Positions 1 to 56,740 of a stretch of DNA of 56,740 bases are shown here, in pieces. The notes beneath the pieces are model-generated. The model was given only the letters and a program-made list of their open reading frames with translations. It made no database searches and had not been told where the DNA came from. Numbering within the stretch: position 1 is the first letter of the stretch; each line of letters opens with the position of its first letter. The stretch is from Thauera phenylacetica B4P (GTDB lineage: Bacteria; Pseudomonadota; Gammaproteobacteria; Burkholderiales; Rhodocyclaceae), in contig NZ_AMXF01000004.1 of NCBI RefSeq assembly GCF_000310225.1, forward strand, positions 1-56,740, given 5' to 3'. Made by a program: the position numbers and the translations under genes.

Positions 1-396
1 GGGCGCATCGGCGGCGAGGAGCCCGGGCAGGGCGCCCGGGAGGCCGGTCATGGCTTGGGTCGCGTCCGGGAGGTCGGCCGCAGGGGCCGCGACGCGCGCG
101 TCGGCAGCGGGCGCCAAGGAGGAGGTGCGCTCGGGGGAGGTGGTGTTTGCGGTGCCGGCTGTCCCGCCGTCGGGATGCTTGCGGGCCTCGCGGCGCCCGA
201 GGAAATGACTCAGTCCGGCTCCGATCAGCAGGCCGCCGATCAGCGCCGCGCCGATCGCCAGCCCGGCGCCCGCCGGAGGCTCTGCCGGCTCCGTGCCGAG
301 CGCGCCAAGCGCAGCGGGCGCGATCAGCGCAAAGCTCGCCCCGAGCAAGGGCCCGAGGCGCTGACGGAGCAGGTTGGACGGGACGATGGGGCTCAC
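1..396 (-). CDS. Hypothetical membrane protein, N-terminal part only
   Basis: A minus-strand frame runs open from a GTG at 396 to the window edge (132 codons, no stop), so only the N-terminus is seen. It has a hydrophobic segment at about residues 12-30 and a second at about 45-62, followed by a basic stretch (HFLGRREARKH) and then a Pro/Ala/Thr-rich linker. This suggests a signal or membrane anchor followed by a flexible tail. There is no in-frame ATG nearby and the ribosome-binding site is weak, so the start is uncertain. No family is recognised. A weak extended -10 (TGCTATACA in minus-strand sense) lies near 455-463. Confidence 0.4.
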   Translation of the reverse strand, partial: MSPIVPSNLLRQRLGPLLGASFALIAPAALGALGTEPAEPPAGAGLAIGAALIGGLLIGAGLSHFLGRREARKHPDGGTAGTANTTSPERTSSLAPAADARVAAPAADLPDATQAMTGLPGALPGLLAADAP

Positions 397-757
397 CTCG
401 TCAGTGGCGGCGATCGCGCAGGCCGCACGGTTTCCGTGGCTGTTGGACCCGTCCTGTATAGCACAGAACCCACCGCGGGTAGGTGGCGACACGCCGCATC
501 GGCGGGTGCTCGCGTGAAGGCGCCGTGGGAGCGCGCTTGCCCTCGAATACTGCGGGGAAATCCGCTCCCGCGGACGCCGCGTATCGGGTCCTGCTCCCCG
601 CTAGAATGACGCTCTGGCCGCCTGCCGCTTCGACCGCGCCCGGGCGTCGCCCCTTTCCCTCGCAGCGCCTGCGTCGATCGGCGGCGAGATCCGGCCGGTG
701 TTGAGGTCCGGCCCGTGTCCAGATCCGGCCGGCGAAATTCCAACCCAAGGAGTACGA
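397..757. other. Intergenic region with a degenerate REP-like palindrome
   Basis: This 361-bp gap lies between two divergent genes. The open frames in it are GC-rich shadows with no ribosome-binding site. Around 525-571 there is GTGGGAGCG, then CGCTCCCGC, an arrangement like the REP pairs elsewhere in the window but diverged. Short hairpins (CCACC/GGTGG near 470-486) are visible. No riboswitch was recognised. Confidence 0.4.
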
Positions 758-1342
758 ATGTCTTCCAGGCTCTCCCCGGATTCCCCGCTTCGCGCCGCCG
801 CGCATCCAAGCGGCGGTGTGCCCTCGGACTGGGTGCGGCGCTTTGCCGCCTTGCTGCCGGTGGGCGCGAACGTGCTCGATCTCGCCGCGGGCGGCGGGCG
901 GCATGCGCGCTGGCTCGCGGAGCGCGGCTGTCGGGTGACGGCGGTGGATCGGGACGCGGCGGCGCTCGCGACGATGAAGGGTGTGGCCGGGATCGAGACG
1001 CGCGTGCTCGATCTCGAGGGCCTGGACTGGCCGCTCGGCGGCGAGCAGTTCGACGCGGTGGTGGTCGCCAACTACCTGTACCGGCCGCGCTTCGCCGCGC
1101 TCTTCGAGCTGGTGCGCCCGGGCGGGCTGCTGATCTACGAGACCTTCATGCTCGGCAACGAGCGCTTCGGCAAGCCCTCGAACCCCGACTTCCTGCTCCG
1201 GCCGCGCGAGCTTGTGGACTGTCTTCCCGAAGGCTGGAACGTGCTCGCCTTCGAGCAGGGCGAGGTCGAGCGCCCGGCCGTGATCCAGCGCCTGTGCGCG
1301 AGGCGCGGCGCAGCACCGGGGCGCCTGCCGAGCCTGGCCTAA
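758..1342 (+). CDS. Class I SAM-dependent methyltransferase
   Basis: A 194-residue protein with a Rossmann-type methyltransferase core. Motif I is VLDLAAGGGRHARWLAERG, the acidic end of beta 2 is TAVDRD, and motif IV is FDAVVVANYLYRP, followed by RPGGLLIYETF. The ATG at 758 is chosen over upstream in-frame starts because AAGGAG lies 5-6 bases before it. The substrate cannot be read from the sequence. It is similar in size and layout to the small TehB-like/UbiE-like methyltransferases common in proteobacteria. It converges on mnmH with a 110-bp gap that shows nothing notable. Confidence 0.88.
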   Translation: MSSRLSPDSPLRAAAHPSGGVPSDWVRRFAALLPVGANVLDLAAGGGRHARWLAERGCRVTAVDRDAAALATMKGVAGIETRVLDLEGLDWPLGGEQFDAVVVANYLYRPRFAALFELVRPGGLLIYETFMLGNERFGKPSNPDFLLRPRELVDCLPEGWNVLAFEQGEVERPAVIQRLCARRGAAPGRLPSLA

Positions 1343-1452
1343 CCCCGCGCCGTGGCCTCGTTACCGTGGCATTCGCGCCTTGATGCGCTCCTCCACGGGC
1401 ACGCGCGGTTCATGTCGGACGGGGGCAGCGTTACGAGGTTCAGCGCACGCCC

Positions 1453-2505
1453 TTACCCCGCAGCCCCTGCCAGGATCCGCGTCGCGAGCTCGCGCACCCC
1501 GGCCTCGCTGAGGTCGGCGCTGTCCACCCGCAGCGCGTCGGCATAGTTCACGTAGTTGTGGTTCTGCGAACGGTGGTAGAGCGGGTCGTAGTGCTGGTCG
1601 ATCAGTTCGGCGAAGAGCTCGGGCAGGGCGTGGACGGCGGCGAGCGACTTCCAGCGCTCGAGCGTCTCGCGGCTCTGGTGTTCGCGCAGGCGGTGGAGCT
1701 TGTCCTGCAGCGCGCCCACGTCGTCGCCGAGGTAGGCATAGTCGCGCACGAGGAAAGCCAGCCGCGCCTCGCGCGTGGCGTCGATCAGCACGCAGGGCGC
1801 TTGCCGCATCGCCAGGATCAGCGGCTCGGGCACGAAGACCAGGCCGATCTTGCGGCTCTCGGCCTCGACATACACCGGGCGCGCCGGGTCTAGCCGGCGC
1901 AGGCGGTCCCACAGCAGGGTCTCGAAGCGCTTCTGCGCGGGCTGCGGGCGGTCGGGCAGGGCGCCCAGCACCGAGCCCTTGTGCGCGGCGAGGTCCTCCA
2001 GGTCGAGCACCTGCGCGCCCTGCGCCGCGAGCGCCTCGAGCACGCGCGTCTTGGCGCTGCCGGTGGGGCCGCACACGATGCGCAGCGCCAGCGTGGGCAC
2101 GATGCGCGCGATCTCGGCGATGACGTGGTGGCGAAACGCCTTGTAGCCGCCTTCGAGCTGGCGGGCATCCCAGCCCACCATGCGCAGCCAGGTGGCGAAC
2201 GAACCGCTGCGCTGGCCGCCGCGCCAGCAGTAGATCAGCGGGCGCCAGTTCTTCGGCTTGTCCTGCAGCACCGCGAGCATGTGGCGCGAAATGTTGGCGG
2301 CGACCAGTGCGCCACCCAGGCGGCGGGCGTCGAAGGCGGATTGCTGCTTGTACATGGTGCCGACGACGATGCGCTCGTCGTTGTCGAGCACCGGCAGGTT
2401 GATCGCGCCGGGGATGTGGTCTTCGGCGAACTCGGCGGGCGTGCGCGCGTCGATGATCTCGTCAAAGCCGGACAGCTGTGCTACGGTCGCGACGCCTTTT
2501 TGCAT
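1453..2505 (-). CDS. mnmH: tRNA 2-selenouridine synthase
   Basis: A 350-residue protein of the MnmH/SelU (YbbB) family. It replaces sulfur with selenium at 2-thiouridine in the tRNA wobble position, using selenophosphate. The N-terminal rhodanese domain (about 1-125) carries the catalytic loop CWRGGQRS and the segment DARTPAEFAEDHIPGA. The C-terminal half has a P-loop, CGPTGSAKT. The ATG at 2505 (MQKGVATV) gives the usual family length; longer in-frame starts run back into selD. It is divergent from selD, its selenophosphate supplier, with a 58-bp shared upstream region, so the pair is likely co-regulated. Confidence 0.95.
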   Translation of the reverse strand: MQKGVATVAQLSGFDEIIDARTPAEFAEDHIPGAINLPVLDNDERIVVGTMYKQQSAFDARRLGGALVAANISRHMLAVLQDKPKNWRPLIYCWRGGQRSGSFATWLRMVGWDARQLEGGYKAFRHHVIAEIARIVPTLALRIVCGPTGSAKTRVLEALAAQGAQVLDLEDLAAHKGSVLGALPDRPQPAQKRFETLLWDRLRRLDPARPVYVEAESRKIGLVFVPEPLILAMRQAPCVLIDATREARLAFLVRDYAYLGDDVGALQDKLHRLREHQSRETLERWKSLAAVHALPELFAELIDQHYDPLYHRSQNHNYVNYADALRVDSADLSEAGVRELATRILAGAAG

Positions 2506-2563
2506 AGTGTTGACACGACGCGCGGCGCCTCTTGCGCCGCGTGTCGCTTTCTCCCTCGGAAAC
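2506..2563. promoter_or_regulatory. Shared divergent region of mnmH and selD
   Basis: Only 58 bp separates the two start codons, so both 5' control regions lie here or overlap the coding ends. It contains an imperfect dyad (GACACG and CGGCG pairing with CGCCG and CGTGTC around 2511-2545). This could be an operator or an mRNA hairpin; no known motif is recognised. Confidence 0.4.
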
Positions 2564-3604
2564 ATGAACGAAATCAGACTGACCGAATTCTCCCACGGCG
2601 GCGGCTGCGGCTGCAAAATCGCGCCCGCCGTGCTCTCCGAACTGCTCGCCACCATGCCCGCCGGCCTGCTGCCGCCCGAGCTGCTGGTGGGCACCGACAC
2701 CGCCGACGACGCCGCGGTGTACAGGCTCAACGATCGCCAGGCCATCGTCGCCACCACCGACTTCTTCACCCCGATCGTCGACAACGCGCGCGACTTCGGC
2801 CGCATCGCCGCCACCAACGCGCTGTCGGACGTCTATGCCATGGGCGCCACGCCGATCATGGCGCTCGCGATCGTCGGCATGCCGCTCGACAAGCTGCCGC
2901 CCGAGGTGATCGGCGAGATCCTCAAGGGCGGCGCCGAGGTCTGCCGCGACGCGGGCATCCCGATCGCGGGCGGGCATTCGATCGACGTGCTCGAGCCGAT
3001 CTACGGTCTGGTCGGGCTTGGCGTGGTCGACCCCGCACGGGTGCGCACCAATGCGGGAGCCAAGGCGGGTGACGTGCTCATCCTCACCAAGCCGCTGGGC
3101 ATCGGCATCCTGTCGGCGGGGCTCAAGAAGGGGCGGCTGTCGGCAGACGGCTACGCGCAGATGATCCGATGGACCACCACGCTCAACCGCGTCGGCGCCA
3201 GGCTCGCCGACATCGACGGCGTGCACGCGGTGACCGACGTCACGGGCTTCGGCCTCGCCGGCCACCTGCTCGAGATGTGTCGCGGCGCGTCGTTGACCGG
3301 CGCGGTGCATTTCGACGCGCTGCCGGTCATCGAGGAGGCGCGCGTGCTGGTGCAGGACGGCGTCGCCACCGGCGCATCGACGCGCAACTGGGCGAGCTAT
3401 GGCGCCGACGTCGATCTGCCGGCGGATGCGCCGGAGTGGCAGCGCAAGCTCGTCACCGACCCGCAGACCTCGGGCGGGCTGTTGATCGCCTGCGCGCCGG
3501 AGGCCGTCGAGGCCGTGCAGGCCGCGGTGCGTGCCGAACAGGGCGAGGCCGGGACGATCGTCGGCGAGATGAGCTCGGGCCCCGCCCGCGTCGTCTTCGG
3601 CTGA
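2564..3604 (+). CDS. selD: Selenide, water dikinase (selenophosphate synthase), Cys form
   Basis: A 346-residue protein making selenophosphate from selenide and ATP. The product feeds both SelA (Sec-tRNA) and MnmH (tRNA 2-selenouridine). The N-terminal glycine-rich loop GGGCGCKIAP has cysteine at the position that is selenocysteine in some SelD proteins, so this one does not itself need UGA decoding. Other family blocks seen are DDAAVY, TTDFFTPIVDN, AGGHSID and TDPQTSGGLL. The ATG at 2564 gives normal family length. The 3' end is followed after 7 bp by two REP pairs. Confidence 0.97.
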   Translation: MNEIRLTEFSHGGGCGCKIAPAVLSELLATMPAGLLPPELLVGTDTADDAAVYRLNDRQAIVATTDFFTPIVDNARDFGRIAATNALSDVYAMGATPIMALAIVGMPLDKLPPEVIGEILKGGAEVCRDAGIPIAGGHSIDVLEPIYGLVGLGVVDPARVRTNAGAKAGDVLILTKPLGIGILSAGLKKGRLSADGYAQMIRWTTTLNRVGARLADIDGVHAVTDVTGFGLAGHLLEMCRGASLTGAVHFDALPVIEEARVLVQDGVATGASTRNWASYGADVDLPADAPEWQRKLVTDPQTSGGLLIACAPEAVEAVQAAVRAEQGEAGTIVGEMSSGPARVVFG

Positions 3605-3611
3605 TGTACTT

Positions 3612-3702
3612 GTAGGAGCGGCGGCAGCCGCGAACGGGCGGTCCCGCATTCGACGCGCGTGCCGACCATCGCCGCCGAATTCGCGCCTGCCGGCGCTCCT
3701 AC
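3612..3702. repeat. REP pair (REPIN), copy 1 after selD
   Basis: A 91-bp unit starting GTAGGAGCGGCGGCAGCCGC and ending with the reverse complement of a sister element (GCGCC-GGCA-GGCGC hairpin, then CTCCTAC). Each half is a GTAG tetranucleotide followed by a 5-bp hairpin with a GGCA loop, the hallmark of REP sequences mobilised by RAYT (TnpA-REP) enzymes. The two halves face each other, as in a REPIN. Confidence 0.85.
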
Positions 3703-3729
3703 AGAAACCGCCGCCCGTCCAGGCCCCCT

Positions 3730-3820
3730 GTAGGAGCGGCGGCAGCCGCGAACGGGCGGTCCCGTAATCGACGCGCGTGCCGACCATCGCCGCCGAATTC
3801 GCGCCTGCCGGCGCTCCTAC
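3730..3820. repeat. REP pair (REPIN), copy 2
   Basis: A second 91-bp copy, nearly identical to 3612-3702 including its internal spacer, 27 bp downstream. Together they form a direct tandem array between the convergent genes selD and tesA, where they may also form mRNA 3'-end hairpins. Confidence 0.85.
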
Positions 3821-3837
3821 AGGAAGCGGCGCGCGCT

Positions 3838-4473
3838 TCATCTGCGCGCCGACTTCTTTCCTTCGCTGGCCAGCAGCGGGTGCAGGCCGGCCCACACAGT
3901 GTCGACGATGCGAGGCTGCGCCTCGGCGGCGGGGTGGATGCCGTCGGTGAGGAAAAGCTCGGGCCGGTCGGCGAAGCCGTCCATCAGGAAGGGCACGAGC
4001 GGCACCTTCTTCGCCTCGGCCACGTCGGCGAAGACCTCCGCGAAGCGTCGCGTGTAGGCCGGGCCGTAGTTCGGTGGCATGCGCATGCCCACCAGCAGCA
4101 CGCGCGCGCCCGCCTCGCGCGCGGCATCGATCATCGCGCCCAGGTTGTCCGCGAGCAGTTGCGGCTTGAGGCCGCGCAGGCCGTCGTTGGCGCCGAGCTC
4201 CAGGATCACCAGCGTGGGCGAGTGTTCGGCGAGCGCGGCGGGCAGGCGGGTGCGGCCACCCGACGAGGTCTCGCCGGATACACTCGCGTTGACGACGACA
4301 TGGCGGAACCCTTCGGCCTGCAGACGCGTCTGCAACAGGGCGGGCCAGTCCTGGCCCTGATCCAGGCCGTAGCCGGCCGACAGGCTGTCGCCCCAGACGA
4401 GGATCGTGTCGGCGCGGGCGAGCGCGGACAAGAAGAACATGAAGACGAAGGGAATGATGAAACGCAAGGGCAT
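3838..4473 (-). CDS. tesA: SGNH-family arylesterase / thioesterase I (TesA type)
   Basis: A 211-residue secreted lipolytic enzyme. The signal peptide (about 1-21, FIIPFVFMFFLSALARA) is followed by the SGNH blocks: GDSLSAGYG with the nucleophile Ser, the oxyanion Gly in the SGETSSGG region, ELGANDGLRG with Asn, and TDGIHP with the catalytic Asp and His. The family hydrolyses acyl-CoA thioesters, lysophospholipids and aryl esters in the periplasm. The ATG at 4473 has GGAG upstream and leaves the signal peptide at the N-terminus. Its 5' end overlaps that of the divergent ATPase gene by 20 bp, the classical tesA/ybbA arrangement. Confidence 0.93.
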   Translation of the reverse strand: MPLRFIIPFVFMFFLSALARADTILVWGDSLSAGYGLDQGQDWPALLQTRLQAEGFRHVVVNASVSGETSSGGRTRLPAALAEHSPTLVILELGANDGLRGLKPQLLADNLGAMIDAAREAGARVLLVGMRMPPNYGPAYTRRFAEVFADVAEAKKVPLVPFLMDGFADRPELFLTDGIHPAAEAQPRIVDTVWAGLHPLLASEGKKSARR

Positions 4474-5182
4474 CGAGTTCTCCAATCCGGTCATCGAGGT
4501 CGATGACCTGTGCAAGCAGGTCACCCTGGCCGACGGCCAGGGCGACCTGCAGATTCTGCAGGACATCCGCTTTGCCGTGGGCGCGGGCGAGTCGGTGGCG
4601 ATCGTCGGCGCGTCCGGCTCCGGCAAATCGACCCTTCTGGGATTGCTCGCCGGGCTGGACGTTCCCGCGAGCGGCACGGTGCGGGTGCAGGGGCGCGACC
4701 TCTTCGCGCTCGATGAGGACGCACGCGCGGCGCTGCGCGGCGAGTCGATCGGCTTCGTGTTCCAGTCCTTCCAGCTGCTGCCGGCGCTGACCGCGCTGGA
4801 GAACGTGATGCTGCCGCTGGAGCTCGCCGGCGTGGACGACGCGCGTGTGATCGCCACGCAGTGGCTGCAGCGCGTGGGCCTGGGCAGTCGGCTTACGCAT
4901 TATCCCAAGCACCTGTCGGGCGGCGAGCAGCAGCGCGTCGCGCTCGCGCGCGCCTTCGCGCCCGACCCGCGGGTGCTGCTCGCCGACGAGCCCACCGGCA
5001 ACCTCGACGCCGAGACGGGGCGGGCGATCATCGAGCTCATGTTCGCCCTCAACCGCGAGCAGGGCACCACGCTGATCCTGGTCACCCACGACGAGTCGCT
5101 CGCCCGCCGCTGCAGCCGCGTGCTGAGGATGGATGCGGGGCGCTTGCGCGAGGCGGAGAGCGCGGGAATCGCCACGCCGTAG
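4454..5182 (+). CDS. ABC transporter ATP-binding protein (YbbA/LolD family)
   Basis: A 242-residue ATPase. Walker A is GASGSGKST, the Q-loop is FVFQSFQLLPALTALENV, the signature is LSGGEQQRVALARAFA, Walker B is [12 protein letters not shown] and the switch is VTHD. The order and signature match the LolD/MacB/YbbA group that powers FtsX-like permeases. In many proteobacteria the partner permease YbbP follows; here no permease follows, only repeats. The ATG at 4454 has GAAGGGA just upstream (4457 is possible). The stop codon TAG at 5180-5182 belongs to the GTAG head of a REP element, so the native 3' end may have been changed by REP insertion. Confidence 0.9.
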   Translation: MMKRKGIEFSNPVIEVDDLCKQVTLADGQGDLQILQDIRFAVGAGESVAIVGASGSGKSTLLGLLAGLDVPASGTVRVQGRDLFALDEDARAALRGESIGFVFQSFQLLPALTALENVMLPLELAGVDDARVIATQWLQRVGLGSRLTHYPKHLSGGEQQRVALARAFAPDPRVLLADEPTGNLDAETGRAIIELMFALNREQGTTLILVTHDESLARRCSRVLRMDAGRLREAESAGIATP

Positions 5183-5510
5183 GAGCGGCGGCAGCCACGA
5201 AAATGTAGGAGCGGCGGCAGCCGCGAAGAGGGCGGCGGAGTATTCGACGCGAACGACGGAGCCGGACGTCCCTATTCGCGCCTTCCGGCGCTCCTACATG
5301 GGGCGGCGCGGGGAGCGGAGGATGAAGGCGGGGCGCTTGCGCGAGGCGGAGAGCGCGGGAATCGCCACGCCGTAGGAGCGGCGGCAGCCGCGAAAATGTA
5401 GGAGCGGCGGTAGCCGCGAAGAGGGCGGCGCAGCATTCGACGCGAACGACGGAGCCGGGCGTCCCTGTTCGCGCCTTCCGGCGCTCCTGCAGGAGGACAG
5501 CGCGGGGAAC
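5125..5510. repeat. 193-bp tandem duplication carrying the ATPase gene 3' end and REP elements
   Basis: Two direct copies with an offset of exactly 193 bp (for example GAGGAT at 5125 and 5318, GTAG at 5179 and 5372, 5205 and 5398). Each holds the last ~19 codons of the ATPase gene, two forward REPs and one reverse REP (reverse ones at 5275-5297 and 5468-5490). Copy 2 therefore contains a dead fragment of the ATPase C-terminus. The copies differ by point changes, so the event is not brand new. The rest of the gap to serB (5511-5631) shows no gene. Confidence 0.85.
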
Positions 5511-5631
5511 ACGGGGTGCGGCGTTCGTCGTGGCCGACGATGCCGCTGGCCATAGCCGCGTCTCCCGGGGCTCCGACCATCTTCGCGGCGCAGGAGCGCC
5601 GGAAGCTGCGGATGGGAAGGTGGAGCGCCGC

Positions 5632-6474
5632 CTAAGCCCCGCCCGGGCCGAACAGGTCGAGGATGCCGTCCAGCCCGGTGTGGTCGAGGCAGCAGTGGGC
5701 GACGTCGCGCAGCACCGGCTTGGCGTGGAAGGCGACCCCGAACCCGGCGGCGCGCAGCATGGGGATGTCGTTGGCGCCGTCACCGGCGGCGATCACCTGC
5801 TCGGGCTTGAGGCCCAACTCGTCGCGCGCGCGCTCGAGGTGCGCGGCCTTGGCCTCGCCGTCCACGATGTCGCCGATCACCTTGCCGGTGAGCTTGCCGT
5901 CGTACACCTCGAGCTGGTTCGCCCAGGCATAGTCGAAGCCGAGCCGCGACTTGAGCCGGTCGGTGAAATACGTGAATCCCCCCGACACCAGCATCGTGCG
6001 GATGCCCGCGCGCTGCAGGCCCTGCAGCAGGCGTTCGGCCCCCGGGTTGAGCTGCAGGCGGTGATCGAAGACCTCGGCGAGCGCGCTCTCGGGCAAGCCC
6101 GCGAGCAATGCCACGCGCCGCGTCAGCGACTCGCGGAAGTCGATCTCGCCCTGCATCGCCGCCTCGGTGATCGCCGCGACCTCGGCCTTGAGGCCCTGCA
6201 TGTCGGCGATCTCGTCGATGCACTCGATGTTGATCAGCGTCGAGTCCATGTCGGTCACGAAGAGCCCGAAGTCGCTCAGCTGGCGACCTTCGGGCAGCCA
6301 CACGTGATCGAGTCCGCCGGCCGTGCACGCCGCCACCAGGCCTTCGGCAGGCTTCGCGCCGACGAGGCGGAAGGAGCGCGTGGTGATCTGCTCGATCGCG
6401 CTCGCCTCGGCGACCTTGGCGACGTTCTTGAGCGCGACGCTGTCGACGTCCTCGGCCAGCACGACCAGGTTCAT
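5632..6474 (-). CDS. serB: Phosphoserine phosphatase
   Basis: A 280-residue HAD-family enzyme for the last step of serine synthesis. Motif I is FVTDMDSTLI (nucleophile and acid Asp), motif II LVSGGFTYFTD, and motif III/IV KPEQVIAAGDGANDIPML. An N-terminal ~75-residue ACT-like regulatory part precedes the catalytic domain, as in SerB. The ATG at 6474 overlaps the aroG stop codon (ATGA), so the two genes are co-transcribed and coupled. Confidence 0.96.
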   Translation of the reverse strand: MNLVVLAEDVDSVALKNVAKVAEASAIEQITTRSFRLVGAKPAEGLVAACTAGGLDHVWLPEGRQLSDFGLFVTDMDSTLINIECIDEIADMQGLKAEVAAITEAAMQGEIDFRESLTRRVALLAGLPESALAEVFDHRLQLNPGAERLLQGLQRAGIRTMLVSGGFTYFTDRLKSRLGFDYAWANQLEVYDGKLTGKVIGDIVDGEAKAAHLERARDELGLKPEQVIAAGDGANDIPMLRAAGFGVAFHAKPVLRDVAHCCLDHTGLDGILDLFGPGGA

Positions 6475-7547
6475 GCGCGCCGCTCCTGCTTGGGCAGCAC
6501 CTCGCGCAGCACGGCGGCCGACTTGCGGATCATGTCCTCGGTCGTCGCCCAGTCGACGCAGGCGTCGGTGACCGAGCAGCCGTACTTGAGCTGCGACAGG
6601 TCGGCCGGGATCGGCTGGTTGCCGGCCTCGAGGTTGCTCTCGATCATCAGGCCGACGATCGACTGGTTGCCCTCGCGGATCTGGTGCATGACGTCCTTCA
6701 TCACCAGGGGTTGGTACTCGGGCTTCTTCCAAGAGTTGGCGTGCGAGCAGTCGACCACGATGTTCTTCGCCAGCCTCGCCTTCGCGAGCGCCTGCTCGGC
6801 CAGCGACACCGACACCGTGTCGTAGTTGGGACGACCGCCGCCGCCGCGCAGCACCACGTGGCCGTAGCGGTTGCCGCGCGTGCGCGTGACCGCCGACTGG
6901 CCCTGGCTGTTGATGCCGAGGAAGCTGTGCGGGCTGCCTGCCGAGAGGATCGCGTTGATCGCCACCTCGAGATCGCCGTCGGTGGCGTTCTTGAAGCCGA
7001 CCGGCGTCGACAGGCCCGAGGCCATCTCGCGGTGGGTCTGGGATTCGGAGGTGCGTGCGCCGATCGCGGTCCAGGCGATCAGGTCGCCGTAATACTGCGG
7101 CGCGATCGGGTCGAGCGCCTCGGTGGCCGTGGGCAGGCCGAGCTCGCACACGTCGAGGAGGAACTTGCGCGCGCGCTCCATGCCGACGTCGATGCGGAAG
7201 GAGTCGTCCATGAAGGGGTCGTTGATGAAGCCCTTCCAGCCGGTCGAGGTGCGCGGCTTCTCGAAATACACCCGCATCACCAGCAGCAGCACGTCGGAGA
7301 CCTCGTCGGCGAGCGCCTTCAGCCGCCGCGCATAGTCCAGCCCGGCCACCGGGTCATGGATCGAGCACGGCCCGACCACCACGAACACGCGCGCATCCTT
7401 GCGGTCGAGGATGTCCATGACCGCCTTGCGCCCGGCCACCACCGCGGCCGCGGCGCGATCGGTCAGCGGCACACGCGCCTTCACCTCGTCCGGCGAGGGC
7501 ATGTGGTCGAAGGCGAGGACGTTGAGGTTTTCGGTCTGGGTGGGCAT
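6471..7547 (-). CDS. aroG: 3-deoxy-7-phosphoheptulonate synthase, class I (AroG/F/H type)
   Basis: A 358-residue DAHP synthase that condenses phosphoenolpyruvate and erythrose 4-phosphate, the entry to aromatic amino-acid synthesis. Class I landmarks are VVGPCSIHDP, MRVYFEKPRTSTGWKG, GARTSESQTHREMASG, VLRGGGG and DCSHANSWK. Full length. Which feedback-sensitivity type (Phe, Tyr or Trp) it is cannot be told from sequence alone. The ATG at 7547 begins MPTQTENLNV. It is first in the aroG-serB operon. Confidence 0.96.
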   Translation of the reverse strand: MPTQTENLNVLAFDHMPSPDEVKARVPLTDRAAAAVVAGRKAVMDILDRKDARVFVVVGPCSIHDPVAGLDYARRLKALADEVSDVLLLVMRVYFEKPRTSTGWKGFINDPFMDDSFRIDVGMERARKFLLDVCELGLPTATEALDPIAPQYYGDLIAWTAIGARTSESQTHREMASGLSTPVGFKNATDGDLEVAINAILSAGSPHSFLGINSQGQSAVTRTRGNRYGHVVLRGGGGRPNYDTVSVSLAEQALAKARLAKNIVVDCSHANSWKKPEYQPLVMKDVMHQIREGNQSIVGLMIESNLEAGNQPIPADLSQLKYGCSVTDACVDWATTEDMIRKSAAVLREVLPKQERRA

Positions 7548-7663
7548 TGCGGGCGACTCCGGTTGCTGCCTTGAAAGCCTGCAATTGTAACGCCCGTGTC
7601 GGGGTGTGTCCGCGGAGATTTGCGCCGCGGCCGGGTGAAGGCCCAGGGCCGCGGCGTGCAGGC

Positions 7664-8089
7664 TCAGTATCGGATGGCGATGCTGATGGAGGCCGGATCG
7701 GCCCCGACCTCGAAGGCGCTGTCCTCGAAGGCCGGGGGGCCGGAGACGGTTGGGTCCTTGGACAAGCCGTAGCCTTCGGTCGGAAACATGCCGAAGCGGC
7801 GGTCGAGCTCGCCGTCGCCGTCCTCGTCATGATAGGCCATGATCGCGTAGCGGCCGGCCGCCAAGGCAGGAAAGCTCACGGTGACGGTGCCGGTCGCAGC
7901 CGGCACCTGCTGGATGGCGAGCGCGTGCGCCTCCTTGCGGAAGGTCTTCGGGTCGTCATACAGCCCCACGCGCATGCTCCCGCGATCGTGCCCGATCCCC
8001 GTGAGGGTGACTTGAAGCGTGCTCTCCTGGGCGAGCGCCGACGTGGCGGTCGCGGCAGAGAGGAGGAAGGCGAGCAGATGCGAAGTCAT
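7664..8089 (-). CDS. Secreted DUF2141-family protein
   Basis: A 141-residue protein with a signal peptide (about 1-20, ending ATSALA-Q). The mature domain has the pattern of DUF2141 (LQVTLTGI...GSMRVGLYDD...FPALAAGRYAIMAYHDEDGDGELD). The DEDGDGELD stretch resembles a calcium-binding loop. The function of the family is unknown; it is expected in the periplasm. It is the last gene of a three-gene minus-strand set with the DsrE-like and DUF3817 proteins. Confidence 0.85.
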   Translation of the reverse strand: MTSHLLAFLLSAATATSALAQESTLQVTLTGIGHDRGSMRVGLYDDPKTFRKEAHALAIQQVPAATGTVTVSFPALAAGRYAIMAYHDEDGDGELDRRFGMFPTEGYGLSKDPTVSGPPAFEDSAFEVGADPASISIAIRY

Positions 8090-8127
8090 GGCGTGGGGCG
8101 CTTGCGGCGGCGTTCGGAGAAGGCTGG

Positions 8128-8544
8128 TCAGAAGCCGATGAGCTTGCGATTGGGCTCCAGCATCGAGCCCGCCATGTCCGCCGGCTTGGCGGGCTTGATG
8201 CCGTCCTTCAGGTCCTCGGGCTTCTTGCCGCTGTTGGGCAGGTAGAGCGCGCACACCGAAGCGGTGGCGCCCTTCTTCATCGCGCCATCGAGCAGCTGCG
8301 CCGGCGTCACGTTGTTCGGCTTGAGCGCTTCGCCGCCCGCGCCCTTGAGCGCGAGGTCGCCGGCGTGGTCGCACAGCAGGATGTCGACCTGCGCGCCCTG
8401 TTCCTGCATCTGGTTGGCCAGCACCATGGCCATGCCCTGGGTCATCGGGCTCTGGGCGTTGAGGACGACGGTGACGGCCTGCTTGTCGGCGAAGGCCGTG
8501 GTGGAGCCAAGGGCGATGGCGAGGGCGACGAGGGTTTTTTTCAT
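8128..8544 (-). CDS. Periplasmic DsrE/DsrF-like protein
   Basis: A 138-residue protein with a cleavable signal (MKKTLVALAIALGSTTAFA). Its body resembles the DsrE/F fold: VTVVLNAQSPMTQGMAMVLANQM, then DILLCDHAGDLALK and GATASVCALYLPNS. Cys residues at the DILLCD and ASVCAL positions are where sulfur-carrier cysteines sit in DsrE relatives. It is probably a periplasmic sulfur- or metal-related protein; the exact role is unknown. It shares an operon with DUF3817 and DUF2141 genes behind the palindromic operator at 8993-9014. Confidence 0.82.
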   Translation of the reverse strand: MKKTLVALAIALGSTTAFADKQAVTVVLNAQSPMTQGMAMVLANQMQEQGAQVDILLCDHAGDLALKGAGGEALKPNNVTPAQLLDGAMKKGATASVCALYLPNSGKKPEDLKDGIKPAKPADMAGSMLEPNRKLIGF

Positions 8545-8585
8545 GGCAATGCTCCTGAGGACAGAGAAGGGAGGACGAACGGGAA

Positions 8586-8885
8586 TCAGGCCTGCAATTC
8601 CGGGTAGGCCTGGCGCAGCTTGTAGTCGGCGAGGAAGGCGCCCAGCGGCAGGAAGGCTCCGACGATCAGCATCATTGCCAGCCCGGGCCGCAGCAGCCCG
8701 CGTCCGAGCGCAGCCAGCGTGGTGACTGCCAGCGACAGGAAGAGCGTTCCGTGCAGCGGGCCCAGTACCTTGACGCCGAGCGGCTGGTCGAGCAGGTACT
8801 TGAACGGCACCGCGACGAAGACGAGGGCGAGCAGCGCGAGGCCGTCGGAGAAGGCGAGCCAGTAGAGGATCTTGCGGTGGGTCAT
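8586..8885 (-). CDS. DUF3817-family membrane protein
   Basis: A 99-residue protein with three predicted membrane segments (about 8-28, 40-62 and 67-85) and a pattern typical of DUF3817: LGPLHGTLFL after LLDQPLGVK. The ATG at 8885 (MTHRKILYW) is chosen; longer in-frame extensions lack a ribosome-binding site and would run towards the operator. Function unknown. It is first in the operon with the DsrE-like and DUF2141 genes. Confidence 0.82.
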   Translation of the reverse strand: MTHRKILYWLAFSDGLALLALVFVAVPFKYLLDQPLGVKVLGPLHGTLFLSLAVTTLAALGRGLLRPGLAMMLIVGAFLPLGAFLADYKLRQAYPELQA

Positions 8886-8992
8886 CGGGCTTGGTTCCGG
8901 TTGCCTTGCGAGGGGTGGCCGCCCGCCTGCGGAAGGTGGTTGAAATTGGGCGCTGGCATTGCGCACGGGCAAGTGCGGTGCGCTCGGCGGCA

Positions 8993-9014
8993 TTTATATT
9001 CTTCAGAATATAAA
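8993..9014. promoter_or_regulatory. AT-rich palindromic operator upstream of the DUF3817/DsrE operon
   Basis: A perfect 9-bp inverted repeat, TTTATATTC and GAATATAAA, around the loop TTCA. It is in sharp contrast to the GC-rich surroundings and about 108 bp upstream of the DUF3817 start. Dyads of the ATATTC/GAATAT kind are bound by ArsR-family regulators such as BigR/SqrR, which control persulfide-related genes. That link is an inference supported only by the DsrE-like protein in the operon. Confidence 0.55.
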
Positions 9015-9220
9015 CAAATACTAATATCTGAGCCAGCAATTTTCCCGCTACGAGCAGGAAGAGCCCGCCAGCCCTCGCCGGCGGGGGCGCGCTGCGAACG
9101 GATACAAGCAAACAGCGCGCCAAGTAAATCAGGCTACGCAGCAGGCGGGCAAGTGCGGCTCGATGTCGCAGCGGATGGCCACATCACTGCTGCCAATGGC
9201 TGTCACGTACTGCCACCTCT

Positions 9221-9241
9221 CGCGGGTCGTTGCGACCCGCG
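9221..9241 (-). terminator. Stem-loop just downstream of tRNA-Sec
   Basis: A 9-bp perfect stem, CGCGGGTCG and CGACCCGCG, with a TTG/CAA loop, beginning 10 bases beyond the CCA end of the tRNA. No U-run follows, so it may be a processing or Rho-assisted 3' end rather than a classical terminator. The gap from here to 9014 has no recognisable gene. Confidence 0.5.
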
Positions 9242-9250
9242 CCTTGGCGC

Positions 9251-9347
9251 TGGCGGAAGAGAATGGGAGTCGAACCCACCTGGGACCGGCTGACGGCCCC
9301 ACCTGGTTTTGAAGACCAGTCGCCCCACCGGGGAACGCCTCTCTTCC
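9251..9347 (-). tRNA. selC: tRNA-Sec, anticodon UCA
   Basis: 97 nt including an encoded CCA. The acceptor stem has 8 bp (GGAAGAGA with TCTCTTCC), discriminator G. The anticodon arm is CTGGT-CTTCAAA-ACCAG with UCA in the loop. A long variable arm (GGTGGGGCC...GGTCCC region) and a T arm with loop TTCGACT are present. The long acceptor stem, long variable arm and UCA are diagnostic of selenocysteine tRNA. Its first base (9347) is the last base of the selB stop codon, so mature tRNA must be cut out of the selAB transcript. Confidence 0.97.
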
Positions 9348-11347
9348 TATGGAGGCGCGATTGTAACTCGCCCCTCCTGGTTTTCGCCCGAAACGGGCGC
9401 TTCGCCTCGAAGGGTGTGGGCCAGCCCATGGCCTGCGCCGATGCGACGCGTAAAGCCGACGCGGTCGAAGAACTCGAGGATCTGGATGGAGCGCTTGCGT
9501 CCGCCGCCGATGAGGTCGCGGAAATCCGCCGCCCGCACACGGCCCTCGTTGCGCTCGGCCAGCTCCGCGACGATGCCGACCAGGCGGGCCACCGTGGCGC
9601 GCGGATAGAAGAGGTCGCGCACGACCTGGAACACCTCGCCGCACATCGCGACGCGGCGCAGCAGGCTGCGCACCTCGGCCTCGGGGATCTCGCAGGCTTC
9701 GGCCAGGTCGCGAACCCAGGGCGGGTCGTAGGCGCCCTCGGCGAGCCGCGCGAGCAGCGCATCGGCGCGCCGACGGTCTGCGCGGTCCAGCTCCACCGTG
9801 TGCGAGGGCAAGTGCCAGGCCGAACCGGCGCGGGCGATGCGGCCCTCCGCCAGCAGCGCCTCGAGGCGGGCGAGGAAGGCCGGCGCGGGCAGCCGGGGGG
9901 CGCACATGCGGCGCAGGCGCTCGCGCTCGACGCCGGGTTCGTCGGCAAAGGCCTCGTGGTGCGCGGCCAGCCGTGCCAGCACGGCCTCACCGAGCGCAGC
10001 CCATGCGGCCGCCGAGAACACGCGTCCGCCGGTCTTGCCTTGCAGGTGGTGCGCCTGCGGCAGCAAGACCTGCCAGCGGCCCTCGGGCAGGTTGTGCGCG
10101 GCGGCGAGCTCGTCGAGCTCGAGCCCGAGCGGCGCGCTCGCAACCAGGCCCGCAAGGCGCTCGGCCGGGTCGGGTCGTTCGAGGACGGCGAGCAGCGCGA
10201 GGCGGTCCGGGCGCCGACGGTGGCGCGAGGGCGGGAAAGGGTCGAGGACGCGGCCGCCGCCCAGGGTCTCGCGGCCGGCGGCGTCGCGGATGACGATGCG
10301 GTCACCGCAGCAGGCGAACACCGGGCGGTCGAGCACCGCCTGCACCAGCGCCGAAGCGCCCGGGGCGAGCCCGCCGGCCTCCAGTGCGTCGTCCAGCAGC
10401 ACCAGGCGTGCCATCGCATGCCCGCCGGCGTGGTGCAGGGTGACGCTGGCCCACTGGCCGAGCTTGCGTGGCGCATCCGCCAGCAGCTCCAGGCGCAGAT
10501 CGAGGCGGTCGGTCGGGCGCGCGAGGGCGGGGTGGAGCAGCCAGTCGCCGCGCTCGATCTCGCCGAAGTCGATGCCACCGAGGTTGACCGCGCAGCGGCT
10601 GCCCGCGCCGGCGGTGTCTGCCTTGCGGTTGTTTGCGCGCAGGCCGCGCACGCGCACCTCGCGGCGAAAACCCTCGGGGCGCGCCAGCAGCAGGGTGTCG
10701 CCCACCCCGACCACGCCCGAGCGCACCGTGCCCGTGACGATCGTGCCGGCGCCGGCGAGCGCGAAGCGGCGGTCGGCGACGAGCCGGAAGCCGGCGTCGG
10801 GTGGGCAGGCGTCTTCGTCCCGCGCGATCGCCAGCAGGTGGGCGCGCAGCGCATCGATGCCGTCGCCGGTGATCGCCGAGATCGGAAAGACCGGGCTGCC
10901 GGCGAGGGCGGTCGATGCCAGCAGTTCCGCGATGTCTGCCTGCACCTCGGCAATACGAGCCGGCTCGACGCGGTCGCACTTGGTCAGCGCCACCGCGCCG
11001 CGTGCGATGCCGAGCAGGTGAAGGATGGCGAGGTGCTCGCGGGTCTGTGGCATCACGCCGTCGTCGGCGGCAACCACGAGCAGGGCGTAGTCGATGCCCG
11101 CGGCGCCCATCAGCATGGTCGGCACGAAGCGCTCATGACCAGGCACGTCGATGAAGCCGAGGGTGCGCGCGGCGGCGGCCGGGTCGCCACGGGTCACATC
11201 GCCGTCGATCGCCGCAAACGCATAGCCGAGCTCGATGGTGATGCCGCGCGCCTTCTCCTCGGGCAGGTGGGTCGTGTCCACGCCGGTGAGCGCGCGGATC
11301 AGCGTGGTCTTGCCATGGTCGATGTGGCCGGCGGTGCCGATCAGCAT
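9347..11347 (-). CDS. selB: Selenocysteine-specific elongation factor SelB
   Basis: A 666-residue GTPase that delivers Sec-tRNA to UGA codons marked by a SECIS hairpin. The EF-Tu-like G domain is at the N-terminus (G1 [13 protein letters not shown]3 DVPGHE, G4 TKCD), then domains II-III. C-terminal winged-helix repeats (about 400-640) bind SECIS RNA; the last repeat includes [19 protein letters not shown]. Full length. The start at 11347 lies 19 bases after the selA stop. Its stop TAG shares its final G with the first nucleotide of tRNA-Sec. Confidence 0.97.
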
Positions 11348-11366
11348 GCTGGTGTGCTCTCCTGGT

Positions 11367-12782
11367 TCATCGGGCGGCGGTGCGCGCCGCGGGAGCGAGC
11401 TGCACGAGCTGGGTCGCGAGGCGGGCCTCGTCCTCGCTGCGCAGGCAGCGCAGGTCGAGCCACAGCGCGTTGTCGGCGATGCGGCCGATCACCGGCACCG
11501 GCCGATCGCGCAGCGCCTTCTCGAGCCGGTTGAGCACGCCGCCCTTCTTTTGCGGACGGCACACCAGCCCGGCGGAGGGCAGGCGATCGACCGGCAGGCT
11601 GCCCGAACCGATCTGCGAGCGCATCGGCTCGACGCCGACCGTCAGCGGCCAGTCGGCGAGTGCCCGCGCCAGCGCCGGCTGCAGGCGCTCGGCCTGGGCG
11701 AGGATCTCGGCCTGGGGGCGGACGAGCAGGCGCAGGGTCTCGAGGCGCTCGGGCAGGCGATCGGGATCGCGATACAGGCGCAGCACGGCCTCCAGGCCGG
11801 CGAGCGTGATCTTGCCGACGCGCAGCGCGCGCTTGAGCGGGTTCTTCTTGATCGTCGCGATCAGCTAGCGGCGGCCGGCGAGGATGCCGGCCTGGGGGCC
11901 GCCGAGCAGCTTGTCGCCGGAGAAGGTGACGAGGTCGGCGCCGGCGGCGATCGCCTCGCGCGGGGTGGGCTCGTGCGGCAGGCCCCAGGCCTCCAGCCCG
12001 GTGAGCGTGCCCGAGCCGAGGTCCTCGACGAAGGGCAGGCCGCGGGCGTGGGCGATGGCGGCGATCTCGGCCTGCGGCACGACCTTGGTGAAGCCCTCGA
12101 CCGCGTAGTTGCTGGTGTGCACCTTCATCAGCATCGCGGTGCGCGGGCCGATCGCGTCCTCGTAGTCGCGGGCGTGGGTGCGGTTGGTGCAGCCCACCTC
12201 GACGAGCTTCGCGCCGGCGCGCTTCATGATGTCGGGCACGCGGAAGGCGCCACCGATCTCGACCAGCTCCCCACGCGAGACGACGACCTCCTTGCGCTGT
12301 GCCAGCGTGTTGAGCAGCAGGAAGACCGCTGCCGCGTTGTTGTTCACCACGGTCGCGGCCTCGGCGCCGGTCAGCTCGGCGACCAGCGCGGAGACGAGGT
12401 CGTCGCGGTCGCCGCGTCCGCCCGATTCGAGGTCGTATTCGAGCGCGCAGGGGTGGCGCGCGGCCTCGACCATCGCGGCGATCGCCTCCTCGGGCAGCGT
12501 GGCGCGGCCGAGGTTGGTGTGCAGCACGGTGCCGGTGAGGTTGAACACCGGACGCAGATTCGGCCGGCAGACGGTGTCGATGCGAGCTTCGACCGCGGCC
12601 AGCAGCGCGGTGAGCTCGGGCAGCGGGGCGCCCTTGCGCACGGCCTCACGGGTGGCCGCGAGCGCGGTGCGGACGGCGTCGGTGACGACGCGACGCCCAT
12701 GCAGGGCGGTGTGCGAGACCAGCGCCGGCTCGGCGAGCAGGCGATCGACTGCGGGGAGGGAGGCCAGGTTCGTGCTTGTCAT
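11367..12782 (-). pseudogene. selA: L-seryl-tRNA(Sec) selenium transferase, interrupted by one amber codon
   Basis: The frame encodes 471 codons of a normal SelA: PLP-dependent conversion of Ser-tRNA(Sec) to Sec-tRNA(Sec) with selenophosphate. The PLP lysine is Lys291 in [13 protein letters not shown]. Codon 306 is TAG (11865-11867); the same frame then continues without any gap as [18 protein letters not shown], matching the family, to the normal C-terminus. Relatives have a residue such as Glu here, so a single GAG-to-TAG change would explain it. Everything else looks intact, so this is a very recent mutation, a sequencing error, or a suppressed amber. No other start with a good ribosome-binding site would make a useful C-terminal piece. 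Confidence 0.9.
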
Positions 12783-12871
12783 GAAATCGTGCTGCGTCGG
12801 ATCGGGTGAAAGCCGTGAAGCTTGAATACGCTGGAAACCGAATGAGCCAGGAAGGCGGGGCCCGAAAGCAG

Positions 12872-12894
12872 AACCCCGCCACGCGGGCGGGGTT
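12872..12894 (-). terminator. Terminator-like hairpin between the selenoperoxiredoxin gene and selA
   Basis: A perfect 9-bp stem, AACCCCGCC with GGCGGGGTT, and a 5-base loop, 21 bp past the peroxiredoxin stop codon. In transcript sense it is followed by CTGCTTTC, a poor U-run. It may reduce readthrough from the peroxiredoxin gene into selAB-selC, which lie on the same strand. Confidence 0.65.
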
Positions 12895-12915
12895 CTAGGC
12901 CTTTGCCGCGACGGA

Positions 12916-13521
12916 TCACTCCATCGACGGGTTCCACACCTTCCACACCTTGCCGACCAGATCCGGCCCCGGCTTGAGCGTCGGTTTCCCGGGCTCCCAA
13001 CCGGCTGGTGTCGCTTCCTTGCCGCCCGTCGCGCGGACGTGCTGGAAGGCCTGCACCTGCCTGACCGTCTCGGCGAGCTTGCGTCCGACCGGCGGGGTCA
13101 TCACCTCCATGGCCTGCACCACACCATCGGGGTCGATGATGAAGCGGCCACGCATTTCGATACCCTGCTGATCGTCATAGACGCCGTAGGCGCGCCCGAT
13201 GTTGCCTGCCTGATCGGACAGCATGTGGAAACGAACACCGCCGTCGACCATCTTCGACAGCTCCTCGTCGTTCCAGATCTTGTGGACGAAGTGGCTGTCC
13301 ACGCTGACCGAGAAAACCTCTACCCCCAATGCCTGGAGAGCATCATATTGCGCTGCGACCGCAGACACTTCTGTTGCTCAGACAAAGGTGAAATCACCGG
13401 GGTAGAAGCACAGCATCACCCACTTGCCGGCATAGTCGGACAGCTTCACGTTGGTGAAACCGCCGCGGTAGTACGCCGGTGCCGCGAAATCCGGCGCCTT
13501 CTGTCCCACGCGTGCGACCAT
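12916..13521 (-). CDS. Selenocysteine-containing peroxiredoxin (AhpC/TSA family), in-frame UGA at 13378-13380
   Basis: Read through one UGA, the gene encodes 201 residues of a peroxiredoxin. The peroxidatic motif is [14 protein letters not shown] with Sec at residue 48, exactly where relatives have Cys. The frame continues with conserved [35 protein letters not shown] and [10 protein letters not shown]. The usual resolving Cys near the C-terminus is absent (ATPAGW replaces CPANW-like sequence); Cys38 is the only other thiol before Sec. The chosen ATG at 13521 has AAGGAGG at ideal spacing. An in-frame ATG at 13632 also has GGAGGG and would add 37 residues. A SECIS hairpin follows the UGA. It reduces peroxides in the cytoplasm and lies next to selA-selB-selC. 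Confidence 0.93.
13350..13368 (-). promoter_or_regulatory. Bacterial SECIS element of the selenoperoxiredoxin gene
   Basis: Nine bases after the UGA the transcript folds as GTG-T-CTGC-GGTC-GCAG-CGC: a lower stem (GUG/CGC), one bulged U, a 4-bp upper stem and a GGUC loop. The bulged U and a loop containing GGU are the SelB contacts known for the E. coli fdhF SECIS. The distance from UGA to the loop (17 nt) is close to the 18 nt there. Confidence 0.88.
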
Positions 13522-14028
13522 TCTGGGTACCTCCTTGTGAGCGGCGGGCTCCGGTGGAGCCTGCTGCGATTCAACGGGCGCTTCGGGCACTGCTCCCGAG
13601 ACGCGCGAGCATGATGCTTCCTGCTCTTCCATGTTGCCCTCCGTGTCGTGCGGAAACCCGGCACTGCTTCCCGCGCTCTCGCGTGGTGGTGCGGTGACAG
13701 GACTTCCGCGGTTGGAACGGTGCTCTATCAGTCACCGCTTATACCGTATGCCCGCGCAGCGCCGGGGTCAATCGAAAAATATGTGTGCAAATGGACGGAC
13801 TGCCTGCGCTGGCGTACGAATTCGTCATGCGTCGATGCTGCCAGTGCCCGTCTCCTGTCTGGCGCCGCGAGCCAGGAGACGGGGCTGCAAGGCGAAGCCG
13901 GTTTCGTCTTCCACATCAGTACATCGTCCCGTCCGGGCACGCGGCTTGCATCGGTGATCTACGAAACTACAGTGAAAAGCCTAAGCAGGTTCCGTTCCAT
14001 TCGAACCGCTACGATCAGGAGCCCGATC
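13522..14028. other. Intergenic region between divergent peroxiredoxin and radical SAM genes
   Basis: 507 bp with no convincing separate gene. It holds the possible 37-codon in-frame extension of the peroxiredoxin (13522-13632), a widely spaced 8-bp inverted repeat GCGGTGAC (13691-13698) and GTCACCGC (13731-13738), and a long hairpin at 13847-13883 with an 11-bp stem (CCCGTCTCCTG with CAGGAGACGGG). The hairpin lies about 145 bp before the radical SAM start; no recognised RNA family fits. Confidence 0.5.
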
Positions 14029-14976
14029 ATGGACATCGCCTTCGGCCCCGTACCGTCGCGCCGGCTCGGCCGCAGTCTCGGCATCAACAACATCCCACCG
14101 AAGCACTGCAGTTATGCCTGCGTGTACTGTCAGGTCGGCCCGACGCCAGAGGAGGAGATCAGCCCGCGGCCCTCCTATCGGCCGGAGGAGATCCTGCGCC
14201 AGGTGCGCATGAGGCTCGAGGCCGTGCGCGCCCACGGGGATGCGGTCGATTACCTCACCTTCGTCCCCGATGGCGAGCCGACGCTGGACAGTCGCCTCGG
14301 CGAGTCGATCGACGCGCTGCGCGAACTCGGTCTGCCGATCGCGGTGATCAGCAATGCATCGCTCCTCTGGTACGCCGATGTCCGCTCGGCGCTGCGCCGG
14401 GCGGATTGGGTCAGCGTCAAGGTCGACAGCGTCGTCCCCGGCGTCTGGGAGCGGATCAATCGCCCCCACGGCGTGCTGCGCCTTGCCGACATTCTTGGCG
14501 GCATCCAGCGCTTCGCCTCGGAGTTTGCCGGGCGGCTGGTGAGCGAGACGATGCTGGTGGCCGGACTTAACGACGGCGACGAGGACATCGCCGCGCTGGG
14601 GCGCTTCATCGCGACAACACGCATCGGGCGTGCCTACCTCGCAATTCCACATCGCCCGCCGGCGGTCGCGGGGGTGCGCGGCCCGGACGAGGCGGTCGTC
14701 CTGCGTGCGTTTCGGACGCTGGCGGACAAGGGGCTCGAGGTGGAGTTGTTGACCGCCTACGAGGGCGACGTGTTCGCCTTCGGCGGCGACCTGCGCGTCG
14801 AGATCCTGGCGATCAGCGCGGTGCATCCGCTGCGCACCTCCGCGATCCAGGCCCTGCTGGATAAGGGCGGTGGCAGCATGGCGCTGGTGGATGCGCTGCT
14901 CGCCTCGGGCGAGCTGCGCAGGCTCGAGCACGAGGGAGAGGTTTTCTACCTGCGGCGGCTGCACCGCGAGGGATGA
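14029..14976 (+). CDS. Radical SAM protein (COG0731-like)
   Basis: A 315-residue protein. The cluster-binding motif CSYACVYC (CX3CX2C) is at about residues 24-31, after FGPVPSRRLGRSLGINNIPPKHC, a start typical of the COG0731 family. Then follow YLTFVPDGEPTLD (the GE motif contacting SAM) and AVISNAS. The ATG at 14029 has CAGGA 8 bases upstream. The family includes wyosine-like tRNA enzymes, but the bacterial members are uncharacterised, so no reaction is assigned. The C-terminal ~70 residues look like a winged helix (RTSAIQALLDKGGGSMALVDALLASGELRRLEHEGEVFY). Confidence 0.88.
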   Translation: MDIAFGPVPSRRLGRSLGINNIPPKHCSYACVYCQVGPTPEEEISPRPSYRPEEILRQVRMRLEAVRAHGDAVDYLTFVPDGEPTLDSRLGESIDALRELGLPIAVISNASLLWYADVRSALRRADWVSVKVDSVVPGVWERINRPHGVLRLADILGGIQRFASEFAGRLVSETMLVAGLNDGDEDIAALGRFIATTRIGRAYLAIPHRPPAVAGVRGPDEAVVLRAFRTLADKGLEVELLTAYEGDVFAFGGDLRVEILAISAVHPLRTSAIQALLDKGGGSMALVDALLASGELRRLEHEGEVFYLRRLHREG

Positions 14977-15245
14977 ACGATCCCGGTGGGAACGAGGGCC
15001 CAGGAGCAAGGCCTTTGGCGGTGGGAGATCAGGGGATTCACACCCCGGGGCGTTACCGCAGCGGGCGGGCCGGAGGCCGCTGGCGCGAGGATGCGTCGTC
15101 GGTTTTACAGGGCAACGATCTGTACAGCTACCGAGGCGAGCGTTCGATCGCAACGCGACAGTCATGACATGCTGCTGCGCGCTTGCCTGCAACCAGCCAA
15201 GCGTCTTGACCTGAATCAAATCATCGGAAAGTGCTAATAAACTAA
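14977..15245. other. Intergenic region with a likely promoter before the membrane-protein/exporter cluster
   Basis: No gene is supported. Near the right end an extended -10, TGCTAATAA (15232-15240), sits immediately before the Fur-like palindrome. A TTGACC at 15206-15211 is too far away (23 bp) to be its usual -35. The DNA becomes AT-rich here, consistent with a promoter. Confidence 0.45.
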
Positions 15246-15264
15246 AATGCGAACTGTTCGCATT
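15246..15264. promoter_or_regulatory. Fur-box-like perfect 9-1-9 palindrome
   Basis: AATGCGAAC-T-GTTCGCATT is a perfect 19-bp palindrome with the 9-1-9 geometry and AATGCGAA half-sites seen in proteobacterial Fur operators. It lies 6 bp after an extended -10 and 28 bp before the ATG at 15293, so a bound repressor would block initiation. Fur is an inference; another dimeric regulator is possible. Confidence 0.6.
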
Positions 15265-15292
15265 AACACTTTCTCTGCTTCGGGAGCACATC

Positions 15293-15796
15293 ATGGATCA
15301 TCAGGTCGTCGTCCTCTTTCACCTGTTGTGCGCAATTCTCTTCGTCGGCGCCGTCGCGATGGAGGTCCTGATCCTCGAACCGGTCCGCAAGCTGATCGGG
15401 GACGAGGTGTTCCAGCGCGTCGAGTTCTACCTCTTCCGCCGCATCCGTCGAACCTATCCGCTCGCCGTGATTCCGCTCTACATTACGGGCTTCTACATGT
15501 ACTTCGGCTACGTGGAGAATTCTGGCGGCTTCGAGTCCTTCATCTCCACGAGCTTCGGCATGCTGCTCACCGCCAAGATGACGATGGCGCTCGGCCTGCT
15601 GACCATCTTCGCGACCTCGCCCTTCGTCTTCATGCAGCCGCGTAGCCGCAGCGCGGTTGGCCACCTCAAGCACTTCCTGATCGTCACCGGCGGTCCGGAG
15701 GATTTCCGCATCGATCGCTTCGAGCTGATGCACTACCTCGCGCTCGGATTCGGTCTGGGGATCGTCCTGCTCGCGAAGCTCATGTTCATGCTCTGA
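15293..15796 (+). CDS. Four-helix integral membrane protein (CopD/DUF2269-like)
   Basis: A 167-residue protein with four predicted membrane helices (about 5-27, 50-72, 85-109 and 145-166). The N-terminal helix has a conserved-looking His (VVLFHLLCAILFVGAVAMEVLIL) and the last has HYLALGFGLGIVL, which could bind haem or metal, as in CopD-like families. The start has CGGGAG upstream. The substrate is unknown. It sits between a Fur-like box and an adaptor/permease/ATPase exporter, 69 bp upstream, so it is likely the first gene of an iron-responsive operon. Confidence 0.8.
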   Translation: MDHQVVVLFHLLCAILFVGAVAMEVLILEPVRKLIGDEVFQRVEFYLFRRIRRTYPLAVIPLYITGFYMYFGYVENSGGFESFISTSFGMLLTAKMTMALGLLTIFATSPFVFMQPRSRSAVGHLKHFLIVTGGPEDFRIDRFELMHYLALGFGLGIVLLAKLMFML

Positions 15797-15865
15797 CGCC
15801 GGCGCGCCCGGCAAGGCAGGGTACGCCTCCCCGGAACGCCCCTCGCTCATGGAAACCCGATCATC

Positions 15866-17125
15866 TTGAAAGCCCGCAGCGCCGAATCGAAAAGTCATCC
15901 TGAAGCACCCGGGGCGGCTTCGCCACGACGCCTGTCCGTATCGCGCCTGACCGTCGGCGCGCTCGTGGTGGTGGTCTCGGCGCTCGCCTTCGCCGCCTTG
16001 CGCAACGATACGGTCACGGTGAACCGCGTCGAGGAGGGGCCCCTGCGCCAGTCGGTGGTGGCGAGCGGGCGCGTGCGCACCCCCGAGCGCATCGCTCTCT
16101 CGCCCCAGCTCGCCGGGCGCGTGATGGCGGTGGAGGTGCGCGAGGGCGATGCCGTGGACACGGGCCAGCCACTGATCCGGCTCGACGATCGCGAATGGAA
16201 AGCCGCCGTCGACCAGGCGAGCGCCGCGGTGACGCAGGCCGAAGCGCGTCTTCGCCAGCTGCGCGAGCTCGGCCTGCCGGTCGCCGAGCAGGCGCTGCGC
16301 CAGGCCGAGGCCACCGCGCTGCAGGCACGCCAGCAGCATCGGCGCGTGCGCGAACTGGTGGCGCGCGGCTTCTACAGCCAGGCGCAGCTCGACGAGGCGC
16401 GACGCGCGCAGGAGGTGGCCGAGAGTCAGGTCGCCAGCGCCCGCCTGCAACGCGACAGCCAGCAGCCCGACGGCATCGAGGTGGCGCTGGCGCAGAGCGC
16501 GCTCGAACAGGCGCGCGCGGCGCAGATCGCTGCGCAGACCCGGCTCGGCTACGCGATCCTGCGTGCGCCGTCCGCGGGCGCGGTGCTCACGCGCGCGGTC
16601 GAAGCGGGCGACACGGTGCAGCCGGGCGTCGTGCTGCTGACGATCGCCCCCGCGGGCGACACCGAGCTGACGGTGCAGATCGACGAGAAGAACCTCGGCC
16701 TGCTGCGCCTCGGCCAGCCCGCCCTGGCCTCGGCGGACGCCTATCCGGGCGAGCGCTTCGGCGCGGAGCTCGCCTTCATTGCGCCTTCGGTCGATGCGCT
16801 GCGCGGCTCGGTCGAGGTGCGCCTGCGCGTCCCCGAGCCGCCGCCCTACCTGCGCCACGAGATGACCGTCTCGATCGACATCGAGGCTGCGCGCCGCGAG
16901 CAGACGCTGATGATTCCCGCGGCAGCGGTGCGCGAGACCGGCGGCGCGCAGCCCTGGGTGATGGTGGTGCGCGATGGCCGCACCGAGCGTCAGTCAGTGC
17001 GGCTCGGTATCCGCGGTGCGGGCAGGGTCGAGGTGCTCGAGGGGGTCGCCGTCGGGGAAGCGCTGGTGCCGGCGGCCGTGGATGTGGCGGCGGGGCAGGC
17101 GGTGCGGACGCGGGCTGCGCCATGA
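15866..17125 (+). CDS. Periplasmic adaptor (HlyD/MacA-type membrane fusion protein)
   Basis: A 419-residue protein with a TTG start (15866). A single membrane anchor at about 26-44 (LTVGALVVVVSALAFAALR) is followed by a barrel-sandwich hybrid (VVASGRVRTPERIALSPQLAGRV...VREGDAVDTGQPLIRLDD), a long alpha-helical hairpin (about 100-210, Ala/Gln/Arg-rich) and a beta-barrel/membrane-proximal domain. It would link the inner-membrane ABC permease to an outer-membrane channel. Its stop overlaps the permease start (ATGA), so the genes are coupled. Confidence 0.9.
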   Translation: MKARSAESKSHPEAPGAASPRRLSVSRLTVGALVVVVSALAFAALRNDTVTVNRVEEGPLRQSVVASGRVRTPERIALSPQLAGRVMAVEVREGDAVDTGQPLIRLDDREWKAAVDQASAAVTQAEARLRQLRELGLPVAEQALRQAEATALQARQQHRRVRELVARGFYSQAQLDEARRAQEVAESQVASARLQRDSQQPDGIEVALAQSALEQARAAQIAAQTRLGYAILRAPSAGAVLTRAVEAGDTVQPGVVLLTIAPAGDTELTVQIDEKNLGLLRLGQPALASADAYPGERFGAELAFIAPSVDALRGSVEVRLRVPEPPPYLRHEMTVSIDIEAARREQTLMIPAAAVRETGGAQPWVMVVRDGRTERQSVRLGIRGAGRVEVLEGVAVGEALVPAAVDVAAGQAVRTRAAP

Positions 17126-18342
17126 AGTCCTGGATGCCCTTCGAGTGGATCGCCGCGCTGCGCTTCCTGCAGGAAGGACGGATGCAGTCGCTGCTGATCA
17201 TCGTCGGCGTCGGGGTCGGCGTGGCGGTGATCGTGTTCATGTCCGCGCTGCTGTCCGGCCTGCAGGCCAACCTGGTGCGCCGAACCCTGAGCTCTCAGGC
17301 GCACATCGTGCTGTTGCCGGCGGAGGAGGTGGCGCGCCCGCAAGTCGCAGGGGAGGGCGCATTGAACCGCGTGCAGAAGCAGGCGCAGCGGCTGCGTTCC
17401 ATCGACCAGTGGCAGCAGTTGCGCGCGCGCCTGGAAGGGTGGCCCGAGATCGCCGCGGTGTCGCCGGTGGCCTCCGGCCCAGCCTTCGCGGTGCGCGGCG
17501 ACGCCAGCAAGGCGGTGACGCTGCTCGGCATCGACCCCGGACGCTACAACCGCGTCGTGGATCTGGCGGGGCGGCTTGCCGCCGGCGAGCTGCGTGTCGG
17601 CGCGGGCGAGACGGTGATCGGCATCGAGTTGGCCAAGGACCTCGGCGCGGAGGTCGGCGACAAGCTGCGGCTCACCGGCGCCGAGGGCCAGGCCGAGACG
17701 CTGACCGTCACCGGGCTCTTCGACCTCGGCAACAAGGGTGTCAATGCGCGCAACGTCTACGTCGGCTTGCGCACCGGGCAGACCCTGCTCGACCTCGTCG
17801 GTGGCGTGTCGAACATCGACCTCGCGCTGCACGACCTCGACGAGGCCGAGGACGTCGCGCAGCGCATCGCCGCCGAATCCGGCCTGATCGCCGACAGCTG
17901 GATCCGCACCAACGCGCAGTTCGTCACCGCGCTCACCTCGCAGCGGGTGTCGAGCGACGTGATCCGCTTCTTCATCGCGCTATCGGTGTCCTTCGGCATC
18001 GCCAGCGTGCTGGTGGTGTCGGTGGTCCAGCGCAGCAAGGAGATCGGCATCCTGCGCGCGATGGGGGCGACGCAGGCGCAGATGCGGCGCATCTTCCTGC
18101 TGCAAGGCGGCATCGTGGGTTTCCTCGGGTCGCTGCTGGGCTCGGCGCTGGCCTGGTCCTTCCTGATGCTGTGGCGGATGCTCGCGCGCAACCCCGACGG
18201 CACGCCGCTGTTCGATATCGGCGTCGAGCCGGCGCTGGTCGCGATCGCCGCAGGCGGCGCCAGCGTGGTCGGCATCCTCGCCGCCCTGTTGCCGGCGCGG
18301 CGCGCGGCGGGGCTGGACCCGGTGGTGGCGATCCGTGGCTGA
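17122..18342 (+). CDS. ABC transporter permease, FtsX/MacB-LolCE family (DevC-like)
   Basis: A 406-residue protein with one N-terminal helix ([24 protein letters not shown]), a large periplasmic MacB-PCD-like domain (about 55-270) and three C-terminal helices starting near 285 ([20 protein letters not shown]...[11 protein letters not shown]...[18 protein letters not shown]). The [11 protein letters not shown] and PARRAAxLDPxxAIRG blocks are typical of FtsX-like permeases. With the upstream adaptor and downstream ATPase it forms a complete tripartite exporter module. Cargo unknown. Confidence 0.92.
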
Positions 18343-19078
18343 TCCCGTCCTGCACCTCGAAGGGCTGCGCAAGCGCTACGGCAGCGCCGACACCGAATAC
18401 GAGGTGCTGCACGGCATCGACCTGCGCCTCGAGCGTGGCGAGTTCGCTGCCCTCATCGGCCCCTCCGGCTCCGGCAAGAGCACGCTGCTCAACCTCATCG
18501 GCCTGCTCGACCGCCCGAGCGCCGGGCGGCTCGTCATCGACGGCGCCGAGACCGCGACGCTCGACGACACCGCGCTCACCCGCCTGCGCGGCGAGCGCAT
18601 CGGCTTCGTGTTCCAGCACCACCACCTGATCCCGGCCTTCACCGCCGAGGAGAACGTGGCCATGCCGCTGCTGATCGCGCGCGGGCGGCCGGACGCGGCG
18701 ATGTTCGAGCGCGCCGGCGAGCTGCTCGGGCGTGTCGGCCTCGCGGACCGGCGGCGCCAGCTTGCCAACCGCTTGTCCGGTGGCCAGCAGCAGCGCGTCG
18801 CCATCGCCCGTGCGCTGGCGATGTCGCCGGCGCTCGTGCTCGCCGACGAACCCACCGGCAACCTCGACACGCACTCGGCGGACGAGGTCTTCGCGCTGCT
18901 GCGCGAGGTCAATCGGCAACTGGGAACCAGCTTCCTGATCGTCACCCACGACCCGCGCCTTGCTCACCGCTGCGACCGGATCATCGAGCTCGTCGACGGT
19001 CGCATCGTCTCCGACCGGGCGAACGAAGTAGCCGCTGGCCGGTCCCCGGTTCAGGGCAGTGCAGAGGAAACCGAATGA
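18335..19078 (+). CDS. ABC transporter ATP-binding protein (LolD/MacB family)
   Basis: A 247-residue ATPase with Walker [11 protein letters not shown]-loop [18 protein letters not shown], signature [16 protein letters not shown], Walker [12 protein letters not shown] and switch VTHD. The GTG start at 18335 overlaps the permease end by 8 bp. It powers the adaptor/permease pair upstream. The C-terminus ends in a short acidic tail. A 17-codon frame (19075-19128 region) precedes the broken SufBD-like gene. Confidence 0.92.
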
Positions 19079-19120
19079 ACGACACGTCCGCGAACTCCGC
19101 TGCCGGCGCGCCGACCTGCA

Positions 19121-19728
19121 ATGACTGACCTGCATCCCATCACCCGACTTTTCGGCGAAGCCGGCTGGACGATGCCGCCGACTCCGCAGGTGGCGCACCT
19201 CGTCGCCTATGGCCAGACACTCGCCAGCGTGCAGTCGCTGCCCGGCGTGCGCGTCCAGGCCGAGGCCTCCGCGGACGGCATTTAGCCGATCCACCTCTGC
19301 CTGGGGTTGTTCGAGCGCTTCGGGGTGCAGCACGTCGCGTTGACGCTCACCCTGCAGCCCGGTGCCCAAGCCATGGTGTGGGCGCATGGCCTGTTCGCCA
19401 CACCATGCGTGCCGAGATCCGGCTGATGGAAGAGGCCGTGCTGCACCACCAGGAGACGCACTGGCATGGCGAGGCCGGGGGCATCGTCGTTCGTCCCCGC
19501 GCGCAGGTGCGTCTGGAACGCGGTGCGCGCTACCTGGCGGACTTCAGCCTGCTGCATGGTCGTGTCGGGCAGATCAACGTCGACTACGCGGTCACGGTCG
19601 GCGAGGGCGCGGTCACCGAACTCACGAGCCGTATCTATGGCTTTGCCAACGACGCCATCCGCGTGTGCGAGCGCGTCGTGCTCGATGGCGCCGGGGCTCG
19701 CGGCCTCGTCAAGTCACGCGTGGCGGTA
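19121..19728 (+). pseudogene. Broken SufB/SufD-like gene (amber, frameshift and 3' deletion)
   Basis: Reading from the ATG at 19121 gives a protein start with an in-frame TAG near 19283. The same frame then continues as IHLCLGLFERFGVQHVALTL and LQPGAQAMVWAHG. At about 19405-19415 the homologous reading shifts frame to RAEIRLMEEAVLHHQETHWH, then RPRAQVRLERGARYLADFSL, LHGRVGQINVDYAVTVGEGA and RVVLDGAGARGLVKSRVAV. The Gly/Val/Asp-rich beta-helix pattern resembles the SufB/SufD family of Fe-S assembly scaffolds. The 3' part is missing: at about 19728 it runs into the reverse of a ZIP transporter fragment. It follows the exporter ATPase directly and was probably the last gene of that operon. Confidence 0.75.
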
Positions 19729-19854
19729 CGCGACGAAATAAGCGGTGTTGCGGCGCCCCCAGTCGGTGAAGCGACGGATGGTCCAGATCCCCAGCGAGGT
19801 CACCGCAGCCGCCGCGAGGCTGGTGAGCAGGGCGGTCCAGAAAGTGGTCTGCAT
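19714..19854 (-). pseudogene. N-terminal fragment of a ZIP-family metal transporter
   Basis: A 46-codon frame from an ATG at 19854. About 42 residues (MQTTFWTALLTSLAAA..., then GIWTIRRF and RRNTAYFVA) look like the first helix and loop of a ZIP zinc/iron permease. It ends in unrelated residues YRHA just where the SufBD-like gene, read on the other strand, breaks off. Both genes therefore lost their 3' ends in one deletion around 19728. Confidence 0.6.
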
Positions 19855-19872
19855 GCGGGTTTTGCGCCGTGT

Positions 19873-20517
19873 TCAGCGTGCAGGCTTGTCGTTCATGGCC
19901 GCGACGACCACGAAGGCGCACTCGCCTCGACCAGGGCGCGCCGGCTCGATGTTCGCGGTCTCGGCGAGCGGACGGGCCAGCGTCTGCGCCCACGACCGCA
20001 CGGAAAATCCGGCCTCCAGCAGCAAGCGCTCGACGTCGCGCGCGCAGTAGAAGGTGGCGTCACGGTAGAAGACGCTGGCCTCGCGGTGCGCCTCGTAGTC
20101 GCGGCCGAGCGGACTGTCGCGGTCGATGAAGCCGATCACCAGGGTGCCGGCCGGCCGCAGGACCCGCCGCGCCTCGGCCAGCATCGCCGCGGGCGAGTCG
20201 ACGAAGCACAAGGTGGTGACGACGAGCGCGTGATCGAAGCTGTCGTCGGCGAAAGGCAGATGCTCGGCGGCGCCCTCGAAGACCTCGATCCCGCGCGCCC
20301 TTGCGCGCTCCAGCATCGTCCGCGACGGGGCGACCCCCACCTCCACCCCCAGCGGCGCGGCGAAGCGTCCGCCGCCGACGCCGATCTCCAGGCCGCGCCC
20401 GCTCAGCGGGACGAAGGCTCGCAAGGCCAGCAGCTCGGAGACATAGCTTGCCTGGTGGCGCTCGAACCACGCGTCGTAGCGTTCCGCGTGCGCCTCGAAA
20501 GGCTCGATCCTTGGCAT
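19873..20517 (-). CDS. Class I SAM-dependent methyltransferase
   Basis: A 214-residue protein. The start MPRIEPFEAHAERYDAWFERH is typical of UbiE/Methyltransf_11-type enzymes. Motif I is GRGLEIGVGGGRFAAPLG, motif post-I VEVGVAPSRTMLERAR, then AAEHLPFADDSFDHALVV and VLRPAGTLVIGFID. The ATG is at 20517. The substrate is not identifiable. Upstream is a 16-bp tandem repeat that any transcript or promoter from the right must cross. Confidence 0.88.
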   Translation of the reverse strand: MPRIEPFEAHAERYDAWFERHQASYVSELLALRAFVPLSGRGLEIGVGGGRFAAPLGVEVGVAPSRTMLERARARGIEVFEGAAEHLPFADDSFDHALVVTTLCFVDSPAAMLAEARRVLRPAGTLVIGFIDRDSPLGRDYEAHREASVFYRDATFYCARDVERLLLEAGFSVRSWAQTLARPLAETANIEPARPGRGECAFVVVAAMNDKPAR

Positions 20518-20550
20518 CTTGCAGAACCTCGTCCGGAGTGGCGAAGATGT

Positions 20551-20641
20551 GGCCGGCGTTTGAAGGGGCCGGCGTTTGAAGGGGCCGGCGTTTGAAGGGG
20601 CCGGCGTTTGAAGGGGCCGGCGTTTGAAGGGGCCGGCGTTT
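20551..20641. repeat. 16-bp tandem repeat, about 5.7 copies
   Basis: Perfect head-to-tail copies of GGCCGGCGTTTGAAGG: five full copies plus an 11-base partial. It lies between the methyltransferase start (20517) and the halohydrin-dehalogenase-like gene (20750). The unit is not a multiple of 3, so the long frames that cross it are artefacts. Perfect identity suggests active slippage and a variable copy number. Confidence 0.93.
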
Positions 20642-20749
20642 TGCCGCCAGCACCGTATCGATCCCAGCGGGTGCAGTCTAGACGTCTTCGTCCTAGGATT
20701 GAATCCAGGGGCCGGGAGCAGGCTCGCGCTGCCGTGGAGGAGAAGCGAA

Positions 20750-21433
20750 ATGAACGGGATTTCATTGGTCGGCCGCAGGGTGCTGGTCACCCAAGCCGAA
20801 GACTTCATGGGGCCGGCGCTGTGCGCGGCCTTCGCCGCGGCGGGCGCCGAGCTCATCGCGGATCGCAGCGCGCCGCGGCAGCCGGGGAGCGGGCGCGCCG
20901 TCATCGAGTCTGCCGGCCACATCGACGCCCTCGTCCTCAACCTGGCCATCCCGGCGCCGAGCACGCCCGCCCATCAGGTGTCGGACGACGAGTGGGAGGC
21001 CGCCTTCGCCGCCCTGGTCCATCCCATGCGGGAGATGGTCGCCGCCGTCCTGCCGCAGATGATCGAGCGCAAGGCGGGCAAGATCGTGCTGATGGGCAGC
21101 GCCTCCGCGCTGCGCGGCATGGCTCGGCGCTCGAGCTACGCCGCCGCGCGTGGCGCGCAGCTGGCCTACATCCAGGCCGTGGGGGTCGAGGCTGCCGCGC
21201 ACGGCATCCAGGTGAATGCCATCGCGCAGAACTTCGTGGAGAACCCCACCTACTTCCCGCCCGAGGTCCAGGCCACGCAGGCGTTCAAGGATCGCTTGAA
21301 GTGGCAGGTGCCGCTGGGTCGGCTGGTCACGGCTGAAGAGGACGCGGGCTTTGCCGTCTATCTGTGCAGCGAGGCCGCGAACTGCTTCGTGGGGCAGGTC
21401 TTTCCGGTGTGCGGGGGGTGGGTGAGCCGGTGA
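20750..21433 (+). CDS. Probable halohydrin dehalogenase (SDR-related, Ser-Tyr-Arg triad)
   Basis: A 227-residue SDR-fold protein, but with the signatures that separate halohydrin dehalogenases from true SDRs. In place of the nucleotide-binding TGxxxGxG it has T14-QAED-F19-M-G21, which fits T-x4-F/Y-x-G. The catalytic residues are Ser117, Tyr130 and Arg134 (S-x12-Y-x3-R), with Arg replacing the SDR Lys. Halohydrin dehalogenases interconvert vicinal halohydrins and epoxides without a cofactor and accept azide, cyanide or nitrite as nucleophiles. GGAGGAGA precedes the ATG at 20750. The C-terminal segment (LCSEAANCFVGQVFPVCGGW) is of the normal kind. The physiological substrate is unknown. Confidence 0.8.
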   Translation: MNGISLVGRRVLVTQAEDFMGPALCAAFAAAGAELIADRSAPRQPGSGRAVIESAGHIDALVLNLAIPAPSTPAHQVSDDEWEAAFAALVHPMREMVAAVLPQMIERKAGKIVLMGSASALRGMARRSSYAAARGAQLAYIQAVGVEAAAHGIQVNAIAQNFVENPTYFPPEVQATQAFKDRLKWQVPLGRLVTAEEDAGFAVYLCSEAANCFVGQVFPVCGGWVSR

Positions 21434-21745
21434 GACGGGGTTGCTTGTCGGCATGGGAGGTGTGATCGACCTACGAATGCGCTCTCGGTCTGCCCTGATC
21501 GGCGATCAAGGGCAGCAATGTGAAAGCGGGTTCGAATCGCTGGATCCGGCCATCAAGAGACATAGCGGCTGAGAAATTTCCTCCAACGCGAACGGCGGGT
21601 AACCAATCTGGGACTGGTCATCGGCCTTCGACAAGTACTCGGTCTGCGCTGATCGCCATTTTGCACGGCCCACTATCTTCACTCTGGGCATCCAGATTCC
21701 ATTTGTGGCCGGCACTTCCTCTCGAAAAATCCGCCTCCACCGCTT
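21434..21745. other. Gap after the dehalogenase gene with a terminator-like hairpin
   Basis: A strong stem-loop at 21490-21515 (CTGCCCT and GATC pairing with GATC and AGGGCAG, one bulged A) lies 57 bp after the stop codon at 21433 and is a plausible 3' end. The remainder has an 81-codon minus-strand frame (21506-21751) without a good start or recognised family. It may be a remnant. Confidence 0.45.
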
Positions 21746-21776
21746 GCGCAATGTACGTCATTGACGTACATTGCGC
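21746..21776. promoter_or_regulatory. Perfect 15-1-15 palindrome, operator of the toxin-antitoxin operon
   Basis: GCGCAATGTACGTCA and its exact reverse complement flank a single T. The palindrome ends 2 bp before the GTG start of the toxin, so antitoxin or complex binding would cover the promoter and ribosome-binding region. This fits conditional autoregulation of type II toxin-antitoxin operons. Confidence 0.8.
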
Positions 21777-21778
21777 GG

Positions 21779-22093
21779 GTGAGAACAGTTGCTGAAACCG
21801 CTATCTTCCAACGCTATGCCAGCGAAGTCTGGTCGGAAGTCGAGCGCGTTGAGTTCATCAACTGGATCGCGGCCAATCCAGAAGCCGGTGACGTTATCCG
21901 GGGAAGTGGCGGCTGCCGTAAGGTGCGTTGGACATCTGCGGGACAAGGAAAACGCGGCGGTGCCAGGGTCATCTACTTCAACGCGAACACCGAGACCATT
22001 TGGTTGTTGATCGTTTACAAGAAAGCCAAGTTCGACAATCTCCCCACGTCCTTCTTGGCGGAGTTGAAGCAAGGAGTCGAAGATGCCCTCTGA
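21779..22093 (+). CDS. RelE/HigB-family toxin
   Basis: A 104-residue protein beginning RTVAETAIFQRYASEVW, followed by ERVEFINWIAANPEAGDVI, KVRWTSAGQGKRGGARVIYF and ETIWLLIVYKKAKFDNL. These are the RelE/ParE-fold mRNA-interferase pattern, with Arg/Lys-rich strands as in HigB-like toxins. The GTG at 21779 gives the family-like start; a TTG at 21761 would lie inside the operator. The gene overlaps the downstream antitoxin by 11 bp. Toxin-first order is like higBA. Confidence 0.9.
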   Translation: MRTVAETAIFQRYASEVWSEVERVEFINWIAANPEAGDVIRGSGGCRKVRWTSAGQGKRGGARVIYFNANTETIWLLIVYKKAKFDNLPTSFLAELKQGVEDAL

Positions 22094-22364
22094 GATCGAA
22101 AAGTTCCAGCAGGATTTGCTTGAGTCCGTCAAGCAAATGAGACGTGGCGAGGCCGTGCGCACCACGCGTGTCGAGTTGCCCGAAGCAGCTCAGGCTCGCG
22201 CAAAGACGGGCTTGTCTCAGCAAGCGTTTGCGGAGCTCCTGGGCGTGTCCTCCAGAACGCTCCAGGAGTGGGAGCAGGGTCGTCGCTCGCCCACGGGTGC
22301 CGCCAAGACGCTGCTCCGTGTTGCCGTTGCTCACCCCGAAGTCTTGCAAGAATTGCGTATTTGA
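22083..22364 (+). CDS. XRE-family antitoxin
   Basis: A 93-residue protein with a C-terminal helix-turn-helix (about 45-85: AKTGLSQQAFAELLGVSSRTLQEWEQ) of the XRE/HigA kind, and an N-terminal part that would bind the toxin. The ATG at 22083 lies inside the toxin gene, so the two are translationally coupled. It is expected to repress the operon at the palindrome 21746-21776. The following 194 bp to tag shows only a possible degraded minus-strand remnant. Confidence 0.9.
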   Translation: MPSEIEKFQQDLLESVKQMRRGEAVRTTRVELPEAAQARAKTGLSQQAFAELLGVSSRTLQEWEQGRRSPTGAAKTLLRVAVAHPEVLQELRI

Positions 22365-22558
22365 ATCAATGCACATCGGGTAGTTTCAAAAGTCCACACG
22401 GGCGGCAGCTTGACGACCTGCATGCTGCCGTCGCGCTTGAGAATGTCATCAGGCGGCTCAGGGTCGTCAGGGTGAATTGGAGGGTTCGGCAAGCGGTCGT
22501 TCTTATTGCATATCGCCGCCGGCCTTATCATGGCCTCGCGACACACAGGAGCTTCCCC

Positions 22559-23302
22559 ATGCCCGACCGCTGCGCCTGGTGCGGCACCGATCCGCTCTAC
22601 ACCGCCTACCACGACCTCGAATGGGGCGTGCCCAACCACGACGACCGTCACCTCTTCGAGATGCTGGTGCTCGAGGGTGCGCAGGCGGGCTTGAGCTGGA
22701 TCACGATCCTGCGCAAGCGCGAGAACTACCGCCGCGCCTTCGACGATTTCGACGCTGACAAGGTCGCCCGTTACACCGCGGCCGACGTCGAGCGCTTGAT
22801 GGCCGACGCCGGCATCGTGCGCAACCGGCTGAAGGTCGAGTCGGCGATCGCCAACGCGCGCGCGACGCTTGCCGTGCGCGAGCGCTTCGGCTCGCTGGAC
22901 GCGCTTCTATGGAAATTCGTCGATGGCGTGCCGCGTGACGGTGCGCGCCGCACGCTCGCCGACGTGCCGGGCGAGACGGCGGAATCGCAAGCCATGAGCC
23001 GCGAGCTGAAGCGGCTGGGCTTCCGCTTCGTCGGGCCGACGGTGTGCTACGCCTTCATGCAGGCGGTGGGCATGGTCAACGACCATGTGACGGACTGCTT
23101 CCGCCATCGCGAGGTCGGCGAGTTGCTGGCCGCGGGCGGCGGTAGGCCAGGCGCGGGGCGCTATACTCCGCGCCGGATTTGGGGTATGACCGGGATGAAG
23201 GGAAAAACTGTACATATCCGCCGCAAACCGTTGTTTTGCAACAAAAGATTTTGGCTCCTGCGGCGCCGGGATGAAGCCAATATTAGGACTTTCGAGCTGT
23301 AA
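22559..23302 (+). CDS. tag: DNA-3-methyladenine glycosylase I, C-terminus replaced by transposon sequence
   Basis: A 247-residue frame. The Tag enzyme excises 3-methyladenine. Landmarks: CAWCGTDPLYTAYHDLEWG (zinc Cys and start), EGAQAGLSWITILRKRENYR, and the end YAFMQAVGMVNDHVTDCFRH with the zinc His/Cys. AGGAG precedes the ATG. The transposon begins at 23181, so residues 208-247 are transposon-encoded. Removing the transposon and one GATTT copy restores a 214-residue protein ending in RRISPTPSPS, whose TGA overlapped the ATG of the LysE-family gene now at 45391. The catalytic part is intact, so the enzyme may still work. Confidence 0.93.
   Translation: MPDRCAWCGTDPLYTAYHDLEWGVPNHDDRHLFEMLVLEGAQAGLSWITILRKRENYRRAFDDFDADKVARYTAADVERLMADAGIVRNRLKVESAIANARATLAVRERFGSLDALLWKFVDGVPRDGARRTLADVPGETAESQAMSRELKRLGFRFVGPTVCYAFMQAVGMVNDHVTDCFRHREVGELLAAGGGRPGAGRYTPRRIWGMTGMKGKTVHIRRKPLFCNKRFWLLRRRDEANIRTFEL
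23176..23218. repeat. Left target duplication and left inverted repeat of the transposon
   Basis: GATTT (23176-23180) followed by the 38-bp repeat starting GGGGTATGACCGGGATGAAG. It matches the right end in 35 of 38 positions (differences at positions 3, 14 and 16). The next ~100 bp are AT-rich with a TTGTT/AACAA hairpin near 23230, possibly a host-factor site. Confidence 0.95.
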
Positions 23303-23323
23303 GCGTATGTTTTAAATGTTTAA

Positions 23324-24412
23324 TTATGGTGCGGTGGGCGTTGCGGCTTTCTCGCCGACTCCCGCGACGTGGTCCTGTTTGCCGCTTTGTTTCCGGCGGC
23401 TGCCATGACGTAGAAGCTGTGCATGCATGTCCGCAATCACTTTTTCCTGTATGGATAAGGACGCCCGGGCGGCCCCAAGCTCGATTTCCAGGGCTTGACG
23501 ACGTTCGGCCTGTTCGGCGAGCGTAGCTTCGACCACACTCTTGCCGCGCAGCAGATCCTCGATCTGCAGTTCCCGCTCCGCCAGGCGTTGGCCCAGCGCC
23601 TCGACGCGTTGCCCGGTTTCCTTGGCCACCGACAATTCGTCTCGGAGCGATCGCGCCTCCGTCTGAGTCTGGTGAAGCTGCGCATGGGCCTGCGACAACT
23701 CGGCCGCCAGGCGGGCGTTGTCCCGGCTGATCCCGGTCAGTTGATCCTGTTTGGTTCCGAGCGTCTGATTCAGTTGCCTCAGTTCGGCCTGCAGGTGCTG
23801 GGTCTGCTGCTCATGCTGGCGCTGCTCCTGATCGCGCTGTTCCTTGGCCGCCTGCCGAAAATGGTCCAGGGCTTCGCGGGCGTGACGGTGTTTGTCCTCC
23901 AGTGATTGCCGGTGCTGTTCGCCTTGCGCCAGTTGTGACTGCAGATCGGCAACCTGTTGCGCGGCCTGCGCGCGCTGCACGGTCTCCTGTTGCAGCGTGA
24001 GTGCCGTCTGGCGATGACGGTCACTCTCCTCGCTCAACAGGGATTCGGTATGCTGCAACTGGGTCTTGAGTGCTTCACCCTCTTGGCGCTGCTGCCGGAG
24101 CGCGTCCTTGAGTTGGGCAATTTCGCCGGTATAGCGGGTTTTTGCCTCCGCGATCCGGGCATCGGCCTCTTCGTGCAAGCGGCCGGCCAGCCTGCCGACG
24201 AGGTCCTGGATTGCCTCGCTCACGGCAACCTGTGTGCCGCCGGTTCCGCCCTCTTCCTCTTCGATCTCCTTTAAGTAGCGGTGAATCGTTGCCTTTGAGC
24301 CGGTATTGCCGAGTTCGACCCGAATGGCGTCGATCGATGGGTGTCGCCCCTGCGCGCGCAACGCGTCACGTGCCCGCACCACCTCGGACTTGTAGATCCC
24401 GCTTCTGGCCAT
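23324..24412 (-). CDS. KfrA-type coiled-coil DNA-binding protein (TnpT-like)
   Basis: A 362-residue protein. The N-terminal ~50 residues (GIYKSEVVRARDALRAQG, then DAIRVELGNTGSKATIHRYL) match the KfrA DNA-binding domain. Residues ~80-330 are a long Gln/Glu/Ala-rich coiled coil with heptad character. The family includes plasmid KfrA and, in Tn4651-like transposons, TnpT, which assists the tyrosine recombinase TnpS in cointegrate resolution. In this transposon the gene points away from the tnpS-like gene, as in Tn4651, but ~16.5 kb of cargo separates them. Role by analogy only. Confidence 0.82.
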   Translation of the reverse strand: MARSGIYKSEVVRARDALRAQGRHPSIDAIRVELGNTGSKATIHRYLKEIEEEEGGTGGTQVAVSEAIQDLVGRLAGRLHEEADARIAEAKTRYTGEIAQLKDALRQQRQEGEALKTQLQHTESLLSEESDRHRQTALTLQQETVQRAQAAQQVADLQSQLAQGEQHRQSLEDKHRHAREALDHFRQAAKEQRDQEQRQHEQQTQHLQAELRQLNQTLGTKQDQLTGISRDNARLAAELSQAHAQLHQTQTEARSLRDELSVAKETGQRVEALGQRLAERELQIEDLLRGKSVVEATLAEQAERRQALEIELGAARASLSIQEKVIADMHAQLLRHGSRRKQSGKQDHVAGVGEKAATPTAP

Positions 24413-24605
24413 CGCGACACCCCTGATTTTTACGTACTGTATTACATGGTACGCCTGTACATACTATTGTCAATGATCGTACGCGTATGAAAATGCATAT
24501 TACGACACGGGATAATCGCGGATTATCACGCCTGTTGGCCACGTTCTGGGGCAAGAACGAGATTTTCGGTACAACTGCACCGGGAATGCGGTCAGTTCCG
24601 GGTCT
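24413..24605. other. AT-rich, repeat-rich segment upstream of the KfrA/TnpT-like gene; candidate resolution site
   Basis: Contains dyads CGTAC/GTACG (about 24434-24455) and GATAATC-GCG-GATTATC (about 24510-24526), and a cluster of GTAC-containing words. It sits where the promoter and operator of the KfrA-like gene must be. By analogy with the site between tnpS and tnpT of Tn4651 it may be the recombination site, but no core could be defined. The IS66-family element is inserted at its right edge. Confidence 0.4.
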
Positions 24606-24697
24606 GTTGCCAGGTAACCGGTCACTGAGCGGCGTTCTTTTTCCGCCCGCGCCCACGCGGAACAATGCCTCCCACGTTCATGAGGGAGGAACACGCA

Positions 24698-25018
24698 GTG
24701 ATCAGGGCGACAGCGACCAACAACAAGTGGCGGCGGCGTAGCCGCGAGGAGTGGCAAGCGGTGTTCGCGCGGTTTGCCGTGAGCGGACTGGGGATCGAGC
24801 CGTTCTGCATCGGCGAGGGGCTGAGCGAGTCAAGCTTCCGGCGTTGGAGGAGCCTGCTGGGTAGCCAGACGCCGCCGGCTGCGCGCCCGGGATCCGGAGC
24901 AACGTCCGAACCCACTGGCTTCGTCGACGCCGGCACGCTCAAACTCGGCGGCACGGGCCGCCTCGAACTGCGGCTCGACCTGGGCGACGGCGTGATCCTT
25001 CACCTGTCGCGCGGCTGA
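24698..25018 (+). CDS. tnpA: IS66-family accessory protein TnpA
   Basis: About 106 residues from the GTG at 24698, which has GGGAGG upstream. It has an HTH-like segment (RSREEWQAVFARFAVSGLGI, then IGEGLSESSFRRWRSLLG) as in IS66 TnpA/OrfA proteins. Its stop overlaps the next start (TGATG). It is required with TnpB for IS66 transposition; the exact biochemical role is not established. An upstream ATG at 24665 is possible but lies closer to the IR and has no good ribosome-binding site. Confidence 0.85.
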   Translation: MIRATATNNKWRRRSREEWQAVFARFAVSGLGIEPFCIGEGLSESSFRRWRSLLGSQTPPAARPGSGATSEPTGFVDAGTLKLGGTGRLELRLDLGDGVILHLSRG

Positions 25019-25377
25019 TGTTCTTCCCCGAAGGCGCCGTCCGCGTCCATGTCTATGGCCGCCCGGTCGACATGCGCAAATCCTTCGACGGCCTGTACGC
25101 GCTCACGCGCCAGGCGCTCGGCTGCGATCCGCTGTCGGGCGAGCTGTTCGTGTTCATCAACCGGCGTGGCACGCAGATGAAGGTGCTGTACTGGGACCGC
25201 ACCGGATTCTGCGTGTGGGCCAAGCGTCTCGAGCAGGGGCGCTTCGTGTCGAACTGGGCGCAGGTCCGCACGCGCCAGATGGACTGGACCGGGCTCAAGC
25301 TCTTGCTCGAAGGCATCGAGCCGGCCCGCACCAAGCGCCGTTTCAGATTGCCCCAGAACGCCGTGAAACCCGCATGA
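25018..25377 (+). CDS. tnpB: IS66-family accessory protein TnpB
   Basis: 119 residues of the IS66 OrfB family: VHVYGRPVDMRKSFDGLYAL, then GELFVFINRRGTQMKVLYWD and GFCVWAKRLEQGRF are the characteristic block. The start overlaps the tnpA stop and the stop overlaps the tnpC start (ATGA), giving coupled translation. Full length. Confidence 0.95.
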   Translation: MFFPEGAVRVHVYGRPVDMRKSFDGLYALTRQALGCDPLSGELFVFINRRGTQMKVLYWDRTGFCVWAKRLEQGRFVSNWAQVRTRQMDWTGLKLLLEGIEPARTKRRFRLPQNAVKPA

Positions 25378-27026
25378 ATGCTGGGCTCTACGGTAAAATA
25401 TGCGCCATGTCCGCACCGCACTGCACCCCCGTTCCGACCCTTGCCGAGGCCGCCCAGTGGGCGCCCGAGCAGATCGTCGGACTGGCACAGGCGAACGTCG
25501 CCTTGCAGCGCGACATGGATGCGATGCGGCTCGAGTTTGCGGCACTCAAGCATCAGCTCGAGTGGTTCCGCCGCCAGCTCTTTGGCCAGAAGAGCGAGAA
25601 GCGCGTGGTGTCACCCGACACCACGCAGATGTATCTGGGCGAGTTGCCGATCCCCGACACGCCGCCCGACACCCCCGCCAAGACCGTGGCGGGACACACC
25701 CGTCGTGCGTCGCGCACCGACTTCGCCCAGAGCAAGGACGAATCGGCGCTGTTCTTTGACGAGACGCGCGTCCCGGTCGAGACGATCACGCTCGCCAACC
25801 CCGAGACCGAGGGCCTCACCGCCGAACAGTTCGAGGTGATCGGCGAGAAGGTGAGCCATCGCCTGGCGCAGCGCCCGGGCAGCTACGTGATCCTCAAGTA
25901 CGTGCGCCCGGTCATCAAGCGCCGCGACACGCAGACGATCCACTGCCCGGCGGCCCCCGCCGGGGTGATCGACGGCAGCCGCGCCGACGTGAGCTTCGTC
26001 GCCGGGCTCATCACAGACAAGTTCTGCTACCACCAGCCGCTGTACCGCCAGCATCAGCGGCTCGGGGACAACGGCATCCGGGTCTCGCGCCCGTGGCTCA
26101 CGCAGCTCACCCACGCGGCGCTCGCGCTGCTCGAGCCGGTCTTTACGGCCCAGCTCGACTCGATCCGCGCAAGTCGCATCAAGGCGATGGACGAGACCCC
26201 GATCAAGGCCGGGCGCGCCAGCCCGGGGAAGATGAAGGGCGGCTACTTCTGGCCGGTGTATGGCGAGCGCGACGAAATCTGCTTCGCCTATCACGAGGGG
26301 CGTAGTGGCAAGCACATCGCGCAGACCCTGGGGACCGACCCACCGCCCGAGGGGGCGGTGCTGCTCACCGACGGCTACGCGGCCTACGAACGTTACGCAC
26401 AAAAATGCGGGCTCACGCGCGCGCAATGCTGGGCGCACTCGAGAAGAAAGTTCTTCGAGGCCCAGTCGATCGAGCCCGAACGGGCGGCGCAGGCACTGGA
26501 GATGATCGGCCAGCTCTACGCGGTAGAGCAGCACATCCGTGAGGCACAGCTCGTCGGCGAGGCACGCCGCGCATACCGGCTCGCCCAGGCCAAGCCGATG
26601 GTCGACCGGTTCTTCGACTGGGTCGACACCCAATTCGAATCCCACGGTCTGCTGCCGAGCTCACCGCTAACCACTGCCCTGGCCTACGTGCGTGAGCGCC
26701 GGGCCGCCCTCGAGGTCTACCTCGCCGACCCCGAGGTGCCGATCGACACCAACCACCTCGAGCGGGCGCTACGCGTAGTGCCGATGGGCCGCCGCAACTG
26801 GCTCTTCTGCTGGACCGAGGTCGGCGCGAAATACGTGGGGATCGCGCAGAGCCTGATCGCCACCTGTCGCCTGCACGACATCGACCCCTATGCCTATCTG
26901 GTCGATGTGCTCCAGCGCGTCGGCCAGCACCCTGCCGCCGATGTCGCGCAACTCACCCCAAGGCTGTGGAAGCAACACTTCGCGGCCAATCCGCTTCGAT
27001 CCGATCTCCACCCGCGCTCGAAGTAG
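25374..27026 (+). CDS. tnpC: IS66-family transposase
   Basis: 550 residues with an N-terminal coiled-coil/zinc region (MDAMRLEFAALKHQLEWFRR, then QLFGQKSEK) and the DDE catalytic domain (MDETPIKAGR, LLTDGYAAYERYA, and IDTNHLERALR carrying the final Glu), ending with the C-terminal IS66 helper segment (GRRNWLFCWTEVGAKYVGIA). No frameshift or stop, so the element could be active. A start at 25407 (MSAPHC) is also possible. Confidence 0.95.
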   Translation: MNAGLYGKICAMSAPHCTPVPTLAEAAQWAPEQIVGLAQANVALQRDMDAMRLEFAALKHQLEWFRRQLFGQKSEKRVVSPDTTQMYLGELPIPDTPPDTPAKTVAGHTRRASRTDFAQSKDESALFFDETRVPVETITLANPETEGLTAEQFEVIGEKVSHRLAQRPGSYVILKYVRPVIKRRDTQTIHCPAAPAGVIDGSRADVSFVAGLITDKFCYHQPLYRQHQRLGDNGIRVSRPWLTQLTHAALALLEPVFTAQLDSIRASRIKAMDETPIKAGRASPGKMKGGYFWPVYGERDEICFAYHEGRSGKHIAQTLGTDPPPEGAVLLTDGYAAYERYAQKCGLTRAQCWAHSRRKFFEAQSIEPERAAQALEMIGQLYAVEQHIREAQLVGEARRAYRLAQAKPMVDRFFDWVDTQFESHGLLPSSPLTTALAYVRERRAALEVYLADPEVPIDTNHLERALRVVPMGRRNWLFCWTEVGAKYVGIAQSLIATCRLHDIDPYAYLVDVLQRVGQHPAADVAQLTPRLWKQHFAANPLRSDLHPRSK

Positions 27027-27128
27027 GCAAGAACGCCGCTCGGTTACCGCTTACGTTGCCAGGATCTTGCCTAGAGGTCCGCTGTTCCCGGCCCCGCGCG
27101 GCTGGCGAGCAAGGGTGGAGAGGCCGAA

Positions 27129-27686
27129 TCAAATGCCCTCGTCCGAAGTCCCACGCAGGGCACGGTTTGGGCGCGGGCCTCGAGGCCCCTCCAAGATGGC
27201 AACGATGTCCTGTCGGCCCAAATTTTTTGCGAGCCAGAGCTCGTCGTGTCCGTCCGCATCGATTTGGTTCCGCTTCGCACCGCCGATCAGGAGATGCCGG
27301 ACAACTGCTGTGTGCCCCTTGTAGACGGCCCAGAACAAGGGCCACTCCCCGTCCTCGTTCCGCACGTCTGGATTGGCGCCACGGCCGATCAGGAATGAAA
27401 CGATGTCCGCATGGCCGTTGAAAGCGGCCCAGAAGAGCGGCGTCCATCCCCGACGATCGGGCAGGTCGACTGATGCGCCGTGCGCCAACAGGCCGTCAAT
27501 AACGGCCCACCGACGGTGATATGCCGCCAGGAAGATCAAGCTGCACCCCTCGGTATCTTGCCAATCGGCGGGAAGTCCGTCCTCCAGCCATCTCAGCACT
27601 TCCGGGATCTTGCCCTGGCGAACCGCGTCGAGCAGTTCCGGGGCCACTCGATCGCGCCAGGCTTCGTGATGGACGTCGTCATGCAT
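27129..27686 (-). CDS. Ankyrin-repeat protein
   Basis: 185 residues with about four ankyrin repeats: repeat cores are EGCSLIFLAAYHRRWAVIDG, RGWTPLFWAAFNGHADIVSF, DGEWPLFWAVYKGHTAVVRH and a shorter DGHDELWLAKNLGRQDIVAI. No signal peptide, so it is presumably a cytoplasmic protein-binding module. The ATG at 27686 (MHDDVHHEAW) is preferred over an upstream frame. It is the last gene of the efflux strand. Its role in metal resistance is unknown. Confidence 0.8.
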   Translation of the reverse strand: MHDDVHHEAWRDRVAPELLDAVRQGKIPEVLRWLEDGLPADWQDTEGCSLIFLAAYHRRWAVIDGLLAHGASVDLPDRRGWTPLFWAAFNGHADIVSFLIGRGANPDVRNEDGEWPLFWAVYKGHTAVVRHLLIGGAKRNQIDADGHDELWLAKNLGRQDIVAILEGPRGPRPNRALRGTSDEGI

Positions 27687-27770
27687 CGTCTTGGTCCTGA
27701 CGAGGCGAACCCGGACCCTTGGGGCGTTGATCCGTCGCAACAATCCCTGGCGTCCCGCGCGACAGGCGCA

Positions 27771-28148
27771 TCAATTGAAGTCCTTCTCGTCAGATGTTGA
27801 TGAGCTGCGCTTCGGGATCGGTGCGTTGCAGTCCTTGAAGTTCACATACACCTTGTCACCGACCTGCAATTGCGCATCGGCAGGCAACTTTGCGGCGCGC
27901 GCGTACGGGTGGCCATTGCGCAGAAACGCAACCATCACGTACGGCTTGTCGCCTTCCGCGTCGGACGCCTCGGCCCTGCAGTCATAGAACGAAGGCCGCT
28001 TCAAGCTATTCGCCGGACCGATTTCGACAACAGTTCCTTTGCGCCACCCATCGTCCTGCGCGTATTTCCCTTCGAACACGGTGGGGCTCGCACAGCCGCC
28101 CAGTCCACCGACGGCAACGGCAACCATTCCTGCCACAAGAGTTTTCAT
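27771..28148 (-). CDS. Small lipoprotein
   Basis: 125 residues with a lipoprotein signal: hydrophobic MVAVAVGGLGGC with the lipobox Cys at about 19. The mature part is a beta-rich domain (WRKGTVVEIGPANSLKRPSF, then KPYVMVAFLRNGHPYARAAK and LQVGDKVYVNFKDC) reminiscent of small OmpA-associated or SH3-like outer-membrane lipoproteins. It lies between the ankyrin and His-rich genes of the efflux operon. No defined family; the metal link comes from context only. Confidence 0.75.
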   Translation of the reverse strand: MKTLVAGMVAVAVGGLGGCASPTVFEGKYAQDDGWRKGTVVEIGPANSLKRPSFYDCRAEASDAEGDKPYVMVAFLRNGHPYARAAKLPADAQLQVGDKVYVNFKDCNAPIPKRSSSTSDEKDFN

Positions 28149-28213
28149 TGGGTCACCTCTGGGTTACATGAGTTGGCCGCCCGCAGCGACGTGCTGCGGG
28201 CAAGCGGACGACG

Positions 28214-28600
28214 TCACTTCAGCGTGAAGCGCGCCGTGGTGGAGGGCTTGCCCGGCAGCGTGACGACGGCCACCAACTTGGTGCCGGCGCCCACCTTGAA
28301 GCTTCCCTTGGACTCCAACCGGTCGCCGGCAGGCTTGAGTTCGACTTCCTGTTTGTCGGTGCCGGACAGGAGCGTGAGCTTGGCGCTGCCGTTGGTCACA
28401 TCAACCGGTTTGCCGTGATCGCGCAGGTGCAGCTGGATGACGTCCGGCTTGGCGACGAGTTCGAGGTCGACATCCTTGACCTCGACCACCAGGCCGCCGT
28501 GCATGGACTCATGTTCGTGCGCGTGGTCGTGCTTGTCCGCCGCGAAGGCAGGACCGACGGCCACCAGGGCGGCAAGCGTGATGAGCTTCGAGAGTTTCAT
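28214..28600 (-). CDS. His-rich periplasmic protein of the efflux operon
   Basis: 128 residues, signal peptide 1-20 (ending GPAFA-A). The mature N-terminus has a His/Asp/Glu cluster DKHDHAHEHESMHGG able to bind divalent metal, followed by a single beta-sandwich-like domain (LVVEVKDVDLELVAKPDVIQ, then LHLRDHGKPVDV and LVAVVTLPGK). Similar proteins accompany CzcA/CusA-type pumps and may act as periplasmic metal carriers; no defined activity. 41 bp downstream of the RND pump gene. Confidence 0.8.
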   Translation of the reverse strand: MKLSKLITLAALVAVGPAFAADKHDHAHEHESMHGGLVVEVKDVDLELVAKPDVIQLHLRDHGKPVDVTNGSAKLTLLSGTDKQEVELKPAGDRLESKGSFKVGAGTKLVAVVTLPGKPSTTARFTLK

Positions 28601-28641
28601 GTTTTCTCCTTTCAGGATTCGATTGTGTAAGCGGATCAGCG

Positions 28642-31600
28642 TCAGAACGCTTCGGCATTGCGGTCGTTGAGCAGGCGCTCGACGTCGCGGCGGCCGAAAA
28701 GCCAGAACATCGCCGGGGTGAGGAAGGTATCGAGGAGCGTCGAGCTGATGAGCCCCGAGAAGATCACCACCGCGACCGGGTGCAGGATCTCGGTACCCGG
28801 GCGTTCGGCCTCGAACAGCAGCGGTGCCAGCGCAAAGGCCGTCACCAGCGCCGTCATCAGCACCGGCGATAGCCGTTCCAGCGAGCCGCGCAGGATCATC
28901 TGGTGATCGAAGCTCTCGCCTTCGATGCGCATCAGATTGATGTAGTGGCTGACCTTCAGGATTCCATTACGCACCGAGATGCCGGCGAGCGTGATGAAGC
29001 CGATGAGCGCCGCGACCGACAAGGGCTGGCCGGAGATCCACAGGCCGATCACTGCGCCCACCAGCGCGAGCGGAATGTTGGCCATGATCAGCGCCGAGAG
29101 ACGCACCGACTTGTAGCGGCTGTAGAGCACGACGAACATCAGCACGAGCGACACGATCGACAGCAGCCCCACGAGACGCGACGCTTCTTCCTGTGCCTGG
29201 AACTGCCCACCGAGCGTGATGAAGTAGCCTTCGGGCAGTTTCATGTCGGCCACCGCCGCGCGGATGTCCTCGACGATTTCCGAGAGCGGGCGTTGCTGCG
29301 CATTGGCCGACAGCACGATGCGGCGCTTGCCGTCGTCGCGGCTGACCTGGTTCGGCCCGTCACCATCCTCGATCGACGCGAGTTTCGACAACGGGACGTG
29401 GCCGGTGGGCGTTTCGATGAGGATCTGCGCGAGCCCCTCGACCGAACGCGCCGATTCGGGCAGGCGCACGACCAGCGCGAAACGCCTTCCACCTTCGACG
29501 ATCTGGGTGACTTTCTCGCCCTCGACGAGGTTCTGCAGCGCGGCCAGGATCTGCGGTGCCGGCACGCCATAGCGGGCCGCTGCGGCATAGTCGATGCGCA
29601 CCTTGATCTGCGGCGCGAGCACTTGCTTCTCGATTTCCAGATCCGCGAGTCCGGGGATGCCGGCCAGCCGCGCCCGCAGCGCATCGGCCTGCCCCCGCAG
29701 CGTGTCGAGATCCTCGCCGAAGATCTTGATCGCGATCTGCGAACGCACGCCCGAGAGCATGTGGTCGATGCGGTGTGAGATCGGCTGGCCGATCGCGATC
29801 GCAGCGGGCAGGTTCACGAGCCGGGCGCGGATGTCGGCGGCGATCTCCCCCATCGAACGGGTGAGTTCTGACGCCGGCTTGAGCCCGACATCGAGCTCGC
29901 TGACGTGCACGCCTTCAGCATGTTCATCGAGTTCCGCACGTCCGCTGCGACGACCAACGTGCGTGACCTCCGGCACCTGTTTCACCAGCACCTCCGCCTG
30001 TTGCGCAAGCGCGGTGGACTCGGCGAGCGTCACCCCCGGGTTGAGCCGCATGCCGATCAGCAGGGTGCCTTCGTTGAAGGGCGGCAGAAACGTGGTCGGA
30101 AAGAAGGGCACGGCGGCGGCCGCGACGATCACCGCGACTGTGCCGGCGAACACGGCCGCCCTGGGCCGCTCGAGGACGGCCTGCAGACCGTTGCGATAGC
30201 GCGCCTTGAGCCAGGCAAGTACGCGCGTGTCGCCATGGTCGAGGGACTTCATGCGCGGCAGCAGATAGAAGGACAGGACCGGGGTCACCGTTACCGAAAC
30301 GACCAGCGATGCCAACGTCGAGACGATGAATGCCACGCCGAGCGGCACGAACAGCCGCCCCTCCATCCCGGGCAGCGCGAACAACGGCAGGAACACCAGC
30401 ACGATGATGATCGTCGCGTAGAGGATGGCCGAGCGCACCTCCATCGTTGCATGAGCCACGAGTTCGATCGGGTGCAGGCGATGGTCATGATGCTTCGCGC
30501 GATCCTCCTTCAGCCGGCGCAACACGTTCTCGACGCCCACCACCGCGTCGTCGACCAGGCCGCCGATCGCAATCGCCAGCCCCCCGAGCGTCATCGTGTT
30601 GATCGACAGACCGAAATACTTGAACACCAGCGCCGTCATGAAGATCGACACCGGGATCGCGGTGAGCGCGATCACCGTCGGGCGCAGCGTGCCGAGGAAG
30701 AAGAACAGGATCGCCGCGACGAACACCGAGGCGCCAATCAGCTTGCCCTGCAGCGTGCCGATCGAGGCCTCGATGAAGCTCGCCTGCCGGAACGTAACCT
30801 GCGGCGCTTCCATGCCGGCGGGCAGCGATTTCTTCATCTCGTCGAGCGCGGCCTCGATCGAGCGGGTGAGGTGAATGGTGTCCGCGGTCGGCTGCTTCTG
30901 GATACCGAGAATGACTGCCGGTTTGCCCTCGAAACCCGCATCGCCGCGGCGCAGCGCCGGTGCGAACGTCACGGAGGCAATCTGGCGCAGCAGGATCGGC
31001 TGACCGTCGCGTGCCGTGATCGCGAGATTCTTCAGATCCTCCAGGCTCGAGGTGCGTCCGAGGTTGCGGATCAGGTATTCACGCCCGGTGAGTTCGAGGA
31101 AGCCGCCCGAGGTGTTCGACGAAAAGCCGCGGATCGCCGCTTCCATCTGTTCCAGCGAAATGCCGAGTTCCGCCATGCGCCGCGTATCTGGCTGCACCTG
31201 GAACTGCCGCACTTCTCCGCCGATCGGGATGACCTGCGCAATACCGGGGATGGCCATGAGACGCGGACGCAGCACCCAGTCAGCGTATTCGCGCACCTGC
31301 ATCGGCGAGATCTTAGCGGTATCGATCGGGATCGCGATCTGCATGATCTCGCCCATCACGGAGCTAATCGGCCCCATGCGCGGAATCACGTCCGCCGGCA
31401 GGCCTTCCTCCATCGCCGACAGGCGCTCCGACACCATCTGCCGGGCGCGGAAAATCTCCGTGCTCCACTCGAAGGTCACATAGACGAAGGACAGCCCCGC
31501 GCTGGAGATGGAGCGCACCGACTCCACCCCGGGTAGCCCGTTCATTGTCGTTTCGAGCGGGAAGGTGATGAGCTGTTCGACCTCCTCCGCCGCCATGCCG

Positions 31601-31761
31601 CCGGATTCGGTCATGATCGTGACCGTCGGCTTGTTGAGGTCCGGGAACACGTCCACGGGCGTGCGTGTGAGCGTGAACGCGCCGTAGGCCATCAGCACCA
31701 GGCTGGCGATGATCACCAGCAGCCGGTTGCCCAGACTGTTGTCGAGTAGCCATTTGAACAT
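28642..31761 (-). CDS. czcA: Heavy-metal RND efflux pump, CzcA/CusA family
   Basis: 1039 residues, full-length HME-RND inner-membrane proton/metal antiporter. Start MFKWLLDNSLGNRLLVIIAS; 12 helices; two large periplasmic loops. The TM4 motif is AIGGLVDDAVVGVEN, not the DFG-x3-DGA-x3-VEN of classical Co/Zn/Cd CzcA, so the metal specificity cannot be assumed. It works with CzcB and CzcC to move metal out of the periplasm and cell. The stop is 41 bp from the His-rich gene and the start is 15 bp from the adaptor stop, so it is in one operon. Confidence 0.93.
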   Translation of the reverse strand: MFKWLLDNSLGNRLLVIIASLVLMAYGAFTLTRTPVDVFPDLNKPTVTIMTESGGMAAEEVEQLITFPLETTMNGLPGVESVRSISSAGLSFVYVTFEWSTEIFRARQMVSERLSAMEEGLPADVIPRMGPISSVMGEIMQIAIPIDTAKISPMQVREYADWVLRPRLMAIPGIAQVIPIGGEVRQFQVQPDTRRMAELGISLEQMEAAIRGFSSNTSGGFLELTGREYLIRNLGRTSSLEDLKNLAITARDGQPILLRQIASVTFAPALRRGDAGFEGKPAVILGIQKQPTADTIHLTRSIEAALDEMKKSLPAGMEAPQVTFRQASFIEASIGTLQGKLIGASVFVAAILFFFLGTLRPTVIALTAIPVSIFMTALVFKYFGLSINTMTLGGLAIAIGGLVDDAVVGVENVLRRLKEDRAKHHDHRLHPIELVAHATMEVRSAILYATIIIVLVFLPLFALPGMEGRLFVPLGVAFIVSTLASLVVSVTVTPVLSFYLLPRMKSLDHGDTRVLAWLKARYRNGLQAVLERPRAAVFAGTVAVIVAAAAVPFFPTTFLPPFNEGTLLIGMRLNPGVTLAESTALAQQAEVLVKQVPEVTHVGRRSGRAELDEHAEGVHVSELDVGLKPASELTRSMGEIAADIRARLVNLPAAIAIGQPISHRIDHMLSGVRSQIAIKIFGEDLDTLRGQADALRARLAGIPGLADLEIEKQVLAPQIKVRIDYAAAARYGVPAPQILAALQNLVEGEKVTQIVEGGRRFALVVRLPESARSVEGLAQILIETPTGHVPLSKLASIEDGDGPNQVSRDDGKRRIVLSANAQQRPLSEIVEDIRAAVADMKLPEGYFITLGGQFQAQEEASRLVGLLSIVSLVLMFVVLYSRYKSVRLSALIMANIPLALVGAVIGLWISGQPLSVAALIGFITLAGISVRNGILKVSHYINLMRIEGESFDHQMILRGSLERLSPVLMTALVTAFALAPLLFEAERPGTEILHPVAVVIFSGLISSTLLDTFLTPAMFWLFGRRDVERLLNDRNAEAF

Positions 31762-31776
31762 CGGTCAGGCTCCCCG

Positions 31777-32889
31777 TCAGCGGATCTGGTTGATCAGGGT
31801 TGCCGCGTTCGTGGCGACACGCTCCCCGGCCGCGAGGCCCGACGTCACGGCGACGTTCGCCCCATCGAGCGGGGCGATGGTGACGGTGCGCGGCTCGAAG
31901 CGTTCCGGCGCGGTCTTGACCCACACGATGATCTGGTTCGCCGGGTTCTTCAGCACCGATCCTGCAGGGACGCTCACGCCCTGCAGCGTGCTGCGCGTCT
32001 GCACGAACACCTCGACCGGTTGCCCGACAGCGAAACGCGCCAGGGAATCGCCCGCGGCACCGAAAGCGAGCGGCAGCGCCTGCTCGCGCAGACTGCGCGC
32101 CGCGCCGAGGAAGTCGAGCCTCACTCGTTGCTCGCCCACCGCAACGCTCGCGCCGGCCACATCGATGGCGGTGTCGGCATCGTAGGCCAGCGCCTCGACG
32201 CGCAGGCGCTTCGGATCGACGATTTCAAACACCAGTTCGCGCGCATCGACGACCTGACCGGCGACGGCGTTGCTCGACGCGATGACGCCCGCGACGGGCG
32301 CCACGAGCGCATCGCGATTGCTGAGCCCCGCACCCACCGCCGTCGCGCGGGCCGCGAGACTCGTGAGTTCGCTCTCGGCCGCTTCGATCTCCTTGCGCGG
32401 CACCGTGTCGGCGAGCTCCTTCAGCCGCGCCACGCGCTTCTCCGCGAGCACTTTGGCGGCCTGCAACTCGGCGAGCTGCGCCATCTGGTTCGAGCGTTCG
32501 ATCTGCCCCGCCGACGGCACGACATACGCCAGCACCTCGCCCTTCTTCACGGTCTGCCCGACTCCGGGCAAGCCGCGCGGCCCGGCTTCGAGGCGGCCGG
32601 CGACCAGCGCCTGCACTTTTCCGCCCGCGTTGGGGTCCATCACCACTTTGCCGGCGAGCGCCACGGTGCGGGGCAGCTCCCCCGCTTCCGTGACCAGCGT
32701 GCGCACGCCGATCTGCCGTTGTGCCGGCTTGGGCAGGAATACGCTGCCGTCGGGCAAGCGTCGCGGACCGTTGCCGCCGACGGGCGCGGAGCCTTCGTCG
32801 CCGTGATCGTGCCCGTCGCCAGCGAATGCGTTCCACGATGCACTTGCCGTAACGAGGCACAGCATGACCAGCAGGATTCCCGGTTTCAT
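31777..32889 (-). CDS. czcB: RND periplasmic adaptor, CzcB type
   Basis: 370 residues with a signal peptide (1-23, ending WNAFA-G) and then a His/Asp-rich metal-binding start, GDGHDHGDEGS. The barrel-sandwich domains (ALAGKVVMDPNAGGKVQALV, then VGQTVKKGEVLAYVV) surround a helical hairpin (about 150-210). The ATG at 32889 overlaps the upstream gene's stop (ATGA), supporting this start over the longer frame. It is shorter than classical CzcB (about 520 residues in Cupriavidus, from memory), because an N-terminal domain seems to be encoded separately upstream. Confidence 0.92.
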   Translation of the reverse strand: MKPGILLVMLCLVTASASWNAFAGDGHDHGDEGSAPVGGNGPRRLPDGSVFLPKPAQRQIGVRTLVTEAGELPRTVALAGKVVMDPNAGGKVQALVAGRLEAGPRGLPGVGQTVKKGEVLAYVVPSAGQIERSNQMAQLAELQAAKVLAEKRVARLKELADTVPRKEIEAAESELTSLAARATAVGAGLSNRDALVAPVAGVIASSNAVAGQVVDARELVFEIVDPKRLRVEALAYDADTAIDVAGASVAVGEQRVRLDFLGAARSLREQALPLAFGAAGDSLARFAVGQPVEVFVQTRSTLQGVSVPAGSVLKNPANQIIVWVKTAPERFEPRTVTIAPLDGANVAVTSGLAAGERVATNAATLINQIR

Positions 32890-33470
32890 GCGACACCTCC
32901 GGCCGAACGGTTGCGGGCGTTTCCCTTGCGCAGCGCGGCCCAGCCGACCAGTCCGATCACGAGAACGCCGGCGCCGAGCCATCCTGCGTAAGATTGCAAG
33001 CCTGGCCCGGCCGATTCGTCGTGCACCTCGGCGGCTTGTTCGTGCAGATCCAGCTCGCCCGCAAGAAGGTCCGCGTCTTGTCCGGCAACGACGGTGGCGG
33101 TCACGGAGACGACCCCCGGCTTGAGTGCTTCCTGCAGCGTGGCTTCGAATTCGCCCTCGGCATGGGGCTCGACGGAAATCGCCTTGCCGTCGAGTTGCAG
33201 CTCCAGCGTTGCGTCCTTGACCGGGCTGTTGTCAGCGAAGCGGTCGAGATAGAGCGTGATGTGCTTGCCGTCGACCACGCCGACCAGCTCAAAGAGCTCC
33301 GAAACGGCGGTGAATCGCGGCAGCATCGGCCCGGCCACGGGTGCCGGGGCGTCGCCGTGGTCGTGGCCTTCACCGGCCAGGGCCTGGGGCGTGACACCCG
33401 CAAGGACGGCGGCAAGGCTCCACGCCGCCAGGGTAAGGGAAGCTTTCATGTTCGGGTTCCTGGTGTTCAT
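32886..33470 (-). CDS. Membrane-anchored His-rich periplasmic protein, possible split CzcB-associated domain
   Basis: 194 residues. Signal peptide (about 8-32), then GEGHDHGDAPAP, a beta-rich domain (TAVSELFELVGVVDGKHITL, then YLDRFADNSPVKDATLELQL) and a C-terminal membrane helix (about 160-180, YAGWLGAGVLVIGLVGWAAL) followed by RKGNARNR inside. It is coupled by ATGA overlaps to both czcC upstream and czcB downstream. Such a domain resembles the extra N-terminal part of long CzcB-type adaptors, so this may be a naturally separated subunit. Function unproven. Confidence 0.8.
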   Translation of the reverse strand: MNTRNPNMKASLTLAAWSLAAVLAGVTPQALAGEGHDHGDAPAPVAGPMLPRFTAVSELFELVGVVDGKHITLYLDRFADNSPVKDATLELQLDGKAISVEPHAEGEFEATLQEALKPGVVSVTATVVAGQDADLLAGELDLHEQAAEVHDESAGPGLQSYAGWLGAGVLVIGLVGWAALRKGNARNRSAGGVA

Positions 33471-34732
33471 TCGGGAAGAAGGCCCATGGCCTGCCGCAGC
33501 GCGGACACGGCCGCGGCCAGTTCGATGCGGGTGCGCGCCACCTGGCGCTCGGCTTCCGTGGCTTCGAGTTCGATGCGCAGGCGGGTCGGTAGATCGGTTT
33601 CGCCGAGGCGGAACGCCTTCTGGAAGAAGCCGCGCGACTCGCGGGCCAACTGCGCGCGCTGTTCGGCGGAGGCGACCAGGGTGCGCGCCGATTCGACGCG
33701 GACGCGCGCCGTATCCACTTCGGCCGTCAGGCGTTCGCGTTCCAGCCTCAGCTGGGTTTCGGCTTCGATCGCCTCGGCGCTGGCGCTGGCAACACGGGCG
33801 CGGTTGCGGGAGTCGGATCCGAAGGGAATGCGTACGCCGATCGTCACCGTCTGTTGCCAGGATTCGCCGGATGCACCGCGCTCACGCGTCGTCGCCAGGT
33901 TCAGCTCGGGATTGGCGCGCCCCTGAATCCCGGCGAGAGTCATGCTGCGCTGTGCCAGCTCCGCCCGATCGCGCAGCTCGGCGATGGCCGGATGCCCCGC
34001 CCCCAGGGCGACAGGGGGGGCGGCGGGGGCGGGTTCGGCTTCGGCCACGGAAAGTCCTTCCGCGGCAAGCGCTGGTGTCATGCCTGTCAGGGCGCGCAAC
34101 TGCTGTTCCGCACCCGCGAGCGCGCCGCTGGCTTCGGCGAGCGACGCTTCGGCGGTCGCCAGCGCTCCGTCCGCCTGATGCTGGTCGGCGCGTGCGAGTT
34201 CGCCGGCCCGAACCCGTTTCGACACATCCGCTGCGAGTTCGCGAGCACTGGCAAGCCGCTCGCGGGCGACCAGGACGTCGACCCGCGCACGCTGCCAATC
34301 CCAGTACGCGGCCCGCACCCCGGCGGCCGTGCGCAGTTGTGCCGCAAGCGTGCGGCTCGTACTCGCACGCACTTCGGCATCGGCAAGGGCTGCGGTCGAT
34401 GCGCGTTCGCCGGGCAACCACAGCGGCACAGCGAGGCCGATCTCGTATTCGCGGCTGCCGTCGTTGCGGTGGAGTTGGTCGGTCTTGCCCGACACTTCGA
34501 GCGCCGGCGGCTCGGCCGACCAGCGGTCGACGCTCACGCGTCGCGCCAGCGCAGCCGCCCGGCGCATGTCGAGCGACTGCGCCTCGGGCTGACGCGCCCA
34601 CGCGGCGTCGAACGCCTGCCTGAGCGTCGTTACGACAGGCGATGCAGGGGACGCGGCTTGCGCCCACGCCCCGCTGGCCGCGAGTCCGAGCAGCAGGCCC
34701 GGCAGCCAGTTGATGCCAATTCTTCGAAACAT
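33467..34732 (-). CDS. czcC: TolC-family outer-membrane channel, CzcC type
   Basis: 421 residues with a signal peptide (about 1-27, ending SGAWA-Q), then two repeats of the TolC/OEP coiled-coil pattern (LRQAFDAAWARQPEAQSLDM, then ARELAADVSKRVRAGELARA; RIELEATEAERQVARTRIEL). It forms the outer-membrane duct for the CzcBA pump. The ATG at 34732 (MFRRIGINWLPG) places the signal at the start. The stop overlaps the next start. Confidence 0.93.
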   Translation of the reverse strand: MFRRIGINWLPGLLLGLAASGAWAQAASPASPVVTTLRQAFDAAWARQPEAQSLDMRRAAALARRVSVDRWSAEPPALEVSGKTDQLHRNDGSREYEIGLAVPLWLPGERASTAALADAEVRASTSRTLAAQLRTAAGVRAAYWDWQRARVDVLVARERLASARELAADVSKRVRAGELARADQHQADGALATAEASLAEASGALAGAEQQLRALTGMTPALAAEGLSVAEAEPAPAAPPVALGAGHPAIAELRDRAELAQRSMTLAGIQGRANPELNLATTRERGASGESWQQTVTIGVRIPFGSDSRNRARVASASAEAIEAETQLRLERERLTAEVDTARVRVESARTLVASAEQRAQLARESRGFFQKAFRLGETDLPTRLRIELEATEAERQVARTRIELAAAVSALRQAMGLLPE

Positions 34733-34865
34733 CCAATTCTCCGTTGATGACAAGACACACGGAAAATCGGCAGGGCGCGATCAGCTCGATCGCAATGGGC
34801 GCGCGGCAACACCGTTCAGAACGGTGAAACTGCCGGAATGAGAATGGATGCGACCGCCCTGCCGA

Positions 34866-35213
34866 TCAGGCGGGCTGTCGCCACTTGGGGCGCTCTGGTT
34901 CCGAGAAATGCCCGGCAAGGAGCCACACTTGGGCTCCCCCGCGGATCGTCGCAATCGCGAGGTCGAGGGTCGGCAATCCCGTGCCGCTCGGCAACGCGGT
35001 GCAACTGGCCGCATGGCAGAAACTGCAGTCGACATCGACTCCGCCGCCCTTGGGCCAGGACTCGTCGTCGACCTCGCCCTGATGTTTATGCTCATGGTGG
35101 CCGAGATGGTCCGCCGCAGCACCGGCTTCATGCTCGCAATACGCACTCACAGCCGCCCAACTGAGTTGGATTGGCAGAAACAGCAGGAAGAGAATCGCGA
35201 ACCAGCGGCGCAT
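34866..35213 (-). CDS. czcI: CzcI-like periplasmic protein
   Basis: 115 residues: signal peptide MRRWFAILFLLFLPIQLSWA, then AVSAYCEHEAGAAADHLGHH with a His-rich stretch (HLGHHEHKHQGE) and a VDVDCSFCHAASC cysteine cluster. Size, start and HLGHHEHKH match CzcI, the small protein preceding czcC in czc operons and thought to modulate their expression. It is first in the efflux operon. A TACAAT hexamer at 35222-35227 (minus strand) lies so close to the ATG that the mRNA may have almost no leader. Confidence 0.85.
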   Translation of the reverse strand: MRRWFAILFLLFLPIQLSWAAVSAYCEHEAGAAADHLGHHEHKHQGEVDDESWPKGGGVDVDCSFCHAASCTALPSGTGLPTLDLAIATIRGGAQVWLLAGHFSEPERPKWRQPA

Positions 35214-35341
35214 GGGGACGGATTGTAGCGGTACGAACGGAAATGAAAAATAGCGTTGCCAACATCTTGTTGCCCGTCATCGTTGCGACGCATGACCGCC
35301 CGCCCCGAGGGACCAGGGGCTCCGTGCTCACACCGCCGCGA

Positions 35342-35680
35342 TCATTGCCCGACGTAGAGTTCGTCCATGCGCGCCCGCTCCTCGGGCGATATGTTCACCA
35401 GCTCCTTGAGCACTTGCTCGCGCGTTTTACCCGGGCCGGTATCGCGTGATGGAACGGGCACGCCTCGCTGCAGGTAGAAATAGCTTCCGTCCGCCTTGGC
35501 CTGCTCGAGCTCACGCAACACTTCAGCACGCGTCTTGGTGCTCGTCACGTGATCGGGGAAAGAGGTGTAACCCACCTCGCCGCCGGTGAAATGCCATTCC
35601 GAGTTCGCCTGAGCGACGCTCGGCACGACCAGGACGACAGCGAGGATAGGGAGGACGGTGGCGGTTCGGATTTTTGACAT
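35342..35680 (-). CDS. Secreted DUF4148-family protein
   Basis: 112 residues with a signal peptide (ending SVAQA-N). The mature part has a DUF4148-like pattern: [20 protein letters not shown] and [20 protein letters not shown]. The family is common in Burkholderiales periplasm; function unknown. It is divergent from the response regulator across a 168-bp region containing a perfect palindrome, so it is probably metal-regulated by the adjacent two-component system. Confidence 0.83.
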
Positions 35681-35798
35681 GATGAGGCTCCTATCGTTGA
35701 CACGGGATATGCGTCCCGGCGGTGGCCGCTGCATACGCCATGTGCCGGGTACGGGGCGTACTGTAGAAAACCGTTCACGTCGAATCGCGAACAGCCCG

Positions 35799-35814
35799 AT
35801 TACGAATTCGTAAT
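35799..35814. promoter_or_regulatory. 16-bp perfect palindrome in the divergent promoter region
   Basis: ATTACGAATTCGTAAT lies 34 bp upstream of the response-regulator start and 118 bp from the DUF4148 start. It is a plausible binding site for the encoded response regulator or another dimer. No match to a known consensus is claimed. Confidence 0.5.
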
Positions 35815-35848
35815 GTCGACGCGCCACCGCCTCCGCGATAATTCGTGC

Positions 35849-36535
35849 ATGAAGATCCTGGTCGTCGAAGACGAGCCGAAGCTCGCCGAATACTTGCGCA
35901 AGGCGCTGACCGAAAACAGCTACGTCGTCGATGTCGCGCACAGCGGCACCGAGGGGCGCTATCTCGCGATCGAAGGGCATTACGACCTCGTCCTGCTCGA
36001 TGTCATGCTGCCGGGCCTGGACGGCTTCGCCGTCTTGCGCGAACTGCGGCGCGGCAAGCACGTACCGGTGCTGATGCTCACCGCGCGGGACAAGGTGGAG
36101 GATCGCGTGAAGGGGCTGCAGGCGGGTGCCGACGACTATCTTGTGAAACCCTTTGCCCTGTCCGAACTGCTCGCACGCGTCCAGGCGCTGTTACGGCGTG
36201 GCGCCATTCCGACGGCCGGTCAAGATCTCACGGTCCTCAGGCTGGCCGACCTCGAACTCGATCTCGTGCGGCGCAAGGCGTCGCGCGCCGGACAACGGCT
36301 CGATCTGACGGCCAAGGAATTCACACTGCTGACCTTGTTGTTGCGCCGGCACGGTCAGGTGCTGTCGCGCACCGCGCTGGCCGAGCAGGTGTGGGACATG
36401 AACTTCGAGAGCAATACGAATGTCGTGGAGGTTGCGGTACGGCGCTTGCGCAGCAAGCTCGATGACCCCTTCGCGAAGAAGCTGCTGCACACCGTGCGCG
36501 GCATGGGCTACGTGCTGGAAGACCGGGAACCCTGA
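35849..36535 (+). CDS. czcR: OmpR-family response regulator, CzcR/CusR type
   Basis: 228 residues. The receiver domain has acidic residues D8/E9, phosphorylatable D51 (LLDVMLPG), and Thr/Lys in VLMLTARD and DDYLVKPF. The C-terminal winged helix (about 130-225) includes [17 protein letters not shown] sequence and [11 protein letters not shown]. It is typical of regulators of RND metal efflux operons. The kinase starts 3 bp after its stop. It probably activates the divergent DUF4148 gene and the czc operon. Confidence 0.93.
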
Positions 36536-36537
36536 GG

Positions 36538-37875
36538 ATGCGCAATCCGCGTTCGCTGGGCCGCTGGCTGTCATGGTGGCTCGCGGTACAGACCTTCATC
36601 GGACTCGGATTCGTCTGCGTCGTCGTGTATGTGGCCACCAGCCTCAACTTTTCTGCGAAGCAGACCGAGGAGCTTCGGCACAAGCAGGACGTGATCCGCC
36701 ACCTTGTTCGTGAGATCGCGACACCGGAGGAACTGCCGAGCCTACGTCACAAGCTCGACGATTTCTTCATCGGCCATGCCGACCTCAAACTGCGGCTGAC
36801 CGAGGGCGCCGAGACGCTCCTGTACATGACGCCGCCGGCCCCCGAGCCCCCCGCGCACCTGCGTCGGGTTGAATTCGAGATCCCTTCACCGTGGTCGGGC
36901 ACGGCCGTGCTGCGTGCCGAATTGGCGCTCGACAGCAGTTCCGATGCCCAATTGCTGAGGCAACTGGCGTGGACGTTACTGGCGAGTGCGCTGGCCGGCG
37001 CCGTGGTCGTCTCCGCCGGGGGGGCGTGGCTCGTGCAACGCGCGCTGCTGCCCGTTCGCGACCTGGCTCGGCAAGCCGCCGCGCTCAGTCCGGAAAACGT
37101 CGGACAGCCGCTGGATGGTTCCGCGCAGGCGCAGGAACTGCAGCCGCTGGTCGCGCAGTTCAACGCGCTGCTCGTGCGGCTGGACAACGCATACTGGCAA
37201 CTGGAAGGCTTCAATGCGGACGTCGCCCATGAACTGCGTACGCCGCTGGCGACACTGATCGGCGAGACCGAACTCGCCCTGAGCCGCGAACGCGGCATTC
37301 CCGAGTTGCGGGACGTGCTGGGATCGAACCTCGAGGACCTGCACCGCCTGGCGAGTCTCGTCAATGACATGCTGTTCCTGTCGAAGGCCGATCGCGGCGA
37401 GCGGGCGCGCCGAAGCCCTGTCGGCAGCCTCGCCGCTCTTGCGACCGAGGTGGTCGAATTCCACGATGCAGCACTCCAGGAGGCGGGCGTCAGCGTTCGG
37501 GTTTGCGGGGACGGCGGCGGCGGCTTTGATGCGGGTTTGTTGCGGCGGGCGATATCGAACCTCCTCGCCAACGCGACCCGTTTTGCGGAGCGCGGGTCGA
37601 TGGTTGACGTCGACATCGAGCCGGACGCTGCCGGCGGCGTTCGCCTGTCCGTCAGCAACGTCGGGCCGGTGATTCCTGCGGAACATCTTCCACGCCTGTT
37701 CGACCGCTTCTACCGGGCGGACGCGGCGCGCGAACACGGAAGCACCAATCACGGACTCGGATTGTCGATCGTCGCAGCGATCGCGCGCATGCATGGCGGC
37801 AAGCCGTTCGCCCGATCGGCCGCCGGCAGGACGACGATCGGTTTCAGTATTCTTGCATTTGCCTCAAGCCGGTAA
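36538..37875 (+). CDS. czcS: Heavy-metal sensor histidine kinase, CzcS/CusS type
   Basis: 445 residues: TM1 at about 13-34, a periplasmic sensor domain (about 35-145), TM2 at about 146-168, a HAMP segment and the H-box FNADVAHELRTPLATLIGE. These are followed by N (ISNLLANATRFA), F (PRLFDRFYRAD) and G2 (NHGLGLSIVAAIARMHGG) boxes. All catalytic blocks are present. It pairs with the upstream response regulator. The gene converges with cadA with an 18-bp gap. Confidence 0.93.
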   Translation: MRNPRSLGRWLSWWLAVQTFIGLGFVCVVVYVATSLNFSAKQTEELRHKQDVIRHLVREIATPEELPSLRHKLDDFFIGHADLKLRLTEGAETLLYMTPPAPEPPAHLRRVEFEIPSPWSGTAVLRAELALDSSSDAQLLRQLAWTLLASALAGAVVVSAGGAWLVQRALLPVRDLARQAAALSPENVGQPLDGSAQAQELQPLVAQFNALLVRLDNAYWQLEGFNADVAHELRTPLATLIGETELALSRERGIPELRDVLGSNLEDLHRLASLVNDMLFLSKADRGERARRSPVGSLAALATEVVEFHDAALQEAGVSVRVCGDGGGGFDAGLLRRAISNLLANATRFAERGSMVDVDIEPDAAGGVRLSVSNVGPVIPAEHLPRLFDRFYRADAAREHGSTNHGLGLSIVAAIARMHGGKPFARSAAGRTTIGFSILAFASSR

Positions 37876-37893
37876 GCCGTCCAAGTGTGCCGG

Positions 37894-40296
37894 TTATCTC
37901 CGCAACAAGCGGAGTCCATTTGCCACGACCAGCAAACTCGCCCCCATGTCCGCGAATACCGCCATCCACATCGTGGCCTGCCCGCTCACGGTGAGCAGCA
38001 GAAACCCCGCCTTGATGCCGAGCGCCACTACGATGTTCTGGATCAGCACGTCGGATGTGGCCTGTGACAGGCGCACGAAGGCGGGGATCTTGCGCAGGTC
38101 GTCGTCCATCAACGCCACGTCCGCGGTCTCGATCGCGGTGTCCGTGCCCGCCGCCCCCATCGCGAAACCGATGTCCGCGCGGGCCAGCGAGGGTGCGTCG
38201 TTGATGCCGTCTCCCACCATGCCGACCTTGCCCCCCTTCCGGTGCGTCAGCAGTGATTCGATGGTGCTGAGTTTGTCTTCCGGCAGCAGATTGCCCCTTG
38301 CCTCGTCGATACCCACCGCGCGGGCAATCGCTTCGGCCGTGTGAGTGTTATCGCCGGTGAGCATCAGCGTCTTCACCCCCAGGGAATGCAGATCGGCAAT
38401 CGCCTGACGGCTCGTCTCGCGCAGCGTGTCGGCGACGGCGAAGATGGCCAGCACCTCTGCATGGTTCGCCAAGAGTACGGCCGTCTTGCCTTGGCGCTCG
38501 AGCGTGTCGAGCGCTTTTTCGATGTCGGGTGAGCACAGGCCGATTTCCTCGATCAGTCGATGGTTGCCGAGCTGATAGACGTGACCATCAATGCCGCCAC
38601 GCACGCCGCGGCCCGGAATGGCGGCGAAATCGGCGACCTCGCGCAACACCCATCCCATTTCAACCGCGGCACGGGCGATCGCCAGCGAGACCGGATGATC
38701 CGAGCGCGCCGCGAGACTGCCTGCCAGGATATGCGCCTGGTTCGCGTCGCCGCTCAGCACCATGAAGTCCGTCTGGGCGGGCCTGCCGTGCGTAATCGTG
38801 CCGGTCTTGTCGAGCGCCAGCGTGGCGAGCTTGCGCCCCTCTTCGAGATAGACGCCACCTTTCACCAGAATGCCCTTGCGGGCGGCCGCGGCGAGACCGC
38901 TGACTATCGTGACCGGCGTCGAGATCACCAAGGCACACGGACAGGCAATCACCAGCAGCACCAGCGCCTTGTAGATCCAGTCCATCCACGCGCCGTCGAA
39001 AGCTAGCGGTGGCACGATGGCCACCAGCAGCGCGCCGGCGAACACGACGGGCGTGTAGATCCGGGCGAACCGGTCGACGAAGCGCTGGGTGGGCGCGCGG
39101 CTGCCCTGGGCCGATTCGACCGCGTGGATGATGCGGGCCAGGGTGGAATGGCTCGCCTCCGCTGTCACGCGATATTCCAGCGATCCCGCTTCATTGATCG
39201 TTCCGGCGAACACGTTGTCGCCTTCGGCCTTATCGACCGGCAGGCTCTCGCCGGTGATGGGCGCCTGATTGACCGTCGAACGTCCGCTGATCACCACGCC
39301 GTCGAGCGCAATCCGCTCACCGGGGCGCACGCGCACCACGGCCTCCAGCGGCACCGTCTTGGCCGGCATGGTTACCCACCTTCCATCGCCCTGGCATACG
39401 GTCGCAGTGTCGGGCGCGAGTTCCAGCAAGCCGCGAATCGCATTGCGCGCCCGATCGAGCGATTTCGCTTCGATCACCTCGGCCAGCGTGAACAGGAACA
39501 TCACCATGGCCGCTTCCGGCCAGTGTCCGATGAGCATCGCGCCGGTCACGGCAATCGACATGAGTGCGTTGATGTTGAGATTGCGATGCCTGAGCGCGAT
39601 CCAGCCTTTCTTGTAGGTCGCCAGACCGCCACTGAGGATCGACACCAGCGCGAGAGCCAGGACGGTCCAGTGGTCACCGCCGTTGAGCCAATACACCCCC
39701 TCGGCCAACGTCGCGGTGACTCCGGCCAGCGCCATCGGCCACCAGTGGGTCTTGGGCGCGGGTTTGATCGGCGGCGCTGCGCTCTCCGTGCCTGCCGATT
39801 CGACCTTCGCTTCGAGACCAATGGCTTTCAGGGCGCCGAGGACCGCTTCCAATGCTCCCGGACGATGCGTCACGCTCAGCCGACGCTGGACGAGGTTGAA
39901 ATCGAGCGCCGCCACTCCAGCCATGCCAGCGAGCTTGCTCCGGATCAACGCCTCCTCGGTCGGACAGTCCATCCCGGCGATCGCGAGCGTCGTGCGCACG
40001 GCAGCAGTGGTCTTATCGATGCGCTGTGCCGGCGCACCGATGGCTGGCACGGCGGCGTCGGCCGCGACCGGCGGGTCGGGGCGATCGCTCACGTCCGACC
40101 TTTGCCGGGTCACGGTGAGGTCGAGTCCCGTCACGCCGTCGAGGGGTTCAAGATTGTTGCGGACCAGCGCCGCATCGGTGGGGCAGTCCGTGCTGTCGAC
40201 GCCGTATAGCTTCCCGTTGGGGCCGTCGGGGGACGAATCACCCGGCGACTGCGACACGATGGAACATCCGCAACTACCAACACTGCATTTGCTCAT
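37894..40296 (-). CDS. cadA: Cd/Zn/Pb-translocating P-type ATPase
   Basis: 800 residues, P1B-2-type exporter. The N-terminus has a Cys-rich start (MSKCSVGSCGCS) and two degenerate heavy-metal-associated repeats (DSTDCPTDAALVRN and GMDCPTEEALIRSKL) in which CPTEE replaces the CxxC of copper-type domains, as in Cd/Zn pumps. It has the membrane metal site CPCALVISTP, phosphorylation site DKTGTITHG, TGES, and GDGINDAPSLARADIG. It moves divalent metal from cytoplasm to periplasm, complementing the RND pump. Transcribed from the CadR-type promoter at 40326-40356. Confidence 0.96.
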   Translation of the reverse strand: MSKCSVGSCGCSIVSQSPGDSSPDGPNGKLYGVDSTDCPTDAALVRNNLEPLDGVTGLDLTVTRQRSDVSDRPDPPVAADAAVPAIGAPAQRIDKTTAAVRTTLAIAGMDCPTEEALIRSKLAGMAGVAALDFNLVQRRLSVTHRPGALEAVLGALKAIGLEAKVESAGTESAAPPIKPAPKTHWWPMALAGVTATLAEGVYWLNGGDHWTVLALALVSILSGGLATYKKGWIALRHRNLNINALMSIAVTGAMLIGHWPEAAMVMFLFTLAEVIEAKSLDRARNAIRGLLELAPDTATVCQGDGRWVTMPAKTVPLEAVVRVRPGERIALDGVVISGRSTVNQAPITGESLPVDKAEGDNVFAGTINEAGSLEYRVTAEASHSTLARIIHAVESAQGSRAPTQRFVDRFARIYTPVVFAGALLVAIVPPLAFDGAWMDWIYKALVLLVIACPCALVISTPVTIVSGLAAAARKGILVKGGVYLEEGRKLATLALDKTGTITHGRPAQTDFMVLSGDANQAHILAGSLAARSDHPVSLAIARAAVEMGWVLREVADFAAIPGRGVRGGIDGHVYQLGNHRLIEEIGLCSPDIEKALDTLERQGKTAVLLANHAEVLAIFAVADTLRETSRQAIADLHSLGVKTLMLTGDNTHTAEAIARAVGIDEARGNLLPEDKLSTIESLLTHRKGGKVGMVGDGINDAPSLARADIGFAMGAAGTDTAIETADVALMDDDLRKIPAFVRLSQATSDVLIQNIVVALGIKAGFLLLTVSGQATMWMAVFADMGASLLVVANGLRLLRR

Positions 40297-40325
40297 GCTT
40301 GGTTCCCCTGTCTGGACTTGCAGTC

Positions 40326-40356
40326 ATTTAACAATCCGTAGTCACTACAGAGTCAA
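40326..40356 (-). promoter_or_regulatory. MerR-family (CadR/PbrR) promoter of cadA
   Basis: On the minus strand, -35 TTGACT (40351-40356) and -10 TTAAAT (40326-40331) are separated by 19 bp, the lengthened spacer typical of MerR-family activated promoters. The spacer contains the dyad CTGTAGT/ACTACGG. The same elements, TTGACT, a CTcTAgaGg-type dyad and TTAAAT, are found in PbrR/CadR-controlled promoters. The cadA ATG is 30 bp downstream of the -10. Confidence 0.85.
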
Positions 40357-40406
40357 GGACCTAGAATGCCGGTAGGATCTTCCTTCCCGCCTGGAGGACA
40401 AGCACG

Positions 40407-40862
40407 ATGAAAATCGGTGAGCTGGCCAGAGTGACCGGCACCCCGGTAGAGACCATCCGCTACTACGAGCGCGAAGGGTTGCTGGCCGCCCCGGCACGTA
40501 CGGACGGCAATTTCCGCATCTACGAGGACACCCACGCCGAGCGTTTGTCGTTCATCCGCCATTGCCGATCGCTGGACATGTCGTTGGACGAGATTCGCAT
40601 CCTGCTGCGCTTCAAGGATGCGCCGGGCGCGAACTGCGGCGATGTGAACACGTTGCTCGATGCGCACATCGTTCACGTCGCGGCACGTATCCGCGAACTG
40701 CGTGTGCTGGAGCGGCAACTCAAGAGCCTGCGCGAACAATGTCCCCAGGCACGGGATGCTGCCCACTGTGGCATCCTGCACGAGTTGTCACAGCCCGCGT
40801 GTCCGGGAGCACCTATCAGTGGCGGGCACGTGCATGGCGCGCACGGCGGCGTCCGAAAATGA
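40407..40862 (+). CDS. cadR: Cd(II)/Pb(II)-responsive MerR-family regulator
   Basis: 151 residues. The N-terminal winged helix MKIGELARVTGTPVETIRYY is typical of MerR proteins, followed by a long dimerisation helix. Metal ligands are Cys77 (GANCGD), Cys112 and Cys121; their spacing of 35 and 9 is the same as C78/C113/C122 of PbrR691. It has a His-rich C-terminal tail (GGHVHGAHGG), as in CadR. It is divergent from cadA, whose promoter it should distort and activate. GGAGG precedes the ATG. Confidence 0.93.
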   Translation: MKIGELARVTGTPVETIRYYEREGLLAAPARTDGNFRIYEDTHAERLSFIRHCRSLDMSLDEIRILLRFKDAPGANCGDVNTLLDAHIVHVAARIRELRVLERQLKSLREQCPQARDAAHCGILHELSQPACPGAPISGGHVHGAHGGVRK

Positions 40863-40918
40863 ACGACATTCAGCCCCGCGCCGCACGCTATGCTTGAGTC
40901 GGTCATCAGGACGCTCCC

Positions 40919-41860
40919 ATGAATGAGGTCGATGTCTACGTACACGCGGCAACACGCGCCAATACGCGTCGCAGCTACACCTCCGCCGTGCGCCACTTCG
41001 AGGTGGAATGGGGTGGCTTCCTGCCGGCGAGCGCGGACAGCATCGCGCGCTATCTGGCGCGGCATGCCGAACTGCTGTCCATCGCTACCCTGCGACAGCG
41101 CCTCGCAGCCTTGTCGCGCTGGCACCAGGATCACGGCTTTGCCGATCCTACCAAGGCCCCTCTGGTACGACAGACCATGAAGGGCATTCAAACCGTGCAT
41201 CCGCCGCAAACCCGTCAGGCGGTGCCGCTACAGATTGGCCAACTGTCCCACGCCGTGACATGGCTGGACCACGCGATCGGGACCCAGGGCGCGGTCGCGC
41301 GACTGCGCCACACCCGTGACAAGGCGCTACTCCTCCTGGGTTTCTGGCGCGGATTCCGAAGTGACGAGTTGATCCGCCTGGAAACGCAAGATGTCGAACT
41401 CGTGCCCGCCCAAGGCATGACCTGCTTCCTGCCTCGAACCAAGGGCGACCGGCAGGCGGCCGGACGGTGCTTCAAGGTGCCGGCCTTGTCGCGTCTGTGC
41501 CCCGTGGCGGCCTATACGGCCTGGAAGGATCTGTCGGGGATTGAGGAAGGGCCGGTCTTCCGCGGGATCGATCAATGGGGACGAATCCGTGTCCACGGCC
41601 TGCACGTCAACAGCGTCACGCCGCTGCTGCGCAGCATTTTCGAGCGCGCGGGACTCCTGTCGGCCGACAGCTTCAGCAGCCATTCCTTGCGTCGTGGTTT
41701 CGCCAACTGGGCCAACGACAACGGCTGGGATGTCAAGAGCCTGATGGAATACGTCGGCTGGCGTGATGTGAAGTCTGCCCTGCGCTATATCGACGGGGCC
41801 GATGCCTTCGGTCAGCAGCGCATCGAACGCGCCTTGTCGGACGACGCTCAGACGTCGTGA
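40919..41860 (+). CDS. tnpS: Tyrosine recombinase, TnpS-like cointegrate resolution protein
   Basis: 313 residues. The N-terminal SAM-like domain (NTRRSYTSAVRHFEVEWGGF) is followed by a catalytic domain with Arg in GFWRGFRSDELIRL, Lys in RTKGDRQ, His-x-x-Arg in SSHSLRRGFAN, Trp/His in MEYVGWRD and the nucleophile Tyr in SALRYIDGAD. Size and context fit TnpS of Tn4651/Tn5041-type transposons, which resolves cointegrates. Its end overlaps the convergent small tnpC-like gene by 13 bp. Confidence 0.85.
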   Translation: MNEVDVYVHAATRANTRRSYTSAVRHFEVEWGGFLPASADSIARYLARHAELLSIATLRQRLAALSRWHQDHGFADPTKAPLVRQTMKGIQTVHPPQTRQAVPLQIGQLSHAVTWLDHAIGTQGAVARLRHTRDKALLLLGFWRGFRSDELIRLETQDVELVPAQGMTCFLPRTKGDRQAAGRCFKVPALSRLCPVAAYTAWKDLSGIEEGPVFRGIDQWGRIRVHGLHVNSVTPLLRSIFERAGLLSADSFSSHSLRRGFANWANDNGWDVKSLMEYVGWRDVKSALRYIDGADAFGQQRIERALSDDAQTS

Positions 41861-42204
41861 TCCGGCTGCAGGTCGGCCAACGGCTGCAGAGCTGCGGCGA
41901 TCTCGAGACAGTGATCGGACATCTGCCGGAACTCGTCGATGAGGGCGGCGGCAACTTCCCACAGGTCATCGGCGCTCGATTCGCTCGGATTCGCGCCATT
42001 GATGACAGTGTGCGCCATGCGATGAAGACGCAGCAGTTCATCCCGCACACCCCCTGTTCTGTCGAAACGCTGCGCCATCGGAGCCAGCCCGTCGACCAGT
42101 TCGAGTAGCGCTGTGGTATCAAAGCTTTGCCGCAGGTTGTCCAGTGCTGCGGAGTCAACATCGCCGTAGGGGGTAACCGCGAAACGGGGTTCAGGGATGT
42201 CCAT
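41848..42204 (-). CDS. Small TnpC-like protein downstream of the transposase
   Basis: 118 residues, acidic and mostly helical (LDNLRQSFDTTALLELVDGL, then FDRTGGVRDELLRLHRMAHT; LWEVAAALIDEFRQMSDHCL). The ATG lies 2 bp after the tnpA stop, so it is co-translated. In Tn4652 a protein of similar size at the same place, TnpC, lowers transposase level after transcription. Assignment rests on position and size; no motif is known to me. Confidence 0.75.
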   Translation of the reverse strand: MDIPEPRFAVTPYGDVDSAALDNLRQSFDTTALLELVDGLAPMAQRFDRTGGVRDELLRLHRMAHTVINGANPSESSADDLWEVAAALIDEFRQMSDHCLEIAAALQPLADLQPDHDV

Positions 42205-42206
42205 GC

Positions 42207-45200
42207 TCAGGCTCTGCGCGTCGCGCGCCGCATGTCCTGCACCGACGCGGCCGCTTGTTGAAAGGTGTCGTCCGCGATCCAGGCTTCGGGTTTGCGCTTG
42301 AGTTTCAGGCTGTACTCGCCGAAGCGCTTGACGTGCGCGACCTGGTAGGGACTCAGAAAGCTGACATCGTTTTCCGTGATCTGCCAGCCTTCATGCCGGA
42401 GGTCGCCCAACGTGCGCATCATGTCGACGGTGTTCTGCAGGATCAGGGCGGAGGCCACCAGATCGTTGTAGCGCAGGCGCTTCTGCTGTTCGTCCGGCTC
42501 GTTCACCGCGATCACGTCGCCACCGAAGGACAGCCATTTGGCAAAGCCGTTGTAGGACTCGATCTTGTTGGTGTTGGCGGTGATCTCCTGGCGCAGCTCA
42601 CGACTGCCGATCCACTCCAGCAGGAAGCCCGTGCGGATCACGTTGCCCAGTTCCTGCGCCGCGAAATACAGACGGTTCTTGCGGCTGTAGCTGCCCAGCT
42701 TGCGCAGCAGGGTGGCCGAAGAAATCTTGCCGGCGTAGATCGACAAGGCCACCTGCATCAGATCCTGCCAGTGCCGCTCGATGAGGTTCCAGTCCACGCT
42801 GTCGCCGAACAGGCGGTTGATGTACTTGTACTTCACCGCCTTGTCCGGCCGGAACAGCGTCAGATTTTTCCAGTTCCGGATGCGCGGCATCAGCTTGATG
42901 CCCAGCAGATGGGTGAAGGCAAACACTGTGGCCGACTGGCCCTGGGTGTCGGCATGCACGGTATCCGCTTCGACCGACAGGCCGGCCTTGAGCAGTCCCT
43001 CGATCACGTAGATCGCTTCCCACACACCGGGCGGAATGAAGTGGCGGAACACCGCGATGTAATTGTTGGCCACGTGCCGGTAGGCGACGGCGCCCATCTT
43101 GCGGTAACGGAAGTGGTAACCCGCGAGCAGGTTTTCGTCGTAGAAATCGTACTGCGTACCGTCGGCGGCGACCGTCTTGCCATCACCCCATATCTTGGGG
43201 AGATCCAGGCGCAGATATACCTCGTTGAGCTCGCGTTGGGCCGCTTCCAGGCTCTCCAGTGAGAGGTGGCGCCGATTGACGAAGGACAGCATGTGCGGCG
43301 TGACGCCGCTGTTGCCCAGATGGCGCGCCGCCTGTGTGGGCCCGAGGTTGCAGCCCATGGCGAAGATCGTCAGCAGGTAGCGCTCGGCCGGCTGCTTGAG
43401 CTTGGCCATGTTGCCCGATAGTGGCCCGAAGTGCCGCGTGAAGCCCATCCAGTGTTCGATGTTGGCGAGCACGTCCAGAATGTGCCGCGCCGGCATGCGC
43501 TGGGTCAGCGCGTTCTGCAGCGACATAACCGAAGGCGGGATTTCGCGCGCAATCGGCTTGCGCAACACGGGTTCTCCGCTGGCAGTCAGGGCCACATCGC
43601 CGCGGCATTCAGGAAACGTGTCATCCAGGTGCTGCGCGGTGTCGGTGAGCCAGTCGCGCAAACTGCTGGCAAAGGTCGTTGCGTCCTGCGGCAGGCCAAT
43701 CTTGTCGCAGTAGGCGGGTAACAACTCCTGGCATTCCTCCCACGAAAGCAACTGATCGCGGTAATCGGCGAACTCCTCCGAGCCGACGATACTGAGATCG
43801 CCAGAGCGCAACTCCTCGGCGAGGTAGGAGAAGACACAGATTTCGAGGTTGCGCCGGCTTAAGCCCAGACCGAAACCATCGCCGCTGTCGCCCTCGCGCA
43901 GGAGCTTGCGCCAGCGGTCCGAGGCGAAGGAAAGGTCAATGCTCTCCGTAATCCACTCGATGCGATGCTTGTCCTGGTAGGTCTTGATGAGGTTCAAAGC
44001 GTCGATCAGCGTCCGATCCTGGGTGGTGGCGCGGATGTCGAGCAAATGCACGAGCCGGAACAGGATGGAGCGATGGCTCTTGAAGTGTTTCCACACGAGC
44101 GGCAGGTAGTTGTTGCCGCTGGTCGCCTGCACCTGGGCACAGGTCTCGCGGACCCCGTGGACTCCACCTGCGGGTGCAAGGTATTCGCGTATCTGAGCGC
44201 CGGCCGCCGCATTGTCCGGTTCGCCGTCGAGGATGGCGAGCACGCCATCCAGCGTGCCGATCAGGCGCTCGATCTGGCCGCGCTGCCCGAACTGGATCTG
44301 GTCGAGCTCTTCCTTGGCGCGTTTGTGAATCGTGGCCACGCGGCGCAGGAACATCTCGGCCAACTGATCCCGCGCGCGCACCTGCATGCGCCGGATCAGG
44401 GCCACCAGCAGGGTGTAACGCTTGGTCTCGGCGCATTCGCGCAACTCGGACACGTCATAGGCCATGGCCTGGGCGGCGAAGTGGCGAATCTTGGTGTCGG
44501 GAAGGCCTGCAAGGACGTCATCCCCCGCCGTGATCGAATCCAGCCATTCCAGATGCTCCACCAGCATATCGAGATGCTTGCGGGTCGGGCGTTTCGCGGA
44601 TTTCTTGAGCTCGTTGTATTCGCTTTGGCGGCGTTCCAGTTTGTCCGTGACCAGCAGCGCCTGTAGGGCTTCGAGTTGTTGGGGGGTGATACGGTGAAAT
44701 ACCTTACCGAACACCCGGTTCTGCACGGCAGCGTGGGCCTTCTCTGCCAAATCGTCGAGCGTCGAGAAGGCGGGGAGTTCGTAGCGCGCCTGGAGCACCC
44801 CCTCGATTATCCCATTGATGATGTCGGCACGCTGATCCATGAGCTCAGCCGCATCGCAGGCAAAGCGTTCTGCTTGGCGCATCGCATCGTGCCCATGGAA
44901 GGGTTTGACGTTAAGCAAGCCCAGCACCATGGCTTTGTGCCGAAAGAGGGTGCGTTCGACGGGGTATTCGATCCGTATCGCGTCACCGAAACCGAGGCCA
45001 TTCCGGACGTGGGTGATCACCTCGGAAGGTATCTTGTCGAGGCTAGGAAAGTAGCGCAAGTGCTGGAAAACTTTGAGCAGGACGGCCAGTCCGAGTCGGG
45101 TCCCGGCAGAACGGCCGGCCGACTTCAGCCAGTTGATTTCTTCATCCTGCAGAGTAAAGAACTGTCGCAGGTCACTCGGTGAGTAGTAGCTCAGAAACTG

Positions 45201-45230
45201 CGGGTATGCAGTGCGCTCCAGTGACGCCAT
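42207..45230 (-). CDS. tnpA: Tn3-family transposase
   Basis: 1007 residues, full length. The N-terminal region (PQFLSYYSPSDLRQFFTLQD) is DUF4158-like. The C-terminal DDE domain shows WGDGKTVAADGTQYDFYDEN (first Asp), SVEADTVHADTQGQSATVFA (second Asp) and TNKIESYNGFAKWLSFGGD (Glu). The ATG at 45230 (MASLERTAYPQF) is chosen because the longer frame has an unusual N-terminus. It lies ~100 bp inside the right inverted repeat, reading inward. No disruption, so the transposon may be active. Confidence 0.96.
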   Translation of the reverse strand: MASLERTAYPQFLSYYSPSDLRQFFTLQDEEINWLKSAGRSAGTRLGLAVLLKVFQHLRYFPSLDKIPSEVITHVRNGLGFGDAIRIEYPVERTLFRHKAMVLGLLNVKPFHGHDAMRQAERFACDAAELMDQRADIINGIIEGVLQARYELPAFSTLDDLAEKAHAAVQNRVFGKVFHRITPQQLEALQALLVTDKLERRQSEYNELKKSAKRPTRKHLDMLVEHLEWLDSITAGDDVLAGLPDTKIRHFAAQAMAYDVSELRECAETKRYTLLVALIRRMQVRARDQLAEMFLRRVATIHKRAKEELDQIQFGQRGQIERLIGTLDGVLAILDGEPDNAAAGAQIREYLAPAGGVHGVRETCAQVQATSGNNYLPLVWKHFKSHRSILFRLVHLLDIRATTQDRTLIDALNLIKTYQDKHRIEWITESIDLSFASDRWRKLLREGDSGDGFGLGLSRRNLEICVFSYLAEELRSGDLSIVGSEEFADYRDQLLSWEECQELLPAYCDKIGLPQDATTFASSLRDWLTDTAQHLDDTFPECRGDVALTASGEPVLRKPIAREIPPSVMSLQNALTQRMPARHILDVLANIEHWMGFTRHFGPLSGNMAKLKQPAERYLLTIFAMGCNLGPTQAARHLGNSGVTPHMLSFVNRRHLSLESLEAAQRELNEVYLRLDLPKIWGDGKTVAADGTQYDFYDENLLAGYHFRYRKMGAVAYRHVANNYIAVFRHFIPPGVWEAIYVIEGLLKAGLSVEADTVHADTQGQSATVFAFTHLLGIKLMPRIRNWKNLTLFRPDKAVKYKYINRLFGDSVDWNLIERHWQDLMQVALSIYAGKISSATLLRKLGSYSRKNRLYFAAQELGNVIRTGFLLEWIGSRELRQEITANTNKIESYNGFAKWLSFGGDVIAVNEPDEQQKRLRYNDLVASALILQNTVDMMRTLGDLRHEGWQITENDVSFLSPYQVAHVKRFGEYSLKLKRKPEAWIADDTFQQAAASVQDMRRATRRA

Positions 45231-45328
45231 CCTGATCCTCCGGTATCCGTGCCAGCATGCAAGGGTAACGGAGAATTGCAGCGGTTGGCACGTCATCAGG
45301 ATTAGTTGTAGATCAACCGGTTACAGGT

Positions 45329-45371
45329 GATATGTACAGTTTTTCCCCTTATCCCGGTCATACGCCGATTT
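45329..45371. repeat. Right inverted repeat and target duplication of the transposon
   Basis: On the minus strand the 38-bp repeat reads GGCGTATGACCGGGATAAGG and onward; GATTT follows at 45367-45371. The tnpA start codon lies about 100 bp inside. Between them (45231-45328) is a spaced inverted repeat, CGTGCCA and TGGCACG, that could be a tnpA control site. Confidence 0.95.
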
Positions 45372-45390
45372 CACCCACGCCGAGCCCGTC

Positions 45391-46020
45391 ATGAGCGTCG
45401 AACAGAGCCTCATCGCCTTCTCCCTCGCCGCCATGGTGCTGGCCGCGACGCCCGGCATCGACACCGCGCTGGTGCTGCGCATGTCGATCTCGGCCGGTGC
45501 GCGACGCGGGCTGGCTGCGGCCTTTGGCATCGCAGCCGGGTGCCTGCTGTGGGGCGCGGTGGTGGCGACCGGGCTGGGGGCGCTGCTGGCGGCGTCCGGC
45601 ACGGTGTTCACCGTGGTGAAGTTTCTTGGCGCGGCCTATCTGGTGTGGCAGGGCGTGCTGTTGCTGAGGAGCCGCGGCGTGCGCGCCGATGCGCCTGCGG
45701 TGGCGGCGGGGGGTGAGACGGTGGGCTCGGCGTTCGCCAAGGGCTTCCTGACCAACGCACTCAATCCCAAGGTCGGCATCTTCTACCTGACCCTGCTGCC
45801 ACAGTTCGTGCCGGCGGGGGTGGAGATGGCGTCGTTCAGCTTCCTGCTCGCTTCGATCCACGTGGCAATGTCGCTGCTGTGGTTCGTGCTGCTGGTCGCG
45901 CTGACGCGGCGCTCGGTGCGCTTTCTGCAGAAGCCGGCGGTGGTCGCCGCGCTCGACCGGCTCACCGGCGTGGTGTTCCTCGGCTTCGGACTCAAGCTCG
46001 CGGTGTCGCAGCCGGCGTGA
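45391..46020 (+). CDS. LysE/RhtB-family amino-acid exporter
   Basis: 209 residues with about six helices. It has the family start (SLIAFSLAAMVLAATPGIDT, Pro-Gly-x-Asp/Asn) and FLTNALNPKVGIFYLTLLPQ (NPKxxxF block). Likely exports neutral or basic amino acids or homoserine-type compounds; specificity cannot be told. Before the transposon landed, its ATG overlapped the tag stop (ATGA), so it was translationally coupled to tag. It now begins 25 bp after the transposon end and must rely on a promoter reading out of it or on a weak local one. Confidence 0.92.
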   Translation: MSVEQSLIAFSLAAMVLAATPGIDTALVLRMSISAGARRGLAAAFGIAAGCLLWGAVVATGLGALLAASGTVFTVVKFLGAAYLVWQGVLLLRSRGVRADAPAVAAGGETVGSAFAKGFLTNALNPKVGIFYLTLLPQFVPAGVEMASFSFLLASIHVAMSLLWFVLLVALTRRSVRFLQKPAVVAALDRLTGVVFLGFGLKLAVSQPA

Positions 46021-46059
46021 CGCCATGTTCGCCGCGGGGGCGGGCGCAGCCGATGCGGC

Positions 46060-47394
46060 TTACTTCACCACCCCCCAGGCCTTGAGCCGGTTGTAGGAAT
46101 ACTGCGCGGCGTTGCCCTGCTGGCTCTGGCGCAGGTAGGCGACGTAGTGCTGGGCGGCGGCCTGGCGGTTGCCCATGCCTTCGAGCGAGATGCCCTTGAG
46201 GAAGGTGATGCCGGCGTCGCCGGGGAGCAGGCGGTCGAAGCGGTCGAGGTTCTGGTAGGCGCGGCCGGCGTCGCGCTGCTGCAGGGCGAGCACCCCGGCG
46301 AGCTTGTAGGCCTGCGCTTCCTGTGGGTAGATCTCGCGCGCGCTGTCGGCGTAGCTGACCGCCTTCGCGGTCTGGCCCTGGGCCTGCAGGCATTGCGCCA
46401 TGCGCAGGTTGCTGGCGTAGTCGCGCGGGGTCTTGGCCAGCGCGGTCTGGAATTCGGTCTGGGCTTTGGCGTACTGCCTGGCGGCCATCGCGGTCTCGCC
46501 GTTCTTGCAGGCGTCGATGGTGGGGCGGATGCGGCGCAGGCTGGCGGTGCTGTCCATGAAGCGCTCGCGGCGCGCATCCAGGCTGTTGCTGATGCGGTAG
46601 CGCGAGTCGGCCGCGGCCTGGGCGGCCTGCATGCGCTCGCTGCTCATCGGGTGGGTGGAGAACATGGTCTGCAGCAGCGAGGGCGCGGCTTTCTCCTCGG
46701 ACACCAGCAGTTGATGCAGGCGCACCATGCCGGAGGCGGGGTAGCCCGCCTTGACGAGGTATTCCTGGCCGAGGGCGTCGGCCTCGCGCTCGTGCTCGCG
46801 CGAGTAGCCGGCGAGCAGGGCGCTGGCGCCGATCTGCCCGCCCATGCTCATCAGCCCGCCCCAGTCGGAGTTTTGCGCCGCCACGTTGAGGCCCGCGATG
46901 GCCGCCTGCGCAACCATGTTCTGCCCCTGGCGCTGGGCGGCGTGGCGGGCGTTGACGTGGCCGAGCTCGTGGCCGAGCAGGGCGGCGAGCTGAGCCTCGT
47001 CGTCGAGGTCGGCGAGGATGCCGCGCGTCACACCCATTGCGCCGCCGGGGAAGGTGTAGGCGTTGACGTAGTTGGCGTTGAGCACGCGGTAGGAGTAGGG
47101 CATCTGCGGGCGATGCGTGAGCACGCCCATGCGCTGGCCGATGCCGGCGACGTAGCGGTTGACCGACTCGTCCTGGATGGCGCCGAGGTCCTGCGAGAAC
47201 TGGTGCGGCGCGACCTGAGCGTCGGTCTGAACCTCCTGCGCCTCGCTCATGCCGACGAGGATGGACTTGCCGGTGACGGGGGAGGTGGCGCAGCCCGAAA
47301 GGCTCGCAGCGCCAGCGCCGAGCAGCCACAGCGCCTGGCGGCGGGTGATGCGGTTGCGCTCGAGGCTGAGCGCGAGGTCGTCGAAGAAGCTCAT
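46060..47394 (-). CDS. M48-family metalloprotease lipoprotein with TPR-like C-terminus (BepA/LoiP-like)
   Basis: 444 residues. A twin-Arg-like start (RITRRQALWLLGAGAASLSGC) has a lipobox Cys near 34. The protease motif HELGHVNARHAAQR (HExxH) and the downstream Glu in SREHEREADALG are the zinc ligands. The C-terminal ~170 residues contain TPR-like helices (AARQYAKAQTEFQTALAKTP, then ASNLRMAQCLQAQGQTAKAV). BepA-type proteins degrade or help assemble outer-membrane proteins. Full length. Confidence 0.9.
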   Translation of the reverse strand: MSFFDDLALSLERNRITRRQALWLLGAGAASLSGCATSPVTGKSILVGMSEAQEVQTDAQVAPHQFSQDLGAIQDESVNRYVAGIGQRMGVLTHRPQMPYSYRVLNANYVNAYTFPGGAMGVTRGILADLDDEAQLAALLGHELGHVNARHAAQRQGQNMVAQAAIAGLNVAAQNSDWGGLMSMGGQIGASALLAGYSREHEREADALGQEYLVKAGYPASGMVRLHQLLVSEEKAAPSLLQTMFSTHPMSSERMQAAQAAADSRYRISNSLDARRERFMDSTASLRRIRPTIDACKNGETAMAARQYAKAQTEFQTALAKTPRDYASNLRMAQCLQAQGQTAKAVSYADSAREIYPQEAQAYKLAGVLALQQRDAGRAYQNLDRFDRLLPGDAGITFLKGISLEGMGNRQAAAQHYVAYLRQSQQGNAAQYSYNRLKAWGVVK

Positions 47395-47456
47395 GGCATT
47401 CGCTCGTCGAAGGACATGAGGCGATTGTAGCCACGTTGCAGCACGCGAGGGCTCCT

Positions 47457-47900
47457 GTAGGAGCGGCGGCAGCCGCGAATGGGGCGGTGCAGGGTGCGAC
47501 GTGGCCGCAGCGGATCGACGCCGTCTTCGCGCCTGCCGGCGCTCCTACAGGAGGCGTCGCGGGTGGAGGGGCATGTAGGAGCGGCGGCAGCCGCGAATGG
47601 GGCGGTGCAGACTGCGACGTGATTGCGGCGGATCGACGCCGTCTTCGCGCCTGCCGGCGCTCCTAGAGGAGGCGTCGCGGGTGGAGCGCATGTAGGAGCG
47701 GCGGCAGCCGCGAATGGGGTGGTGCAGCTTGCGAGGTGGTCGCAGTGGATCGATGCCGTTTTCGCGCCTGCCGGCGCTCCTACAGGAAGCGTCGAGGCTG
47801 GAGCGGCATGTAGGAGCGGCGGCAGCCGCGAATGGGTCGTGCAGATTGCGACGTGGTCGCAGTGGATCGATGCCGTTTTCGCGCCTGCCGGCGCTCCTAC
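47457..47900. repeat. Tandem array of four REPINs
   Basis: Four forward REP heads (starting 47457, 47574, 47692 and 47810), each paired with a reverse REP ending at 47548, 47666, 47783 and 47900. The unit period is 117-118 bp. The internal spacers are also similar (GTGCAG...GCGACGTGG...GATCGA...CCGT), so whole units were duplicated in tandem. A decayed fifth head lies near 47925. The rest of the gap 47395-47950 has no gene. The array lies just past the corA stop and upstream of the M48 gene start. Confidence 0.92.
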
Positions 47901-47950
47901 AAAAAACCGGCGGGGCTGGAGCGGCCTGTGGCGCGGCGGCGGCCGCGAGG

Positions 47951-48916
47951 CTACAGCCATCTCGCCTTGCGGAAGCGCCACCACAGGAAGGCGCTGGCGC
48001 TGGCGATCACGCCGAGGCCGAACAGGTAGCCGTATTCCCACTCCAGCTCGGGCATGTGGGCAAAGTTCATCCCCCAGATGCCGGCGAAGGCGGTGGCGAC
48101 GGCGAAGATGCCGGCCCAGGCGGCGAGGCGCTTGCTGACCTCGGTCTGGTCGATGGTGACCAGCGAGATGTTGACCTGGATCGCCGTGCCGATGGTCTCG
48201 CGGATGCTGTCGAGCGAGGCGTTGATGCGGGCGAGGTGGTCGTAGACGTCGCGGAAGTAATGCCGGCTCTTCGCGCAGACCTCGGGCACGCGCCCGCTGT
48301 GCAGCTTGCCGGCGGCCTCCATCAGCGGCAGCACCGCGTGCTTGAGCAGGGTGACCTTGCGTTTCAGGCGGTACAGGCGGCGGATGTTGGTATTGCCCGC
48401 GCCCTTGGTGAAGATGCGCTCCTCCAGGGCCTCGACCTCGGATTCGAGCTTGTCGATGAGCGGGAAGTAGCCGTCGACCACCGCGTCCATCAGCGCATAC
48501 AGCACGTAGCCCGGGCCCTTGGCGAGCATCTTCGGCTCGCGCTCGCAGCGCGCGCGCACGCCGAGGAAGTCGCGCGCGTGGTTGTTGCGCACCGACAGGA
48601 TGTAGTTGGTGCCGACGAAGACGTGCACCTCGCCGACCTCGAGCTTGCCCTCGCGCTCCTCGACCAGGTGCATGACCACGAAGAGCTCGTCGTCGTACTC
48701 CTCGACCTTGGGGCGCTGGTGGCGGTGGTCGGCGTCCTCGACGGCGAGCTCGTGCAGGCCGAACTCCTCCTTCATCACCGCGAGCTCTTCGGCGCTGGCG
48801 TCCTTGAGCGCGACCCAGACGAAGGTCTCGGGCTGCTGCACGTACTCGCTGATGTCCTCGACCGGGATGTCGGCGAGCTTGCGGCCGTGCTGGTAGGCGG
48901 TGCAGTTGATCAGCAT
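47951..48916 (-). CDS. corA: CorA-family magnesium/cobalt transporter
   Basis: 321 residues. A large cytoplasmic N-terminal domain is followed by a long stalk helix and two C-terminal membrane helices (about 260-282 and 292-312), with the pore signature GMNF in FAGIWGMNFAHMPELEWEYG. It forms a pentameric channel for Mg2+ (also Co2+/Ni2+). The start is ATG 48916 (MLINCTAYQHG). Immediately upstream the first 25 codons are duplicated as a short separate reading frame. mfd lies upstream on the same strand. Confidence 0.94.
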   Translation of the reverse strand: MLINCTAYQHGRKLADIPVEDISEYVQQPETFVWVALKDASAEELAVMKEEFGLHELAVEDADHRHQRPKVEEYDDELFVVMHLVEEREGKLEVGEVHVFVGTNYILSVRNNHARDFLGVRARCEREPKMLAKGPGYVLYALMDAVVDGYFPLIDKLESEVEALEERIFTKGAGNTNIRRLYRLKRKVTLLKHAVLPLMEAAGKLHSGRVPEVCAKSRHYFRDVYDHLARINASLDSIRETIGTAIQVNISLVTIDQTEVSKRLAAWAGIFAVATAFAGIWGMNFAHMPELEWEYGYLFGLGVIASASAFLWWRFRKARWL

Positions 48917-49016
48917 CGCGGTCTTTCCTTGATCAGGTCCTCAACTCGCTGATGTCCTCGACCGGGATGTCGGCGAGCTTGCGGCCGTGCTGGTAGGCGG
49001 TGGAGTTGATGAGCAT
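48842..49016 (-). repeat. 100-bp tandem duplication of the corA 5' end, with a 27-codon upstream frame
   Basis: The first ~25 codons of corA and their start context occur twice, offset by 100 bp (ATG at 48916 and 49016). The upstream copy reads MLINSTAYQHGRKLADIPVE, then five more residues matching CorA and RT, then TGA at 48933-48935, leaving 16 bp before the real corA ATG. The copies differ by a C-to-S change and at the junction. If translated, the 27-residue peptide would act as a leader controlling corA. Confidence 0.9.
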
Positions 49017-49032
49017 CACGGTGCGTCCTCGC

Positions 49033-52000
49033 TCAGGTCTTCAACGCCTTCGCTTTTGCGCCGTCGGCCTTTGCGCCGTCGACCTTCGGCTCATCGGCCC
49101 TCACCGCGTCGAGCAGGTCCTTCACCGCCTTCACCCGCTCCTTGAGGTTGGGCAGGCTGGCGCGGCGCACCAGCTTCTCGGGGCCGGCCATCTTGGTGCT
49201 GCGGTCCTTCTGGATCAGGAAGATGACCTTGACCGGGTCGATCGGTGCGTCCTTGGCGAACTGCACGCTGATCTGCGCCTCCGACGCGTCGAGCTTGTTC
49301 ACCCCGTAGTCCTTCACCAGCATGCGCAGGCGGTGGGTCTCGACGAGCGCGGCGGTCTGCGGCGGGAGTTCGCCGAAGCGGTCGATGAGCTCCTCCTGCA
49401 GCGCGCGCAGGTCTTCTTCCAGCTCGCAGTTGGCCAGGCGCTTGTACAGCGTCAGGCGCTCCTGCACGTCGGGGCAGTAGTCGGTGGGGAGCAGCGCCGG
49501 GGTGTGCAGGTTGATCTCGGAGACCACCTCCAGCGGCTGCGACAGGTCGGGCTCCTTGCCGGCCTGCAGGTCCTTGACCGCGCGCTTCAGCATCTCGGTG
49601 TACAGGCTGAAGCCGACCTGCTGGATCTCGCCCGACTGGTTCTCGCCCAGCACCTCGCCGGCGCCGCGGATCTCGAGGTCGTGCATCGCCAGGTAGAAGC
49701 CGGAGCCGAGGTCTTCCATCATCGCGATGGCTTCGAGCCGCTTCTGCGCCTGCGCGGTGGGCTTGGCGCCGGGCATGGTCAGCAGGTAGGCGTAGGCCTG
49801 GTGGTGGCTGCGCCCGACGCGGCCGCGCAGCTGATGCAACTGCGCCAGGCCGAAGCGGTCGGCGCGGTTGATGAGGATGGTGTTGGCGGTGGGGATGTTG
49901 ATGCCGGTCTCGATGATGGTGGTGCACAGCAGCAGGTTGGCGCGCTGCTGGGTGAAGTCGCGCATCACGCGCTCGAGCTCGCGCTCGGGCAACTGGCCGT
50001 GGCCGACCACGATGCGCGCCTCGGGCAGCAGCTCCTCGAGGTCGTCCTTCATGTTCTCGATGGTGTCGACCTCGTTGTGCAGGAAGTAGACCTGCCCGCC
50101 GCGCTTGAACTCGCGCAGCACCGCCTCGCGGATCACGCCGCGACTCGACGGCTGCACGAAGGTCTTGATCGACAGGCGCTTCTGCGGCGGCGTGGCGATC
50201 ACCGAGAACTCGCGCAGGCCCTCCATGGCCAGGCCCAGGGTGCGCGGGATCGGGGTGGCGGTGAGCGTCAGGATGTCGACCTCGGAGCGCAGTTGCTTGA
50301 GCGACTCCTTCTGGCGCACGCCGAAGCGGTGCTCCTCGTCGATGATCACCAGCCCCAGGCGCTTGAAGACCACGTCCTTCTGCAGCAGGCGGTGGGTGCC
50401 GATGATGATGTCGACCTTGCCTTCCGACAGCTGCTGCAGGGCTTCGGCCTGCTCCTTGGCGGACTTGAAGCGCGACAGCTCGGCGATCTTGATCGGCCAG
50501 TCGGTGAAGCGGTCGGCGAAGGTCTGGTAGTGCTGTTCGGCAAGCAGGGTGGTCGGGCACAGCACCACCACCTGCTTGCCGTCGGCGACCGCGATGAAGG
50601 CGGCGCGCAGCGCGACCTCGGTCTTGCCGAAGCCGACGTCGCCGCACACCAGGCGGTCCATCGGGCGGCCGGACTTCATGTCGCTCACCACCGCGTCGAT
50701 GGCCGATTGCTGGTCGGGCGTGGTCTCGAAGCCGAAGGCCTCGGCGAAGGCCTCCAGGTCGTGCTGCTTGAAGTCGAAGCGGTGGCCGGGGCGCGCGGCG
50801 CGCTGGGCGTAGAGGGCGAGCAGCTCGGCGGCGGTGTCGCGCACCTGCATCGCGGCCTTCTTCTTGGCCTTCTCCCACTGGCCGGAGCCGAGGCGGTGCA
50901 GGTCGATCGCGTCCGGGTCGGCGCCGGCGTAGCGGGTGATCACGTGCAGCTGCGACACCGGCACGTAGAGCTTGTCGCCGCCGTTGTATTCCAGGTGCAG
51001 GAACTCGGTGTCGCCCTCGCCGAGGTTCATGTGCAGCAGGCCGAGGTAGCGGCCGATGCCGTGCGACACATGCACCACCGGGTCGCCGACCTTGAGCTCG
51101 GACAGGTCGCGCAGCCAGCCTTCCATGGTGGCCGCCTTGCGGCTGTCGCGGCGGGCGCGGCTGCGCGCGGTGGCGGCGTAGAGCTCGGTCTCGGTGAGCA
51201 CCGCGAGCTTTGCGGTCGGCAGCACGAAGCCGCGCGCGAGCGGGGCGACGCCGAGCGCGAGGCGGGCGTCGCCATCGAGGAAGGCGCCGAAGTCGGCGCT
51301 GGCCTCGGGCTTGACGCCGTATTCGGCGAAGAACTCGGCCATGGTCTCGCGCCGGCCGGGCGAGTCCGACAGCAGCAGCACGCGGCCGTCGAAGCCGTCG
51401 AGAAAGGTCTTGAGCTTGTGCAGCGGGTCGGTGGCCTTGCGCTCGACCGCGACCTCGGGCGGCGGCAGGGCGAGCGCCTGGGGGGCGTCGGCCGCCGGGG
51501 TCTCGGCTGTTGCACGGATCGAGTCGGCCGCCGCAGCGGCCGTGATCTCGGCCCCGATCGCCAGGCGCGGCAGGTTCTTCAGCGCGACGAAGAAGGCCTC
51601 GTCGGTCAGGAAGAGCTGCTCGGGCGGCAGCACCGGGCGGGTGCGGTCGCCCTTCAACAGGTCGTGGCGCGAGCGCGTGTCCTTCCAGAACTCGGCGATC
51701 GCCGCCGGCACGTCGCGGTGCAGCAGCACCGGCGTCTCGGCGGGCAGGTAGTCGAGGAGCGTCGCGGTGTCGTCGAAGAACAGCGGCAGGTAGTACTCGA
51801 TGCCGGCCGGCGCGATGCCGTTGGAGACGTCCTTGTAGATCGAGGCGCGCGTGGGGTCGCCCTCGAAGGTCTCGCGGAAGCGGCTGCGGAAACGCGTGCG
51901 CCCCTTGTCGTCGAGCGGGAACTCGCGCGCCGGCAGCAGGCGGATCTCCTTGGTCGGATATACCGTACGCTGGGTGTCGGGGTCGAAGGTCTTGATGCTC

Positions 52001-52590
52001 TCGACCTCGTCATCGAACAGATCGATGCGGAAGGGCAGCGGCGAGCCCATCGGGAACAGGTCCACCAGCCCGCCGCGCACCGAGAATTCGCCCGGGCTCA
52101 CCACCTGTGTCACGTGCGCGTAGCCGGCGAGCGCCATCTGCGCCTTGAACTGCTCGACGTCGAGCTTTTCGCCCTGCTTGAGGAAGAAGGTGTAGGCGGC
52201 CAGGTAGGCGGGCGGCGCCATGCGGTAGAGCGCGGTGGACGCCGGCACCAGCACGAGGTCGGTCTCGCCGCGGCTGATCGCGTAGAGCGTGGACAGGCGC
52301 TCGGAGATCAGGTCCTGGTGGGGCGAGAAGCTGTCGTAGGGCAGGGTTTCCCAGTCGGGCAGCAGGTGGGCGCGCAGGCCGGGCGCGACCCAGGCGATCT
52401 CGTCCTGCAGGCGCTGGGCGTCGAGCGGGTTGGCGGTGATCACCACCAGCATGCGGCCGCGGCTGGCGAGCTGGGCGATGGCGAGCGCGTCGGCCGAGCC
52501 GGCGAGCGGGTCGAGCTCGAGGCGGCCACCGGGCTTGGGCATCCTTTGCGTGGACAGCCGGGAGAGGAGGGCGTCTAGGGAGAGGGACAT
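49033..52590 (-). CDS. mfd: Transcription-repair coupling factor
   Basis: 1185 residues. The N-terminal UvrB-like module (LELDPLAGSADALAIAQLAS; the region to ~350) binds UvrA. A CarD-like RNA-polymerase-interaction domain follows (VGDPVVHVSHGIGRYLGLLH), then the SF2 translocase with Walker A GDVGFGKTEVALRAAF, IIDEEHRFGVRQKE, TLTATPIPRTLGLAMEGLRE and Q(L)RGRVGRSHHQAYAYL, and the C-terminal TRCF domain. Mfd removes RNA polymerase stalled at DNA damage and recruits the repair proteins. Full length, ATG at 52590. Confidence 0.97.
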   Translation of the reverse strand: MSLSLDALLSRLSTQRMPKPGGRLELDPLAGSADALAIAQLASRGRMLVVITANPLDAQRLQDEIAWVAPGLRAHLLPDWETLPYDSFSPHQDLISERLSTLYAISRGETDLVLVPASTALYRMAPPAYLAAYTFFLKQGEKLDVEQFKAQMALAGYAHVTQVVSPGEFSVRGGLVDLFPMGSPLPFRIDLFDDEVESIKTFDPDTQRTVYPTKEIRLLPAREFPLDDKGRTRFRSRFRETFEGDPTRASIYKDVSNGIAPAGIEYYLPLFFDDTATLLDYLPAETPVLLHRDVPAAIAEFWKDTRSRHDLLKGDRTRPVLPPEQLFLTDEAFFVALKNLPRLAIGAEITAAAAADSIRATAETPAADAPQALALPPPEVAVERKATDPLHKLKTFLDGFDGRVLLLSDSPGRRETMAEFFAEYGVKPEASADFGAFLDGDARLALGVAPLARGFVLPTAKLAVLTETELYAATARSRARRDSRKAATMEGWLRDLSELKVGDPVVHVSHGIGRYLGLLHMNLGEGDTEFLHLEYNGGDKLYVPVSQLHVITRYAGADPDAIDLHRLGSGQWEKAKKKAAMQVRDTAAELLALYAQRAARPGHRFDFKQHDLEAFAEAFGFETTPDQQSAIDAVVSDMKSGRPMDRLVCGDVGFGKTEVALRAAFIAVADGKQVVVLCPTTLLAEQHYQTFADRFTDWPIKIAELSRFKSAKEQAEALQQLSEGKVDIIIGTHRLLQKDVVFKRLGLVIIDEEHRFGVRQKESLKQLRSEVDILTLTATPIPRTLGLAMEGLREFSVIATPPQKRLSIKTFVQPSSRGVIREAVLREFKRGGQVYFLHNEVDTIENMKDDLEELLPEARIVVGHGQLPERELERVMRDFTQQRANLLLCTTIIETGINIPTANTILINRADRFGLAQLHQLRGRVGRSHHQAYAYLLTMPGAKPTAQAQKRLEAIAMMEDLGSGFYLAMHDLEIRGAGEVLGENQSGEIQQVGFSLYTEMLKRAVKDLQAGKEPDLSQPLEVVSEINLHTPALLPTDYCPDVQERLTLYKRLANCELEEDLRALQEELIDRFGELPPQTAALVETHRLRMLVKDYGVNKLDASEAQISVQFAKDAPIDPVKVIFLIQKDRSTKMAGPEKLVRRASLPNLKERVKAVKDLLDAVRADEPKVDGAKADGAKAKALKT

Positions 52591-52721
52591 CGTGTCTTCG
52601 TGTGCGTCGGACGCATGCGGCGGGAATCCGCGGGAAACGCGTGCGGGGAAGGGGGGAATTATCCTTCATCCCGCGCGCTGCGGGCACCGGGGAATGCGCT
52701 GCGGGGCGCGCACGGCGATTG

Positions 52722-53037
52722 TTCGCGCCTGCCGGCGCTCCTGCATCGCATCCGGAGCGTGGTGCCTTGGGTTTGTGGTTGTTCGCGCCTGCCGGCGCTC
52801 CTACCCATCCCACCCGGGGCGTGGTGCCATGGGTTTGTGGTTGTTCGCGCCTGCCGGCGCTCCTACATCCCACCCGGGGCGTGGTGCCTTGGGTTTGTGG
52901 TTGTTCGCGCCTGCCGGCGCTCCTACATTCCATCCGGAGCGTGGTGCCTTTGATCCTGCGGTTGTTCGTGCCTTCGGGCGCTTTTGCATGCCCTCTGGAC
53001 GCGCGGTGGTTCATGTAGGAGCGCCGGCAGGCGCGAA
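52722..53037. repeat. Tandem array of single REP elements with ~60-bp period
   Basis: Four reverse-type REPs (52722-52744, 52782-52804, 52844-52866, 52904-52926) and one decayed copy (about 52965-52987), all in the same orientation. A shared spacer (GTGGTGCCTTGGGTTTGTGG) separates them. A single opposite REP is at 53015-53037. The gap 52591-53105 between mfd and the hydrolase holds nothing else. Direct repetition of one half-element differs from the paired REPINs elsewhere. Confidence 0.9.
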
Positions 53038-53105
53038 GCGGGCGTTCCCGCCGCACCGCCGCAGTCCCTGGCCGCTTCCCGTCCCCCGCTTTCCGTCCTC
53101 GCCCC

Positions 53106-53759
53106 CTAACCCGTCGCCGACTGCGCCGCCACCCCGTGCTGCTCCAGCCAGGTCGCCGCCGCCCGCGCCAGCAACTGCTCCTGCAGCCTCGGGTCGCGGG
53201 CGTCCGGCAGGGCGAGCCAGTGGCGCGGGCCGCCGACGAGGCCGAACGCCTTCTCGAGGATCGCGCTCGACGCATTGCCCGGGCTGATCACGAAGCGCAC
53301 CGGGCAGCGCAGCGTGCGCAGCGGCTCGGCGCCGGCGAGGTCGGCGCGGCCGTCGAGGCAGGCGAGGGCGGTGAAGCGCTCGGGCACCTTGACCGCCGCG
53401 CGGATGGCCGCCGCGCAGCCGGTGTCCTGCGCGATCAGTCCCAGCGGCAGCGCGGCGAGCGGTGGCTGGTGCAAGGCCCATTCGGCGGCGCACAGGATGC
53501 GCTCGGTGAGCCGCGGGATGTTGTAGGGCGCGTCGGGGTCGCGCGCGACCTCCTGGCGGGTGAGCAGGTCGAGCGTGAGCGTGGCGAAGCCATGCGCGTG
53601 CAGCTCGGCCTCGAGCGGCGGCGTCACCGCGCCGAGCGGCGGGTGGCCGGTGGAGTGGAGGTGGATGGCGAGCCCGCGGACGTCGGGCGCGTGGCTCAGG
53701 AGACCGTCGAGCCAGACGCCCTGGGCGGGCATGCTGATCGGAGTGTTGCGCAGTTTCAC
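53106..53759 (-). CDS. Alpha/beta hydrolase (dienelactone-hydrolase-like) with altered nucleophile motif
   Basis: 217 residues from GTG 53759 (KLRNTPISMPAQGVWLDGLL), which starts 17 bp after the amrS stop; longer and shorter starts (53783, 53732) are possible. The oxyanion-region sequence is LAIHLHSTGHPPLGA. At the nucleophile elbow it reads GLIAQDTGCAAAI where relatives have a GxSxG-like SSTGA; Asp stands in place of Ser. The candidate catalytic His and Asp further on are not clear. It could be an Asp-nucleophile enzyme or non-catalytic. Last gene of the amr operon. Confidence 0.75.
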   Translation of the reverse strand: MKLRNTPISMPAQGVWLDGLLSHAPDVRGLAIHLHSTGHPPLGAVTPPLEAELHAHGFATLTLDLLTRQEVARDPDAPYNIPRLTERILCAAEWALHQPPLAALPLGLIAQDTGCAAAIRAAVKVPERFTALACLDGRADLAGAEPLRTLRCPVRFVISPGNASSAILEKAFGLVGGPRHWLALPDARDPRLQEQLLARAAATWLEQHGVAAQSATG

Positions 53760-53775
53760 GTTCCGTTTGGCCTGC

Positions 53776-54911
<1,136 letters not shown>

Positions 54912-54915
<4 letters not shown>

Positions 54916-55478
54916 GAGGCCTCCCGTTCGGACTCCTTCCACTTCTCGACGTGATAACGCGCGGCCATCAGCTCGACCACCTCGCGGTTGGTGGGCAGGC
55001 CGGCCTTGTGCTTGAGCGCGGCGAGGAACTGGCGCGGCTCGGGCAGCTGCTCCCACACCTGGGGCAGGAAGGTGGCGCTGTGGCAGCCGGAGAAGATGAT
55101 CAGCCCGTCCTCGCCGGGACGCAGCTGGGCGAGCAGCTCTTCCTCGCCGAAGAAGTCGAGGAACTCGGGCTCGGAGAGGATGGAGACCTCGATCGCCACC
55201 GCGTCGAGCTCCTCGGCGGCGAGCCGCTCGAAGCGCGAATCCTCGAAGGCCGCCGCGAGCGCGTTGTGGATCACGTCCTCGCCGAGCTCGCGCGAGCGCC
55301 GTAGGCTGCCGATGCAGCCGCGCAGCTCGCCGTCCCTGGCGAGGGTGATGAAGGTCGCGCCCTTCTCGCGCAGGCGCGGATCGTCCGGGACGACCGGGGC
55401 GGGACCGCGGCCGAGGCGGTGGGCGATCGCGGCGCGGGCGAGCGCGAGCAGGGTGGTACCGAAATCAGTGTCGGGCAT
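54912..55478 (-). CDS. amrA: AmmeMemoRadiSam system protein A (AMMECR1 family)
   Basis: 188 residues from ATG 55478 (MPDTDFGTTLLALARAAIAH); a GTG at 55499 is also possible. The conserved block is ATFITLARDGELRGCIGSLR (the AMMECR1 LRGCIG motif), with ALAAAFEDSRFERLAAEELD and EVSILSEPEFLDF. Its start lies within the amrB 3' end, so the genes are coupled. The AMMECR1 fold may bind nucleotide or an unknown ligand. Confidence 0.93.
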
Positions 55479-56289
55479 GGCTTGGGGGTTCCGCTTCACA
55501 AAAGGCGATGCTGGTGTAGCCGACGACGCGCGAGCGGTCGCCCGCGGTGTCGCCGGAGTTGCGCAGGTCCAGCAGGTGGGCCTGCAGGTGGTGCTTGCGG
55601 GCGGCGTGCAGCAGCCCGTTGATCGGGGTGGCGCCGCAGGCCTGCTCGTGGTTGAGCCCGGCGCGCAGCTCGAGCACCTGGTCGACCGCGGCGCGGTCGG
55701 ACCATTGTGCCTCGCGGTAGCTCAGGTAGTGCGAGAGGTCCGAGCTGATCAGGATCAGGGTCTCGGGGCCGCCCCACAGGCTCTCGATGAGGCTGGCGGT
55801 GGCTTCGGGCGAGGCGTCGCCGACCAGCACGGGGACGATCTCGAAGCGCTCGAGGCAGACCTGCAGGAAGGGGAGCTGCACCTCGAGGCAGTGCTCCTCG
55901 GCGTGCGGGCGGTCGTCGACCAGCACGTCGTCGCGTACCTGCAAGGCCTCCCAGTCGCCGCGCGCGACCGGTACCTCGCCGAGCGGCGTGGCGAAGCGCT
56001 GCGCCGCCGGCAGCGCGAAGCCGCGCACCGCCACGCGATGCGTGGGGCCGAGCAGCACGACGCGGCGGATGCGCTCGCGCAGCGGCGCGAGCAGCGCGTA
56101 GGCGCTCGCCGCCACCGGCCCGGAATACATGTAGCCGGCGTGCGGCACGATGATCGCCTTGGGCGCGGGCGCCGACTCGAAGGCGACGGCGGTGGAGAGC
56201 ATCTCGGCGAGCTGGGTGCGCAGCACGCGCTCGTCGCGGGGATAGAACTGCCCGGCCACGGCTGCCGGGCGGATCGAAGCGAGTGCCAT
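55465..56289 (-). CDS. amrB: AmmeMemoRadiSam system protein B (MEMO1 family)
   Basis: 274 residues of the MEMO family, related to class III extradiol dioxygenases. It begins RPAAVAGQFYPRDERVLRTQ, with PHAGYMYSGPVAASAYALLA, VLLGPTHRV and SSDLSHYLSYREAQ; His/Asp/Cys residues in these blocks are the metal-site positions in MEMO1. The longer frame upstream is not supported; ATG 56289 gives normal family length. First gene of amrB-amrA-amrS-hydrolase, divergent from ispD across 129 bp. Confidence 0.94.
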   Translation of the reverse strand: MALASIRPAAVAGQFYPRDERVLRTQLAEMLSTAVAFESAPAPKAIIVPHAGYMYSGPVAASAYALLAPLRERIRRVVLLGPTHRVAVRGFALPAAQRFATPLGEVPVARGDWEALQVRDDVLVDDRPHAEEHCLEVQLPFLQVCLERFEIVPVLVGDASPEATASLIESLWGGPETLILISSDLSHYLSYREAQWSDRAAVDQVLELRAGLNHEQACGATPINGLLHAARKHHLQAHLLDLRNSGDTAGDRSRVVGYTSIAFCEAEPPSHARH

Positions 56290-56418
56290 GGTGCAATCCT
56301 GCGGGGATGTCAGCGTTGGAACATTTCCCATTATAGGCAGCCCGGCCGGGATCGTCCCGCCTCGAAACCCGTGCTTGCACAAGCCCGCGCCACGGGCGGC
56401 GCGGCTAGAATGCGCGCC

Positions 56419-56740
56419 ATGCAGACCACCCACCCACGCCATTTCGCCATCGTGCCCGCCGCAGGCAGCGGCTCGCGCATGGCTGCCACCCGCCCCAAGC
56501 AGTATCTGTCGCTGCTCGGCCGCCCCCTGATCCACCACGCGCTCTCGGTGCTGTGTGCCGCGCCCGCGGTCGACGCGGTCTTCGTCGTGCTCTCGGTGGA
56601 TGACACGGAGTGGGCCACGCACGACTGGAGCGCGCTCGGGCCCAAGCTGCGCCCGCTCTTCTGCGGCGGCGCCACGCGCGCCGACAGCGTGCTCGGCGGC
56701 CTGCGCGCGATCGCCGGCGAGGCGGCGGCGGGCGACTGGG
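56419..56740 (+). CDS. ispD: 2-C-methyl-D-erythritol 4-phosphate cytidylyltransferase, N-terminal part
   Basis: The first 107 codons, cut by the window end. The nucleotide-binding start IVPAAGSGSRMAATRPKQYL (GxGxRM...PKQY) is diagnostic for IspD; HALSVLCAAPAVDAVFVVLS and GGATRADSVLGGLRAI follow. It makes CDP-methylerythritol in the non-mevalonate isoprenoid pathway. An ATG at 56410 (three codons upstream) is equally possible. In many proteobacteria ispF follows. Confidence 0.95.
   Translation, partial: MQTTHPRHFAIVPAAGSGSRMAATRPKQYLSLLGRPLIHHALSVLCAAPAVDAVFVVLSVDDTEWATHDWSALGPKLRPLFCGGATRADSVLGGLRAIAGEAAAGDW

What the first reader, a model, noticed from the sequence alone, without database searches (positions are those of the whole stretch)
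12916..13521. Selenocysteine peroxiredoxin with a textbook SECIS, encoded next to selA-selB-selC
A UGA falls exactly at the peroxidatic Cys position (FTFV-U-ATEV) in an otherwise continuous peroxiredoxin frame. It is followed 9 nt later by GTG-T-CTGC-GGTC-GCAG-CGC, which has the bulged U and GGU loop that SelB recognises. The usual resolving Cys is missing, leaving Cys38 as the only other thiol before Sec. The gene, selA, selB and tRNA-Sec lie in tandem on one strand, a compact selenocysteine island. Sec-peroxiredoxins are a known family; the island arrangement and the missing resolving Cys make this one worth testing.
Basis: partly seen in the sequence, partly recalled or inferred. Interest (0 to 1): 0.85.

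Follow-up and report, generated by a model that had tools for sequence, protein, structure and literature searches.

The report
Two-start selenium peroxidase gene
The gene encodes a selenium-containing antioxidant enzyme of a known family (PrxU); this copy and nearly all of the arm-bearing relatives compared carry a second internal translation start that could make one form with, and one form without, an extra cysteine-bearing arm.

Summary
A selenoperoxiredoxin gene of the known PrxU family (NF040737, 384 bits, cut-off 270) lies on the minus strand at 12916-13632. An in-frame UGA sits at the peroxidatic site, followed by a bacterial SECIS. Stem pair 15/24, joining two synonymous codon positions, is Watson-Crick in 53/53 and 50/50 distinct relatives, in all four pair types. 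selA, selB, selC, selD and mnmH lie nearby.

The full frame starts at 13632 and adds a 37-residue arm with Cys8 in a conserved motif (GC.RP.G), so Cys75 (its Cys38) is not the only thiol before Sec.

The internal start looks real too: 52 of 54 clusters of arm-bearing PrxU genes keep ATG/GTG/TTG 3-6 codons before the core, all 52 with a Shine-Dalgarno stronger than synonymous recoding gives (P 1.8e-10); core Mets show none. I infer two forms, one with and one without the thiol arm. I found no description of this in eight paper searches; the founding 2001 paper was not held.

Against an operon, a terminator-like hairpin separates prxU from selA. In this assembly the only selA has an in-frame TAG.

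The parts
12916..13632 (-). prxU, long form: 238 aa, start ATG 13632-13630, stop TGA 12918-12916
   Evidence: NF040737 match 2-232 of 233, 384 bits, one TGA inside; arm motif pN/pS 0.17 in 23 pairs of close relatives
   Evidence: internal initiator with Shine-Dalgarno in 52 of 54 clusters of arm-bearing genes; the window is represented there by L048, 99% identical
13637..13642 (-). Shine-Dalgarno of the long form (GGAGGG)
   Evidence: read; duplex energy -10.0
13530..13536 (-). internal Shine-Dalgarno of the short form (AAGGAGG)
   Evidence: read; duplex energy -11.4
13609..13611 (-). codon of arm Cys8 (motif SC-S-R-V-S-G; commonest in relatives GC.RP.G)
13408..13410 (-). codon of Cys75 (Cys38 of the short form), 10 residues before Sec
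   Evidence: invariant in 66 of 66 aligned PrxU and 57 of 57 of a second set
13378..13380 (-). UGA for Sec85 (Sec48 of the short form), the peroxidatic position
13350..13368 (-). SECIS hairpin GUG-U-CUGC-GGUC-GCAG-CGC, 9 nt after UGA
   Evidence: fold, and covariation at synonymous sites of the upper stem
12870..12896 (-). terminator-like hairpin after prxU (AGAACCCCGCC-CGCGT-GGCGGGGTTCT), before selA; the T-run of the window's copy is weak
   Evidence: same kind of hairpin in 11 of 11 prxU-selA intergenic stretches;
11367..12782 (-). selA, interrupted by in-frame TAG at 11865-11867; the only selA found in the held genome
9347..11347 (-). selB, with three winged-helix domain models matched
   Evidence: TIGR00475 409 bits, Pfam domains
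9251..9347 (-). selC, tRNA-Sec (anticodon TCA)
   Evidence: ARAGORN; Rfam RF01852 73.6 bits, 9255-9347
2576..3505 (+). selD (profile match; inside ORF 2258-3604)
   Evidence: TIGR00476 425.7 bits
1453..2817 (-). mnmH, tRNA 2-selenouridine synthase (ORF; profile match 1552-2466)

Best explanation
This is a PrxU selenoperoxiredoxin gene. SelB with Sec-tRNA(Sec), bound to the SECIS just after the UGA, inserts Sec85 at the peroxidatic position of an AhpC-type core (supported by sequence and covariation; not shown on protein). The gene has two in-frame starts, each with its own Shine-Dalgarno: the upstream one gives a long form with a flexible arm carrying Cys8, the internal one a short form without it (inferred from conservation). 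Peroxide oxidises Sec85 to the selenenic acid. In the long form Cys8, on its roughly 30-residue tether, most likely attacks it to form a selenylsulfide that thioredoxin reduces, a task done by the C-terminal resolving Cys in typical 2-Cys enzymes; the short form would work in one-Sec fashion or mix into the same oligomer (inference from established peroxiredoxin chemistry). The confidence given is for Sec insertion plus two starts; I put the Cys8 step alone at about 0.45.
For: Family: NF040737 384 bits against a cut-off of 270, over the whole profile including the arm. SECIS: pair 15/24 Watson-Crick in 53/53 and 50/50 distinct relatives with all four pair types; GU in the loop in 53/53 and 50/50; loop ends G-C or A-U in all. 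Arm: Cys in 58 of 66; in 23 pairs of close relatives pN/pS is 0.17 in the motif, 0.60 in the linker, 0.07 in the core. Internal start: 52 of 54 clusters have ATG (48), GTG (3) or TTG (1) 3-6 codons before the core, against 85 of 840 four-codon windows elsewhere in the linker; SD energy -9.24 against -5.11 for synonymous recoding, stronger in 52 of 52, P 1.8e-10; 258 Met codons inside the cores show none (-3.55 against -3.79). The second set alone, fetched afterwards, gives P 6e-8 on its 24 ATG sites. Where Met is replaced by Val or Leu, the codon is still GTG or TTG behind an SD (L080, L194, L204, L212). One of the two exceptions, L093, has what looks by eye like an export signal before the arm, where an internal start would leave the protein in the cytoplasm. 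In the founding PrxU of Peptoclostridium (Eubacterium) acidaminophilum the annotated gene is 240 aa with GC9ARP, and one of two internal AUGs gives 203 aa with Sec47, 22438 Da; 203 residues and Sec47 are what I recall from the 2001 description, which I could not open.
Against: No protein or ribosome data. The arm Cys is kept in 21 of 22 proteins that still have the C-terminal resolving Cys, so it is not simply its replacement. 7 of 43 without that Cys also lack the arm: five have a Cys two residues before the Sec/Cys, two (L096, L104) have neither; 3 of 57 in the second set lack both. The second set holds the best-scoring loci of a profile that includes the arm, so its arm frequency is biased upward. 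The Cys-homologue control for the SECIS is thin: in both (L095, L105) the GGUC/AGUU loop is gone, but pair 15/24 still pairs. The outer SECIS stem covaries at one of three pairs only. The only selA of this genome has an in-frame stop, so the assembled genome may not make Sec at all. No structure could be predicted.
Confidence: 0.6

Rival explanations
1. Only the long form is made; the internal Shine-Dalgarno and start codon are relics of an older, arm-less start or serve to pause ribosomes before the core.
For: Arm-less PrxU proteins exist (8 of 66) and begin at or next to this position, so it could be an ancestral start.
Against: The linker has about 0.44 synonymous differences per synonymous site even between close relatives, yet the site is kept across phyla, is realised through different amino acids, and shows Val or Leu only as GTG/TTG. 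Pausing alone does not need a start codon at the right spacing.
Confidence: 0.22
2. Only the short form is made; the upstream stretch is leader.
For: The internal SD of the window (-11.4) is as strong as the upstream one (-10.0).
Against: The upstream frame is open with a Cys in 58 of 66 proteins, its motif is under amino-acid-level constraint (pN/pS 0.17), it has its own start and SD (mean -9.5 in the 56 genes with an internal ATG), and NCBI's profile and the annotated gene of P. acidaminophilum include it.
Confidence: 0.08
3. One-Sec mechanism: the selenenic acid is reduced directly by thioredoxin or a small thiol; arm Cys8 has another task (docking, metal, regulation).
For: Some PrxU lack both arm and C-terminal Cys (L096, L104, L213-L215); the arm persists where the C-terminal Cys is present (21 of 22).
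Against: The arm Cys is the most widely kept Cys outside the core in the first set (58 of 66).
Confidence: 0.3
4. The TGA is a nonsense mutation in a decaying AhpC gene.
For: selA of this genome is itself interrupted.
Against: TGA at the same codon in 65 of 69 sequences examined, the other four being two Cys forms, one truncated and one outgroup, with a covarying SECIS; core pN/pS 0.07.
Confidence: 0.01

Closest known systems
PrxU, selenocysteine peroxiredoxin of Peptoclostridium (Eubacterium) acidaminophilum (NF040737)
   Same: 61% identity over residues 8-234; Sec at the peroxidatic site, UGA followed by the same kind of hairpin with AGTT loop, arm with GC.RP, internal SD-AUG, no C-terminal resolving Cys
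   Different: No sel genes in the 3 kb shown on either side; in the window selA, selB and selC follow
AhpC / typical 2-Cys peroxiredoxins (TIGR03137, PF00578, PF10417)
   Same: Core family and active-site region FYPGDFTFV-(U/C)-.TE
   Different: Sec for Cys; C-terminal resolving Cys replaced by Thr208; TIGR03137 below its cut-off (201.7 against 272); Cys75 where the two best solved relatives have Val or Phe
Bacterial SECIS elements such as E. coli fdhF (recalled)
   Same: Short stem just 3' of UGA, bulged U, GGUC loop
   Different: Two loop states across the family, GGUC or AGUU
Bacterial genes with two in-frame starts giving long and short forms (PMC11005335, title and abstract start seen in a search listing only)
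   Same: Internal SD and start codon in frame
   Different: I found no such report for PrxU in the searches named in the full report

Membership tests
PrxU (NF040737) | score over NCBI's curated cut-off | tested here: met
   384.1 bits against 270
PrxU (NF040737) | in-frame UGA at the peroxidatic position | tested here: met
   13380-13378; same place in the alignment
PrxU (NF040737) | SECIS 3' of the UGA | tested here: met
   covariation
PrxU (NF040737) | peroxidase activity with thioredoxin | not testable with these tools
   needs the protein
typical 2-Cys peroxiredoxin | C-terminal resolving Cys | tested here: not met
   Thr208 at that place
selenocysteine-using genome | selA, selB, selC, selD present and intact | tested here: inconclusive
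   all four found, but the single selA has an in-frame TAG
two-start gene | two conserved in-frame initiation sites with SD | tested here: met
two-start gene | both proteins made | not testable with these tools
   no expression data on hand
prxU-selABC operon | one transcript | tested here: inconclusive
   tandem and co-oriented, but a terminator-like hairpin lies between prxU and selA in 11 of 11 stretches; the formal scan of 9100-14000 found 3 terminator-like sites against 1.7 (sd 1.4) in shuffles, so the scan alone is not significant

The most novel reading that the evidence does not exclude
PrxU genes of several phyla are two-in-one genes: tandem ribosome entry sites make a long selenoperoxiredoxin with a tethered resolving thiol and a short one without it, so the cell sets the share of subunits that can be resolved by their own arm. 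This would be a built-in way to tune a peroxidase between a rapidly recycled catalyst and a slowly resolved sensor or relay.
Probability: 0.45. Interest if true: 0.72.

Novelty: new variant of a known kind. Interest (0 to 1): 0.55.

Why it matters
The gene itself is one more member of a known selenoprotein family. What is new, as far as I could search, concerns the family: a conserved second start and a conserved thiol arm. If both forms are made, how a selenoperoxiredoxin without the classical resolving Cys is recycled becomes directly testable. The family is not rare: over the cut-off in 129 of 395 genomes sampled from the phylum of L071 (9 of the 142 matches there, counted by hand, show no TGA) and 49 of 398 from that of L088, but 2 of 369 from the window's class, the window's own included.

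Tried and rejected
Nonsense-mutation reading of the TGA: rejected by the SECIS covariation. A simple prxU-selABC operon: weakened by the hairpin. Arm Cys as a strict replacement for the lost C-terminal Cys: rejected, since both coexist in 21 proteins. A SECIS-like hairpin just before selA, seen in 4 of 12 loci (L053, L060, L061, L062), was looked for in the window and not found; the one formal hit there lies in the terminator-like hairpin region. PrxU on viral contigs: 46 stretches matched a pattern, none confirmed. Sec-dependent formate dehydrogenase: 10 molybdopterin (PF00384) matches in the genome, none with an in-frame TGA; the 12 other PF00578 matches also have none. No further selenoprotein families were searched, so PrxU is not shown to be the only one. 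The outer SECIS pairs 10/28 and 11/27 do not covary (16/53 and 24/53 paired, 16.9 and 24.0 expected); pair 12/26 does (34/53, 20.5 expected).

Full report
Observation. The gene is on the minus strand. Reading 13521->12916 with TGA as Sec gives the peroxiredoxin frame described, with U at the peroxidatic position. The hairpin GTG-T-CTGC-GGTC-GCAG-CGC starts 9 nt after the UGA. ARAGORN and Rfam find tRNA-Sec at 9251/9255-9347, and NCBIfam names SelB and SelA on the same strand. selD (match 2576-3505 +) and mnmH (match 1552-2466 -) are in the same window, so selA, selB, selC, selD, mnmH and prxU lie within about 12 kb.

Family. NF040737 (PrxU, 'thioredoxin-dependent peroxiredoxin') matches with 384 bits over positions 2-232 of 233; the frame from 13521 alone matches 35-232. 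The scan of genome contigs gave 80 loci, its limit (165 encoded a relative). I used 66 proteins: 63 of these 80, plus L019, L128 and the window. Three loci were dropped as truncated or as an outgroup (L106, L111, L112), and 14 (L113-L117, L119-L127, mostly archaeal records, 36-44% identity) were not used. Nearest relatives are Thauera: L048 (99%), L049, L050.

SECIS. Of 69 sequences examined, 65 have the TGA; they give 53 distinct rows. The stem 14-17/22-25 is paired save one row at 14/25 and three at 16/23. Pair 15/24 joins the third bases of two codons, so it can change without altering the protein; it shows GC 23, AT 21, CG 7, TA 2 and no mismatch, against 28.7 paired expected from the columns. 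The loop ends 18/21 are GC 34 or AT 19, and the middle is GU in all 53. In a second set of 50 distinct rows pair 15/24 is AT 31, GC 16, TA 2, CG 1, with GU in all 50. Of the outer stem only pair 12/26 covaries (34 of 53 paired, 20.5 expected). The bulged base is T in 44 of 53 and 42 of 50. These counts do not correct for shared descent, but four pair types and two loop states are hard to obtain without selection. Two Cys homologues (L095, L105) have lost the GGUC/AGUU loop, though pair 15/24 still pairs in both; two rows are a thin control.

Arm. The frame runs on upstream of 13521 to an ATG at 13632 with its own Shine-Dalgarno. It adds [37 protein letters not shown]. In relatives the beginning is GCARPTG-like: 58 of 66 proteins have a Cys in this arm, one of them (L101) a doubtful one at residue 3. 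In 23 pairs from 13 groups of close relatives that I chose, pN/pS is 0.17 in the motif, 0.60 in the linker and 0.07 in the core. The arm is thus very probably translated and selected. Outside the arm the window's protein has only Cys75 besides Sec, invariant in 66 of 66 and 57 of 57. By recalled AhpC structure it lies in a core strand, which makes it an unlikely resolving residue.

Two starts. The window has AAGGAGG (13536-13530) before ATG 13521. I tested whether this is a family feature. A first look found an ATG within 8 codons of the core in 56 of 58 arm-bearing genes. After clustering at 85% identity, 24 of 26 clusters have it, with SD energy -8.53 against -5.34 for synonymous recodings of the same residues (P 1.2e-7). 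I then fetched new loci from the phyla of L071 and L088 (both phyla also occur in the first set) plus two plasmid-borne genes: 61 loci, 57 parsed, 4 not handled by my patterns (L166, L174, L183, L217). 28 new clusters remained, each at most 81% identical in the core to the first set; 24 have ATG, -9.89 against -4.92, P 6e-8. Of the six clusters without ATG, four have GTG or TTG there behind an SD: L080, L194, L204, L212. The two real exceptions are L093, whose arm is preceded by what looks like an export signal (by eye), and L216. Together 52 of 54, all 52 stronger than their control, P 1.8e-10; 258 Met codons inside the 54 cores show no SD. The window itself is represented by L048. One search picked the ATG by SD strength; picked it by distance only; one search used SD strength only to choose among GTG/TTG codons where no ATG exists. 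Clusters are not fully independent, so the P values are too small. The founding PrxU shows the same layout: the annotated gene has 240 aa, and the second of its two internal AUGs gives 203 aa, Sec47, 22438 Da. I recall 203 residues and Sec47 from Sohling et al. 2001 (10.1515/BC.2001.123), which is not held.

Resolving thiol. The C-terminal resolving Cys is absent in 43 of 65 scorable proteins of the first set and 57 of 57 of the second; the tree needs four changes, of which strongly supported branches alone force two. 36 of these 43 have the arm Cys, five others have Cys two before the active residue, two have neither. But 21 of 22 proteins with the C-terminal Cys also keep the arm. So the arm is not a mere substitute, and its role as resolving thiol is an inference. 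In the full listings 34 of 142 matches and 24 of 49, counted by hand, begin at profile position 14 or later. Arm-less PrxU is thus probably common too, although one such match (L216) has an arm and one lies at a contig end.

Neighbourhood. selA and/or selB homologues lie near prxU in 11 of 67 relatives' loci (L048, L049, L050, L053, L058-L062, L064, L068), tRNA-Sec in eight of these. In L059 they lie before prxU. A GC-rich hairpin separates prxU from selA in all 11 stretches folded, the window included; most have a T-run after it, the window's is weak. So prxU may end its own transcript at least in part. selA and selB are 19 nt apart and selC abuts selB. SelA of a family member without a PrxU match (L136, genome G498) is 82% identical, so the sel genes need not have travelled with prxU.

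selA. The single selA of the genome has an in-frame TAG at 11867-11865; the copy of L048, 97.8% identical DNA over 8128-13920, is intact. Whether this is an assembly error, a strain polymorphism or a real loss cannot be told without reads. If real, Sec would not be made and PrxU would stop at residue 84.

Literature. Eight searches were run. One search, for peroxiredoxin, selenoprotein, internal translation and start codon together, found none, with N-terminal extension and resolving cysteine, listed three papers, none on bacterial PrxU by title and abstract start. Passages only were read of: PMC13188914 (2026 review: Prx listed as PF00578, motif TxxU), PMC9312934, PMC1088965 (43 Prx genes in the Sargasso Sea), PMC7409299 (PrxU up-regulated in Sulfobacillus), PMC8533274, PMC4046663. 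None of the passages mentions an arm or two starts. PMC4046663 reports PrxU genes in only two of its sulfate reducers; one search suggests the family is commoner than that in one phylum.

Verdict. A genuine selenoperoxiredoxin gene, ordinary as a family member, whose family carries a conserved second start and thiol arm that I did not find described.

Noticed in passing
window 11865-11867 (-): In-frame TAG in the only selA found in the genome; the close relative L048 has an intact copy. Unclear whether assembly error, polymorphism or loss of Sec synthesis.
   Followed up: partly
window 12870-12896 (-); L048, L049, L050, L053, L058, L060-L062, L064, L068: Terminator-like hairpin between prxU and selA in 11 of 11 stretches.
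   Followed up: partly
L053, L060, L061, L062, within about 25 nt before the selA start: SECIS-like hairpins (CCC-GGTC-GGG or TCC-AGTT-GGA with outer stem) next to the selA start in 4 of 12 loci, reminiscent of the SECIS-like element of E. coli selAB (recalled); not found in the window.
   Followed up: partly
L093:3057-3848: PrxU with what looks like an export signal in front of the arm Cys; besides L216 the only arm-bearing cluster without an internal start.
   Followed up: partly
L107-L110, L105: Arm-less PrxU of Dehalococcoidia and Syntrophus records carry Cys two residues before Sec/Cys (FTCV-U/C), perhaps another thiol solution.
   Followed up: no
window 13648-14976 (+): Divergent ORF next to prxU matching Radical_SAM, with weak similarity to the viperin family (38 bits against a cut-off of 180).
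   Followed up: no
The PrxU family is common in the sampled phylum of L071 (129 of 395 genomes), 13 of these with two matches.
   Followed up: no
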